This document shows positions 1 through 38,238 of a stretch of DNA of 38,238 nt, piece by piece. A model generated the notes under the pieces. That model made no database searches. It was not told the origin of the DNA and was given only the letters and a program-made list of their open reading frames with translations. The stretch comes from a virus, in the IMG/VR virus record IMGVR_UViG_3300038435_000236, positions 1-38,238 of that record; one strand, given 5' to 3'. Both the position numbers and the translations under genes were made by a program. Positions within the stretch are counted from its first letter, which is position 1. Every line of letters begins with the position of its first letter.

Positions 1-165
1 ATTGGTTTGCTCTCCTTTCTCGTTTCCCATGTCGGTAATCCGAGGAACTTTTTTACTCGCTCTATCCACGTTGGCGGGTATGGAAGCGGAACCGCTGGCC
101 CCCACGACAACGTCCGCTTCCTCATAATAACTCTCAAGCGCTTCCCTAAGCTCTCCTACTGTCAT
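1..165 (-). CDS. Small early-operon protein, partial (C-terminus outside window)
   Basis: An open frame of 55 codons runs from an ATG at 165 to the window edge without a stop. The ATG is preceded by a strong purine-rich ribosome binding site (GAGGGAGGGAAG). It lies 10 bp after the endolysin stop, so it is the next gene of the same operon. The N-terminus MTVGELREALESYYEEADVV looks like a short amphipathic helix followed by a beta strand, as in small phage accessory proteins. I do not recognise a family. It is acidic at the start and Lys/Arg-rich later. Function is unknown. Confidence 0.6.
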   Translation of the reverse strand, partial: MTVGELREALESYYEEADVVVGASGSASIPANVDRASKKVPRITDMGNEKGEQTN

Positions 166-175
166 CTTCCCTCCC

Positions 176-862
176 TCACATCAGCTCTATGCACTTCTCA
201 AAACGTTCCGCTATCCCTTTTATTTTTGTTGCATTATCCATCCCGTTGATGATTCGCCTCGCATGGTAGTAGTCCTTCTGCGTCGAGTTCAGGTAGCGAA
301 AAAGATTGTGTCCCGTGAAGATTCCCTTCTCCATGCCGAAGACGAGGACTTTCGAGGCCCACTTGCGTTCCAGTAGCAGGTCGGGATTCCAGACGAACAG
401 GTCGCCAACTCCAAGCATTTGCCCGGCCCGGAGATAGTTCCCCTTATGCGTCGTCTGGGGCCAGCCCCGCCCGTAATAGGACTTTCCGGTTTCGGGATCG
501 GGCTTCGCATAGTCTCTCGATACCCAGCCTGTGCGGGCCATCCATGCCACATGAGCACGAGCCTCCGCGTCGCTGACGAGCTCGCCCTTGAGGATTCTGG
601 ATGCCGGGCCTTCCCGGAGCGGGAGCATTGTCGGGCCGACCTCATGGTATGCTGTCGCCAAAATGTACGAGAGATGCCAGCGTAGAACATCTCTCCGGTT
701 GTAGGGTGCCGGGGCTTTCAGAGCGTTATCCTCGTAGAGGTCGAACTCGTTGAATATCGCCTCGTAAGAATCGACCTGCTCCTGCGTGAGCTTGTTCTCG
801 AAGTGTCTACGATAGCCCTGATAGAACTCCTTCCGCCTAACGTCCATGTTGGGGGTGGTCAT
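176..862 (-). CDS. Endolysin, glycoside hydrolase family 19 (chitinase/lysozyme) type
   Basis: A 228-residue protein resembling phage GH19-type endolysins, which cut peptidoglycan glycan strands during lysis. The N-terminal half contains ATAYHEVGPTMLPLREG, matching the catalytic region in which the Glu after His is the general acid. It is followed by YGRGWPQTTHKGNY, NPDLLLERKWAS, a GMEKGIFTG loop and ARRIINGMDNA, all in the family order. There is no signal peptide or membrane segment, so export would need a holin. I start at 862, not at the longer upstream ATG, because this ATG overlaps the preceding stop as ATGA and has GGTGA just upstream. It sits in the early operon, about 28 kb from the holin- and spanin-like genes. 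Confidence 0.85.
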   Translation of the reverse strand: MTTPNMDVRRKEFYQGYRRHFENKLTQEQVDSYEAIFNEFDLYEDNALKAPAPYNRRDVLRWHLSYILATAYHEVGPTMLPLREGPASRILKGELVSDAEARAHVAWMARTGWVSRDYAKPDPETGKSYYGRGWPQTTHKGNYLRAGQMLGVGDLFVWNPDLLLERKWASKVLVFGMEKGIFTGHNLFRYLNSTQKDYYHARRIINGMDNATKIKGIAERFEKCIELM

Positions 863-1218
863 ATCTTCACCTGTATAATCTTCTTGTCTCCCACCATCTC
901 CCCGAACTCTTCGACCGGGTGACGGGATTCCCATTCGCTCAACGGGACAATCTCATACTCGGCGGGGAATAGCGTGCACTGCTTATCGAGCCATTCCCTC
1001 CAGTGCTCTTTCTGGAAATCGGAAGCATCGACATCCTTAAGGACGGGATGTTGTTCTAATATCGCAGGGCCGCAGGACTGACACGCTCTGGGGAGTTGAT
1101 GCGTGAACAGATTATCCCCGGTCATGTAATCGAGGATTTCGTATACGTCCGACATGGACCCGAGCAAAATCCCGGTCGTGATTGATAGCACTTGGTTTAA
1201 TGGGAATTTCTTATTCAT
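859..1218 (-). CDS. Conserved small phage protein (DUF7736-like)
   Basis: A 119-residue soluble protein. The start MNKKFPLNQVLSITTG, then LYEILDYMTG-type and FTHQLPRACQSC segments, match a small conserved phage family that I know as DUF7736; its function is unknown. In this protein the middle segment reads VYEILDYMTGDNLFTHQL. The start is fixed by GAGGAGG six bases upstream of the ATG at 1218. An upstream extension of 72 codons is low-complexity Arg/Gly/Ala and is antisense or frame noise. The gene is coupled on both sides by four-base ATGA overlaps, to the 266-residue gene upstream and to the endolysin downstream. The family name is from memory and is the least certain part. Confidence 0.7.
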   Translation of the reverse strand: MNKKFPLNQVLSITTGILLGSMSDVYEILDYMTGDNLFTHQLPRACQSCGPAILEQHPVLKDVDASDFQKEHWREWLDKQCTLFPAEYEIVPLSEWESRHPVEEFGEMVGDKKIIQVKI

Positions 1219-2015
1219 CTTTCCTCCTCTTGCCAAATCCCCCTCTCCTGGTTCCTCTCGCGTATAACGTCGAGCACCCGCGTGGCTTCTTCCTTGTTCA
1301 CGACGTCGTGCTCCCTCAAGCGCTCCTTCGCTTCCTGCAATTTCCGCCTCGCCCCTTCGCTCCAGTCGGGGTACTCGGAGGGATTGGGAAGCTCTGGCAG
1401 GGGCGCAGCCGGAATCCCCGCCGACTCGTAACACTCCCGCATTCTGTTCCAGTCGTAAGTTGTGTACGGAAGCGTCTGAACACAGCAGTAATCGTCATTC
1501 CCCATTATCCCGAAGCACGATTTGAACCATGTGAACATCTTTGTCAACCCTTCCTCGGTATCCCGAAATTCACGACGCCAATAGGCAAAACTCTGTCTCC
1601 GAAATAATCCGTCCTCCCGCATGAACGACTTGTCGTCGTAGCCGTACTTGTCGAGGGCATGTAAGCTGTCGTCCCAGAATGCCTTGAACCTCTCATTGCG
1701 AACGAATCTCTCCCGTGCGTCCCGTAGGATTTCGTATATCAGGGGGAGTATCGAGAGAAACCGTTCCATCGTGCGTTCGTGCTCACGGAGGGGGAAGAAC
1801 TGCCGCTGGCTGGGGAGAAGGTTCTCGTCTAGGTGGTCAATCTTCCTGTACGCCTCGTAAAGCGCTTTGAGCGCTATCCGGGGATTCTTGATTCCCTGCT
1901 TCTCCAGGTACTCCAGCGCCGCGTTGAAGTGGCTTTGGTGCTTCTGGTTCTGCCCGGTCAAAGTTTGCCGTGTACTGCCTGAAATCCTCGAAATCTTCGT
2001 TTGTCCGTCGCTCAT
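1215..2015 (-). CDS. Hypothetical early-operon protein, 266 aa
   Basis: No family recognised. The protein is highly charged and mostly helical, with an aromatic-rich middle (FKAFWDDSLHALDKYG, FAYWRREFRDTEEG) and a C-terminal coiled-coil-like stretch (ARRKLQEAKERLREHD). The ATG at 2015 has GAGGAAG six bases upstream, but this site lies inside the 3' end of the preceding gene, and the two frames overlap by 179 bp. A later Met at 1769 would avoid the overlap, but the upstream codons look like real protein (AALEYLEKQGIKNPRIALKA), so I keep the long start. Its stop is coupled to the next gene by an ATGA overlap. A role in replication is possible from position only. Confidence 0.65.
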   Translation of the reverse strand: MSDGQTKISRISGSTRQTLTGQNQKHQSHFNAALEYLEKQGIKNPRIALKALYEAYRKIDHLDENLLPSQRQFFPLREHERTMERFLSILPLIYEILRDARERFVRNERFKAFWDDSLHALDKYGYDDKSFMREDGLFRRQSFAYWRREFRDTEEGLTKMFTWFKSCFGIMGNDDYCCVQTLPYTTYDWNRMRECYESAGIPAAPLPELPNPSEYPDWSEGARRKLQEAKERLREHDVVNKEEATRVLDVIRERNQERGIWQEEER

Positions 2016-2892
2016 GTTCGACTTCCTCGTCCGTCATTGCTTCCCGGTCGGATACCGCGAGGTTAACCCGCGCCGCGTTACTCAGGAGCCAGCCGACATC
2101 CGGGGGATCGGTGAGCCAGTGAAAAGGCCCGCGCTTCTCCCGCCAGCCGGTAAAGGCCAACTCCGCCCCAAGCGTGGCGCGGTGGTAGATTTTATCCCTC
2201 GGCGTGTGCTGGTTCAGCTTCTGGAGCGCCTCGAAGTACGCCTTCGCCTGGCCAAACTCCTTCGCCCGGCAGAGGGCCGCCTGCCCGGTGGCGTCCTGCC
2301 AGAGCGGGGCGTAGACCTCGTTGTACCAGCGCGTCGAGCAGTGCGGGTCCCGGTAGGAAGGCGTTTTTTTCGGTTGGGGTGGCCGTGGTTTTGAAGGCGG
2401 CGGCGGAGGTGGTTTGTCGGCCGCGAGAGACGAACGCTTTTTTCCGCGTTCGGCATAAGTATTTTCTGTTATCTTTTCTTTTCTATTCTTCTCTTCTTTA
2501 TATACTTCTTTTCTATACGTTTCATTTGCGTTATCAGAAGTGTTATCATTGGCGTTATCATCACTTCGTTTCTCCCGGTGTTTTTTCAGCCTGAGATATC
2601 CGGGGTCATGTTGCTTCCTGGCATAATTAATCAAACGTATGCCGTTGGAATCATGCAATATTTCCCCGATGCTCTCCAGTGCGTTGATGGTTCTTTCAAG
2701 CTCTTTCTTTCTCATCCGAAGCCGCCAGCAGATATCGGAGAGTGGTTTTTTTATCACACCTTTTTCGCCACCTGCGTGTTCAAGTTCTTTCGCGTATGAC
2801 ATCAATAGAACAAAATTCCAGCGTTCTACTTTGGAAATCTTGCATAAGTTTGCGTCATCCAGAACATCGGTATGCATCTTAAACCACGCCAT
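1837..2892 (-). CDS. Replication initiator/replisome-organiser-like protein
   Basis: A 351-residue protein with a start at 2892 preceded by AGGTGAAA. The N-terminus (AWFKMHTDVLDD, then ICWRLRMRKKELERTINAL) resembles the winged-helix domain of phage replisome organisers and DnaD/O-type initiators, which bind the phage origin and recruit helicase loaders. A low-complexity linker (Asn/Asp-rich, then KPPPPPPSKPRPPQPKK) joins it to a C-terminal part with WYNEVYAPLW and FHWLTDPPD, consistent with a host-interaction domain. No helicase or primase is visible in the window. The last 60 codons overlap the next gene out of frame and become low-complexity (AEPEAPKPLQRGAG), so the true C-terminus may be shorter or affected by an indel. 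Confidence 0.6.
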   Translation of the reverse strand: MAWFKMHTDVLDDANLCKISKVERWNFVLLMSYAKELEHAGGEKGVIKKPLSDICWRLRMRKKELERTINALESIGEILHDSNGIRLINYARKQHDPGYLRLKKHREKRSDDNANDNTSDNANETYRKEVYKEEKNRKEKITENTYAERGKKRSSLAADKPPPPPPSKPRPPQPKKTPSYRDPHCSTRWYNEVYAPLWQDATGQAALCRAKEFGQAKAYFEALQKLNQHTPRDKIYHRATLGAELAFTGWREKRGPFHWLTDPPDVGWLLSNAARVNLAVSDREAMTDEEVEHERRTNEDFEDFRQYTANFDRAEPEAPKPLQRGAGVPGEAGNQESPDSAQSALRGVQED

Positions 2893-2922
2893 TTTCACCT
2901 CTTGTCCAACCACTTACTACGC

Positions 2923-3564
2923 TCAAAACGGAACATCTTCCGGGTCTGTTCCGACGTACTTCTGCCCCCTGGAATCCCCGTCGAACAGGTCTTCATTGCC
3001 GGGTTCTATGTTCTCGTCGAAGTCCTCGTTAACCCGGCTGTTGATCTTGTTCCTGATCCACTCGGGGAGGGCGTTATAGCTCTCCTCGTCGAAGTTGTCG
3101 AGGTCGAACCAGACAGATTTATTGTGTCTGGAAATCCTCTTCGTAAGGGGAACCAGGTCGGGCAGTAATTTTGAAATACTGGTAATATTTGCGTACTTCC
3201 TACCGCCCTTGTCGGTATGCGAAATACCCAGTGTGCACCATTGATCCCGAAGTTTGCTTAAATCGAACTCTTCCAGTTCTTTCTCGGTAAAATCCCTTCC
3301 CCTCCAGGCTTGCAGGTCTTTCCGAAGATTAGAGTTCTCGTGAAGGCTTGCCGTGTAAACTTTGGATATAACGAACGGTCTTCCATCTTCCATCTTCTGC
3401 CGTGGAAGCTCCCACACAATCGCCACCTTTTGTTTGACCTTTGGCTCACCATTAAAGACCTCATCCTGCATTCCAAGATCGGCTACGATGTAGCACACCG
3501 CGAGCGTCGTTTCTTCCGGTGGAAGCTCGTAATTCCCGCCTGTTTCTTTAACCTTAAGTCCCAT
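2923..3564 (-). CDS. Single-stranded DNA-binding-like conserved phage protein
   Basis: A 213-residue protein started at 3564, where AGGAGG precedes the ATG by seven bases; an upstream Met lies inside the neighbouring endonuclease. The N-terminal part alternates strands (ELPPEETTLAVCYIVADLG, KQKVAIVWELP, PFVISKVYTASLHENSNLR), compatible with an OB-fold. The C-terminus is an acidic tail (EDFDENIEPGNEDLFDGD) ending in DPEDVPF. This closely resembles the acidic tip of bacterial SSB (DDDIPF), which recruits replication and repair enzymes. It lies directly upstream of the initiator-like gene, supporting a replication role. The OB-fold call is an inference; the C-terminal tip is seen directly. Confidence 0.55.
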   Translation of the reverse strand: MGLKVKETGGNYELPPEETTLAVCYIVADLGMQDEVFNGEPKVKQKVAIVWELPRQKMEDGRPFVISKVYTASLHENSNLRKDLQAWRGRDFTEKELEEFDLSKLRDQWCTLGISHTDKGGRKYANITSISKLLPDLVPLTKRISRHNKSVWFDLDNFDEESYNALPEWIRNKINSRVNEDFDENIEPGNEDLFDGDSRGQKYVGTDPEDVPF

Positions 3565-3575
3565 AGTAAACCTCC

Positions 3576-4208
3576 TTAGTCCATGACCCGACGCGCTTCT
3601 TCCGTGACCCGTAAATCTCCTTGATGAAAAATTTCGCCAAAACTCCGCTTCCCACTCATCCATCGTTTAATAGCAGTGCCAGAATTAATTCCAAACTCGC
3701 GTTCCCAAGCGGAGATTGATAGCCTTTCCCCAGTTCGAGGATGCGTTAATCGTATTTCATTCCATCTGGGCAATTTGCGAGCCATAAGCACATCAAAATT
3801 TACATACCCTAGACGAATCCGAGAGGTAATAGTGTTGCGGGAGAGACAATAAATCCTTGCCCATTCTGTAATCGATTTTATCTCTCCCGTATGGGGATTC
3901 GTCAAATAATGAGAAGTTCGCCTATTGTTGCATTGTTCAGACATGGTTGCCCACCTGCAATTAGAAAGAGAATATTCTCCATTGTTATCTTCTCTTTCAA
4001 TTGTCAAACCCCGTTGAAACATTGGTCCCATATCGTCCACAAAATTAGAGAACGTATGCCAGCTTGCGGTTACTATAATTCCCCGGCCACCATAATGCCT
4101 ATTGTCTCTTGATTTCGGGTTATGGCATCGTCGCATCATTTCATGCCAACACCTAAATAACGGATTATGTTTGGAATGTTTATACGACTCAGAATCAATC
4201 GATGACAT
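3576..4208 (-). CDS. HNH-type homing endonuclease-like protein
   Basis: A 210-residue protein of the widespread phage family with WHEMMRRCHNP, YGGRGIIVTASW, LTIEREDNNGEYSLSNCRWA and MSEQCNNRR. The D-N...N-C-R-W segment corresponds to a degenerate HNH (beta-beta-alpha-metal) core. Two C-terminal copies of a short DNA-recognition-like repeat follow (TGEIKSITEWARIYCLS and TGERLSISAWEREFGIN), similar to modular HTH repeats of homing enzymes. The start at 4208 has AGGAGG seven bases upstream and overlaps the end of the previous gene. The region looks richer in A and T than its neighbours, and the gene sits exactly between two operon genes, which suggests a mobile insertion. Confidence 0.75.
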   Translation of the reverse strand: MSSIDSESYKHSKHNPLFRCWHEMMRRCHNPKSRDNRHYGGRGIIVTASWHTFSNFVDDMGPMFQRGLTIEREDNNGEYSLSNCRWATMSEQCNNRRTSHYLTNPHTGEIKSITEWARIYCLSRNTITSRIRLGYVNFDVLMARKLPRWNEIRLTHPRTGERLSISAWEREFGINSGTAIKRWMSGKRSFGEIFHQGDLRVTEEARRVMD

Positions 4209-4497
4209 AACGCGCCTCCTCATCAAAATGCGAATATTCCCTTACCTGGTCTATCCGGTACGTTCCGGGCGGCAAAATGATGGTCTTGTGTTCCTCGTGC
4301 TCAATCGGGGTATCCGCATCCACCCTGAGATAGCGCATTGCGCCTACTATCAATACAGCCGCCGCTGCATTACGGGCGACCCTGTGCGCGTGTCCCGACT
4401 CACCATGCATAATTACCTTCTCGTCGGACTCTTTGGCGTCCGCCGGGATAGAAGCTATTTTCTTAAAAAGAACATCGCCTTGCTGACTGTATATCAT
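4195..4497 (-). CDS. Small conserved protein, partner of the DUF6745-like gene
   Basis: A 100-residue soluble protein with QQGDVLFKKIASIP, GESGHAHRV, HEEHKTIILPPGTYRI and a final REYSHFDEEARYV. I recognise this as a short conserved phage/bacterial family often found next to DUF6745-type proteins; its function is unknown. The ATG at 4497 has GGAGG eight bases upstream. Here the pair is separated by an inserted HNH gene whose 3' end overlaps this start by 35 bp, while a second endonuclease overlaps its stop. Without the insertions it would follow the DUF6745-like gene directly. Confidence 0.7.
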   Translation of the reverse strand: MIYSQQGDVLFKKIASIPADAKESDEKVIMHGESGHAHRVARNAAAAVLIVGAMRYLRVDADTPIEHEEHKTIILPPGTYRIDQVREYSHFDEEARYVID

Positions 4498-5014
4498 AAA
4501 CGTCCCTCCAGATTTTATTTTGTACTACAAGAAGAATTAGCTTTTTACTAACGTTGTATTGGTCGGCCAAGGCCCTGAGAGTCTTGCCCTGTTTTCTTAG
4601 TTTGCGAATATCCCGTACCGCACCTGGGGATAATTTGGCATGAGGGCTTTTAGTCCCTCTCATGGTATTCCCGTGACCTTCTCTATCAAGGGCATTCTCT
4701 TTAGGGTTCCCCCATTTCAAATTAACCACTCGATTATCTTTACGGTTCCCATTAATATGTTGAGATTCGGGAAGCAGTTTTGGGTTAGGGATAAAAGTAA
4801 TTGCAATTAGCCTGTTGAGTCTCACGGTTTTCTTGTGCAGCGAGATCTGTAAGTATCCAGATTTTGTTGTTATAGGATTTAGCAATTTCCACTTATCGGT
4901 CTTGACAGTAACGATCCCCTGACGTCCTTTACGGCTGAACTGGGATAACGCGCTATAAAAATTCCCGCTTGTGTCTACCGCATGGCACCCACAATTAAGT
5001 ATCTTGAAACTCAC
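4463..5014 (-). CDS. HNH homing endonuclease with C-terminal HTH
   Basis: A 183-residue protein. The core SQHINGNRKDNRVVNLKW is the HNH_3-type metal-binding motif, and the C-terminal AKLSPGAVRDIRKLRKQG with LADQYNVSKK, ending KIWRDV, is the helix-turn-helix module typical of phage HNH homing enzymes. An N-terminal region (YLQISLHKKTVRLNRLIAITF) matches the usual strand pair before the HNH core. I choose the GTG at 5014 because AAGGGGG lies five to six bases upstream and the start falls just after the stop of the DUF6745-like gene; an ATG at 5065 inside that gene is the alternative. The 3' end runs 35 bp into the next gene. It is a probable mobile insertion. Confidence 0.8.
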   Translation of the reverse strand: MSFKILNCGCHAVDTSGNFYSALSQFSRKGRQGIVTVKTDKWKLLNPITTKSGYLQISLHKKTVRLNRLIAITFIPNPKLLPESQHINGNRKDNRVVNLKWGNPKENALDREGHGNTMRGTKSPHAKLSPGAVRDIRKLRKQGKTLRALADQYNVSKKLILLVVQNKIWRDVYDIQSARRCSF

Positions 5015-5024
5015 GACAACCCCC

Positions 5025-6284
5025 TTATGATAGTTGAATTGGTTCTGTAAAATCCTTGAGTCCATTTCTCCACGCCAGAGCGGCCCGAACGGTCTTAATG
5101 TTCGGCTCCACGCCCTCGACATGTGTTACACCGATACTCGGATTAATCATCTTCAAATACGGTCTACGTCGTCCGTCTTTCAGGTCAAGCGTTAGAAGCT
5201 CGTAATTTCCCCACTTGTCTACAACCTGGGCGTTCAGACCCCTTAGAACCCTTTCTATGCCTATCTTCCTCACGATCTCGCGTCTTATGTCGGCGTTTTG
5301 TTCTTTAAGAATAATTTGCGGGTCCATCTTGTCCGCTGGAGTCATAACAAGCTCTTCAGAAACCCGTATACCGTTCAGGTGCCAGAGGCCCCATCCCGAA
5401 GGGTACGATATAGACATCCCTGATTCGTTGTGAAGCTGTCCGTCTTTTCTATGTATTTCCGAAGGTCGCTCCGAGGCAAAACAAACCCCTTGAAGCGTCC
5501 AGTAATACCCACAGGACTCAACGAGGTTGCTGTGCGAATAGTCGATTTTAACCCCGCACACTTCGGCGAAATACCGTGCCCAAGCTGCGTATGCGGGCCA
5601 CAACGAGCCGCCCCAAAACGATCTGCCGGCGCTATCCACGGCGCTATCCACGGCCCTACCCACGGCCCTACCCACGGCCCTACCCACGGCCCTATCCACG
5701 GCGCTACCCACGGCCCTATCCACGGCGCTACCCACGGCGCTATTCACGGCGCTATCCACGGCGCTATCCACGGCCCTATCCACGGCCCTATCCACGGCCC
5801 TATCCACGGCCCTACCCACGGCGCTACCCACGGCGCTATTCACGGCGCTACCCACGGCCCTACCCACGGCCCTATCCACGGCCCTACCCACGGCCCTATC
5901 CACGGCGCTATCCACGGCGCTATTCACGGCCCTACCCACGGCCCTACCCACGGCCCTATCCACGGCGCTATCCACGGCGCTATTCACGGCGCTATTCACG
6001 GCCCTACCCACGGCCCTACCCACGGCGCTATCCACGGCGCTATTCACGGCCCTAGTATTTACGAGGGCGGCAAAAGCGGCCGCCGCGCAAAGCCCCGAGA
6101 TTGGGCAGGGTAGCCAAAATACCCGCGGTTCTTTGAGGTTGGCTAGACGGTATAGGGCGCGTATATTCGTTTCCGCCTTTTCTCTATCGGCAGGCTCGGT
6201 GCTCAGCCCGATTTCGAGCCACCTGTCTCTGTAGACAGGAAGTAGCGCTTCCTGCTCTTTGGTTAACTTTTCGATTCTTTTCAT
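5025..6284 (-). CDS. DUF6745-like protein with tetrapeptide repeat insert
   Basis: A 419-residue protein. Residues 1-78 contain RWLEIGLSTEPADREKAE and a hydrophobic segment PCPISGLCAAAAFAAL. Residues 79-218 are 35 tandem tetrapeptides of the form AV[G/D/N][R/S]. The C-terminal 200 residues (WARYFAEVCGVK, VCFASERPSEIHRKDGQLHN, LWHLNGIRV, LDLKDGRRRPYLKMINPS) match the DUF6745-type domain, whose function is unknown. The start has GAGG five bases upstream and overlaps the stop of a preceding small ORF as ATGA. The repeat could form a regular amphipathic or coiled structure, and its length is likely to vary between relatives. The C-terminal family call is from memory of its typical motifs. Confidence 0.75.
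   Translation of the reverse strand: MKRIEKLTKEQEALLPVYRDRWLEIGLSTEPADREKAETNIRALYRLANLKEPRVFWLPCPISGLCAAAAFAALVNTRAVNSAVDSAVGRAVGRAVNSAVNSAVDSAVDRAVGRAVGRAVNSAVDSAVDRAVGRAVDRAVGRAVGSAVNSAVGSAVGRAVDRAVDRAVDRAVDSAVDSAVNSAVGSAVDRAVGSAVDRAVGRAVGRAVGRAVDSAVDSAGRSFWGGSLWPAYAAWARYFAEVCGVKIDYSHSNLVESCGYYWTLQGVCFASERPSEIHRKDGQLHNESGMSISYPSGWGLWHLNGIRVSEELVMTPADKMDPQIILKEQNADIRREIVRKIGIERVLRGLNAQVVDKWGNYELLTLDLKDGRRRPYLKMINPSIGVTHVEGVEPNIKTVRAALAWRNGLKDFTEPIQLS
5631..6050 (-). repeat. 35-copy 12-bp tandem repeat inside the DUF6745-like gene
   Basis: The coding-strand unit is GCCGTG followed by RRT and AGS. Every copy gives Ala-Val, then Gly, Asp or Asn, then Arg or Ser. The first six bases are invariant. 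Variation is confined to the first two bases of codon 3 (GGT, GAT, AAT) and the last base of codon 4 (AGC or AGG). Because the period is a multiple of three, all frames on both strands stay open, producing spurious ORFs on the plus strand. Confidence 0.95.
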
Positions 6285-6574
6285 TTCGCCTCACCATTGT
6301 TTCCTTTTCTCGATTTCTTCTTTCGCGCCTTGAATACAAGGACCTCTCCACCGATAGTGCGAATTGTTACTGCGCGTCCATGCGCATGTGCCCAGACCTG
6401 GAAACGATTGCTCTCCACTTTGTTCATAACGACATGCTCACCGACCCTCATCCCTCTATAGAGGTTTTCCCATTTGGACGTCCTCTTTTTACGAATCGTT
6501 GGAATGTTTACGCCGCGTCTTATCTCATATCCCTCAACTACCCTATTCTGGGGGGGGGGCAGATCGCGCTCGAT
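6281..6574 (-). CDS. Small conserved phage protein with no canonical start codon
   Basis: The frame is open between a stop at 6614-6616 and a TGA at 6281-6283 that overlaps the ATG of the DUF6745-like gene. It encodes IRRGVNIPTIRKKRTSKW, GMRVGEHVVMNK and RAVTIRTIGGEVLVFK, the same architecture as the gene at 6650-6829 and as a familiar short phage family. No ATG, GTG or TTG occurs before the conserved part. The best initiation signal is AAGGAG five bases before an ATC codon at 6574, followed by a run of ten C on the coding strand (6550-6559). Either a rare start or a length error in that run explains this. About 97 residues; function unknown. Confidence 0.55.
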   Translation of the reverse strand: MERDLPPPQNRVVEGYEIRRGVNIPTIRKKRTSKWENLYRGMRVGEHVVMNKVESNRFQVWAHAHGRAVTIRTIGGEVLVFKARKKKSRKGNNGEAK

Positions 6575-6649
6575 GCTTTCTCCTTGAGATTTTCGGGGGA
6601 GCCGAAAAACCCTTCAATGATTCACTGATACTGTTGCCAGTTTCAACAC

Positions 6650-6829
6650 TTACCCGGCCCTTCTGGCACAATAAAGCGCATTGGACTGATTAAATTTCCT
6701 CTGAGGGACGAAGAAAGAATTGCCGGGTTCCATCCCGCGAAACTGATCGACCCAACTTATGCCATCAAACCTCTTATTTCTCGGTGGGGGTATCGGAATC
6801 CCCTTCTCTATCTTTATCTCTACACTCAT
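6650..6829 (-). CDS. Small conserved phage protein, 59 aa
   Basis: A short ORF with ATG at 6829, coupled to the preceding membrane-protein gene by an ATGA overlap. It begins MSVEIKIEKGIPIPPPRNKR and contains FRGMEPGNSFFVPQRK. This is the N-terminal and central signature of a common small phage family whose full members are about 80 residues and end in a basic beta-strand region. Here a TAA stops it after ARRAG, so it looks C-terminally truncated. The following ORF at 6281-6574 carries the same fold-like pattern complete with the basic end. Function unknown. Confidence 0.65.
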   Translation of the reverse strand: MSVEIKIEKGIPIPPPRNKRFDGISWVDQFRGMEPGNSFFVPQRKFNQSNALYCARRAG

Positions 6830-7050
6830 TCCGCGAGCCCCCTTATCGCCTTTTCCGCATTAAGCCATCTGTGTTTATATTCCGCGTTCTGATACTCCAG
6901 TTTTTCATACGCCGTATTCGTATAGCGCTGTCCGGGGGAGGGGTACAGATACTTCGGGTCGAACTGGTCGGCGAGTCTCCAGCAGATAGCCGCCATCATG
7001 AACAGCACTGTCACGGCGGATATGATGTTCAAAACTCGTTCGTTAATCAT
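6826..7050 (-). CDS. Small single-pass membrane protein, 74 aa
   Basis: ATG at 7050 with GGAGG five bases upstream. The N-terminus MINERVLNIISAVTVLFMMA is one strongly hydrophobic segment (about residues 5-25), followed by a charged soluble tail (KHRWLNAEKAIRG). There is no lipobox. It belongs to the early operon and is coupled to the next gene by a four-base overlap. It could be a host-takeover or exclusion factor or a phage membrane accessory, but nothing in the sequence decides this. No family recognised. Confidence 0.6.
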   Translation of the reverse strand: MINERVLNIISAVTVLFMMAAICWRLADQFDPKYLYPSPGQRYTNTAYEKLEYQNAEYKHRWLNAEKAIRGLAE

Positions 7051-7068
7051 GATTCCTCCGTATTAATG

Positions 7069-7127
7069 CCGGGGAGCACGAGCTTGCGGGCGGGCAACGC
7101 TCGCTCTTGCGGATTTAAGCTCCCCGG
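7069..7127. other. Nested inverted repeats between two early genes
   Basis: An outer perfect 9-bp stem (CCGGGGAGC at 7069-7077 with GCTCCCCGG at 7119-7127) encloses an inner hairpin: CGAGC-TTGC at 7079-7087 pairs with GCAA-(C)-GCTCG at 7094-7103 around the loop GGGCGG. It fills most of the gap between the two membrane-protein genes. There is no U-run on either strand, so it is not a standard terminator. A structured mRNA element, processing site or small RNA is possible. Confidence 0.5.
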
Positions 7128-7137
7128 ACATTGCTTT

Positions 7138-7416
7138 TCACATCAAACTCTTTTCCGCTTCTCTTGCGCTTTGCTTCTGCACCCGCACAGAGCTCAACAA
7201 TTCACGCAGATGCTTCTCGACTGCCCTGGCCTCTTCCTTGTTCCGCTTGCCCTTCCGGTATCCCCGGAAGAAGTTGGCTCCGGCCCCGATCGCCGTCATA
7301 ACGATCATCGGCGTCATAACCCACAGCCACGACCATCCAATCCTGTCCCACAGCTTCGCCGCGACGAACAGAAGATTCAGATAAACCGCGAACGCAATGT
7401 AAAAGTTGTTCATCAT
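7138..7416 (-). CDS. Two-pass membrane protein, 92 aa
   Basis: Two hydrophobic segments near the N-terminus (NNFYIAFAVYLNLLFVAAKL and SWLWVMTPMIVMTAIGAGAN) are followed by a basic, helical cytoplasmic tail (RGYRKGKRNKEEARAVEKHL). The layout resembles small phage membrane proteins, including some holins, but the tail is longer and more charged than usual. The first of two adjacent ATGs at 7416 overlaps the upstream stop as ATGA, and AGGGTG lies just before it. If the early-operon endolysin has a local holin, this and the 74-residue protein are the candidates. Confidence 0.6.
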   Translation of the reverse strand: MMNNFYIAFAVYLNLLFVAAKLWDRIGWSWLWVMTPMIVMTAIGAGANFFRGYRKGKRNKEEARAVEKHLRELLSSVRVQKQSAREAEKSLM

Positions 7417-7607
7417 TCACCCTGTTTCGGGGCAGCGAGAGCGCGCGTCTGCACGACGCCGTGAAGCGCGCCCCTCTCTCCCGTCTCAATTATTTCGCTT
7501 CCTTTCCCATATCCCTGCGAACGAGGCCCATCATCCCCGGTCGAGTACGTGCGCGTGGTTTCGGTAATCCTGACCTCCCGCACTGTTATGGTTTCTTTCA
7601 CAAACAT
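7413..7607 (-). CDS. Small hypothetical protein, 64 aa
   Basis: Start chosen at the ATG at 7607 because AGGAGG lies eight bases upstream; an in-frame GTG at 7694 has no such site and would add a Gly/Thr-rich stretch. The start MFVKETITVREVRITETTRT predicts a beta hairpin, followed by a polar Gly-rich tail. No family recognised. Its stop overlaps the next ATG by four bases, placing it firmly in the early operon. The 142 bp upstream (7608-7749) contain nothing else I can support. Confidence 0.5.
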   Translation of the reverse strand: MFVKETITVREVRITETTRTYSTGDDGPRSQGYGKGSEIIETGERGALHGVVQTRALAAPKQGE

Positions 7608-7749
7608 CTGACCGCCTCCTGAAACGTATTTAAGCTTTTCATCCCTCGTATTAGTGCCGCCGGTCCCTCCCGTTCTTCCGATCCGGACGTTCACCCCATT
7701 GCTAGAGGAGGCGCGGAGGAACCGGCTTAACCAAAAAGGAGGATGTGTA

Positions 7750-8040
7750 TTACGCCGCTCTCCACGTATGCACGTGATTCCCGTAATCCCCTATTCCGTC
7801 CGCCGTCTCCGACTTCACGACGAGCCCACGGTCTTTCAGGTTCGTCAGCGCCCGTCTGACAGACGTTATCGGGGTCTTCGTATCCTCCCCGAATACCCAT
7901 AACCGGAGGGCTTCGGGGGTGTACCGTTTATTTGGGTGCTTCCGGAGGAACTCCAGCATCTTCTCGTCCTGGCGCTTCGCACGCTTGACGAATAGCTTCA
8001 GTTGATCTCCGGTTTCCCGAGTCGTGTTGTAATAAGCCAT
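7750..8040 (-). CDS. Winged-helix DNA-binding protein, 96 aa
   Basis: The sequence KMLEFLRKHPNKRYTPEALR followed by TPITSVRRALTNLKDRG and a beta hairpin ending HVHTWRAA has the spacing of a winged helix-turn-helix. The recognition helix would be VRRALTNLKDRG. Many phages carry such a small protein second in the early operon, probably as a transcriptional regulator. The ATG has GGAGG six bases upstream and shares one base with the stop of the Ner-like gene, so the two are translationally coupled. The DNA target is unknown. Confidence 0.65.
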   Translation of the reverse strand: MAYYNTTRETGDQLKLFVKRAKRQDEKMLEFLRKHPNKRYTPEALRLWVFGEDTKTPITSVRRALTNLKDRGLVVKSETADGIGDYGNHVHTWRAA

Positions 8041-8417
8041 TATCGCCCTCCGTTCTTAGGGTCCCCCGGCTCCGAGCTGTCGTTCGGGAAGGAAGGAGGC
8101 TCGGAAAGGTGCGGTTGCGATCTGCTCGGGTCGTCCGCAGAGCCGGGGGTGTTTAAAGGGTTTTGCTGCTCTTTCTTGATTTCCTCGACCATCCGGTCAT
8201 ACCGTTCCCGGTCGTGGATTCCGTTCTGTATCTGCGCTTTCATGAGGAGGTATCCGAAGCCGTCGCGGATGAGCTGTTTCTCTATGTGCTCGTTGCGCGC
8301 GTGGCCGTTTATAACCTGTGAGACGGTGTATATCCGACGCTCGACCCGCTTGGCGTAATCCTTCACAGTCCCGCCCTCAAGCCGTATTGCCATTGCTATC
8401 TCGCCGATATTACTCAT
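8040..8417 (-). CDS. Ner/Cro-like early regulator, 125 aa
   Basis: First gene of the leftward early operon. Residues 7-55 (AIRLEGGTVKDYAKRVERRI, then TVSQVINGHARNEHIE) resemble a Ner-like or Cro-type helix-turn-helix, with the second helix VSQVINGH. The C-terminal third is a disordered Pro/Ser/Asp-rich tail. Its position opposite the S24 repressor and directly under the operator-controlled promoter fits a Cro/Ner role, turning down repressor synthesis when lytic growth begins. A weak AAGGGG site precedes the ATG. The Ner assignment rests on motif pattern and context. Confidence 0.6.
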   Translation of the reverse strand: MSNIGEIAMAIRLEGGTVKDYAKRVERRIYTVSQVINGHARNEHIEKQLIRDGFGYLLMKAQIQNGIHDRERYDRMVEEIKKEQQNPLNTPGSADDPSRSQPHLSEPPSFPNDSSEPGDPKNGGR

Positions 8418-8471
8418 ATTTAAACCCCTTGAAATCCCGTATCGAAATGTATAATGTTAGGTAGCAAGCAG

Positions 8472-8500
8472 TTGCGTTTTTGGACATAGGAAAATATTAT
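8472..8500 (+). promoter_or_regulatory. Candidate repressor promoter (pRM-like)
   Basis: TTGCGT (8472-8477), 17-bp spacer, TATTAT (8495-8500) on the plus strand, overlapping the leftward promoter and operator 1. An alternative is TTGTCA (8516-8521), 17 bp, CAGAAT (8539-8544), which would give an almost leaderless repressor mRNA beginning near the second ATG at 8554. Confidence 0.5.
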
Positions 8501-8522
8501 TCTAAACAGAATATTTTGTCAA
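8494..8522 (-). promoter_or_regulatory. Early leftward promoter (pR-like)
   Basis: Consensus sigma70 promoter on the minus strand: -35 TTGACA (8517-8522), 17-bp spacer, -10 TAATAT (8494-8499). Operator 1 lies within the spacer and touches the -10, so repressor binding would block RNA polymerase. It drives the operon starting at 8417. Confidence 0.85.
8498..8513. promoter_or_regulatory. Operator 1 for the phage repressor
   Basis: Perfect palindrome TATTCT-AAAC-AGAATA. It lies between the -35 and -10 of the leftward early promoter. The same 6-4-6 core recurs 32 bp away in operator 2, about three helical turns centre to centre, which would allow cooperative dimers on one DNA face. Confidence 0.8.
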
Positions 8523-8528
8523 GGGGAT

Positions 8529-8546
8529 TTATTCTTTTCAGAATAA
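8529..8546. promoter_or_regulatory. Operator 2 for the phage repressor
   Basis: Perfect palindrome TTATTCT-TTTC-AGAATAA, ending one base before the first repressor ATG at 8548. It shares the ATTCT-N4-AGAAT core with operator 1. Bound repressor would cover the repressor gene start region, suggesting autoregulation. Confidence 0.8.
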
Positions 8547-8547
8547 A

Positions 8548-9231
8548 ATGCATATGACGGATTATCGGCGAAACGGCCTAGGCCAAATTATCAAAGAAAT
8601 AATGGGGGATAGAAAGCAGACGGAGTTTGCTCGGGCCGTAGGCGCAACACAAAGTCAGATATCCAAATACATCAACGGAGCCGAAATTCCTAGTTTTCCT
8701 ATTCTAATACGAATAGCCAGAGAAGGCCGAATGTCTGCGGAAGAGTTGTGGGAGAAGGCAACAGGGGAGATTTTCGAGGGTGAATTGCCTATGATCGATA
8801 TTAATCCGGTTATAACAGAAATCGACAGCGAAAACCTCAAGATAACAGCATATGAAGTAACCGGGGCCGGACCGGAACGAGAAGAGGCCGGCTATGAGCC
8901 GGTTGGCTCCATCATCATTCCAAAGAAGCTCTACAAACCGAACCTTATTGTTTTCAGGGTGGATGGCGACTCGATGGAGAAGTGGATTATGGACAAAACC
9001 TATGTTCTTGTTGATCCGACTCCCCAAAACAAACTATACGATAAAGGCATTTACTGCTTCAAAATTCCCTACTCGGGTTATATAATCCGCCTGGTACATA
9101 CTGAACCGGACGCCTTGTTCCTAGAACCGGTCAACAAACAATACAAGACCCGAAAGATTGCCTGGGGTTCCTTCAATCCTGATTGGGTTCTCGGAAGAGT
9201 GGTAGGGAATCTGATAAACACCTATGTCTAA
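8548..9231 (+). CDS. Phage repressor, HTH plus S24 peptidase-like domain
   Basis: A 227-residue protein. Residues about 22-48 (RKQTEFARAVGATQSQISKY) form a Cro/CI-type HTH. Residues about 118-225 form a LexA/CI-like domain with FRVDGDSMEKWI (Ser142 in the nucleophile position). The usual general-base Lys before Arg-Leu in the final strands is replaced: the segment reads GYIIRLVH, with Ile180 where Lys is expected. Self-cleavage may therefore be absent or use another mechanism. An Ala-Gly pair (107-108, in VTGAGPE) lies where the cleavage site is usually found. It faces the Ner-like gene across two operators. The ATG at 8554 is an equally likely start; no Shine-Dalgarno is visible for either. 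Confidence 0.85.
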   Translation: MHMTDYRRNGLGQIIKEIMGDRKQTEFARAVGATQSQISKYINGAEIPSFPILIRIAREGRMSAEELWEKATGEIFEGELPMIDINPVITEIDSENLKITAYEVTGAGPEREEAGYEPVGSIIIPKKLYKPNLIVFRVDGDSMEKWIMDKTYVLVDPTPQNKLYDKGIYCFKIPYSGYIIRLVHTEPDALFLEPVNKQYKTRKIAWGSFNPDWVLGRVVGNLINTYV

Positions 9232-9289
9232 TGTATTGCTTTATTTAATTAGACGTTGTACCATGTAAATAATGAAGAGGCAATCGTTT

Positions 9290-9742
9290 ATGAAGGTGTG
9301 GATACTAATCGCTCTTTTCTTGTTTGCTTGTGGACCCTCTAAAGAGCAAAAAGAAATGGCGCTCCAGGAATCTGGTCGTGAAACGACGGCCTGCGCCAAT
9401 AACAATACGACATACTTTGATTATGCTGTTTGCATGAATGTGATGGCCGAGAAGTATTTTCGAGCAGTAGATTTTCCTTATCCCGAAGTAATATCCTTAT
9501 CAAACTCATACCATCTGGCTTTGGCTGAGCGGGTCGATGCAGGGGAATTAACTCCTCAACAGGCATTGCAAATCTGGATGCAGCTCCGTAGAGAGTTAAT
9601 CGGACAAGCCTCTGCCGCCAGAAGGGCAGAAGCCCAACGCGCTTCGGAGTGGCGTCAGCTGATCTGGGCTTTGAATACGAATTACGCGATACGCACCCCG
9701 ATCAACTGTATGCAGACAGGAGCTTTCATTACGTGCAACTAA
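9290..9742 (+). CDS. Putative lipoprotein, 150 aa (moron-like)
   Basis: The N-terminus MKVWILIALFLFAC is a short lipoprotein signal with the lipobox LFAC, so the mature protein would be membrane-anchored at that Cys. The helical middle (LTPQQALQIWMQLRRELIG) is followed by a C-terminal hairpin-like INCMQTGAFITCN, the paired-Cys ending common in small bacterial envelope proteins. I start at 9290, where GAGG lies nine bases upstream; an ATG at 9272 gives six more residues but has no ribosome binding site. Placed after the repressor on the same strand, it is a candidate lysogenic-conversion or superinfection-exclusion gene. A weak promoter (TTGCTT-17-TACCAT, 9236-9264) precedes it. Confidence 0.7.
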   Translation: MKVWILIALFLFACGPSKEQKEMALQESGRETTACANNNTTYFDYAVCMNVMAEKYFRAVDFPYPEVISLSNSYHLALAERVDAGELTPQQALQIWMQLRRELIGQASAARRAEAQRASEWRQLIWALNTNYAIRTPINCMQTGAFITCN

Positions 9743-9746
9743 AGTC

Positions 9747-10115
9747 ATGTACAAAATATCACGCACCCTATTTTTTGTAATCGTCCTGCTCAGTTATACA
9801 ACCTTGGCTGGCTGTGTGGATAGGGGCGAGTTGACGAATGCGGTTGAAAATGCAGATTCCGAGTTGTTTCTTTTAGAGAGCGAAATTGATGAATTGAGAA
9901 CGAGATTAGATGATTTGGGGGCAGCCGTAGGAGATTTGACCAACGCCTCCGTCGATTTCGACAACTATGATAGCTGTAACGATTTTGCACAAGAAGTCAT
10001 TGAGTTGAGTGGCAGTATTGAGTTTCATTATTCCGAACTCGAAGATGTGCTGGATAACATCGATATACAAAAAGCCGAACTGGAATACAGCATCCGCTCT
10101 ATAAACAATTTATAA
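9747..10115 (+). CDS. Putative coiled-coil lipoprotein, 122 aa
   Basis: Signal peptide with lipobox LAGC (TTLAGCVDRG), then an almost continuous heptad-rich acidic helix (ELFLLESEIDELRTRLDDLG, ELEDVLDNIDIQKAELEYSI). One conserved-looking Cys remains in the middle (YDSCNDF). It follows the preceding lipoprotein gene by four bases, so both are probably cotranscribed. The design, an anchored Cys plus a long acidic coiled coil, fits a periplasmic spacer or a blocker of envelope receptors. No family recognised; probably expressed from the prophage. Confidence 0.65.
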   Translation: MYKISRTLFFVIVLLSYTTLAGCVDRGELTNAVENADSELFLLESEIDELRTRLDDLGAAVGDLTNASVDFDNYDSCNDFAQEVIELSGSIEFHYSELEDVLDNIDIQKAELEYSIRSINNL

Positions 10116-10129
10116 AAATAATTACCATG

Positions 10130-10159
10130 TTGATTTTCAAGTCCTTCTCGTGCTACAAT
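10130..10159 (+). promoter_or_regulatory. Candidate promoter for the Cys-rich mini-protein
   Basis: TTGATT (10130-10135), 18-bp spacer, TACAAT (10154-10159) on the plus strand, 21 bp before the ATG. It would allow expression independent of the lipoprotein genes. Confidence 0.45.
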
Positions 10160-10180
10160 CAATCTCGGGGAGGATTGTTT

Positions 10181-10372
10181 ATGAAAACCATATTCGCTTT
10201 GGGGCTTTTCGCTGCGTTTTTCCTGTTCCCTGTCGAGGGGAATTATTCGGAGAGAATCGATTTTATCTTTGAGCAGCGCGGCTGTTGCTCGTGGCATGGT
10301 GGGGTTTGCGGATGCGACGGCGGTCGCAAGGTCTGCTGCGACGGGACGTATAGTCCATCCTGCACTTGCTGA
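10181..10372 (+). CDS. Secreted Cys-rich mini-protein, 63 aa
   Basis: A strong GGGGAGG lies seven bases before the ATG. Residues 1-20 (MKTIFALGLFAAFFLFPVEG) are a signal peptide. The mature part has eight Cys in RGCCSWHGGVCGCDGGRKVC, CDGTYSPSC and a final TC. This pattern belongs to a known family of tiny secreted bacterial proteins of unknown function, with four possible disulfides. It ends immediately against the stop of the convergent terL gene. Phage carriage in a post-repressor position suggests a host-fitness or envelope role in lysogens. Confidence 0.75.
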   Translation: MKTIFALGLFAAFFLFPVEGNYSERIDFIFEQRGCCSWHGGVCGCDGGRKVCCDGTYSPSCTC

Positions 10373-13006
10373 TCACCTATACCCCGTTCCGTACTTCTGT
10401 CCCAGGAGCTTACGCCTCTTGTAATAAAGGGATGATTCCCGTCTGCGCTGTGCTTCCGGGGAGTCGTCCCTCTTTTTTCGTGTTATAAAAGCGAGCCGAC
10501 TACATATGTACTGCATAGCATCCATGCAGTTCCCAACCAACACCCCGTTGGCATAAAAGCAATGCTCATTCTCTACAGTGAGATCGTAAACGCGCAACCG
10601 TTCTTTTTTTACTTTCAATCCCACAACTCTTACTACAGGTCTTTGTATTGACGTATTTGTTAACCCTGAATCCTTCTCCGCAGATAAGACAAACCCTCGT
10701 AACGTCATCTTTTCCGGAGAGCGTTCTGGCTTTCTGTTGGCAATAAGGTTTGCAAAATCCCCTTCCGGGTCTTTGTAGGAATGCTTCGTATGGCTTCCCA
10801 CACATAACACATTTAAACTTTTTCTTTTTCCTATTCTCCCATGTTTCTTTTCCGTGTTTTCTATGCCACCCCAGCCCCTCTTCTGATCCGTGCCAAGCTC
10901 TGGCTGCCTCCCGAGCAGCAACGATACCTCGCTGCATTCGCTCTGGATATTTAATATGGTTTGATGTGGCATGATGAGTTGCATGACTGCTGGCTGAAAC
11001 CAACTCCAGATTCTCGATCTTATTGTTTGATTTATCCCCGTCAACATGATGGATGTGGTATTTTTCAGGTATCCCGCCATTGTAATATATCCATACATCG
11101 CGGTGCATATATGTCCCACCGTGCTCGTGGTAGTCGGACTTATAATACCCCGATGGTTTGCGGTAGTATCTGATTCCATCGAAGTCTTGAGGTTCGTATA
11201 TTCTTGGTCGTCCCATAGCATATCATTATAACACAAAGCATCAGCACGTACAATACCCCGAGCCGTGTAGATAGGATGGTTGGCAGTACATCTCAACTCG
11301 TTACCATTACTCAGCTTTATAAGAACTACATAACCTGTATAATCTTGGTTCATTGTGGCCGAAACAACCTGTGTCCCGTTTGGTGTTTTGACACTCTCTC
11401 CTGGATTTAAACGGTCAATTCGTTTTAATCCATTTGGGGTGGAAACAAGGGCATCTCCAGACAAGCAATGGCTAAAGACATCCTTAATCGGCTCTCTTGA
11501 AAATCGCTCATTTGGCAAATCTATGATTTTGTAACGGTATCCTCCCATCATCGCTTCAACTATCTTCGGACAACGCGTTCTGTCGATGAGAATGCCTGGC
11601 ACCCCGTCTATAAGTCTATCCATTGTCTGCACAACTGCATCGTGTCTTAATTGAAACGATTCCTCTCCCGGGATGAGATGTATCCCTATCTTCCGAAGGA
11701 GCCCGGCAGGAGACTGGCCATCCGTCTGTGAAACATGGAATGCCACGGGATCGGTAAAATCTTTTATATCCGCTACCTCTGGGAACATTGTCTGCGTATT
11801 CTTCTGAACATATTCTCCGAATTTCACGACGCCGGGATCTAGCATCATAAATTCAGCCAGTATTATCAGCACCCCCCTTGAGTCGAGCTGCGCTACGACA
11901 CACGCCTTGTTCTTGGCCGTAGGACCAATATCCCACCCTCTCAGCAATGGAAGTTTTTTATTGTACTCAAGGGGCTTCTCGGATACATGTAGGTTGTAAT
12001 TGAAATTCTTGTATATCGGCTCGCCGTCCGGGGGGATGAATCCGAGCCGTCCGTAGAGGAACGAATTTCTCCAGTATTCCGGGCTGGCCTCCAGCGCCTC
12101 GATGTAATCCTTCGGAAGATTCCGTCTGTTCTCGTATGCCGAACTTGCATAAACGGAGTGCTCCTGCGGGTCCTGGATATTGCTGTCGTCCGTGTATTTC
12201 CTCTCCCACCATCTCTTGTGAATCCACGTTCCCTCGGAGGGCGGGTTCCCGCCGACCATCATCTTCCTGTCCTCGCTCTTCCCGACAATTCCCCACCTGC
12301 CGACCCTGTTCCTGACGGCCATCGCGATTCGTTCCTCGACGCCGACTACCTCGTCTATCCCAGCCCAGTCTATTTCCAGCGACTGTAAGTCCTCGATAGC
12401 CGCCTGTATGTCCTGCCCTTCGTTCTTCGCCGGGCGGTAGAGGATTTCACTCTTCTTGTTCCCGACGTACAGCTCTATGAGCTTCCGGCTGATATGATGG
12501 TTATAAAGCTCTCCCGATTTCCAGCCGAAGTAATTGAACACCTTGAACATCGTGGCGATCGTGGTGTCCATGAGCTGCGGGTATGTCGCCCTCATGAGAA
12601 GCCCGCGCGTTCCGGGGTAGTGAAGGGAAAGCCATATGCCCTTTAAGACGATGATAAGCGATTTCCCGCTGCCGAACGCCCCGAAGTAGGCCGGGAATCT
12701 CTCCGGGCCCCAGAAGAAGCGGAATTGCTTAGGGCGAAAGAGGTACGCCTTGATTATCTTGCACTTGTTGAGGTCGGCGTGATCGCTCACCCCCCACGCC
12801 CAGCCGACGCGGACAGCCGCCTTCTGGTCCTCGAAGTCGAGGTCTTCGAACCGGAGGTCGTATATATCCTCCACCTCGATTTCGAGGTCTTTCTCTGGGT
12901 CCTGTATAATCCGGCCCCGGTATTTGTCTACCAGGTATCCGGTTCTTGTGCGGAAGTTGTAAAAGTCATTGGCGGTAAGTACCCTGCCCGGGTCGAAAGA
13001 GCTCAT
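10373..13006 (-). CDS. terL: Terminase large subunit interrupted by an intein
   Basis: An 877-codon frame. Residues 1-513 plus 827-877 form a 564-residue TerL, the packaging motor and headful/cos nuclease. Visible motifs: Walker A GAFGSGKS (109-116), Walker B EIDWAGIDEV (211-220) and nuclease strand RGWDIG (Asp359), with a probable second acidic site around DPVAFH (Asp419). The last nuclease motif is SH/CMDAMQYICSRL, split after His by the intein (residues 514-826); the acid Asp829 lies in the C-extein. Without protein splicing this nuclease site would be destroyed. It is the last gene of the late operon and overlaps the upstream gene by 41 bp. The ATG at 13006 has only an adjacent AGGGA. Confidence 0.9.
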   Translation of the reverse strand: MSSFDPGRVLTANDFYNFRTRTGYLVDKYRGRIIQDPEKDLEIEVEDIYDLRFEDLDFEDQKAAVRVGWAWGVSDHADLNKCKIIKAYLFRPKQFRFFWGPERFPAYFGAFGSGKSLIIVLKGIWLSLHYPGTRGLLMRATYPQLMDTTIATMFKVFNYFGWKSGELYNHHISRKLIELYVGNKKSEILYRPAKNEGQDIQAAIEDLQSLEIDWAGIDEVVGVEERIAMAVRNRVGRWGIVGKSEDRKMMVGGNPPSEGTWIHKRWWERKYTDDSNIQDPQEHSVYASSAYENRRNLPKDYIEALEASPEYWRNSFLYGRLGFIPPDGEPIYKNFNYNLHVSEKPLEYNKKLPLLRGWDIGPTAKNKACVVAQLDSRGVLIILAEFMMLDPGVVKFGEYVQKNTQTMFPEVADIKDFTDPVAFHVSQTDGQSPAGLLRKIGIHLIPGEESFQLRHDAVVQTMDRLIDGVPGILIDRTRCPKIVEAMMGGYRYKIIDLPNERFSREPIKDVFSHCLSGDALVSTPNGLKRIDRLNPGESVKTPNGTQVVSATMNQDYTGYVVLIKLSNGNELRCTANHPIYTARGIVRADALCYNDMLWDDQEYTNLKTSMESDTTANHRGIISPTTTSTVGHICTAMYGYITMAGYLKNTTSIMLTGINQTIRSRIWSWFQPAVMQLIMPHQTILNIQSECSEVSLLLGRQPELGTDQKRGWGGIENTEKKHGRIGKRKSLNVLCVGSHTKHSYKDPEGDFANLIANRKPERSPEKMTLRGFVLSAEKDSGLTNTSIQRPVVRVVGLKVKKERLRVYDLTVENEHCFYANGVLVGNCMDAMQYICSRLAFITRKKRDDSPEAQRRRESSLYYKRRKLLGQKYGTGYR
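10566..11216 (-). CDS. HNH endonuclease nested out of frame inside the intein
   Basis: A complete 216-residue protein on the same strand as terL but in another frame. It begins MGRPRIYEPQDFDGIRYY, then carries the HNH_3-type core IHHVDGDKSNNKIENLE (residues 55-71; His56/57, Asn65 and Asn69). Its C-terminal half has two zinc-ribbon-like Cys sets (C136/C139/C155/C159 and C176/C179/C194/C198, in CVMCG, FCKPYC, CLICG and TCSKSC). These features are too specific to be a shadow of the intein frame. Stops lie two and three codons upstream, so the ATG at 11216 is the only start. No Shine-Dalgarno exists, but a TATAAT ends eight bases before the ATG. It probably cuts intein-less terL and so spreads the intein. 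Confidence 0.85.
   Translation of the reverse strand: MGRPRIYEPQDFDGIRYYRKPSGYYKSDYHEHGGTYMHRDVWIYYNGGIPEKYHIHHVDGDKSNNKIENLELVSASSHATHHATSNHIKYPERMQRGIVAAREAARAWHGSEEGLGWHRKHGKETWENRKKKKFKCVMCGKPYEAFLQRPGRGFCKPYCQQKARTLSGKDDVTRVCLICGEGFRVNKYVNTKTCSKSCGIESKKRTVARLRSHCRE
11225..11253 (-). promoter_or_regulatory. Promoter for the nested HNH gene, inside the intein
   Basis: Minus strand TTGTAC (11248-11253), exactly 17 bp, TATAAT (11225-11230). Only eight bases separate the -10 from the ATG at 11216, so the predicted transcript would start at or next to the ATG (leaderless). Confidence 0.65.
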
Positions 13007-16000
13007 TCCCTGTCATTTTCCTTGCCCGCCCTATGATGTTTTGTATTGCCTTTTTCTTTATCTCGTCCGGCATCCTCTGATATTCCGGGCTCTGCACAAG
13101 CCGTGTAACAGCCTCATGCGCCCGCTGGCCGGAAATCTTGACGTACTGCACATACTGCTCTCTGTCCAGCTTTCCAATGTGCTTATACTCCCTCCCCGGC
13201 GGGCTTACGTTTCTGAACGTCTCGTCCTCCGGGAGAGTTTCAAATAGCCTGTTGACCTCCAGGGTCGCCGGGTCGCTTGTAAGCTCCCTGATTCGGAGAG
13301 GGCTGCTCATCCCATCCAAAATCTGTCCGGTTAGTCCGAGGTCGATTCCGGCAGCCGCAGCCATTCTCTGTACAACCCCGGCCTCCGTGACCACATCTCG
13401 CCCCCATATATCCATGACAGGCTCCATATCTCCCCGGAGTCCCGGCAGGTTCCCCCTGAATGCATCCTCAAGCGTTTGTACTCGTCTGACAGTCGGGTCG
13501 AGTCCTGTCGCAACGCCACGCGTCAAGGACGAAAAAGGCAGGAACCCTGCCGCCGTTCTGTAGGTTCCCGTCTTGGCTTTTTCCAGGTCGCCGGTCATAA
13601 GGTTGAGAAATGTGTCAAACCCCATACCGAAGGATTTCTCCGTTAGGTTTCTGCCGATGGAGCGCCCCAGACCGACCGCCATCTCCCCTGAAAGCACCGG
13701 GACCCCGGCTTCAACCGCATCCGCCGTATCCGCCATAACCCCGAGTATTGTGGAAATCGGCTCGAAGTTCTGAAACGAAATAGATTGGCCGCCGATGTTA
13801 AGGGCGTATCTCTGTCGCCCGCTGGAAAGAAACGCCTTCTCTTCTCCCGATCTTTCCGGAGGGCCGAACCCGTTTATCATTCCCTGCTTATGCGCCAGGA
13901 AAACGCCCCCGGCGATCATCGTTCCCATTGCCGTCTTGGCAAGCTCATCCGTCCAGTCCACGGGGAGCCCCTGGGATTTCCTGTTCAGGATCGAGAGAAT
14001 GTTCACTCCGGGAATCCTTTCTATTCCGAACTCCATAATATTGAGCGGCGTTCTAACGAACGGGAGGAAGTATCTCAGGAGGGGTATACTATCCCGTGCC
14101 CCTATGAGTCCTCGTCCGGCTTTTCCGGAGGGCGTCTGGAACGTACGAATAAGCGCCTCGTTCCTTGCCGCCTTCATGATCGGGTCGGTCGGGTTATAGC
14201 GAAGATGGTTGTAGAGATCGAGTATCTGTTCCGGTTTCCAGTTGTTCTGTCGTCCGATATTCCGCGCTTCCCGGTATGCGCGGGCATTTAGTTCCATTCT
14301 GTAGGCCACGGCTTTAAAGAAATCGTCCGTCGCCATGAGCGCCCGGGAGGGAACGCGGACTATCCGCCCCTTTGTTCCCCGAATCGCTCCGCCTATCCTC
14401 TGCGTTGGGAGGTCCGACATTATCCCCGCCTCAAGGCCGAACTGTGGGACTTCCGATCTGAATGATTTCAGTCCGGCATGTATCCCTTCGCGCGTTCCTT
14501 CTATCAGGCCGAAGGCGCTCTTGAGCGATTCGGAGAAATATCTCTCCCTCTGCCGTCCCGTCATAACAGCGCGCCCGGCGTCCACTGCTGCGGCTAGAGG
14601 TCTTTCCCCCTCACGCACGAGAATTACCCCGAGGTTCCCGAGGATGTTTCTCCCCTGGGTACCGATTCCAGAGAGGACGCTGTTGTAAAACACTTCGTCT
14701 ATTTTCTCTCTGGTTGTAGCATGTACGAGGTCCCGGAGAAATATCTGCCGTGCTGTTGGGTCGAATACGTCTATCTGGCTTATCCGTGTCGCTATCTGGT
14801 CGAGATTCGCATCCTTTCCGATTACCTTGTTCACTTCCCGGAGAAACCTTTCCTCCATTCCCCATTCGCCGGTCGCCTTGATTCTCCGGGAGCCGAGGGC
14901 TCGCCCGAACTCCGAGCTGATCCCGCCGACTTTCCTCAACAGACGAAGATCGGTTATAAGCGCGCCTCTAAGCGCTTCCCTGTCCCCTTTCCCGTCGGCT
15001 ACCAGCTTTGCGAGGTTCATCGTCTCGCCTTCCATGTGGTTCTTGAGAACGTTCTCGGCCGCGATAACCTCCGAGGCTATCTTTCTTATATCCCCCTCCG
15101 GGGTGCCGCCTCTCGTCGGGTTATAGTCTTCGAGGAATTTGTCTATCGTGCCGGTGCTGAACCTCCGAGCACGTTCCTTGAGCACGTCGAAAGCAACTGT
15201 CTCATTCGGAATCTGAAACTCCGGCGATTCTCTGACGGCGTTGTCTATAAGATTCGAAAGTTCATCATCGTCCAGCCGGGAGATATTTATATTCTTGAGT
15301 GTGCGTTTCGCAGGATCGCGGGCAAGATCGGAAACCACCGCCGCTTCGTCGAAGTCAGAGGGGAGCACCCTTTCGTTAGTCGCAACTCGTCTGATGGCAT
15401 TTGCAGACTCGTCGTATATCTGCCGCAGGTGCGGTCTTATCGCTTCCCCGAAGTCGTCTATCATGCGGGCGGACCAGTCCGCGAACTCGCGTATTCCTCC
15501 TTCGAGATAGTAGCCGCCCACTTTTACGAGGTCGGAGAGGTCCGAAGGGTCGATACCCGCCCTGAGTTGCTTGCTCTTCTTCCGCAGATTCTCCGCTGCC
15601 TGTGTATATATTTCTTGCGTAAAAAGAGTGTTCTTGGCTCCGAAGTAAGACCCGATCTGTGACCCGGTCGGTGCATTGTCGGGAATATTAAAATATGCTT
15701 TTCCCAACGTCCCCGGTTCATTTGGAGCGGTGAAATTCATCGGCGTATCCATTCTCGCTGCGGGTGATTGGAATGTGGTATCGATCAACGATTCGGGTGG
15801 ACGCGACGCAGCCGCGAAGTTCTGCCCGGTCGGCATCATCAGTCTTGCCACGGGCGCATTGGGGTCTATCGCGGGGAACGCGTCATCGGCGGCCCTCGGT
15901 ATCTGCCCGGCAACGTCTTCCATCTCGCCGATCAGGTTGTCGAGGGCGCTCGTACCTTTGAGGGATTTCCCCATATTGATATATGCCTTGTTAACAGCTT

Positions 16001-16907
16001 CCTGTTGATTTCCCCGAACCGCTCCCCGTTGAATCCCTGTATCCATTTTCTGCTGAGATGTCAGTCTGTTTATTCCTGTCGGCCCTGTCGGAGGTTCCGC
16101 CATTTGCTGTACGCTCGTTAGGTATTCCGAAAAATGATGCGCTCCTTCTGGCTCTTTCGCCGCGTTCATAATCAAGTTGTCGGCAATATCCCCGCGCGAT
16201 ACGCCCATTTCCCTGGCCGCTTCAAACAGTGTTTTATTCACCTGCTGCGGGGATGTATCGAAAAAGGACGCTATCTTCTTTATCGCTTCTCCGAGGGGTT
16301 TGCGAACAACTGGGGATGCGACGCCGCCAACGGCTCCGCCGACAACACCCGAAACGGCGTATTCCTCTTTGGTCGGCATCCTGCCTTCCGTCATGAGTTT
16401 GTCCACGGTTTCGAATCCCATGTTAAGCCCTGCCCCGGTTCCGATCGCGGTCGCTCCCGCTAAAGCCCCGGCACCTACAGGTATTGCCGCCGGAAGGAGG
16501 GCCATCATATACATTCTTGGGACAGTGGTGAAAGGTTTAATGCCCTCCGCGATAGCCTGACTTTTGGGTATCTCTCCGGTTTGAACCTTGCGCCTGTATT
16601 CCTGATTCCTTTTGACCCCTTCCTGCATGGATTGCAGGGATTCGCTCGGGGGCGGATTCCCGGGGGGAAGGTTCGCGGGTTGTGGAAGTGTGCGGACGTC
16701 AACTTTCTTTGCCTCCTGTTCCTGCCTGTTCGCCTGGGCCTGCTGCGCTATCTCTGTAAAACTGACTGCCCGTTCTTTGATCGGGATCAGCCCCTGGAAT
16801 CCTTGGTCGGAAGGCGTGGGGGTTTTGGGCGCAGGCTCGCTTATCAGCATGTCGAGCGCGCTTCTTTTCTCTTCCGGTTCTGTTAAAAGGTCGTCGAGTG
16901 CTCCCAT
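12966..16907 (-). CDS. Large internal virion protein (LPD38-like), 1313 aa
   Basis: A very long protein just before terL. The N-terminus is charged and disordered, then hydrophobic Gly/Ala-rich segments follow (about residues 133-160 MYMMALLPAAIPVGAGALAG and 185-200 VSGVVGGAVGGVASPV). These are typical of ejected internal proteins that insert in the host membrane. The C-terminal third has GIGTQGRNILGNLGVILV, DDFFKAVAYRMELNARAYRE and LLRYFLPFVRTPLNIMEFG. I associate this pattern with the large polyvalent protein-associated domain LPD38 of phage internal/ejection proteins. No clear peptidoglycan hydrolase motif is visible. The likely role is DNA ejection in a short-tailed phage. The ATG at 16907 closely follows the previous stop. 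Confidence 0.65.
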   Translation of the reverse strand: MGALDDLLTEPEEKRSALDMLISEPAPKTPTPSDQGFQGLIPIKERAVSFTEIAQQAQANRQEQEAKKVDVRTLPQPANLPPGNPPPSESLQSMQEGVKRNQEYRRKVQTGEIPKSQAIAEGIKPFTTVPRMYMMALLPAAIPVGAGALAGATAIGTGAGLNMGFETVDKLMTEGRMPTKEEYAVSGVVGGAVGGVASPVVRKPLGEAIKKIASFFDTSPQQVNKTLFEAAREMGVSRGDIADNLIMNAAKEPEGAHHFSEYLTSVQQMAEPPTGPTGINRLTSQQKMDTGIQRGAVRGNQQEAVNKAYINMGKSLKGTSALDNLIGEMEDVAGQIPRAADDAFPAIDPNAPVARLMMPTGQNFAAASRPPESLIDTTFQSPAARMDTPMNFTAPNEPGTLGKAYFNIPDNAPTGSQIGSYFGAKNTLFTQEIYTQAAENLRKKSKQLRAGIDPSDLSDLVKVGGYYLEGGIREFADWSARMIDDFGEAIRPHLRQIYDESANAIRRVATNERVLPSDFDEAAVVSDLARDPAKRTLKNINISRLDDDELSNLIDNAVRESPEFQIPNETVAFDVLKERARRFSTGTIDKFLEDYNPTRGGTPEGDIRKIASEVIAAENVLKNHMEGETMNLAKLVADGKGDREALRGALITDLRLLRKVGGISSEFGRALGSRRIKATGEWGMEERFLREVNKVIGKDANLDQIATRISQIDVFDPTARQIFLRDLVHATTREKIDEVFYNSVLSGIGTQGRNILGNLGVILVREGERPLAAAVDAGRAVMTGRQRERYFSESLKSAFGLIEGTREGIHAGLKSFRSEVPQFGLEAGIMSDLPTQRIGGAIRGTKGRIVRVPSRALMATDDFFKAVAYRMELNARAYREARNIGRQNNWKPEQILDLYNHLRYNPTDPIMKAARNEALIRTFQTPSGKAGRGLIGARDSIPLLRYFLPFVRTPLNIMEFGIERIPGVNILSILNRKSQGLPVDWTDELAKTAMGTMIAGGVFLAHKQGMINGFGPPERSGEEKAFLSSGRQRYALNIGGQSISFQNFEPISTILGVMADTADAVEAGVPVLSGEMAVGLGRSIGRNLTEKSFGMGFDTFLNLMTGDLEKAKTGTYRTAAGFLPFSSLTRGVATGLDPTVRRVQTLEDAFRGNLPGLRGDMEPVMDIWGRDVVTEAGVVQRMAAAAGIDLGLTGQILDGMSSPLRIRELTSDPATLEVNRLFETLPEDETFRNVSPPGREYKHIGKLDREQYVQYVKISGQRAHEAVTRLVQSPEYQRMPDEIKKKAIQNIIGRARKMTGNELFRPGQGTYRQ

Positions 16908-16908
16908 T

Positions 16909-18060
16909 TTATAATCCGTACATGGCCGGGTTAATCCCGTCTGCTTTCAGCGCATCCTTGATTTGTTCGGGAGTTCTTCCCATCTGGAGCGCTTTCGATA
17001 TCTTCTGTTCGATAGCCGGGTCTTTCTGTCCCTGAACCGCTTCCACCTGTTGCTGCGGGGCGGATGTAGGTGCCGGGGTTGGAGAAGGAGCGGCGGGGCT
17101 TTGGGTGCTTTCAAACGCCTTGAACTGCTCCGCTGTGCTCCCGGTGCGTCTCGCTCTCTCCATTTCCGACAGCGAGCCGTGCTCCTTCGCTTCCTGTGCA
17201 ATAGCTCTCCGTTCTATCTCTCCATAATTCGGCTTCTTCGTTGTCGAGTACTGCTGCTCTATAATCTCCGCTACCCTTCGCCCCCTGTCGTTTAGTTCAT
17301 ATGTTGGCTGACCGGACATTGCGTTATATCCCGTCTGCGTGCGGTACTGCGGATACCTGAGCACCTGTTTCTGAAGAGTGTTGAACGTGCCGGGGCTGAT
17401 GGTATTGGTTACGCCGTCTCCAACCCCGCTTCCGATGGCCCTCGCCCCCGGCGTCTGTTTAAGACGCATCTGTCTCTGAAGCGCTTTCTCTTTGAACGGC
17501 TCCGCCGCCTTGTATTGCGCCGTCGTCTGTCCGAGCTGTCTCTCCTGCGATCTCAGATTCCGGTCTTCCCTCGTAAGATTGAATCCCGCCGGATTGTCGA
17601 ACGCCCCGAGCCCTTCCTGGAATCCCACCTGGTTCTGTTTGAACATATCTCCTACGAGTCCGCGTGTAAGGCCCACTCTTTGCTTTTGGGCTTCCTGCTG
17701 TATCTCGCGTTGTGCAACATATGGGTCGTTTTGAATAAACTGATTCCCTCGTTGGAAAGCGAGTTGGCTTGCTAGATTGTTCTGGGCCAAATCTGTGGGA
17801 ATAGAGGGCAGGGCACGAGGTTGGCCAGATGCACTACTGGTCGGCAATATCCCACCGCCTCCCATGTCCATCTGTGGCGCAGTTGCGCCTTGTCCCCCCA
17901 TCCGCTGTATGAGTTCCTGCTCCCACTGATCTAGTGCTGCGAAAGCCTCTTTGTCTCTTCCCTCTTGAATCTCTTGTGTAATAAATTTATCGAGTTGGGA
18001 GAATCCTAGACCTACAGCCCCATTCACGAGTTGATTTAATGCATTTGTTAAGATTCCCAT
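16909..18060 (-). CDS. Putative internal virion/structural protein, 383 aa
   Basis: Started at 18060, where AAAGGAGG precedes the ATG; an upstream Met lies in the previous gene. It begins MGILTNALNQLVNGAVGLGF, followed by Gln-, Gly- and Pro-rich low-complexity regions (QMDMGGGGILPTSS; SPAAPSPTPAPTSAPQQQ) and helical segments such as YVAQREIQQEAQKQRVGLTR. The composition is typical of phage internal or ejection proteins. It stands between a small hydrophobic protein and the large internal protein, supporting that role. No enzyme motif recognised. Confidence 0.6.
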   Translation of the reverse strand: MGILTNALNQLVNGAVGLGFSQLDKFITQEIQEGRDKEAFAALDQWEQELIQRMGGQGATAPQMDMGGGGILPTSSASGQPRALPSIPTDLAQNNLASQLAFQRGNQFIQNDPYVAQREIQQEAQKQRVGLTRGLVGDMFKQNQVGFQEGLGAFDNPAGFNLTREDRNLRSQERQLGQTTAQYKAAEPFKEKALQRQMRLKQTPGARAIGSGVGDGVTNTISPGTFNTLQKQVLRYPQYRTQTGYNAMSGQPTYELNDRGRRVAEIIEQQYSTTKKPNYGEIERRAIAQEAKEHGSLSEMERARRTGSTAEQFKAFESTQSPAAPSPTPAPTSAPQQQVEAVQGQKDPAIEQKISKALQMGRTPEQIKDALKADGINPAMYGL

Positions 18061-18071
18061 TGCTTCCTCCT

Positions 18072-18497
18072 TTAGAACCCGAACCCTCCAAGCGAATAAC
18101 GCGACATCATCCGCTTCTGAATGTCTGATATGGACCAATCCGTAAGCAGGTCGCCCGTCATTTGCGGAGATACGGAAAGCCCTCCCGCATATCCCTGGCT
18201 GAACGCCGGGTTATTCCCCGTGATGCTCAGTTCGTTCGAGAACGCCGAGGTATCCGCCGCACCTTCTGCCGGTTTGAGCGCATTGTTCAATGCTCCCATT
18301 CCCGCAGATATACCCCCGGCGATCGCTCCCTGTGAAAGGCTCGTCAATGGCCCCTGTCCCTTCATGGCGCTGTCTCCCGCCTGCATGAGTCCTGCCGCAA
18401 CCGGGCCCGCTATAGCGCCGATTCCCGGTATCGCCGAGGCCCCGATTACTGCCCCTGTTTTCAACATTGGTGCTAAAATACTAGAAAAGATGCCCAT
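18072..18497 (-). CDS. Small Gly/Ala-rich hydrophobic virion protein, 141 aa
   Basis: The start at 18497 has AAGGAGA upstream. Residues 1-40 contain GAVIGASAIPGIGAIAGPVA, an amphipathic, fusion-peptide-like Gly/Ala segment, and a second one lies at about 55-70 (GAIAGGISAGMGALNNAL). The C-terminus is more polar. Position in the internal-protein block suggests an ejected, membrane-active component. No family recognised by name. Confidence 0.55.
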   Translation of the reverse strand: MGIFSSILAPMLKTGAVIGASAIPGIGAIAGPVAAGLMQAGDSAMKGQGPLTSLSQGAIAGGISAGMGALNNALKPAEGAADTSAFSNELSITGNNPAFSQGYAGGLSVSPQMTGDLLTDWSISDIQKRMMSRYSLGGFGF

Positions 18498-18511
18498 TTT
18501 ATTTCTCCTTT

Positions 18512-19615
18512 TTATTTTGAAGATGGTCCTGTGCTTATCGTTCCCGCTCCCCCCTGTCCGGCCAGAAGCTGGAGCGGGAGGGTTCCGAGTCCTATCTGTC
18601 TATCTATCGATGCGTTATAATCCTGCTGTCCGAGTCCGAGAAGGTTCATCGCGTTATTCTGCTGGTTCATTCCGAGCCGGGCCTGTATATCCATGAGCTG
18701 TGAGCCGAGCTGCGTCTGCGAATTAATCCCGGCGACGCCGAGCTGTGTCTGCGACGCTATTTTGGCCTGAGCAAGGGCCGTCGCCTGCTCTGTCGCAATG
18801 GCGGCCATCTGCGCCGCGTAATTCGCGTCTATCCCCTTTTCGACCATTGCCTGCTGGAGTATCGACTGCATATTGTTCGATTGCGTCATGATATCCTGCA
18901 TGGCTAAGTCGCCGAGGTATTTCGTCTGCTCCAGCGAGCGGGTCGCCCGGAACACGTTTATATCGTTCAGCACATTCTCCGCAAGCCTTTCCCTGTTCGT
19001 GAGAATAGTCGAGCCGGAAAGAAGCCCCTGCGCCATATCGTTCGCAAGCGCTATCTCCGTCGCCTGCTCAAGGTCGGCGAGCGCCCTCTGCGTATACGCC
19101 TGGTCTTCCGCCTGTGTCCTCTGGTTTATCTCGTCGACAATCGGCCCCCCGCTCATCTGGTCGAACACGGAAGGCGTGTTCTGGAGATAATCGAGCGCGT
19201 TGTTAACCGCCGCATTCGGGATAATCTTCCCCCCGAAGCCCTGTCCCCCGCCTCCGAATCCCGCGCCGAATCCGCCTCCCATCCCTCCGCCCCCGCCGTA
19301 ATTTATATCCGGCATCTTTATTTCCGGCATGGTAATATCCGGCGTGGCGAACGCCCTTCCGAGCGCATCCGTCATGATCGGGTTAGCGCCCGAGCCCGCG
19401 AGGTTCCCGTAGAACGACTGCCCCGCCGTATCCTGGAGTCCTCCCCAGTCGGGGAGTATTCCTACTCCCTGTCCGGCCTGTCCGAATAGGTTGGCCCCCT
19501 CGGTGGCCTTCGAGTCCCCTAAATCCTGCGGCCCGACGAGATAACCCGTAAGCACTCCGCTTGCGTACCTGCTCTCCGGTGTCGGTTTAGACTTTGCTGC
19601 GCTTTCTTTTCCCAT
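18512..19615 (-). CDS. Putative virion protein, Gln/Ala-rich, 367 aa
   Basis: AGGAGG lies upstream of the ATG at 19615. The N-terminal third includes a Gly-rich block (YGGGGGMGGGFGAGFGGGGQ). The rest is helical and Gln/Ala/Asn-rich (GIDANYAAQMAAIATEQATA, SQTQLGVAGINSQTQLGSQL), with repeated SQTQLG motifs. This composition is frequent in internal core proteins of podoviruses. It overlaps the stop of the GNAT-like gene by one base. Function is inferred only from context. Confidence 0.55.
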   Translation of the reverse strand: MGKESAAKSKPTPESRYASGVLTGYLVGPQDLGDSKATEGANLFGQAGQGVGILPDWGGLQDTAGQSFYGNLAGSGANPIMTDALGRAFATPDITMPEIKMPDINYGGGGGMGGGFGAGFGGGGQGFGGKIIPNAAVNNALDYLQNTPSVFDQMSGGPIVDEINQRTQAEDQAYTQRALADLEQATEIALANDMAQGLLSGSTILTNRERLAENVLNDINVFRATRSLEQTKYLGDLAMQDIMTQSNNMQSILQQAMVEKGIDANYAAQMAAIATEQATALAQAKIASQTQLGVAGINSQTQLGSQLMDIQARLGMNQQNNAMNLLGLGQQDYNASIDRQIGLGTLPLQLLAGQGGAGTISTGPSSK

Positions 19616-20211
19616 TATGTTTCCTCCTTATGTTTTCCGAATTGCTGGAACCCTAGATTCCTCTCTCTAAAATCAGTCATATTCCCTTTAAATTCCATTC
19701 TGACGGCAATAGAACGGAAGCCGAGCTTTATCCAATGTTCTTCTAGTTTTTTTGTGCGAACATGTCCCGTCATGTATTGCACTCTGCATCTTTCCCCTGT
19801 CTGCACCACGAACTCGATAAACTGACGATGAATTGTTGCTTCTCGAAGCGTCCCCCTGTGCTCGGGGATTATATAATCGTGTTCTATAACGGTGAACGGT
19901 CTTTGGAGCAAATCCCTATCTACTCTTAACCAGAGATACCCCTGTGGCTCCATGTCCCTGTCCGCGCAGGCGTATATGATGGAATAGGGGTTCTTGCTCA
20001 TCTCCTCGAATATCTCCTGGATAAACGGGCCCGGAGTTTCCGCCGCTTCCTTAAATCCGATTTCTTTGTAGAAATCGATTATCAGCGGGGCGAGCGCGGA
20101 AAGCTCGTGCGGGAATATCTGCCCGTAGGTATATTTCACGGGCTTCTCCTGCACGACGTCGTGAACCGGCGCTTCCGGCTTTATCTGCTCAATCGGTTTT
20201 TCCAGTCCCAT
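19615..20211 (-). CDS. GNAT acetyltransferase-like protein in the virion cassette
   Basis: A 198-residue protein. PHELSALAPLIIDFYKEIGF followed by IYACADRDMEPQGYLWLRVD and IIPEHRGTLREATIHRQFIE resembles the GNAT fold: helix 1, central strands, and an acetyl-CoA loop in which RG follows the strand. The later EEHWIKLGFRSIAVRMEFKG is the usual final helix-strand (KLGF). Related genes occur in tail regions of other short-tailed phages, where the substrate is unknown. Start chosen at 20211 (AGGAAG upstream). A longer form from 20250 has GGTGAAG upstream and adds a basic tail (MATSRKRKERRKK), so it is also possible. Confidence 0.6.
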   Translation of the reverse strand: MGLEKPIEQIKPEAPVHDVVQEKPVKYTYGQIFPHELSALAPLIIDFYKEIGFKEAAETPGPFIQEIFEEMSKNPYSIIYACADRDMEPQGYLWLRVDRDLLQRPFTVIEHDYIIPEHRGTLREATIHRQFIEFVVQTGERCRVQYMTGHVRTKKLEEHWIKLGFRSIAVRMEFKGNMTDFRERNLGFQQFGKHKEET

Positions 20212-20398
20212 TTTCTTCCTGCGTTCCTTCCGCTTTCTGCTCGTCGCCATTCTGCTTCACCAAATTTCCTTTCATATTCTGGAGCGCTTCGATCGCTCCC
20301 TGCGCCTTGTTAATAATCTCGACGTATCCGATTATTTGTCTGTCTATGTATTCCTCAACGCTAATTGAGGTATTCCGTTCCTGTTGGTTCTGCTGCAA
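20189..20398 (-). CDS. Small helical protein, 69 aa
   Basis: A TTG start at 20398 has GGAGAG seven bases upstream, inside the end of the preceding fibre-like gene (38-bp overlap). The sequence (VEEYIDRQIIGYVEIINKAQ, GAIEALQNMKGNLVKQ) is a probable coiled coil followed by a disordered polar tail. It could be a small virion-associated or chaperone protein for its neighbours. No family recognised. The downstream GNAT-like gene starts within it. Confidence 0.5.
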   Translation of the reverse strand: MQQNQQERNTSISVEEYIDRQIIGYVEIINKAQGAIEALQNMKGNLVKQNGDEQKAEGTQEENGTGKTD

Positions 20399-21620
20399 CT
20401 GGTTCTCTCCTTTTGATTGTCGGCGGCTCGAACATAAAGTTCGGGTGAATAACCCCGGCGAGGAAGATGTTCCCCCTCTCGTCGAATACCGCCATTGGTT
20501 TCCATTCCTGATTCATGAGCGCCACAGCGTTAGGCGGCGCATCCGTCCATACATGATTCGCTTCCGTAAGCCTCCACTGATTCTCAAAACAGAAGTCCGC
20601 GCCGTTAATCAGAACAGCCCGGACGTCCGACCATCTGAGACTCGCCGAACCTAGCGCCCGGAGATTGTCCGTCTTTGGAAGAACAGCCGTATCCACTCTC
20701 CCGGTCATTAGAATGTCCTGGTTCGACGATAGCCCGAGCTGTACGTCCGGCGCACTCAGTATCACGGAAGCGGCGGCGATTATCTGTGCATCCGACGCTG
20801 CATCTATCGCAATCCCCGCGCCTCCCGTAGAAGTCAGGAACATAAAATTGCTGGTCGCGTTATAGTTCAGATAGCCCCTGTTCTGGCTGCTGCCGTTCTG
20901 GAAGGTGATGTAGTTAAAGTTCGACCCGGAAGCCCGCATGATAATGTCGCCGCCACTGGCGAATACGACCGCCCCCGCTCCTGTAACGGCAATCGCCGTC
21001 GTCGCGCTGCTGACGGTGAGCGTCCCGCTGACCGTGATCTTCGATGCGCTGAGGTCCGTTATCTTCGCATTCGTAACGGCTCCCGACGCTATTTTCCCGG
21101 TGGTTATGGCGAGGTCTTCCAGTTTCGTCGTTCCGACCGTGGCGTTAACCAGCTTCGCCCCGGTTATCGTCGCGTTATTGATAACCGCCCCGTCTATGAA
21201 CGTCGTGGACGCCGCCTGAAAAACCAGCGTACCGGCGGCGTCGCGCACCTTTATCCCATAATCCGCACCGCTCCCAAACGCTCCTATCTCCACCCGTGTA
21301 ACCGGTGAGGGCTGGGCGTCCTTAACCCTGATTTGCTTCAATATCCCATCGAACTCAAACTTCTCGTCCCCGAGGTATATCTGGTCAACCCCGATTATCC
21401 CGGAGGTAATCGTATCCGCCGTCAGGTTCTCGACCCGGAAGCTCCGGACGAGATACCCGGAATGGAGGATGTTGTAGAGATCGTCGTTATATCTCGCCAC
21501 ACCCCGGTTATACCGGCTCAGTTCTTCGAGAACTCCGTTCAGCTCTTCGAGCGAATTGACAGCCGTCTGCGAGGGCGGCTTGGGATATACGATTGTCTCC
21601 ATCGTATCGTTGTTTGTCAT
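20361..21620 (-). CDS. Tail fibre/tip-like structural protein, 419 aa
   Basis: The N-terminal helix (NSLEELNGVLEELSRYNRGV) would trimerise or attach to the tail. The middle is made of hydrophobic beta repeats (FIDGAVINNATITGAKLVNA, TVSSATTAIAVTGAGAVVFA), typical of phage fibre shafts and of the tandem INNATITGAKL-type repeats seen in fibre and tip proteins. The C-terminal part (GSASLRWSDVRAVLINGADF) resembles the region preceding fibre chaperone-like domains, but no clear peptidase motif is visible. A GGAAG site precedes the ATG, which overlaps the previous stop by one base. Confidence 0.6.
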   Translation of the reverse strand: MTNNDTMETIVYPKPPSQTAVNSLEELNGVLEELSRYNRGVARYNDDLYNILHSGYLVRSFRVENLTADTITSGIIGVDQIYLGDEKFEFDGILKQIRVKDAQPSPVTRVEIGAFGSGADYGIKVRDAAGTLVFQAASTTFIDGAVINNATITGAKLVNATVGTTKLEDLAITTGKIASGAVTNAKITDLSASKITVSGTLTVSSATTAIAVTGAGAVVFASGGDIIMRASGSNFNYITFQNGSSQNRGYLNYNATSNFMFLTSTGGAGIAIDAASDAQIIAAASVILSAPDVQLGLSSNQDILMTGRVDTAVLPKTDNLRALGSASLRWSDVRAVLINGADFCFENQWRLTEANHVWTDAPPNAVALMNQEWKPMAVFDERGNIFLAGVIHPNFMFEPPTIKRREPVAAEPTGTEYLN

Positions 21621-23137
21621 TACTTCCAGCTCCCTCTTGTCTCCAGGTAGACCGTATACTGCGCTATCTGAAACGGCGTACTGTTCGTGTTCTCCCGGAA
21701 TTTCACGGTTACATATCTTCCCGACTTCCTCTTATCCACTTTGACGACCCCGGTTTCCCCCTGAACAGGCATTTCCGCCGTGTCGTAATCCACGCTTCCA
21801 AGTAGCGAATTAACCGTCCCGACCTGCACGGTCGGTATTGTCCCGGTCGATTCCACTTCTATCCGCTGCACCGTTTTCATAAGTCCTTCGACGCGCGCTC
21901 CCGGCTGGTTAAACTCCCGGTAGTTATGCAGCTTCGTGCGAACATGCGCGTCTATCTCCGTTCCGTTGTCCGTGTTCCCGTCGAAGAGCTTCATCACATT
22001 CCCGTTCATCCCGCCGAGCGGTTGTATAGTCGTGAACGTCTCGTCAAGATTCATGAGCGAATAGAACGTCCCGGCGAAGTCGTGCTTCGTCCAGGTGTTA
22101 TCCTTGTAGTTCCAGCAGTAGGCGGAATCGGGGACAGTCGAAGAACCCGTGGGGTAGATGATCCACACCTCGAACCGCGACGGAAAGGCGCAGGCGTATA
22201 TAAGCTCCTTCTGGTCCCAGTTGAGGTTCGCGAAGAAGTCCTGTTTTATCCTGTTCCCCGGAGCGGGCCTGACAAACCCCTGCCCGTCGAATATCTCGAT
22301 ATTGTCCTGCGTAACGACCAGGTGGTAATCGCCGAAGGAAGCGACCCCTTTTCTCGATATTGCCCCCCTGTCCGCTACCTTCATGCGGGGAACGAAATAG
22401 TTCGGGTCGCCCTGATATGTAAGCTGGTATATGCTCCCGTACTTGTAGACAATAAGCACCGGTCCCATCGGGTGCATACACATAACCTTCGAATTGCTCT
22501 TGTCCTCTATGAGATTGGCGAATCCGGAGGATACGGTGTTCCACGTAGTCGGGTTCCCGACTGTGGACCATCTTATCCTGTAGGGTATGCGCGTCCCGGA
22601 TTCGGTAACGTCTCCGAGAAGTAAATGCCCCTTATATCCAACGAGGCATTTGGCCCTGAGCGTGGAATTGCCGCCCGAGGCAAAGCCGGTCGTCGTCAGG
22701 TTAGACCAGTTGCCCGAGCCCGTCCATACCTTTATCGCGTCCACCCCGTTCGTGAAGTAAAGATTCTCCGTCGCGAGTCCGCCGACTGGCGCTATGAATA
22801 TCGGGTTCGCCGCATTCCCTGTCAGGTTCAGGGTGCTCGTCCTGTCCGTCCATGTCGAAGGGGCCGTGTATTCGATGAGCTTCTGTGTCGTAACGAATAT
22901 CGTATGCAGGTTCCCCGAGGCGTCCCCGTATTCGAATCCCTCCATAACGGGGTTTGCGTTCGGGAATCCCGAAGCTACCTGCGTATATCCCGTCCGCTTC
23001 TTTAATATCCCGTCCTCGATAATCACATTCTGCATGTCCCGGCTGTAAACGTGTTCGAGCGCATTCTCCGGCATGGAGAAGTTGATGCCGCCTATCGGCG
23101 GGGGGAACGTTATTTGAACTCCGTGTTCAATAGGCAT
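21620..23137 (-). CDS. Tail/neck protein, beta-propeller-like (stabilisation-protein-like)
   Basis: A 505-residue protein. The N-terminus has GGINFSMPENALEHVYSRDM then NVIIEDGILKKRTGYTQV, a pattern I know from podovirus tail and stabilisation proteins. It is followed by repeated blades with GYKGHLLLGDVTESG, VLIVYKYGSIYQLTYQG and FGDYHLVVTQDNIEIFDGQG, like a beta propeller. A good AGGAGA site precedes the ATG at 23137. It lies among the tail genes, next to fibre-like proteins. The precise place in the tail is not decided by the sequence. Confidence 0.55.
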   Translation of the reverse strand: MPIEHGVQITFPPPIGGINFSMPENALEHVYSRDMQNVIIEDGILKKRTGYTQVASGFPNANPVMEGFEYGDASGNLHTIFVTTQKLIEYTAPSTWTDRTSTLNLTGNAANPIFIAPVGGLATENLYFTNGVDAIKVWTGSGNWSNLTTTGFASGGNSTLRAKCLVGYKGHLLLGDVTESGTRIPYRIRWSTVGNPTTWNTVSSGFANLIEDKSNSKVMCMHPMGPVLIVYKYGSIYQLTYQGDPNYFVPRMKVADRGAISRKGVASFGDYHLVVTQDNIEIFDGQGFVRPAPGNRIKQDFFANLNWDQKELIYACAFPSRFEVWIIYPTGSSTVPDSAYCWNYKDNTWTKHDFAGTFYSLMNLDETFTTIQPLGGMNGNVMKLFDGNTDNGTEIDAHVRTKLHNYREFNQPGARVEGLMKTVQRIEVESTGTIPTVQVGTVNSLLGSVDYDTAEMPVQGETGVVKVDKRKSGRYVTVKFRENTNSTPFQIAQYTVYLETRGSWK

Positions 23138-24298
23138 CTATATCTCCTGATACGGAAAGTCCGTATCCGTCCATACTCCCGAACCCCCCGTATCCGCGTT
23201 CGACCACTTCTCACGCATCAGGTGAGCGAAGAACGCGGGAGGCACGTTCAGAACCGGGGCCTGCACCGTGATGTTCTGTCCGGGCAGGGAGTGCGAATAA
23301 AGCGTCGGACTCACATCCAGAAGCGGCGGGTGCAGTGCATATGTCGCGGCGAACGATGCGTCGTACAGCGTCGGCGTATTCGTCAGGTGGGGCGCGGCAA
23401 GCGCGTATGTCGCGTGGACTGTCGGCGCGTACAGGGTAGCCGCGACAGTCAGGTGCGGCATTGCCAGAGAGTAAGTCGCCGCGAATGCCGGGTTATAAAG
23501 CGTTGTCCCGCTATTCAGGAAAGGAGCTTGGGCGCTTACGCTCCCCGGAGCGAATGCCGGGTTGTGGAATGTAACGCCGTTATCGAGGAGCGGGGGCAAA
23601 ATATTTACGCTCCCGGCAGCTACAGGGGCCTGAATAATGTACGGGCCGGCGGGGTAAATTATGGCCGGGTGCTCGATGACGGTAGACCCGTTATTTGTCA
23701 CTGCTATCCCAGCCTGAAGCTCGATATAATCGCGTATCGCGGGGACGTAAACCGCCCGCCCGGGGAAGAAAGGCGGAGAAAACCCGGCGTGATGCGCAGC
23801 CCTCTCGTCTGGAGTAAGCGCCCTGCTCAACTGGACATACTCCGCCATCCACCCGTCGAATGGCCTTGCCGAGTCGGAGCGGTTACCGAGCCAGAGCGCG
23901 GCGGTCGTGTTTATCGCCGTCGTAAGCTGTGCGTTTGAAGTCGCAGCGAGCACCGCGTTAAAGTAGAGCCTGACGAAACCATCCGATTCCCTTTGCAGGA
24001 TGAAATTGACCGGGTCGCCTGCGTTGAGCGGGTTCGACGCGATAGGAAAGCTCAGCGTGGAATCGGACGCGTCGACGATAGTGACGTAGAACTCGTTAGC
24101 GAAAGCGCCCGCGCCCATCGTGATTTCAATCGAGTTCGCGGTCGTAGGAAGATTCGAGCGATAAACGAGCCTCGACGATGTGGCCCTGCTGGTCTCCCGC
24201 GCGCGGAAGGCAATACACCATTCACCGTTCGGCAGATCAAGCGCCGCATTGTCGGCAAGCGTAACGCTCTGTGTCCCCGTGCCAAAATAAAACCCCAT
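23138..24298 (-). CDS. Structural protein with LamG-like domain and repeats, 386 aa
   Basis: Residues 1-170 look like a concanavalin-A/LamG sandwich (SVTLADNAALDLPNGEWCIA, VNFILQRESDGFVRLYFNAV, DGWMAEYVQLSRALTPDERA), a fold common in phage proteins that bind carbohydrate. The C-terminal half has about seven repeats of roughly 22-26 residues of the type APFLNSGTTLYNPAFAATY. It ends in SGVWTDTDFPYQEI, a module shared with the protein at 24821-25705. It is likely to be a receptor-binding or decoration protein exposed on the virion. AAGGAG precedes the ATG. Confidence 0.6.
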   Translation of the reverse strand: MGFYFGTGTQSVTLADNAALDLPNGEWCIAFRARETSRATSSRLVYRSNLPTTANSIEITMGAGAFANEFYVTIVDASDSTLSFPIASNPLNAGDPVNFILQRESDGFVRLYFNAVLAATSNAQLTTAINTTAALWLGNRSDSARPFDGWMAEYVQLSRALTPDERAAHHAGFSPPFFPGRAVYVPAIRDYIELQAGIAVTNNGSTVIEHPAIIYPAGPYIIQAPVAAGSVNILPPLLDNGVTFHNPAFAPGSVSAQAPFLNSGTTLYNPAFAATYSLAMPHLTVAATLYAPTVHATYALAAPHLTNTPTLYDASFAATYALHPPLLDVSPTLYSHSLPGQNITVQAPVLNVPPAFFAHLMREKWSNADTGGSGVWTDTDFPYQEI

Positions 24299-24307
24299 AA
24301 ATACTCC

Positions 24308-24805
24308 TTAAACCGGCGTCTCCCTCAGGACAACAAAATGCAGCTCCGCGTCTCCCGTTGCCGTATCGCTCGACGCGTCGCGCGTGATCCTGATCTTGAA
24401 CATTTCCCCGGCCGCCACGCTGTCCATCTGCGAGCCGTTCGTGAACGCTATCGTGACGACGTCCACATTCCCGCTCGTCCCCGGCACGGTCGTGTTATCG
24501 ACGCTCTGAACAGATGCGAAGGAATCGGAATCCACGTCCTGTTGCTGGTCGCCGATGCGCTCGAATGCCACGTCCCAGTCGATGTCTCCGCTGGTCGCGG
24601 ACGTCATCGAGTAGCCGATATAAACCGTGACCCCGCCTCCGCCGTAGTGCCAGGGCATGAAGCCGGTGAAATTCGCCGATTCATTTGTGGCCGCGTCGAA
24701 ATCGAGCACCGGATGAGAGTTTCTTAAATCCGGCGTCGCAAAGTTGGACGGCGGTGGTTCATATTGATGCGGGGTAAAGCCTATTAGAAAATCGCCTGCT
24801 GCCAT
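24308..24805 (-). CDS. Putative virion protein, 165 aa
   Basis: A strong GGGAGG lies upstream of the ATG. The sequence is beta-rich (GGVTVYIGYSMTSATSGDID, NVDVVTIAFTNGSQMDSVAA, MFKIRITRDASSDTATGDAE), ending LHFVVLRETPV, resembling small jelly-roll-like phage fibre or decoration proteins. It stands between two proteins that share a repeat and a C-terminal tag, so it belongs to the same surface-exposed assembly. Function inferred from context. Confidence 0.5.
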   Translation of the reverse strand: MAAGDFLIGFTPHQYEPPPSNFATPDLRNSHPVLDFDAATNESANFTGFMPWHYGGGGVTVYIGYSMTSATSGDIDWDVAFERIGDQQQDVDSDSFASVQSVDNTTVPGTSGNVDVVTIAFTNGSQMDSVAAGEMFKIRITRDASSDTATGDAELHFVVLRETPV

Positions 24806-24820
24806 TGTTTTACAACCTCC

Positions 24821-25705
24821 CTAAAGCGGCGTATCCACGTCCGTCCATATTCCCGACGTCGTGTCGTCCGTGTTATGCCACGTGTTGAATATTTCAAAGC
24901 CGTAAAGCGTTGTTCCGTTGTCGAGATACGGGCAGTCCATTTCCTGTGGGAAGGCCATCGAAGGCCCGTAAAAAGTCGGGGCGAACTCCACAAATGGAGC
25001 CGATATTCCCTCTCCGAACCTATGCTCGTAAAAGACCGTTTCCGCATCGAGAAACGGCGCTTCGAGCGTCTGTATGAAGGCGAACGAGTGATCGTAAAAA
25101 ACCTGGTCTATGGAAAGGAGGGGCATCGTAAATCCCTGCACCCTTGCCGATGGTCCGAAGAACGTAATCCCGTTATTCAGGAATGGCGCGCTGATATTCT
25201 GCTGAAGCGTGTAGTGGATAGTAAATTCGACGTAATCCACCTGCGCCGTCGAAGACGTGGCGGGAACATTGTTCCATGCCACAATTCCCACTTCGAGATT
25301 GTTTATTACTTCACTCCGCGTCCAGGTGGTTCCCCATAAATCCAGCGCCCCGCCGCAATTGACCGAGCCGTCGCTCGTCGGCCATTTTGTCGCCGACCCC
25401 CTATTCGCGCCTACGTAAGAGGAAGTGCTGGATTTATATAGACGAACGAAACCATCGTTGACCGTCATGCTAACGGTACTGCTCCGCTCGATGCTAACGA
25501 CAATTCCGTCGATGGTCGCCGATGCGGGGATGCTCGAAAGTGAAGCGGGTTTGCAGCGGATGTAATTGGATATCTGGTTGTATCCAAGCGCGACCGTAGC
25601 TCTCGAATTGTTACTCGACGTAACATTCGATACGTTACTCCATGCGACGGAGCCAACCGCCGTATCGTTCACGGCGGTTGCGGTTGCTACTGTAATGCTC
25701 GGCAT
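24821..25705 (-). CDS. Structural protein with repeat and shared C-terminal tag, 294 aa
   Basis: The N-terminal 165 residues are a beta-sandwich-like domain (IRCKPASLSSIPASATIDGI, VNDGFVRLYKSSTSSYVGAN) of a type common in virion and surface proteins. Then come about five repeats of roughly 22 residues of the type APFLNNGITFFGPS. It ends with IFNTWHNTDDTTSGIWTDVD, matching the final segment of the 386-residue neighbour. The two probably diverged from one ancestor by swapping the N-terminal domain. The start at 25705 has only a GGGGG upstream. Confidence 0.55.
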   Translation of the reverse strand: MPSITVATATAVNDTAVGSVAWSNVSNVTSSNNSRATVALGYNQISNYIRCKPASLSSIPASATIDGIVVSIERSSTVSMTVNDGFVRLYKSSTSSYVGANRGSATKWPTSDGSVNCGGALDLWGTTWTRSEVINNLEVGIVAWNNVPATSSTAQVDYVEFTIHYTLQQNISAPFLNNGITFFGPSARVQGFTMPLLSIDQVFYDHSFAFIQTLEAPFLDAETVFYEHRFGEGISAPFVEFAPTFYGPSMAFPQEMDCPYLDNGTTLYGFEIFNTWHNTDDTTSGIWTDVDTPL

Positions 25706-25717
25706 TCATGCCCCCGC

Positions 25718-26116
25718 CTAGAACGAGAAAATCCCGCTTGCGTTCCACTGAACGACTATATCCCCGCCGTTCGGCGTAACCGGCGCGCCGGTGATACCCG
25801 TGTCGAAATACACGATAAGCGGGTCTGTGGAAGATGCGCCTCCCGTGTCCACCCAGATAATGATCGCTTCGACCGAGTTGCCCGAGACAGCCGAGAATGT
25901 AGCGTCAGCCGCGTCGAATACGCCGTTCGTGGTCGTCTTGGAGCCAAGCGTCGCCGCCGTGCCCACAACCCCGGATACGTCGTTATAAAAGTCGTGTCCC
26001 GAGCTGTAGGTATAAGTGCCCGTGTCTATCAGGTCCGCTTTTACCGTTCCGCTGGCGAGGTTCAGCCCTGTTGTCAGGGCTAATGCTTTCGCGGACGGAT
26101 ACATCGAGTTAGCCAT
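25718..26116 (-). CDS. Small virion protein, 132 aa
   Basis: Start at 26116, preceded by AGGAGGCACTTGG; a longer frame runs into the HNH gene upstream and is not supported. The protein is beta-rich (GTVKADLIDTGTYTYSSGHD, EAIIIWVDTGGASSTDPLIV, GGDIVVQWNASGIFSF) and resembles small phage head-fibre or decoration proteins. It overlaps the 3' end of the endonuclease gene by eight bases, with its ribosome binding site inside that gene. Confidence 0.6.
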   Translation of the reverse strand: MANSMYPSAKALALTTGLNLASGTVKADLIDTGTYTYSSGHDFYNDVSGVVGTAATLGSKTTTNGVFDAADATFSAVSGNSVEAIIIWVDTGGASSTDPLIVYFDTGITGAPVTPNGGDIVVQWNASGIFSF

Positions 26117-26645
26117 CCAAGTGCCTCCTATCATTAGATATTTCTTGTTTGGTCCGCCTGTTCCTGTTCTGCTCACTTACCGTGGCCCACTTACAGTTAT
26201 CAGGCTCGTAATTGCCGTTGTTGTCTATGCGCTCAAGTGTTAAACCTTCTGGGCATTCGCCCATATCAGCAAGGAAGTTCTCGAAACCCTCCAGCCATCT
26301 ACCACACACGTTTATTCCGCGTAGTCCATAATCTCTGTATTTTTTATTCTTGGGATTTGTGCAACGTTCTTTCATGTTCTGCCATGCATAGTACGTAGCC
26401 GTTATATCTTCCCGCCGACTATGCCCATGCCTCGTAATGCGATCTATGTGCCAGCATCCACATGACTGCGTATGACCTCTACGTAAATCGGCAAGCCGTG
26501 TAACAATCTCATTCCCACATTCACAGCGACATAAGCATTTGCGCATTATGTTGCCGTTTAATCCTCTGAAGGGTTCAACTTCTTCCACAATCGAGAGCCT
26601 GCTGTATATATCCCCAGTGTTGATTTCTATTCTCTTCTTGCTCAT
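26109..26645 (-). CDS. HNH-type homing endonuclease-like protein
   Basis: A 178-residue protein of the same family as the gene at 3576-4208. The N-terminal zinc-ribbon-like part (KCLCRCECGNEIVTRLADLR, HTQSCGCW) has three to five Cys for metal binding. It is followed by YAWQNMKERCTNP, YRDYGLRGINVCGRW, LTLERIDNNGNYEPDNCKWA and VSEQNRNRRT. A GGAGAG site precedes the ATG. It sits exactly between two virion genes, and its DNA looks richer in A and T, consistent with recent insertion. It is likely to cut phages lacking the insertion. The HNH core is degenerate, so nuclease activity is inferred. Confidence 0.75.
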   Translation of the reverse strand: MSKKRIEINTGDIYSRLSIVEEVEPFRGLNGNIMRKCLCRCECGNEIVTRLADLRRGHTQSCGCWHIDRITRHGHSRREDITATYYAWQNMKERCTNPKNKKYRDYGLRGINVCGRWLEGFENFLADMGECPEGLTLERIDNNGNYEPDNCKWATVSEQNRNRRTKQEISNDRRHLDG

Positions 26646-26653
26646 TGCTCTCC

Positions 26654-26998
26654 CTATGCCTGCCCGTATTGAGTTCCTTCCCTGAATGCCTTTGTCATTT
26701 CCTTAACCAATTCCCTGGCTATCGGCCAGAAATTGACGTCCGTAAAATCCCTCATAATCCCGCCCATGTGCTTGAAGTGAATCGGCATGAGCGGCTTGTT
26801 AAATCCCTTTGGGAGCGTGATCCTCTCGGGAACCCACGCGGTAATTGCAAGCCGGTTTCCCTGCTCCTGCTCGATAACTATCTCCCACACGGCGTGATAA
26901 ACGTTCATCCCCGAGAGAGCGCCCCGGACAGCATGGAGCGTGTATCGCTCAAGGTCCGACATATTGCTTGCCGGTTTTAGCTGGTCTACCTGTCCCAC
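26654..26998 (-). CDS. Hypothetical virion-cassette protein, 114 aa
   Basis: A GTG start at 26998 shares one base with the stop of the upstream gene (TAGTG), and AGAGG lies six bases before it. An ATG at 26962 (MSDLERYTLH) is an alternative without a ribosome binding site. The longer open frame upstream overlaps a real gene and is low-complexity. The protein has helix RYTLHAVRGALSGMNVYHAV, strands VWEIVIEQEQGNRLAITAWV and a C-terminal helix (FWPIARELVKEMTKAFREG). No family recognised. Confidence 0.6.
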   Translation of the reverse strand: MGQVDQLKPASNMSDLERYTLHAVRGALSGMNVYHAVWEIVIEQEQGNRLAITAWVPERITLPKGFNKPLMPIHFKHMGGIMRDFTDVNFWPIARELVKEMTKAFREGTQYGQA

Positions 26999-27381
26999 TA
27001 ATAACCTCTGCCTCCGCCCGTCGGGAGTATTCCCCTCCGTCTCTGTATCATGTCGTTCATGCTCAATCCGCCCTGCGGTGCGGCCAGCCCCTGCGGAGCC
27101 GGAGCGGCGGGAGTGGGCATTGGCTGCGCGACCTGCCTTGTTGGTCCTTGTGTTGCGCCCATCTGGAGCGAAGCAATACCGGGGCCCATCATGCCCATGC
27201 GGGCCTCGGGGCTTATGTAATTCCCCCAGGGCTGCCCGGTCGTATTCATGCGCTTCTGGCGCATCTGGTTCTGCCACATGGCAACCCTCGGGTCCGTGGG
27301 CTGCGGGCGGTTTCCACCCCCCGTCTGCGCTGTATTCTGCATCGTCGTGTACATCAAATCGTTTGTCGGCAATATCGCCAT
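26998..27381 (-). CDS. Met/Gln/Pro-rich small virion protein, 127 aa
   Basis: A GGGAGA site precedes the ATG. The sequence is mostly disordered, rich in Met, Gln, Pro and Gly (ARMGMMGPGIASLQMGATQG, AQPMPTPAAPAPQGLAAPQG), with a short helix MNDMIQRRRG near the end. Such proteins are often minor head or neck components or chaperones. It follows the adaptor gene by 23 bp, which supports a neck-region role. Function unknown. Confidence 0.5.
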   Translation of the reverse strand: MAILPTNDLMYTTMQNTAQTGGGNRPQPTDPRVAMWQNQMRQKRMNTTGQPWGNYISPEARMGMMGPGIASLQMGATQGPTRQVAQPMPTPAAPAPQGLAAPQGGLSMNDMIQRRRGILPTGGGRGY

Positions 27382-27404
27382 ATGCTTTCTCCCTTGTCGC
27401 GGCG

Positions 27405-28109
27405 TTAATACCCCGCGTATTTTCGTCTCATGGCTATACTCAAAGGCATGTCGTCAAGGGTCTTGACCCTCCGGAGCCTTCCCCGCATATCCATCTTTTT
27501 CTGATTCTCTTTCGCTTTCCCTAAAAGCTCCTGATAGCGGAAGTAGGCCCTGTCCGCTTTCCCCGGCTCCCCGTAATGCTCGAACAGCTTTGCGGATACG
27601 CCCTCGACGATAAGGTCCGGCTGGTTGATGGATAGCCAGTTCTCGTCCGTGTCCTCCGCCCACGCTTCGGTGTAGTAGTGCCCGCTCGCGATCTTGAGCG
27701 TCGCGTCCCTTTCCATCACCGGATAAACGTCGAACCCTGTCCCGTTCACCCCGCCCGTCAGCTTCCAGTAAAAGGCGTCTGAGCCCGTCGTGTTGGGCGC
27801 GGGGAATATCAGGTCGAAGTTGGTTTCCTCAACCTTCACGATGTAGCTGTATTCAGGGCTCGCCGAGGTTCCCGAGTCCTCAAGCAGAAGGGTGAACGGG
27901 TGGTGGAGTATCAGATTCCCGGGGAGCGCGAAGGACTTCACGTTCGCGGAAATAGGCGCTGTCTGTGATTTCTTCGTGTACGCCCAGGGGTATTCCCGCT
28001 CTATCTCGCGGACAAGATCGACTATCCATTCCTCGATAAGCCCGAGGGTAACGGAGTCCGCCCTGTCGCTCCTTTTAGATACCCTTGTCTTTATCTCTCC
28101 ACGGGTCAT
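27405..28109 (-). CDS. Head-tail adaptor-like protein, 234 aa
   Basis: Helical N-terminus (LGLIEEWIVDLVREIEREYP), a beta-rich middle (KSFALPGNLILHHPFTLLLE, SGHYYTEAW) and a helical C-terminus (QPDLIVEGVSAKLFEHYGEP, ADRAYFRYQELLGKAKENQK). This fold order and the ALPGNLI strand match phage adaptor proteins that bind below the portal (P22 gp4-like). The ATG overlaps the upstream stop as ATGA. The portal itself is encoded far away, on the other strand at 34766-36604. Family assignment is by pattern only. Confidence 0.6.
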   Translation of the reverse strand: MTRGEIKTRVSKRSDRADSVTLGLIEEWIVDLVREIEREYPWAYTKKSQTAPISANVKSFALPGNLILHHPFTLLLEDSGTSASPEYSYIVKVEETNFDLIFPAPNTTGSDAFYWKLTGGVNGTGFDVYPVMERDATLKIASGHYYTEAWAEDTDENWLSINQPDLIVEGVSAKLFEHYGEPGKADRAYFRYQELLGKAKENQKKMDMRGRLRRVKTLDDMPLSIAMRRKYAGY

Positions 28110-28423
28110 TTATCGTCCTTTCTCAACCGCTCCGCAAGATCGGCTGTAGCCTTTTCTATCGTTTCTATGCGCCGCTCGATGTAGATAAGTCCGAGGTCGC
28201 GCTCCTGCTTTATTGAATCGAATTTCGCACTGATCTCGACGATCGCGACCGAATTTTGATGGCTCGTGTACGCTATCCATCCGAGAAGGCTGCAAACCAG
28301 AATAGTGAGCGCCGTTATGATTGCCTGATCGAGCGGTTTCAATATCGTTACCGTTGTCCGGTTCTCGTAATCCCTGCTCTTGCCGTTCCCATTTCCTACC
28401 GGCGTCTGAAATTCATTTCCCAT
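28106..28423 (-). CDS. Single-pass membrane protein with C-terminal coiled coil, 105 aa
   Basis: Polar N-terminus, one membrane segment (AIITALTILVCSLLGWIAYT), then a helical tail (NSVAIVEISAKFDSIKQERD, RRIETIEKATADLAERLRKD). Topology is like an inner-membrane spanin or a class III holin-like protein. I start at 28423 with GGGG upstream; an ATG at 28435 has no site. It overlaps the end of the o-spanin-like gene by 11 bp. It belongs to the lysis block. Confidence 0.55.
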   Translation of the reverse strand: MGNEFQTPVGNGNGKSRDYENRTTVTILKPLDQAIITALTILVCSLLGWIAYTSHQNSVAIVEISAKFDSIKQERDLGLIYIERRIETIEKATADLAERLRKDDK

Positions 28424-28703
28424 GCCTCGCCCCATAAACAGCGTTGAGCTGCGTTTCCAAAAGCTCTCGTTCGTCCTGCCAATACTGGATCGTCCGGTCG
28501 TAGCACCAGAAGGCTTCTATCATCGGCTCCCTGCTCACGTCGTTCAGGGCGTCCATGATAAACGGGGTACAGTCCGGCTGTCCCGATTTGACTTCACTGG
28601 TTGTCTTGTAGGGAATTTCCGGTACGACGACTGTCGCCGGAGTACACGCGGCGAGGCTAGTCAGGATCGCGAAAGCGGTCAAGTATGCGGTCGAGTTTTT
28701 CAT
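28413..28703 (-). CDS. o-spanin-like lipoprotein (Rz1-like), 96 aa
   Basis: Starts MKNSTAYLTAFAILTSLAAC, a lipoprotein signal with lipobox LAAC. The mature protein has PATVVVPEIPYK, two more Cys (QPDCTPF, FWCYDR) and a helical C-terminus. Its 5' end lies within the 3' part of the preceding TM/coiled-coil gene in another frame (47-bp overlap). This arrangement is typical of Rz/Rz1 spanin pairs that fuse inner and outer membranes at lysis. AAGGAG lies ten bases before the ATG; a TTG at 28712 is an alternative. It is not strongly Pro-rich, so the call depends on architecture. Confidence 0.6.
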   Translation of the reverse strand: MKNSTAYLTAFAILTSLAACTPATVVVPEIPYKTTSEVKSGQPDCTPFIMDALNDVSREPMIEAFWCYDRTIQYWQDERELLETQLNAVYGARHGK

Positions 28704-28908
28704 CTTCGCCAAGCTCCTTCCACTCCTCTTTCGCCTTCTCCCAATCCCGGCGCTGCTGCTCGCGCTTCTTCAGAGATTCGTTTTCCGCCCGCATTTCAAG
28801 GTTCTCTTTCTTTACTTCCGCGTACTTACTCTCCGCCCCCGATTCCTTCTTCCTGTTGTAGAAGAAGCTAAGTAGAGTGCCGAGAGCACCTATAATCCAT
28901 AGCCACAT
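28657..28908 (-). CDS. i-spanin-like protein (Rz-like), 83 aa
   Basis: Residues 2-17 (WLWIIGALGTLLSFFY) form one N-terminal membrane anchor. The rest is a highly charged coiled coil (SKYAEVKKENLEMRAENESL, KAKEEWKELGEDEKLDRILD), as in inner-membrane spanins. It is shorter than typical Rz. The lipoprotein gene begins inside its 3' end. The ATG at 28908 has only a weak site. The pair probably forms the spanin complex that completes lysis. Confidence 0.6.
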   Translation of the reverse strand: MWLWIIGALGTLLSFFYNRKKESGAESKYAEVKKENLEMRAENESLKKREQQRRDWEKAKEEWKELGEDEKLDRILDRFRDPD

Positions 28909-28920
28909 AGAACATCCGCG

Positions 28921-29103
28921 TTACAAAAGCTGGATTTCCGTACCACCTTGACTTCTGGAAGCACTTTCCGGCATCTCCTGCTTATAAAAAAGCAGTGAGA
29001 CATTCGCCACTCTTGTAACAACTGGAGTCGCTTCCTTAAGCTCAATCGGAATACCGTTGAGGTGTACGATGGTTCCTTTTTCCAATACAATCGTTAAGTC
29101 CAT
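28921..29103 (-). CDS. Small hypothetical protein, 60 aa
   Basis: AGGAGAG upstream of the ATG at 29103. The sequence MDLTIVLEKGTIVHLNGIPI then LKEATPVVTRVANVSLLFYK predicts a small beta-rich soluble protein with no Cys and no membrane segment. It stands in the lysis block between the membrane protein and the spanin-like genes. No family recognised. Confidence 0.55.
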   Translation of the reverse strand: MDLTIVLEKGTIVHLNGIPIELKEATPVVTRVANVSLLFYKQEMPESASRSQGGTEIQLL

Positions 29104-29112
29104 ATCTCTCTC

Positions 29113-29520
29113 CTAATCGAGGGGCGTGAAGTTCGGCCAGGCAAGCCGGACTTTCTCAAGCTCCGTCTGTTTCACATAACCCTTCTGAACCGCGATAACT
29201 TCTCTGGAATTGTCGAACTCCATGCGTCTCGCCTTGGCGATTTTCACATACTGCTCGACGATGGTTCGTATGTCCTGCTCGGCGATAACCGGGCCGGAGC
29301 CATGAAACCTCTGGAGCGATGCCTGAACGACGGCCTCTCTCGCCTGCTCTCCCGTCGCCTCTCCCTTCTCGATCTTCCCAAACCAGCTGTCCACCTGCTC
29401 GATGATGAACTCCACGACTATCGGCATGACAGCGTTAAACTTCGTGAGTATGTCTATCGCAAGGGCGATATAGCCAGTGATTATTTCAAGTCCCTGCCTT
29501 ATCTTGTCGAAGAAACTCAT
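29113..29520 (-). CDS. Amphipathic/membrane-associated protein of the lysis block, 135 aa
   Basis: AAGGAGG precedes the ATG. Residues 1-45 form a hydrophobic amphipathic stretch (GLEIITGYIALAIDILTKFN, AVMPIVVEFIIEQVDSWF) but without a clean membrane helix. The rest is charged and helical (EATGEQAREAVVQASLQRFH, EQDIRTIVEQYVKIAKARRM). It stands next to a holin-like gene and before the spanin-like genes. It could be a second holin/antiholin or a peripheral membrane protein. No family recognised. Confidence 0.5.
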   Translation of the reverse strand: MSFFDKIRQGLEIITGYIALAIDILTKFNAVMPIVVEFIIEQVDSWFGKIEKGEATGEQAREAVVQASLQRFHGSGPVIAEQDIRTIVEQYVKIAKARRMEFDNSREVIAVQKGYVKQTELEKVRLAWPNFTPLD

Positions 29521-29529
29521 ATTGCCTCC

Positions 29530-29769
29530 TTACGGCGCTATATCGTATTTCTGTAAGACCTTCAGAACCACCGCGTACACGAATCCGAGAAAGACGGTTA
29601 CGAGTCCCGCTGCTGCGGCTGCAACCTCCGGGTTCATGGGCCATTCCGGGAAGGCTCTGTTCCAGAAAAACGGAACGAGGGGCGCGACTATAATCGTCGA
29701 GCCGCCTATCGTGAGTCCCCGTGTGGTAATTACCTTATTGCTCGTGCTTCCATTACCCTGCCCTGACAT
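29530..29769 (-). CDS. Holin-like protein, 79 aa
   Basis: GGGAGAAAG precedes the ATG. Two hydrophobic segments, GLTIGGSTIIVAPLVPFFW (about residues 18-36) and VAAAAAGLVTVFLGFVYAVV (about 49-68), are separated by a short polar turn, and the tail is short and basic. Size and topology fit a class II holin, which permeabilises the inner membrane to release endolysin. It is next to spanin-like genes but far from the GH19 endolysin. Assignment is by topology only. Confidence 0.6.
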   Translation of the reverse strand: MSGQGNGSTSNKVITTRGLTIGGSTIIVAPLVPFFWNRAFPEWPMNPEVAAAAAGLVTVFLGFVYAVVLKVLQKYDIAP

Positions 29770-29811
29770 TCCTTTCTCCCTGTCGCGGCGAAGCCTGTTG
29801 GCGTAGCCGGA

Positions 29812-30876
29812 CTATTTGAATACATTCCCGCTACAATTTATCCCGCTCACGCCCCCGTGATTCTCAAAGAACCCCGAGCAAGCATTCCCGCGCCAGTTGG
29901 TTTTGCACGTGTTCCCGGTCAGCGTCAGATTCCGCGAGTTGTATCCGCCGATACAAGTGACGGTGCTGTTCGTCGATGGATGCCCGGAAAGGTCAAAATA
30001 ATTATCTGTGAACAGCCCCTTCGTTACCCCGTTCCAGTTGATGATTCCGTAAGGGACCCGCTCGAATCGGGATTCCGTAACGGTAAGCTCCACAGTTCCG
30101 CCGCTGTCTCCGTTCGACTGTACTCCCCTGCCGGTTATGTCGTGAGCATAAAGCCCCTTTACATATGCGCCTTGTATAGCCGCGCCATTCGGGTTGAAAT
30201 AAACACCGTGATACTGCTTGGGGCTTGCGTTCGATTCGTACCGCTTTCCGCTCGTATCGTATCCACACCATGCAACTTCGGTATTAATTACCCGCGTGTA
30301 ATTCGCCCCGACTATATCGAGGCAGGAATACCGCTGATTCGTAAATTTCCCGTTCTGAACCGTTACGTTATGTCCCATGATCTTGGCCGCGTATCCGCCC
30401 TCGACGGTTATTCCGTCCAGAATCAGATAGTTTCCATTCGCCCTGAACTGGGCGTTCGCATCCGTCCACGAGCCTGGCTTTATCACTAAGCCCTTCGGGG
30501 ATTTATACGTAATCGGCTTGTCCGCCGTGCCGCTCCTATTTAAAAACGTCTGCCCGGTGACCGTCCCTGAAACTACCTCGATGCAGTCGCCCGGATTCGC
30601 GCTGTTTGCCGCTGTGAGAAACGCGCTCGCCGTCACTTTTTTGGAGCAGGTGTCGGGCGATGCCGTGGGTTTGGGTGTCGGAACCGGAGTTGGTACTGGA
30701 GTTGGAATCGGCGTAGGCACCGCTGTCGGAGCCGGTGAGGGAGTCGGGCATACCGGGCACTCGTTACATTTGATAGTCGTGCTCTGTCCCGGATTAATAG
30801 TCTGGCCGAATACGACCACGCACCCAAGGGATACGATTATCAGAAATACTGTGAAGATGTACGCTGCGAGTCTCAT
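29812..30876 (-). CDS. Secreted right-handed beta-helix protein, 354 aa
   Basis: Residues 1-24 are a signal peptide (RLAAYIFTVFLIIVSLGCVV). Residues about 45-70 are a Pro/Thr linker (PTPIPTPVPTPVPTPKPTAS). The rest is a pectate-lyase-like parallel beta helix: DTCSKKVTASAFLTAANSAN, PGDCIEVVSGTVTG, then coils such as NYLILDGITVEGGYAAKIMG, HNVTVQNGKFTN and NSRNLTLTGNTCKTNW. Several Cys pairs suggest disulfides in the periplasm or outside. Catalytic residues of a specific lyase family are not identified. A secretion signal is unusual for a tailspike, so this may be a host-modifying or depolymerase gene. Its ATG overlaps the upstream stop by four bases. Confidence 0.7.
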   Translation of the reverse strand: MRLAAYIFTVFLIIVSLGCVVVFGQTINPGQSTTIKCNECPVCPTPSPAPTAVPTPIPTPVPTPVPTPKPTASPDTCSKKVTASAFLTAANSANPGDCIEVVSGTVTGQTFLNRSGTADKPITYKSPKGLVIKPGSWTDANAQFRANGNYLILDGITVEGGYAAKIMGHNVTVQNGKFTNQRYSCLDIVGANYTRVINTEVAWCGYDTSGKRYESNASPKQYHGVYFNPNGAAIQGAYVKGLYAHDITGRGVQSNGDSGGTVELTVTESRFERVPYGIINWNGVTKGLFTDNYFDLSGHPSTNSTVTCIGGYNSRNLTLTGNTCKTNWRGNACSGFFENHGGVSGINCSGNVFK

Positions 30877-31394
30877 TTGCCTCTCGGTGTCGATGTTGTG
30901 GCTCCGCCTGTTATAACGCCCGGCTGCTTCGCCATGCCATCCGTCTTGACTTCGGGGCGGGTTAATTCCTCAAGCTCCGCCTCGGACTTATCTTTGATCG
31001 AATCCTTCATTTCCCTGAGCCTGTCCTGCTGCGCCTGTATGCTCTGCTCCAGCATGGCCGCCCTTTCCTCAACGGTCTTCTGTCTCCAGATAAGACCGAG
31101 CCCGCCGGGGCGAGTAAAATCCTGAAGCCCCTCGATGAAGCTCTGAAGGCGCTGGTCCGTTTCTTTTACCTTCGCCTCTTTATGTTCATATGGGATATTC
31201 CCGGCGGAAATATTCATATCCACATAGGTCGCCGCCGCTCTCGCGGTGTCGAACTCGGCGGTCGGGTCCATCGGGCTTCGCGGCTCGAATACCGCCATGA
31301 GTCCCAATTTCACTATTCTTCCGCCCTGTCCGTCCGGACGGCTGTACCCGTTCTCCACGGTGTACTGGTGTCCGTGCTTGCGCTCATAAATCAT
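30873..31394 (-). CDS. Hypothetical late-operon protein, 173 aa
   Basis: Start at 31394, with GGAGG five bases upstream. The N-terminal half is beta-rich (HGHQYTVENGYSRPDGQGGR, LMAVFEPRSPMDPTAEFDTA). The C-terminal half is a coiled coil (EERAAMLEQSIQAQQDRLRE, SIKDKSEAELEEL) and ends in a polar tail. A coiled-coil spacer in the head or a virion assembly factor is possible. No family recognised. Confidence 0.55.
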   Translation of the reverse strand: MIYERKHGHQYTVENGYSRPDGQGGRIVKLGLMAVFEPRSPMDPTAEFDTARAAATYVDMNISAGNIPYEHKEAKVKETDQRLQSFIEGLQDFTRPGGLGLIWRQKTVEERAAMLEQSIQAQQDRLREMKDSIKDKSEAELEELTRPEVKTDGMAKQPGVITGGATTSTPRGK

Positions 31395-31404
31395 CAAGAC
31401 CTCC

Positions 31405-31429
31405 ATAAAAGAAGGGGGCCGGAGCCCCC
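31405..31429 (-). terminator. Intrinsic terminator/attenuator after the decoration-like gene
   Basis: On the minus strand GGGGGC-TCCG-GCCCCC is followed by TTCTTTT, located just after the stop at 31437. It may reduce late transcription downstream of the capsid genes, where less product is needed. The plus strand also shows a short T run after the hairpin. Confidence 0.75.
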
Positions 31430-31436
31430 TGAGTTT

Positions 31437-31841
31437 TTAAGCTTTTCTATTCATCGCGACCTTGACGACTTTCATGGCCACGGTCATAGCCCCGCCGCTT
31501 GCGCTCGGATATATCTTGAACCAGCGGGGAATCTTTTCCTGAGTAATAACTCCGAACCCGTCCGCTGTAATAGCCGTAGCTACAGCGAACCCATTGTCCG
31601 AAGCCGCAGGGGCCGTCAGGTTAGACCCGACCATGTTCAAAGTCCCGCTTGTCGTTATATCCACAGAAACGCAGATGCTTTGCCAGCCCGTGGTTTCCAC
31701 CCATGGCACAGCCGTATCCGTACCGGTTGCAGCAACCAGAGGGAAAAAGATCGACTCTATTCTTGTTTGACCATCTCCCGAATTGGTAGATACGGATAAG
31801 ATGGTTTCTGTTGTCATGTCAATTGCTGGTGTTGTGGCCAT
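31437..31841 (-). CDS. Capsid decoration-like protein, 134 aa
   Basis: GGGAGGG upstream of the ATG. A beta-rich protein (TETILSVSTNSGDGQTRIES, AVPWVETTGWQSICVSVDIT, GGAMTVAMKVVKVAM) immediately after the major capsid gene and before a terminator hairpin, the typical place for a head decoration or stabilising protein. No family named. Abundant expression fits its position in the capsid segment. Confidence 0.55.
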   Translation of the reverse strand: MATTPAIDMTTETILSVSTNSGDGQTRIESIFFPLVAATGTDTAVPWVETTGWQSICVSVDITTSGTLNMVGSNLTAPAASDNGFAVATAITADGFGVITQEKIPRWFKIYPSASGGAMTVAMKVVKVAMNRKA

Positions 31842-31855
31842 TAATCAACCCTCCC

Positions 31856-33085
31856 TCAGACTCCCGCCTGCATGTTGTAGATGTACCTGTGAAGCTCCGG
31901 CCTCTTTATGCCAAGACCGACTACGCCGTACAGCTCATCCTTTATCTCGTGCGCGTCGTTGGCCTGCACGTTCGCCTTGAGCTTCATGTCCTTTCCTTCG
32001 AGATACACGTATTCGAGGTCGGACGGGTTCACTATGAACATCCAGTCCGCATACTGATCGCCCCTGAGCGTGTAGTCCTGAACGAGATTCAGCCTGCCCT
32101 GCGGGGTCATGTAGGTCGTAAGCTGGAGGCCGAACTCCTTCATCGACGGCGAAGTCTGTATCGGAGCCATTCCCCAGTTATGGAAAACGTTGAACGCCTT
32201 CCTGCCGCAAAGGGACAGAAGCTCCATTCCCTGCCCGGTTGCGTCTTCCGGCATATCCTCGAAAGACGGGGCGACGAACTCCCAAAGGGTGTTCTGGGAA
32301 ATAGCAATGTTCGCATTCAGGGCATTGGTAGCCGCGAAGCTGTCTATCCAGTACCTGAGTCCTCCGGTCTTCCAGCGGCTGTCGGCAAGAGCGCTGTCCA
32401 GCGGGCTTGACGCCTCGACGTCCGAGATCGGCTTCCCGAACTTGAACGCCATTTCGGCATCGACCTTGAACTCGAACATCGTGTTCTTGGACTGACGCTC
32501 TTTTTCTTTCGGTCCGTACTCCGCTATCGCGTCCCTTATCTCCGAAAGCCCGATGGTTCTGGACATAAACTGGAGATAGTTGGTAACGGTTCCCGGGTCG
32601 GTCTGAATCGAGACAGGAGCAGACGAACGCTCGGAGAGCGCGTTGCCGACGAACATCATCTCGTCGTTGTCGGTCATTGCGACGCCGGTTCCCGCCGCGC
32701 CTGTGTCATAACCCCTGACAACGGTCCAGGTGTTCGAGGAAACTGCGGTAACGAGAACGTGTTCCCTCGTCGCCGTGTTTTCCCACACGTCCTGCGGGCG
32801 CGCGTAGTTGCCGTTATCTACCACTATCGAGGTAGCGGACGTGTTGTAGCCGCCGCCATTATTGATTCGGGTAAACCGGGGGAGCCTCTTGTCGTTTAAA
32901 ACCTTGAAGCTCATCTGTTTTACGGAACGTTTCTTGACCTTGTTCGCTATTCTGATAAGCGGGTTCAGGTTCGGTCCGTACTGCCATATTTTGTCTTGTA
33001 TTTCCTCTACGAAACGATCGACGTTCCCCTGTCCGGGTCCCGCGACCGCGAATGCTCTGCTGATTATTGTTGGATTTGTCGGCAT
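31856..33085 (-). CDS. Major capsid protein (SU10/DUF5309-like)
   Basis: A 409-residue protein that would form the HK97-fold capsid shell. Characteristic stretches include NKVKKRSVKQMSFKVLNDKR, a beta-rich E-loop/decoration-like region (WTVVRGYDTGAAGTGVAMTD), then helices around FMSRTIGLSEIRDAIAEYGP and the P-domain-like DQYADWMFIVNPSDLEYVYL. The final GVVGLGIKRPELHRYIYN is typical of the C-terminal part of this group. It lies directly after the scaffold-like gene and before a decoration-like gene, as expected. A GGGAGAG site precedes the ATG. The DUF5309/SU10 label is from pattern memory. Confidence 0.75.
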   Translation of the reverse strand: MPTNPTIISRAFAVAGPGQGNVDRFVEEIQDKIWQYGPNLNPLIRIANKVKKRSVKQMSFKVLNDKRLPRFTRINNGGGYNTSATSIVVDNGNYARPQDVWENTATREHVLVTAVSSNTWTVVRGYDTGAAGTGVAMTDNDEMMFVGNALSERSSAPVSIQTDPGTVTNYLQFMSRTIGLSEIRDAIAEYGPKEKERQSKNTMFEFKVDAEMAFKFGKPISDVEASSPLDSALADSRWKTGGLRYWIDSFAATNALNANIAISQNTLWEFVAPSFEDMPEDATGQGMELLSLCGRKAFNVFHNWGMAPIQTSPSMKEFGLQLTTYMTPQGRLNLVQDYTLRGDQYADWMFIVNPSDLEYVYLEGKDMKLKANVQANDAHEIKDELYGVVGLGIKRPELHRYIYNMQAGV

Positions 33086-33104
33086 TTAATCTCTCCCGTG
33101 TTGA

Positions 33105-33947
33105 TTACTGGTTCCACAGGAAGCCCCAACGCTCTGCTATGTCAGCCGGTTTTGGTGTGGTTTCCGGCCCGGTAGAGGTCGAGCTTCTCGGAATGGGAGC
33201 ACCCTGAACAGCCGCTTGTTTCTGTGCTGCGGTAAACGCCTTTAATCGCTCTGTATCTCCGTTGAGAATCTTATCGGCCCTGGCATATATATCCCTCACG
33301 TACTTCCTTATGTCGGCCTCGGTCAAATCGGGTTTGTTAAGCAAAGCGTTAGCTTCGGGGTCCCGTTTCGCCAAAGATTCCATAAGGGCTTCGTGCTCGG
33401 ACGTGAAATTCACATTCTCGTCCAGCCGGAGGTTCGCCAGCTCGTCGTCGTCGATGCGGTTAATCGCCATCAACCTGTTCTGGGCGGCCTGCTGCTGCGC
33501 AAATGTCTGCTGCTGCGTATAGCCCTGGATTCCCTTCGATACTTCCTGAGCGACTATCTGCTTCACCACATCAGCCGGATTGTAGAGATAAGCCTCGTTC
33601 AAATCCTTCTGCTGCTGCGTCTGTCCCGGTCCTGGCTCGCCTGGGAGGGAGGACGGTGTGTATTGTGGATTCTGGTATGCCTGCGGGGGATAAACGGGGC
33701 CCTGTGTCTTTTGACGCAGGGTGCTTATCGCCTGCTTGTATCTCCCGAGTGTGGAGTTGGCCTTGTTCCATTCGTTAAACCACTGCTCCGGGGTGTATTC
33801 CCTATACTGCTCGGGGATGTTCGACTGAGGGGGCTGCACATTTTCCTGCGCAGGTTGCTCAACCGAGGGCTGGACGGCTTCCTGAACCGGGGGAGTTTCT
33901 ACATTCCCCTCAAGGTTCGAGCCGTCGATTACCGAATCCTCTGGCAT
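33105..33947 (-). CDS. Scaffold-like protein, 280 aa
   Basis: A disordered acidic, Gln/Pro-rich N-terminus (VQEAVQPSVEQPAQENVQPP), a central WFNEWNKANSTLGRYKQAIS segment, and helical C-terminal half (RNRLMAINRIDDDELANL-like, EHEALMESLAKRDPEANALL, DIRKYVRDIYARADKILNGD). This composition and position directly before the major capsid gene fit a scaffolding protein that guides procapsid assembly and is lost later. AAGGAG precedes the ATG at 33947. It is the first gene of the leftward late operon. Confidence 0.65.
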   Translation of the reverse strand: MPEDSVIDGSNLEGNVETPPVQEAVQPSVEQPAQENVQPPQSNIPEQYREYTPEQWFNEWNKANSTLGRYKQAISTLRQKTQGPVYPPQAYQNPQYTPSSLPGEPGPGQTQQQKDLNEAYLYNPADVVKQIVAQEVSKGIQGYTQQQTFAQQQAAQNRLMAINRIDDDELANLRLDENVNFTSEHEALMESLAKRDPEANALLNKPDLTEADIRKYVRDIYARADKILNGDTERLKAFTAAQKQAAVQGAPIPRSSTSTGPETTPKPADIAERWGFLWNQ

Positions 33948-33963
33948 GTGTGCTCCTTATACC

Positions 33964-33985
33964 CATGCGCAATCTTGTGCGCATG
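33964..33985. promoter_or_regulatory. Palindrome in the divergent late promoter region
   Basis: CATGCGCA-ATCTTG-TGCGCATG, a perfect 8-bp inverted repeat in the leader of the leftward late operon. The half-site TGCGCAT also occurs at 34105-34111 in the rightward leader and near 37656-37662. It could be a regulator binding site or an mRNA hairpin. Confidence 0.5.
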
Positions 33986-33997
33986 TTCTGACAAGGA

Positions 33998-34026
33998 ATG
34001 TAACACAGGCGACCCAAAATTGTCAA
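33998..34026 (-). promoter_or_regulatory. Candidate late leftward promoter
   Basis: Minus strand TTGACA (34021-34026), 17-bp spacer, TTACAT (33998-34003), 51 bp before the scaffold ATG. The -35 is consensus and the -10 weak. It would drive the whole late operon from scaffold to terL. Confidence 0.6.
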
Positions 34027-34033
34027 TACCCTA

Positions 34034-34062
34034 TTGTATCTAACCCCCCGGAATGATAGAAT
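34034..34062 (+). promoter_or_regulatory. Candidate rightward promoter for the portal operon
   Basis: Plus strand TTGTAT (34034-34039), 17 bp, TAGAAT (34057-34062). The 11-mer ATGATAGAATA covering this -10 recurs upstream of the terS-like gene. The leader to the ATG at 34131 is about 60 bases. Confidence 0.6.
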
Positions 34063-34079
34063 ATCAGGAAATAACAGAC

Positions 34080-34105
34080 AAAAAGTGTCATTGTGTACAC
34101 TTTTT
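34080..34105 (+). promoter_or_regulatory. Leader hairpin AAAAAGTGT/ACACTTTTT
   Basis: A perfect 9-bp inverted repeat with an 8-base loop lies in the leader of the portal operon, beginning about 17 bases after the -10. The A-run/T-run ends make it look like a weak bidirectional terminator or attenuator; it could also be an operator. Confidence 0.5.
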
Positions 34106-34130
34106 GCGCATACACAGGAGGACTTAAAAG

Positions 34131-34763
34131 ATGGCACTAATTCCAGGAATCTACAAGGACGATATATATTTCCAGAACGACCCGCTCAAATATCTGATTG
34201 AGCGTATCCTCCCGGCATTAAACGGGAATCTGGCAACCGGCTTTATCCCGATAGACATATTCGCCTCCCGGATAATCCTGTCGAACGACTTCTCTGACGA
34301 GACAGTCGTAAACACCGGCGGCTCAGAGAAGGCGTCGGGCGGTATTCTGGCTCTCGACGGAGCGATTTTCTCGCTGAACAGGGTAAACGCGGCGACGGAT
34401 AAGGCAGCAAGGGTGGTTTTCAAGGCGAACACGACCGGTGAAATCCAGTTCCCGACTATTCCCCTCCCCTACGATCTCGACGATACGGCCGATATAACGG
34501 TCAATCTCTGGGCGGGAATGGGGGGCGCGACGAATACCCCGACGATCGACGTGCAGGCGTTCTTTAACGTCGGCGACACGGAGTGTGGCGGAAATACGGC
34601 GGCCCTCGCGGCTACCGCTGCGCTTAAAACCGTAACCCTGGCGGCTGCGGACGTACCTGCGGCCCCCGGATTTCTGAACCTCGCGCTTGTTCCGGCGGCT
34701 CACGCGGACGACGCGATACACCTATACGCCGCGTGGCTCACGTATACCAGGAAAGCCTTCTAA
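34131..34763 (+). CDS. Putative virion protein upstream of the portal gene, 210 aa
   Basis: AGGAGG lies ten bases upstream of the ATG. Short helical N-terminus (DPLKYLIERILPALNGNLAT), then a jelly-roll-like beta domain (GAIFSLNRVNAATDKAARVV, DDTADITVNLWAGMGGATNT, VDVQAFFNVGD-like) ending HLYAAWLTYTRKAF. Similar N-terminal short helix plus beta sandwich proteins are found as decoration or head-fibre proteins. First gene of the rightward operon; the portal gene follows after two bases. Confidence 0.55.
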   Translation: MALIPGIYKDDIYFQNDPLKYLIERILPALNGNLATGFIPIDIFASRIILSNDFSDETVVNTGGSEKASGGILALDGAIFSLNRVNAATDKAARVVFKANTTGEIQFPTIPLPYDLDDTADITVNLWAGMGGATNTPTIDVQAFFNVGDTECGGNTAALAATAALKTVTLAAADVPAAPGFLNLALVPAAHADDAIHLYAAWLTYTRKAF

Positions 34764-34765
34764 AC

Positions 34766-36604
34766 ATGGCATATAACGATTCCGAGCGGGATAAATCGAC
34801 GATTTACACCCTTCTTTGCGAATGGGAGGAGGATTTTAACCGGGTTCGCCCCCAGTTCGACCTCATGAAGCGCGATTATCTGGCCTATATGCGCTTCCGG
34901 GACCCAAATTCCCATCCGTACAAGTACAATCCGGCCATCCCGCTCGTCTTCACCATCTCGGAAAACATAGTATCCACAGTCGTTAACAGCTTTTTCATGA
35001 AGGATAACCCCCTCACGATAGAGCCCGTGGAGGATACCCACGGACCGAACCCGGATATACGCGACGCCGATATTGCCCGGCAGTTAAGCAAGGTGGCGAA
35101 CGTCGTATCCATGCATCCGGACAGGGAATTTCTCCTTGATTTTCATGATTTTATACAGGAAACGACTGTTTTCGGGACAGGGTTCTCTATGAATATCCCG
35201 GAGTTCGACCACTCCGCCGAGTCCGACATAGGCGGCCCCCTGTACCTCGGCCCCAAGATCGTTCATATCCCCAACTGGGACCTCATTCCCGACAAGGAAT
35301 GCTACCGTTTATCCCAGTCGGCGGGCTGCCGGAGGGTGTGGCTCAAGGAATGGGTATCCGTAAACGAGTATAAAAGGCGCGTAAAAACAGGCGGGTACAG
35401 GAATTTGTCCGACGAGGAGCTTGAAAAGCTCGCAAAGGACAAGAACTGGATGCCGGAGGATACGGACGTTCACGAAGACCTTCTCTCCCGGCTTGGAAGG
35501 GGCGCTCGGCCCCGCGACGGGTGGGACTCAAAGAACGGGAATATGCTTCTTCTCCATTACTACGACATGGATACGATGCATATCACCACCCTTGCCGCGA
35601 ACAGAATGATAGTTCGGCAGACGGACAAGCCGACAAAGCTGGAAACATCCGTCGGCCCGATAAAGACGACTATCCAGCCGTACCCATACATGCCCTTCGA
35701 CGATCTCCGGCTGTGGTCTTTCGCCCGTGAGTTCTACGCCCAGGGGGTAGGGCGCATAGCGGCGGGATTCCAGGACGAGATCAATCTCCTAAAGTCCATG
35801 AGGCTCGAAAACATAGAGCTCGGGATATTCAAAACCTTCCTCGTGAACGATATGTTCGTCGAGGACGAGGACGATATAGTTATGATGCCCGGCGGCCTCA
35901 TCCGCACGAAGGATGTAAACAGTTCTATAAAGCCCATAGAAGTGGGTGATATAACACAGAACGCCTATACGGAGCAGGCAATGTGGGAAAAGGAGGCTCA
36001 GGACGCCACCAGCTCGCAGGAAACCACGAGAGGGAACGCCCCGGCAAGGAGGGAGACGGCCACGACGGTCGTGCAGCTCCAGCGGAATGCCATGAAGCGG
36101 ACGGAAACCTTCCTGAAGAAGGTCGGCCACTGGTATAAATCGAACTCCCTCAAGACGATAGTCCAGATACGTACATACATGAGCCAGAGGGAATATGAAA
36201 GAATATCCGGAGAGGCGGATGCCGGGTTCTACCGGCTCTCCGTCCCGGAGATAAGACGCATGTTCGACCTCAAGCCGTCCTCTGCGAGTATCGAGCAGAT
36301 AACGGATATGGCGCAGCAGAACTTCATAAACGCCCTCCAGATGGTTCAGGGGAGCGAGGACCTCATAAACCGCGCCGAATGGATAAGGCTCGGCATGGAA
36401 CTATTCTTCCCCCACAAAAACCCGGATAAATACATAATCTCACAGGAACAGGCCGCGCAGATGCAGGCAATGGGAATGACCGGCGGGACGGAAATGCCCC
36501 CCGGCTCCGGCATGAACGGCTCCGCCCCCACAGCCGGAAACCCCGCGCTTAACGAAAGTCAGCTCGTCGAGCTATCCGCACAGGGAATGAACGGCGGCTC
36601 TTAA
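34766..36604 (+). CDS. Portal protein
   Basis: A 612-residue portal, the dodecameric ring through which DNA enters the head. The start MAYNDSERDKSTIYTLLCEW is followed by YKYNPAIPLVFTISENIVST, DFHDFIQETTVFGTGFSMNI and NWDLIPDKECYRLSQSAGCR. The stem/wing region PFDDLRLWSFAREFYAQGVG, RIAAGFQDEINLLKSMRLEN and the tunnel-loop-like AQDATSSQETTRGNAPARRE are typical of podovirus portals. A Gly/Met-rich C-terminal tail follows. Start chosen at 34766 because the upstream 11 codons overlap the preceding gene; AGGAAAG lies upstream. It is transcribed opposite to the capsid genes. Confidence 0.8.
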   Translation: MAYNDSERDKSTIYTLLCEWEEDFNRVRPQFDLMKRDYLAYMRFRDPNSHPYKYNPAIPLVFTISENIVSTVVNSFFMKDNPLTIEPVEDTHGPNPDIRDADIARQLSKVANVVSMHPDREFLLDFHDFIQETTVFGTGFSMNIPEFDHSAESDIGGPLYLGPKIVHIPNWDLIPDKECYRLSQSAGCRRVWLKEWVSVNEYKRRVKTGGYRNLSDEELEKLAKDKNWMPEDTDVHEDLLSRLGRGARPRDGWDSKNGNMLLLHYYDMDTMHITTLAANRMIVRQTDKPTKLETSVGPIKTTIQPYPYMPFDDLRLWSFAREFYAQGVGRIAAGFQDEINLLKSMRLENIELGIFKTFLVNDMFVEDEDDIVMMPGGLIRTKDVNSSIKPIEVGDITQNAYTEQAMWEKEAQDATSSQETTRGNAPARRETATTVVQLQRNAMKRTETFLKKVGHWYKSNSLKTIVQIRTYMSQREYERISGEADAGFYRLSVPEIRRMFDLKPSSASIEQITDMAQQNFINALQMVQGSEDLINRAEWIRLGMELFFPHKNPDKYIISQEQAAQMQAMGMTGGTEMPPGSGMNGSAPTAGNPALNESQLVELSAQGMNGGS

Positions 36605-36615
36605 GGAATCCAACC

Positions 36616-36957
36616 ATGTCCGAACTCCACTGGAACACCGAATACATAAAATCACTCGCCGAAGCGGAAGCCCGCGACCGGAGGCAGCAGACGGAAAAAC
36701 GGCTGCGCGAGAAGCTCCAGGCGAAAGCAACGCTTTCACAGAAGATCACGGAGAGCGGCATAATCCGCTCTATCCGCCGGTACGCACAGGAAAGCCTCGC
36801 AAGCGCTTCCGAGCGTATGCTCGATCCCGCGAAAAGGAATCCCGGCGAAGATACGGAATCCCTCCGCGTGGAAGCCCTCGTTCACAAGAAATATGTGGAA
36901 TTATTCGACGCTTGGGAAAAAGAAGGCGAATCGGCTATGAAGAAGATGGCGAAGTGA
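36616..36957 (+). CDS. Small helical protein after the portal gene, 113 aa
   Basis: A charged, nearly all-helical protein (YIKSLAEAEARDRRQQTEKR, RVEALVHKKYVELFDAWEKE). It starts 11 bp after the portal stop and ends the rightward operon, 15 bp from a convergent gene. A role as an assembly or packaging accessory is possible from position alone. No clear Shine-Dalgarno (AAGGAAT is nearest). No family recognised. Confidence 0.6.
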   Translation: MSELHWNTEYIKSLAEAEARDRRQQTEKRLREKLQAKATLSQKITESGIIRSIRRYAQESLASASERMLDPAKRNPGEDTESLRVEALVHKKYVELFDAWEKEGESAMKKMAK

Positions 36958-36972
36958 GGGGGGTAATCAAAA

Positions 36973-37179
36973 CTACCTCTTAAGAAAGTCCCGATGTCGC
37001 CGCAGTTGAGCCGTTCTCCGCTTATCTCGCATAAGAGCAAATCCTATCTCGCCGCTCCGTGAAGCCACAAGCGCTATCTTATGCACTAATCCACAATCGC
37101 AGCAGGAAAGAAAGAAGGCCTCTTTGCTCTTGAGGGTTATTCCCTCGCCGTCCTGTAACGTAGGATACTTCTTACCCAT
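36973..37179 (-). CDS. Small conserved phage protein with CCDCG motif, 68 aa
   Basis: The sequence KKYPTLQDGEGITLKSKEAF, then FLSCCDCGLVHKIALVASRS, and a basic tail RRTAQLRRHRDFLKR. This is a short family common in phages, with a Cys-Cys-x-Cys motif that may bind a metal and a C-terminal arginine-rich tail that may bind nucleic acid. GGAGC lies nine bases before the ATG. It overlaps the end of the upstream small gene by eight bases. Function unknown. Confidence 0.7.
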   Translation of the reverse strand: MGKKYPTLQDGEGITLKSKEAFFLSCCDCGLVHKIALVASRSGEIGFALMRDKRRTAQLRRHRDFLKR

Positions 37180-37330
37180 GAAGGAATAGCTCCCTCACAG
37201 TACGATACATAGGGAGATTGCCTCTCTTGGAGCGAGAGAGAGCATTCACAATGCGTACAAGGTGCATCTTCGTGTTCCCACTGGTTCCGTGGCGGATACT
37301 ACATTTACGGGCTTTACGATGCTTGGACAT
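37172..37330 (-). CDS. Small basic protein, 52 aa
   Basis: Start at 37330 (MSKHRKARKCSIRHGTSGNT), with a weak GGGG upstream. An ATG at 37357 is possible. Very basic, and could bind nucleic acid. It overlaps the CCDCG-motif gene by eight bases on its 3' side, so it shares its transcript. No family recognised; coding status is supported mainly by context. Confidence 0.45.
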   Translation of the reverse strand: MSKHRKARKCSIRHGTSGNTKMHLVRIVNALSRSKRGNLPMYRTVRELFLHG

Positions 37331-37680
37331 CCCCATACCAGAAGAACCATGATTCATGGGGATAATATATCACGGGGAGTATGGGGAGTCCAAAAATTGA
37401 CCTAACCGCGTGTGGAGGGACCCTACGCAGGGGCGCGGGGGCGGGCCGGTTCGGTATCCCCCGGGGGAGGGGTGTATGCACGGGTCGCCCCCACCCCCTA
37501 AAATTCCTAGACGGCGCGAAATTTTCACACGGAAATATTCCTTCCAGCCTGGCATAATTCTGGAGCACAAGTTGACATAATGAAGATTATCGGACGTTGT
37601 TATAATTCTGGAGTGTAATGATTACGGGCACTTATGCATGTGCGCTATGAGTGTATGCGCATCAACCACAACATCTTGTG
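37331..37680. other. 350-bp noncoding GC-rich region, candidate packaging site
   Basis: No supported gene on either strand. Positions 37420-37500 are strongly G/C-rich, with the palindrome CCCCCGGGGG (37458-37467) and G-rich followed by C-rich tracts. To its right is the direct repeat ATAATTCTGGAG at 37554-37565 and 37602-37613, 48 bp apart. The region abuts the terS-like gene, the usual place for a cos or pac site, but this role is inferred. Confidence 0.45.
37364..37393 (-). promoter_or_regulatory. Candidate promoter for the two small genes
   Basis: Minus strand TTGGAC (37388-37393), 18-bp spacer, TATATT (37364-37369), upstream of the gene starting at 37330. Confidence 0.45.
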
Positions 37681-38199
37681 TTATTTAAGCCTGTCAGGAA
37701 TCACTGGCTCGACGTCGATCACGCCCTTTTCGGCACCCTGAGAGGCTATAATCCCTGGAGAGCTGGCAATCCCGATCGCAAGAGTTATGCTCGTATTAGT
37801 CACGGTTTCCTTCAAATCTCCAGTGAGTTGGAGATAGGTTTTCCTATCATGGTGAGACGTAGACGAATGACTCACCGCTCCCTCCTGGAGAGCTCTGTAA
37901 ACGCCAATCTTCCCAATCTGAAGCATAGAGTTTGTCTGCTCATCAACAAAAAGCCGGAAATCATTGCCATTTTGCTTAGCTTTATGAATCATTGTACGAA
38001 TACTATCGTAATTTACGTTGATTGCCTTACATGCTTCCACAATAGAGCAAGGGTTCTCTGATTCTAGTAGATATTTACCTAACTTCCTAAGTTTTGGGGG
38101 GAATCTTTTTAGGGAAACCACATTAGTGAACTCTACTGTAGCATCATCGGAATCTTTACCTCTCACGCGTGGTACTACCTTCTTCTCTCTTTCTTCCAT
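37681..38199 (-). CDS. terS: Terminase small subunit-like protein, 172 aa
   Basis: Starts MEEREKKVVPRVRGKDSDDA. The central region RFPPKLRKLGKYLLESENPC, SIVEACKAINVNYDSIRTMI is a helix-turn-helix (EACKAINVNYDSIRTMIHKA) as in small terminases that recognise the packaging site. A helical segment (FVDEQTNSMLQIGKIGVYRA) and a region KTYLQLTGDLKETVTN follow, as in other TerS proteins. The frame is open to the window end, but the ATG at 38199 is preferred: a TAGAAT ends seven bases before it (38207-38212), and no Shine-Dalgarno is visible, so it may be leaderless. The large subunit lies about 25 kb away. Confidence 0.65.
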   Translation of the reverse strand: MEEREKKVVPRVRGKDSDDATVEFTNVVSLKRFPPKLRKLGKYLLESENPCSIVEACKAINVNYDSIRTMIHKAKQNGNDFRLFVDEQTNSMLQIGKIGVYRALQEGAVSHSSTSHHDRKTYLQLTGDLKETVTNTSITLAIGIASSPGIIASQGAEKGVIDVEPVIPDRLK

Positions 38200-38205
38200 A
38201 CACAC

Positions 38206-38216
38206 TATTCTATCAT
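38206..38216 (-). promoter_or_regulatory. Candidate terS promoter, shared 11-mer
   Basis: Minus strand ATGATAGAATA, identical to the 11-mer around the -10 of the portal promoter (34053-34063). The -10 TAGAAT is followed seven bases later by the ATG at 38199. The -35 is weak (TTTTCT with 17-bp spacing, 38230-38235). Confidence 0.5.
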
Positions 38217-38238
38217 ACGCGCGTAAAGTAGAAAACAC

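Follow-up and report, generated by a model that had tools for sequence, protein, structure and literature searches.

Phage terminase inteins with a probable HNH homing endonuclease gene encoded out of frame within the splicing domain

Inteins have so far been viewed as elements with an endonuclease in frame, as mini-inteins, or as split inteins. Large canonical inteins carry their endonuclease in the same reading frame as the splicing domain; these endonucleases are of the LAGLIDADG type, e.g. PI-SceI, and rarely HNH. Known HNH endonucleases of the I-HmuI type sit in group I introns or occur as separate genes. Natural split inteins such as gp41-1 and NrdJ-1 are found in fractured genes (Dassa et al., 2009, cited in PMC10448857). 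An HNH gene that is out of frame with its host gene has been reported in ShiLan, where the insert lacks a splicing domain and is thought to stay in the host protein as a loop, having once been suspected to be an RNA-level intron (PMC11855218). Applejack carries another out-of-frame HNH insertion without a splicing domain (PMC12613952). In the literature that we searched, no description was found of an out-of-frame endonuclease within an intact intein; a partial earlier description is not excluded (Dassa et al., 2009, and Gosselin et al., bioRxiv 2025.01.02.630785, on non-canonical actinobacteriophage inteins, lay outside the search).

The locus studied here lies in a viral DNA of 38,238 nucleotides (IMG/VR record IMGVR_UViG_3300038435_000236, positions 1 to 38,238), hereafter the window. 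The original prediction, made from the sequence alone, was that the terL open reading frame encodes an 877-residue precursor with an intein at 10529-11467, and that a 216-residue HNH protein is encoded by the same DNA in another frame of the same strand. Both reading frames and the intein limits held exactly, and the features of the locus are as follows.

10373..13006 (-): terL open reading frame, 877-residue precursor; Terminase_3 E 4.9e-9 (Pfam), phrog_2 E 1.2e-24
11468-13006 (-): TerL N-extein
10376-10528 (-): TerL C-extein
10529..11467 (-): intein, 313 residues, at the TerL nuclease motif FSH|C...GN|CMDAMQY; C1, block B TxxH, terminal Asn and Cys+1 conserved
11225..11470 (-): N-terminal half of the splicing (Hint) domain, blocks A to B; IntN profile match, pLDDT 95-98
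10529..10588 (-): C-terminal splicing blocks F and G, VYDLTVENEHCFYANGVLVGN; IntC profile, intein_Cterm, pLDDT ~95
10566..11216 (-): complete HNH homing endonuclease gene, 216 residues, out of frame with terL; open reading frame, HNH_3, phrog_15471, AlphaFold2 pLDDT 95.5
10980..11111 (-): HNH_3 catalytic core, residues 36-79; Pfam
10740..10811 (-): first Cys4 zinc motif, C136, C139, C155 and C159, invariant in 58 homologues
10623..10691 (-): second Cys4 zinc motif, C176, C179, C194 and C198
11217..11236 (-): leader of the HNH start codon, TTGTGTTATAATGATATGCT-ATG, without a Shine-Dalgarno sequence

Elsewhere in the window, an open reading frame at 8548-9231 (+) was judged by eye to have a helix-turn-helix-like N-terminus and an S24 peptidase-like C-terminus, as in a repressor, and the phage is possibly temperate.

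The intein runs from C1 at 11467 to the last Asn codon at 10529-10531, which is followed by the +1 Cys (...FSH|CLSGDALV...TANH...VYDLTVENEHCFYANGVLVGN|CMDAMQY). All residues of a class 1 intein (Cys1, block B TxxH, terminal Asn and Cys+1) are thus present, and in an alignment of 55 inteins C1, H70 and N319 are invariant and C320 nearly so. The splicing domain is recognised by Pfam (Intein_splicing, E 3.6e-12) and NCBIfam (intein_Nterm, 1.2e-6; intein_Cterm, 1.4e-7). AlphaFold2 gives a confident Hint fold at both ends of the intein frame (pLDDT 95-98), and the double-coding middle has pLDDT values of mostly 38-60, with one helical piece near 80. The closest solved structure by both sequence and fold is gp41-1 (fold search E 1.1e-6, prob 1.00), with NrdJ-1 also among the nearest solved inteins. 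A Gly, rather than a His, precedes the last Asn, and splicing may possibly be slower as a result. No match to an endonuclease family was found in the intein frame of 55 nested members (the window and 54 homologues). The prediction of clear splicing blocks around a middle without an in-frame endonuclease signature therefore held.

The HNH gene starts 1790 nt past the TerL start (1790 mod 3 = 2), and is thus on the same strand in a different frame. It begins right after block B and overlaps block F by ~9 codons, occupying the spot where an in-frame endonuclease usually sits. Its product matches Pfam HNH_3 (E 1.7e-16) and, over residues 20-205, phrog_15471 (E 7.4e-35), and is modelled with a mean pLDDT of 95.5. 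HNH_3 was matched in 58/58 homologues, in which H56, H57, D59, N64, N65, H78 and most cysteines are invariant. The nearest solved structure is I-HmuI (sequence E 2.2e-5; fold E 0.008, prob 0.85). The description of a complete HNH protein with an HNH_3 core and two Cys4-like motifs was therefore also upheld.

Compared with the known systems, the locus shares class 1 Hint blocks and an endonuclease region between blocks B and F with large canonical inteins. However, no nested member of the family described below encodes its endonuclease in the intein frame; the enzyme requires a separate translation start and is absent from the excised protein. Like fractured genes, it combines an intein with a separate endonuclease gene between the intein halves, and its nearest solved intein is gp41-1, but IntN and IntC are in one open reading frame with 0 stops (the window and 122 further loci) and the endonuclease is superposed on it. 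The resemblance to ShiLan lies in a zinc-finger HNH that is out of frame, an insertion that is open in the host frame, and a patchy, homing-like distribution; unlike in ShiLan, a complete Hint domain surrounds the HNH and the host protein is the essential terminase. By profile and by nearest fold, the HNH belongs with the I-HmuI-type HNH_3 family and with the free-standing HNH genes beside terL (phrog_15471), whereas its position inside the coding frame of an intein sets it apart from their known members.

Relatives were collected by tblastn with the HNH protein, followed by scans of IMG/VR and GTDB with HNH alignments, which gave 183 HNH-bearing loci, most of them metagenomic. A locus was called nested when IntN and IntC were found in one TerL frame with zero stops and with the HNH between them, the IntC profile having been rebuilt to take in divergent inteins, including those with the HNH in the second phase. 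On this definition 123 loci are nested (118 groups at 80% HNH identity), 20 are split, 31 have no recognised intein, and the remainder are truncated or unresolved. The HNH is in the same phase as in the window in 117/123 nested loci and in the opposite phase in six (L052, L059, L074, L085, L094 and L175), where ~18 stops would be expected and none is present. It is in frame with the intein in none. Among the tblastn matches, relatives lie beneath annotated terL genes in Tetrasphaera phage TJE1, Acinetobacter phage Highwayman and Rhodobacteraceae phage MD07, and also in an unannotated fecal phage contig; in all four terL is one open frame over the HNH, whose phase is that of the window. Genome records with nested loci include Parabacteroides, Piscinibacter sakaiensis, Simkania and a Thermoplasmatales archaeon MAG. 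Nothing closely related to the window itself emerged from scans in which its own proteins were used singly as queries, and the wider family is therefore the basis of every comparison.

A scan with the intein as the query, whose ranking prefers inteins of similar length and in which some contigs duplicate earlier ones, found an HNH in the same phase at 73/77 loci. Three of the 77, near-identical to each other, have an intein frame closed by stops. The last, L254, is a 128-residue mini-intein without an HNH at the same TerL site (3001-3432), which may represent a compact splicing domain.

All of the 66 nested inteins examined for position lie at the C-terminal (nuclease) motif of TerL, in slightly different registers. 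Some terL genes hold two elements. L075 (6588 nt; inteins at 106-945 and 1798-2715) and L108 (1727-2749 and 3173-4135) each have two TerL inteins at different sites, and every intein holds an out-of-frame HNH of its own, the phase being the same. The TerL of L063, L086 and L181 has an upstream intein near Walker A with an in-frame LAGLIDADG, and a downstream one with an out-of-frame HNH. These three loci act as a built-in control, in that the in-frame and out-of-frame layouts coexist. In L054 (1218-3712) a complete terL is followed by an HNH and then by a duplicate of the terL 3' end whose frame is open, an arrangement that could be a former nested element beside a restored terL.

Selection on the two frames was assessed with a null in which the HNH protein was held fixed and its codons were redrawn from each locus's own codon usage. 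For the main phase, 0 stops were observed in the intein frame against 4.06 expected (n=113 cluster representatives, summed log10 P = -231), and for the opposite phase 0 against 17.9 (n=5 representatives). The remaining alternative frame of the nested loci has 18.0 stops where 17.0 are expected, and relatives that are split or free-standing show no stop avoidance either (6.5 observed vs 5.6 expected; 18.6 vs 16.1). Stop avoidance is thus confined to the intein frame of nested loci. Although nested loci are defined by zero stops, the distribution of stops is strongly bimodal rather than having a tail: among same-frame relatives outside the definition, counts of 7-17 stops are the rule, with two low values (2 and 3). 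The window alone would be expected to have 5.7 stops and has 0 (P ~0.001 or less). In close nested pairs, substitutions concentrate at HNH codon position 3, which is position 2 of the intein frame; in the pair L064/L067, positions 1, 2 and 3 of the HNH codons carry 36, 34 and 71 substitutions. As substitutions pile up at HNH third positions and stops are absent from the intein frame, it is the HNH frame that is selected for its amino acids and the intein frame for staying open. The main phase has ~1/4 of the intrinsic stops of the other, which explains why it is preferred.

These results bear on the remaining parts of the original prediction. The probability that the intein frame stays open over the HNH gene had been put at (61/64)^195, of order 1 in 10,000; the arithmetic held, and the stricter codon-usage null gives the value stated above for the window. 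The inference that selection keeps both frames open is supported, with the synonymous-codon test finding stop avoidance only in the nested intein frame. Relatives with and without the HNH had been proposed as a check, and both were found, as the 123 nested loci, the mini-intein L254 and intein-less empty sites. It had also been said that homologues with the HNH in frame with the splicing blocks, or close relatives with stops in either frame, would refute the design. The former do not occur (0/123), and stop-filled relatives are split inteins with IntC in its own open reading frame, a sister arrangement that is not a refutation. What needed correction was the view of the locus as a single oddity, since it belongs to a widespread class that uses both alternative phases. 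The claim that the design is undescribed held in part, in that out-of-frame HNH genes without a splicing domain had already been published (PMC11855218). Within the literature searched, the nested out-of-frame HNH intein is likely an undescribed form of mobile intein.

The HNH genes have the means for a translation start of their own. A start codon lies ahead of the HNH homology in 66/66 nested loci tested, the best candidate being ATG in 56, GTG in 7 and TTG in 3, and GGAGG is present in many of the leaders. A Shine-Dalgarno energy of <= -4.5 kcal/mol was found for 55% of nested HNH starts compared with 25% of matched random codons, the highest of 500 simulations giving 41%. The closest in-frame stop upstream of the HNH homology is at a median distance of 8 codons, and 3 in the window.

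Evidence for mobility comes from the terL of Acinetobacter phage Highwayman, which equals that of Acba_21 plus exactly 981 bp, so that DNHYIDA|LRYA becomes DNHYIDA|C...HN|CRYA. Acinetobacter phage records matching the Highwayman terL number 42, and the insert is covered only by Highwayman itself. All 11 mismatches between the two phages over ~2.9 kb fall between -166 and +10 of the insertion. Before them, 394 nt upstream and the initial 1052 nt of terL show no difference, and after them the next 74 nt of terL and ~1.39 kb beyond (~1.46 kb) are likewise identical. With mismatches placed uniformly, the observed clustering was reproduced 0 times in 200,000 trials. The converted tract also provides the Cys+1 that is required for splicing. 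Such a pattern is the signature of homing with co-conversion, read from sequence alone and for one phage pair only. The TerL of BP10 was considered as an empty-site comparison for Highwayman and rejected, the relationship not being close enough. Empty-site searches found no intein-less close relatives for the TJE1, Piscinibacter and Selenomonadaceae loci.

The same HNH family also occurs outside nested inteins. Free-standing relatives adjoin terL in Yuavirus, Exiguobacterium and Brevundimonas phages, among others, and in Lactobacillus CL2 and Vibrio 1.238 the HNH lies between the halves of split TerL inteins. In the split TerL inteins of L117 (4491), L089 (4617), L055 (4483) and L023 (2117), the start of a short IntC gene falls within the HNH gene or at its end, and some of these IntC genes have strong ribosome-binding sites. 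In L016 (Brochothrix phage BL3, 2196-2604) a degenerate HNH remnant lies between IntN and IntC, and the intein frame has only 2 stops. Across the split loci, IntC is in the nested phase in 17/20 and both halves are in 8/20. As most split loci keep IntC in the nested phase, it is suggested that split genes derive from nested ones, a direction that is not proven. In the HNH tree, which has many weak branches, nested loci are widely scattered, with free-standing and split ones among them; the nested label needs ~12 changes, and the group with the opposite phase clusters with a free-standing gene. No reliable ordering of the nested, split and free-standing states could be drawn from this tree. The existence of two phases of the nested HNH does imply that the nested design arose at least twice.

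Taken together, the loci are very likely bipartite mobile inteins in which the splicing domain and the endonuclease are superposed in the DNA instead of joined in one protein. The architecture, its conservation, the stop avoidance, the separate start codons and the precise insertion with a co-conversion tract are shown by our data, and splicing, internal translation and cleavage are inferred. Under this model, ribosomes reading terL would make a precursor with a class-1-type Hint intein, the middle of which is predicted to be a mostly unstructured linker, and the intein would excise itself to leave a working TerL. Initiation by other ribosomes in the second frame, at an internal ATG, GTG or TTG directly downstream of block B, would yield a separate HNH protein with two Cys4 zinc modules. 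In co-infecting phages whose terL lacks the intein, this protein would cut the gene at the insertion site, and repair of the break would copy the whole intein-HNH unit plus flanking DNA. Selection on the middle would be asymmetric, acting on the HNH frame for amino acids and on the intein frame only for the absence of stops.

Several other explanations need to be considered. Sequencing or assembly frameshifts could have displaced an HNH that is truly an in-frame fusion in an ordinary intein, and canonical inteins do hold their endonuclease in frame, as is seen for the LAGLIDADG inteins of L063, L086 and L181. However, the pair of open frames recurs at 123 loci, drawn from unrelated assemblies and from deposited phage records, with only 6 outside the main phase and 0 in frame, and the stop avoidance is specific to the intein frame, so that this explanation can for practical purposes be discarded. 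An RNA-level intron can be set aside with similar firmness. Phage terL genes can hold introns (ICP1, PMC10448857), and HNH endonucleases often ride on group I introns (I-HmuI). Against this, the Hint blocks A, B, F and G are intact with Cys+1 and give a confident Hint fold, the frame is kept open against stops, and no Rfam intron at E<=1 was found in positions 9000-14500 of the window.

It is also conceivable that the HNH has no start of its own and is made by programmed ribosomal frameshifting as a TerL-IntN-HNH fusion. The dominant phase does correspond to a -1 shift, and the HNH start of the window lacks a Shine-Dalgarno sequence. We nevertheless consider this highly improbable: start codons are available at every nested locus tested (66/66) with Shine-Dalgarno strength well above matched random codons, the nearby upstream stops (median 8 codons; 3 in the window) leave scant room for a shift site, although we have no data on slippery motifs, a second group of loci uses the other phase, and the same HNH has free-standing relatives. 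Domestication of the HNH as a packaging or TerL-regulating nuclease, with homing lost and the overlap a relic, is less easily dismissed but still improbable. HNH genes beside terL aid cos cleavage in HK97 (PMC10448857), free-standing relatives of the window HNH adjoin terL in several phages, and a TerL-related role is not excluded. Domestication is at odds with the patchy presence, exact empty site and co-conversion tract in Acinetobacter phages, with insertion at several positions in TerL, where one gene can hold two copies, and with the existence of a mini-intein without an HNH (L254).

A bolder reading of the bipartite mobile intein is that superposition ranks as a third basic means of linking splicing to homing, beside in-frame fusion and separate genes, and that superposed inteins are also a main evolutionary source of natural split inteins; this could equally turn out to be right or wrong. 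A stop arising over the HNH in the intein frame, together with the appearance of a start before IntC, would turn a nested element into a fractured gene. Support comes from the phases of the split loci, the low stop counts (2 and 3) beside those of 7-17, and the presence of gp41-1 and NrdJ-1 among the nearest solved inteins. This support does not tip the balance, and the HNH tree does not settle the direction.

The nested loci add a widespread further layout to those known for inteins, one in which one frame encodes a catalytic enzyme and the other a linker that mainly needs to be free of stops. With them, a path to split inteins and fractured genes becomes open to testing, and overlapping genes under one-sided selection can be studied as a natural experiment, one group lacking ~18 expected stops. 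Mini versions may supply new splicing domains. For annotation they call for caution, as gene callers that give only the long TerL frame miss the endonuclease, as in the records of TJE1, Highwayman and MD07.
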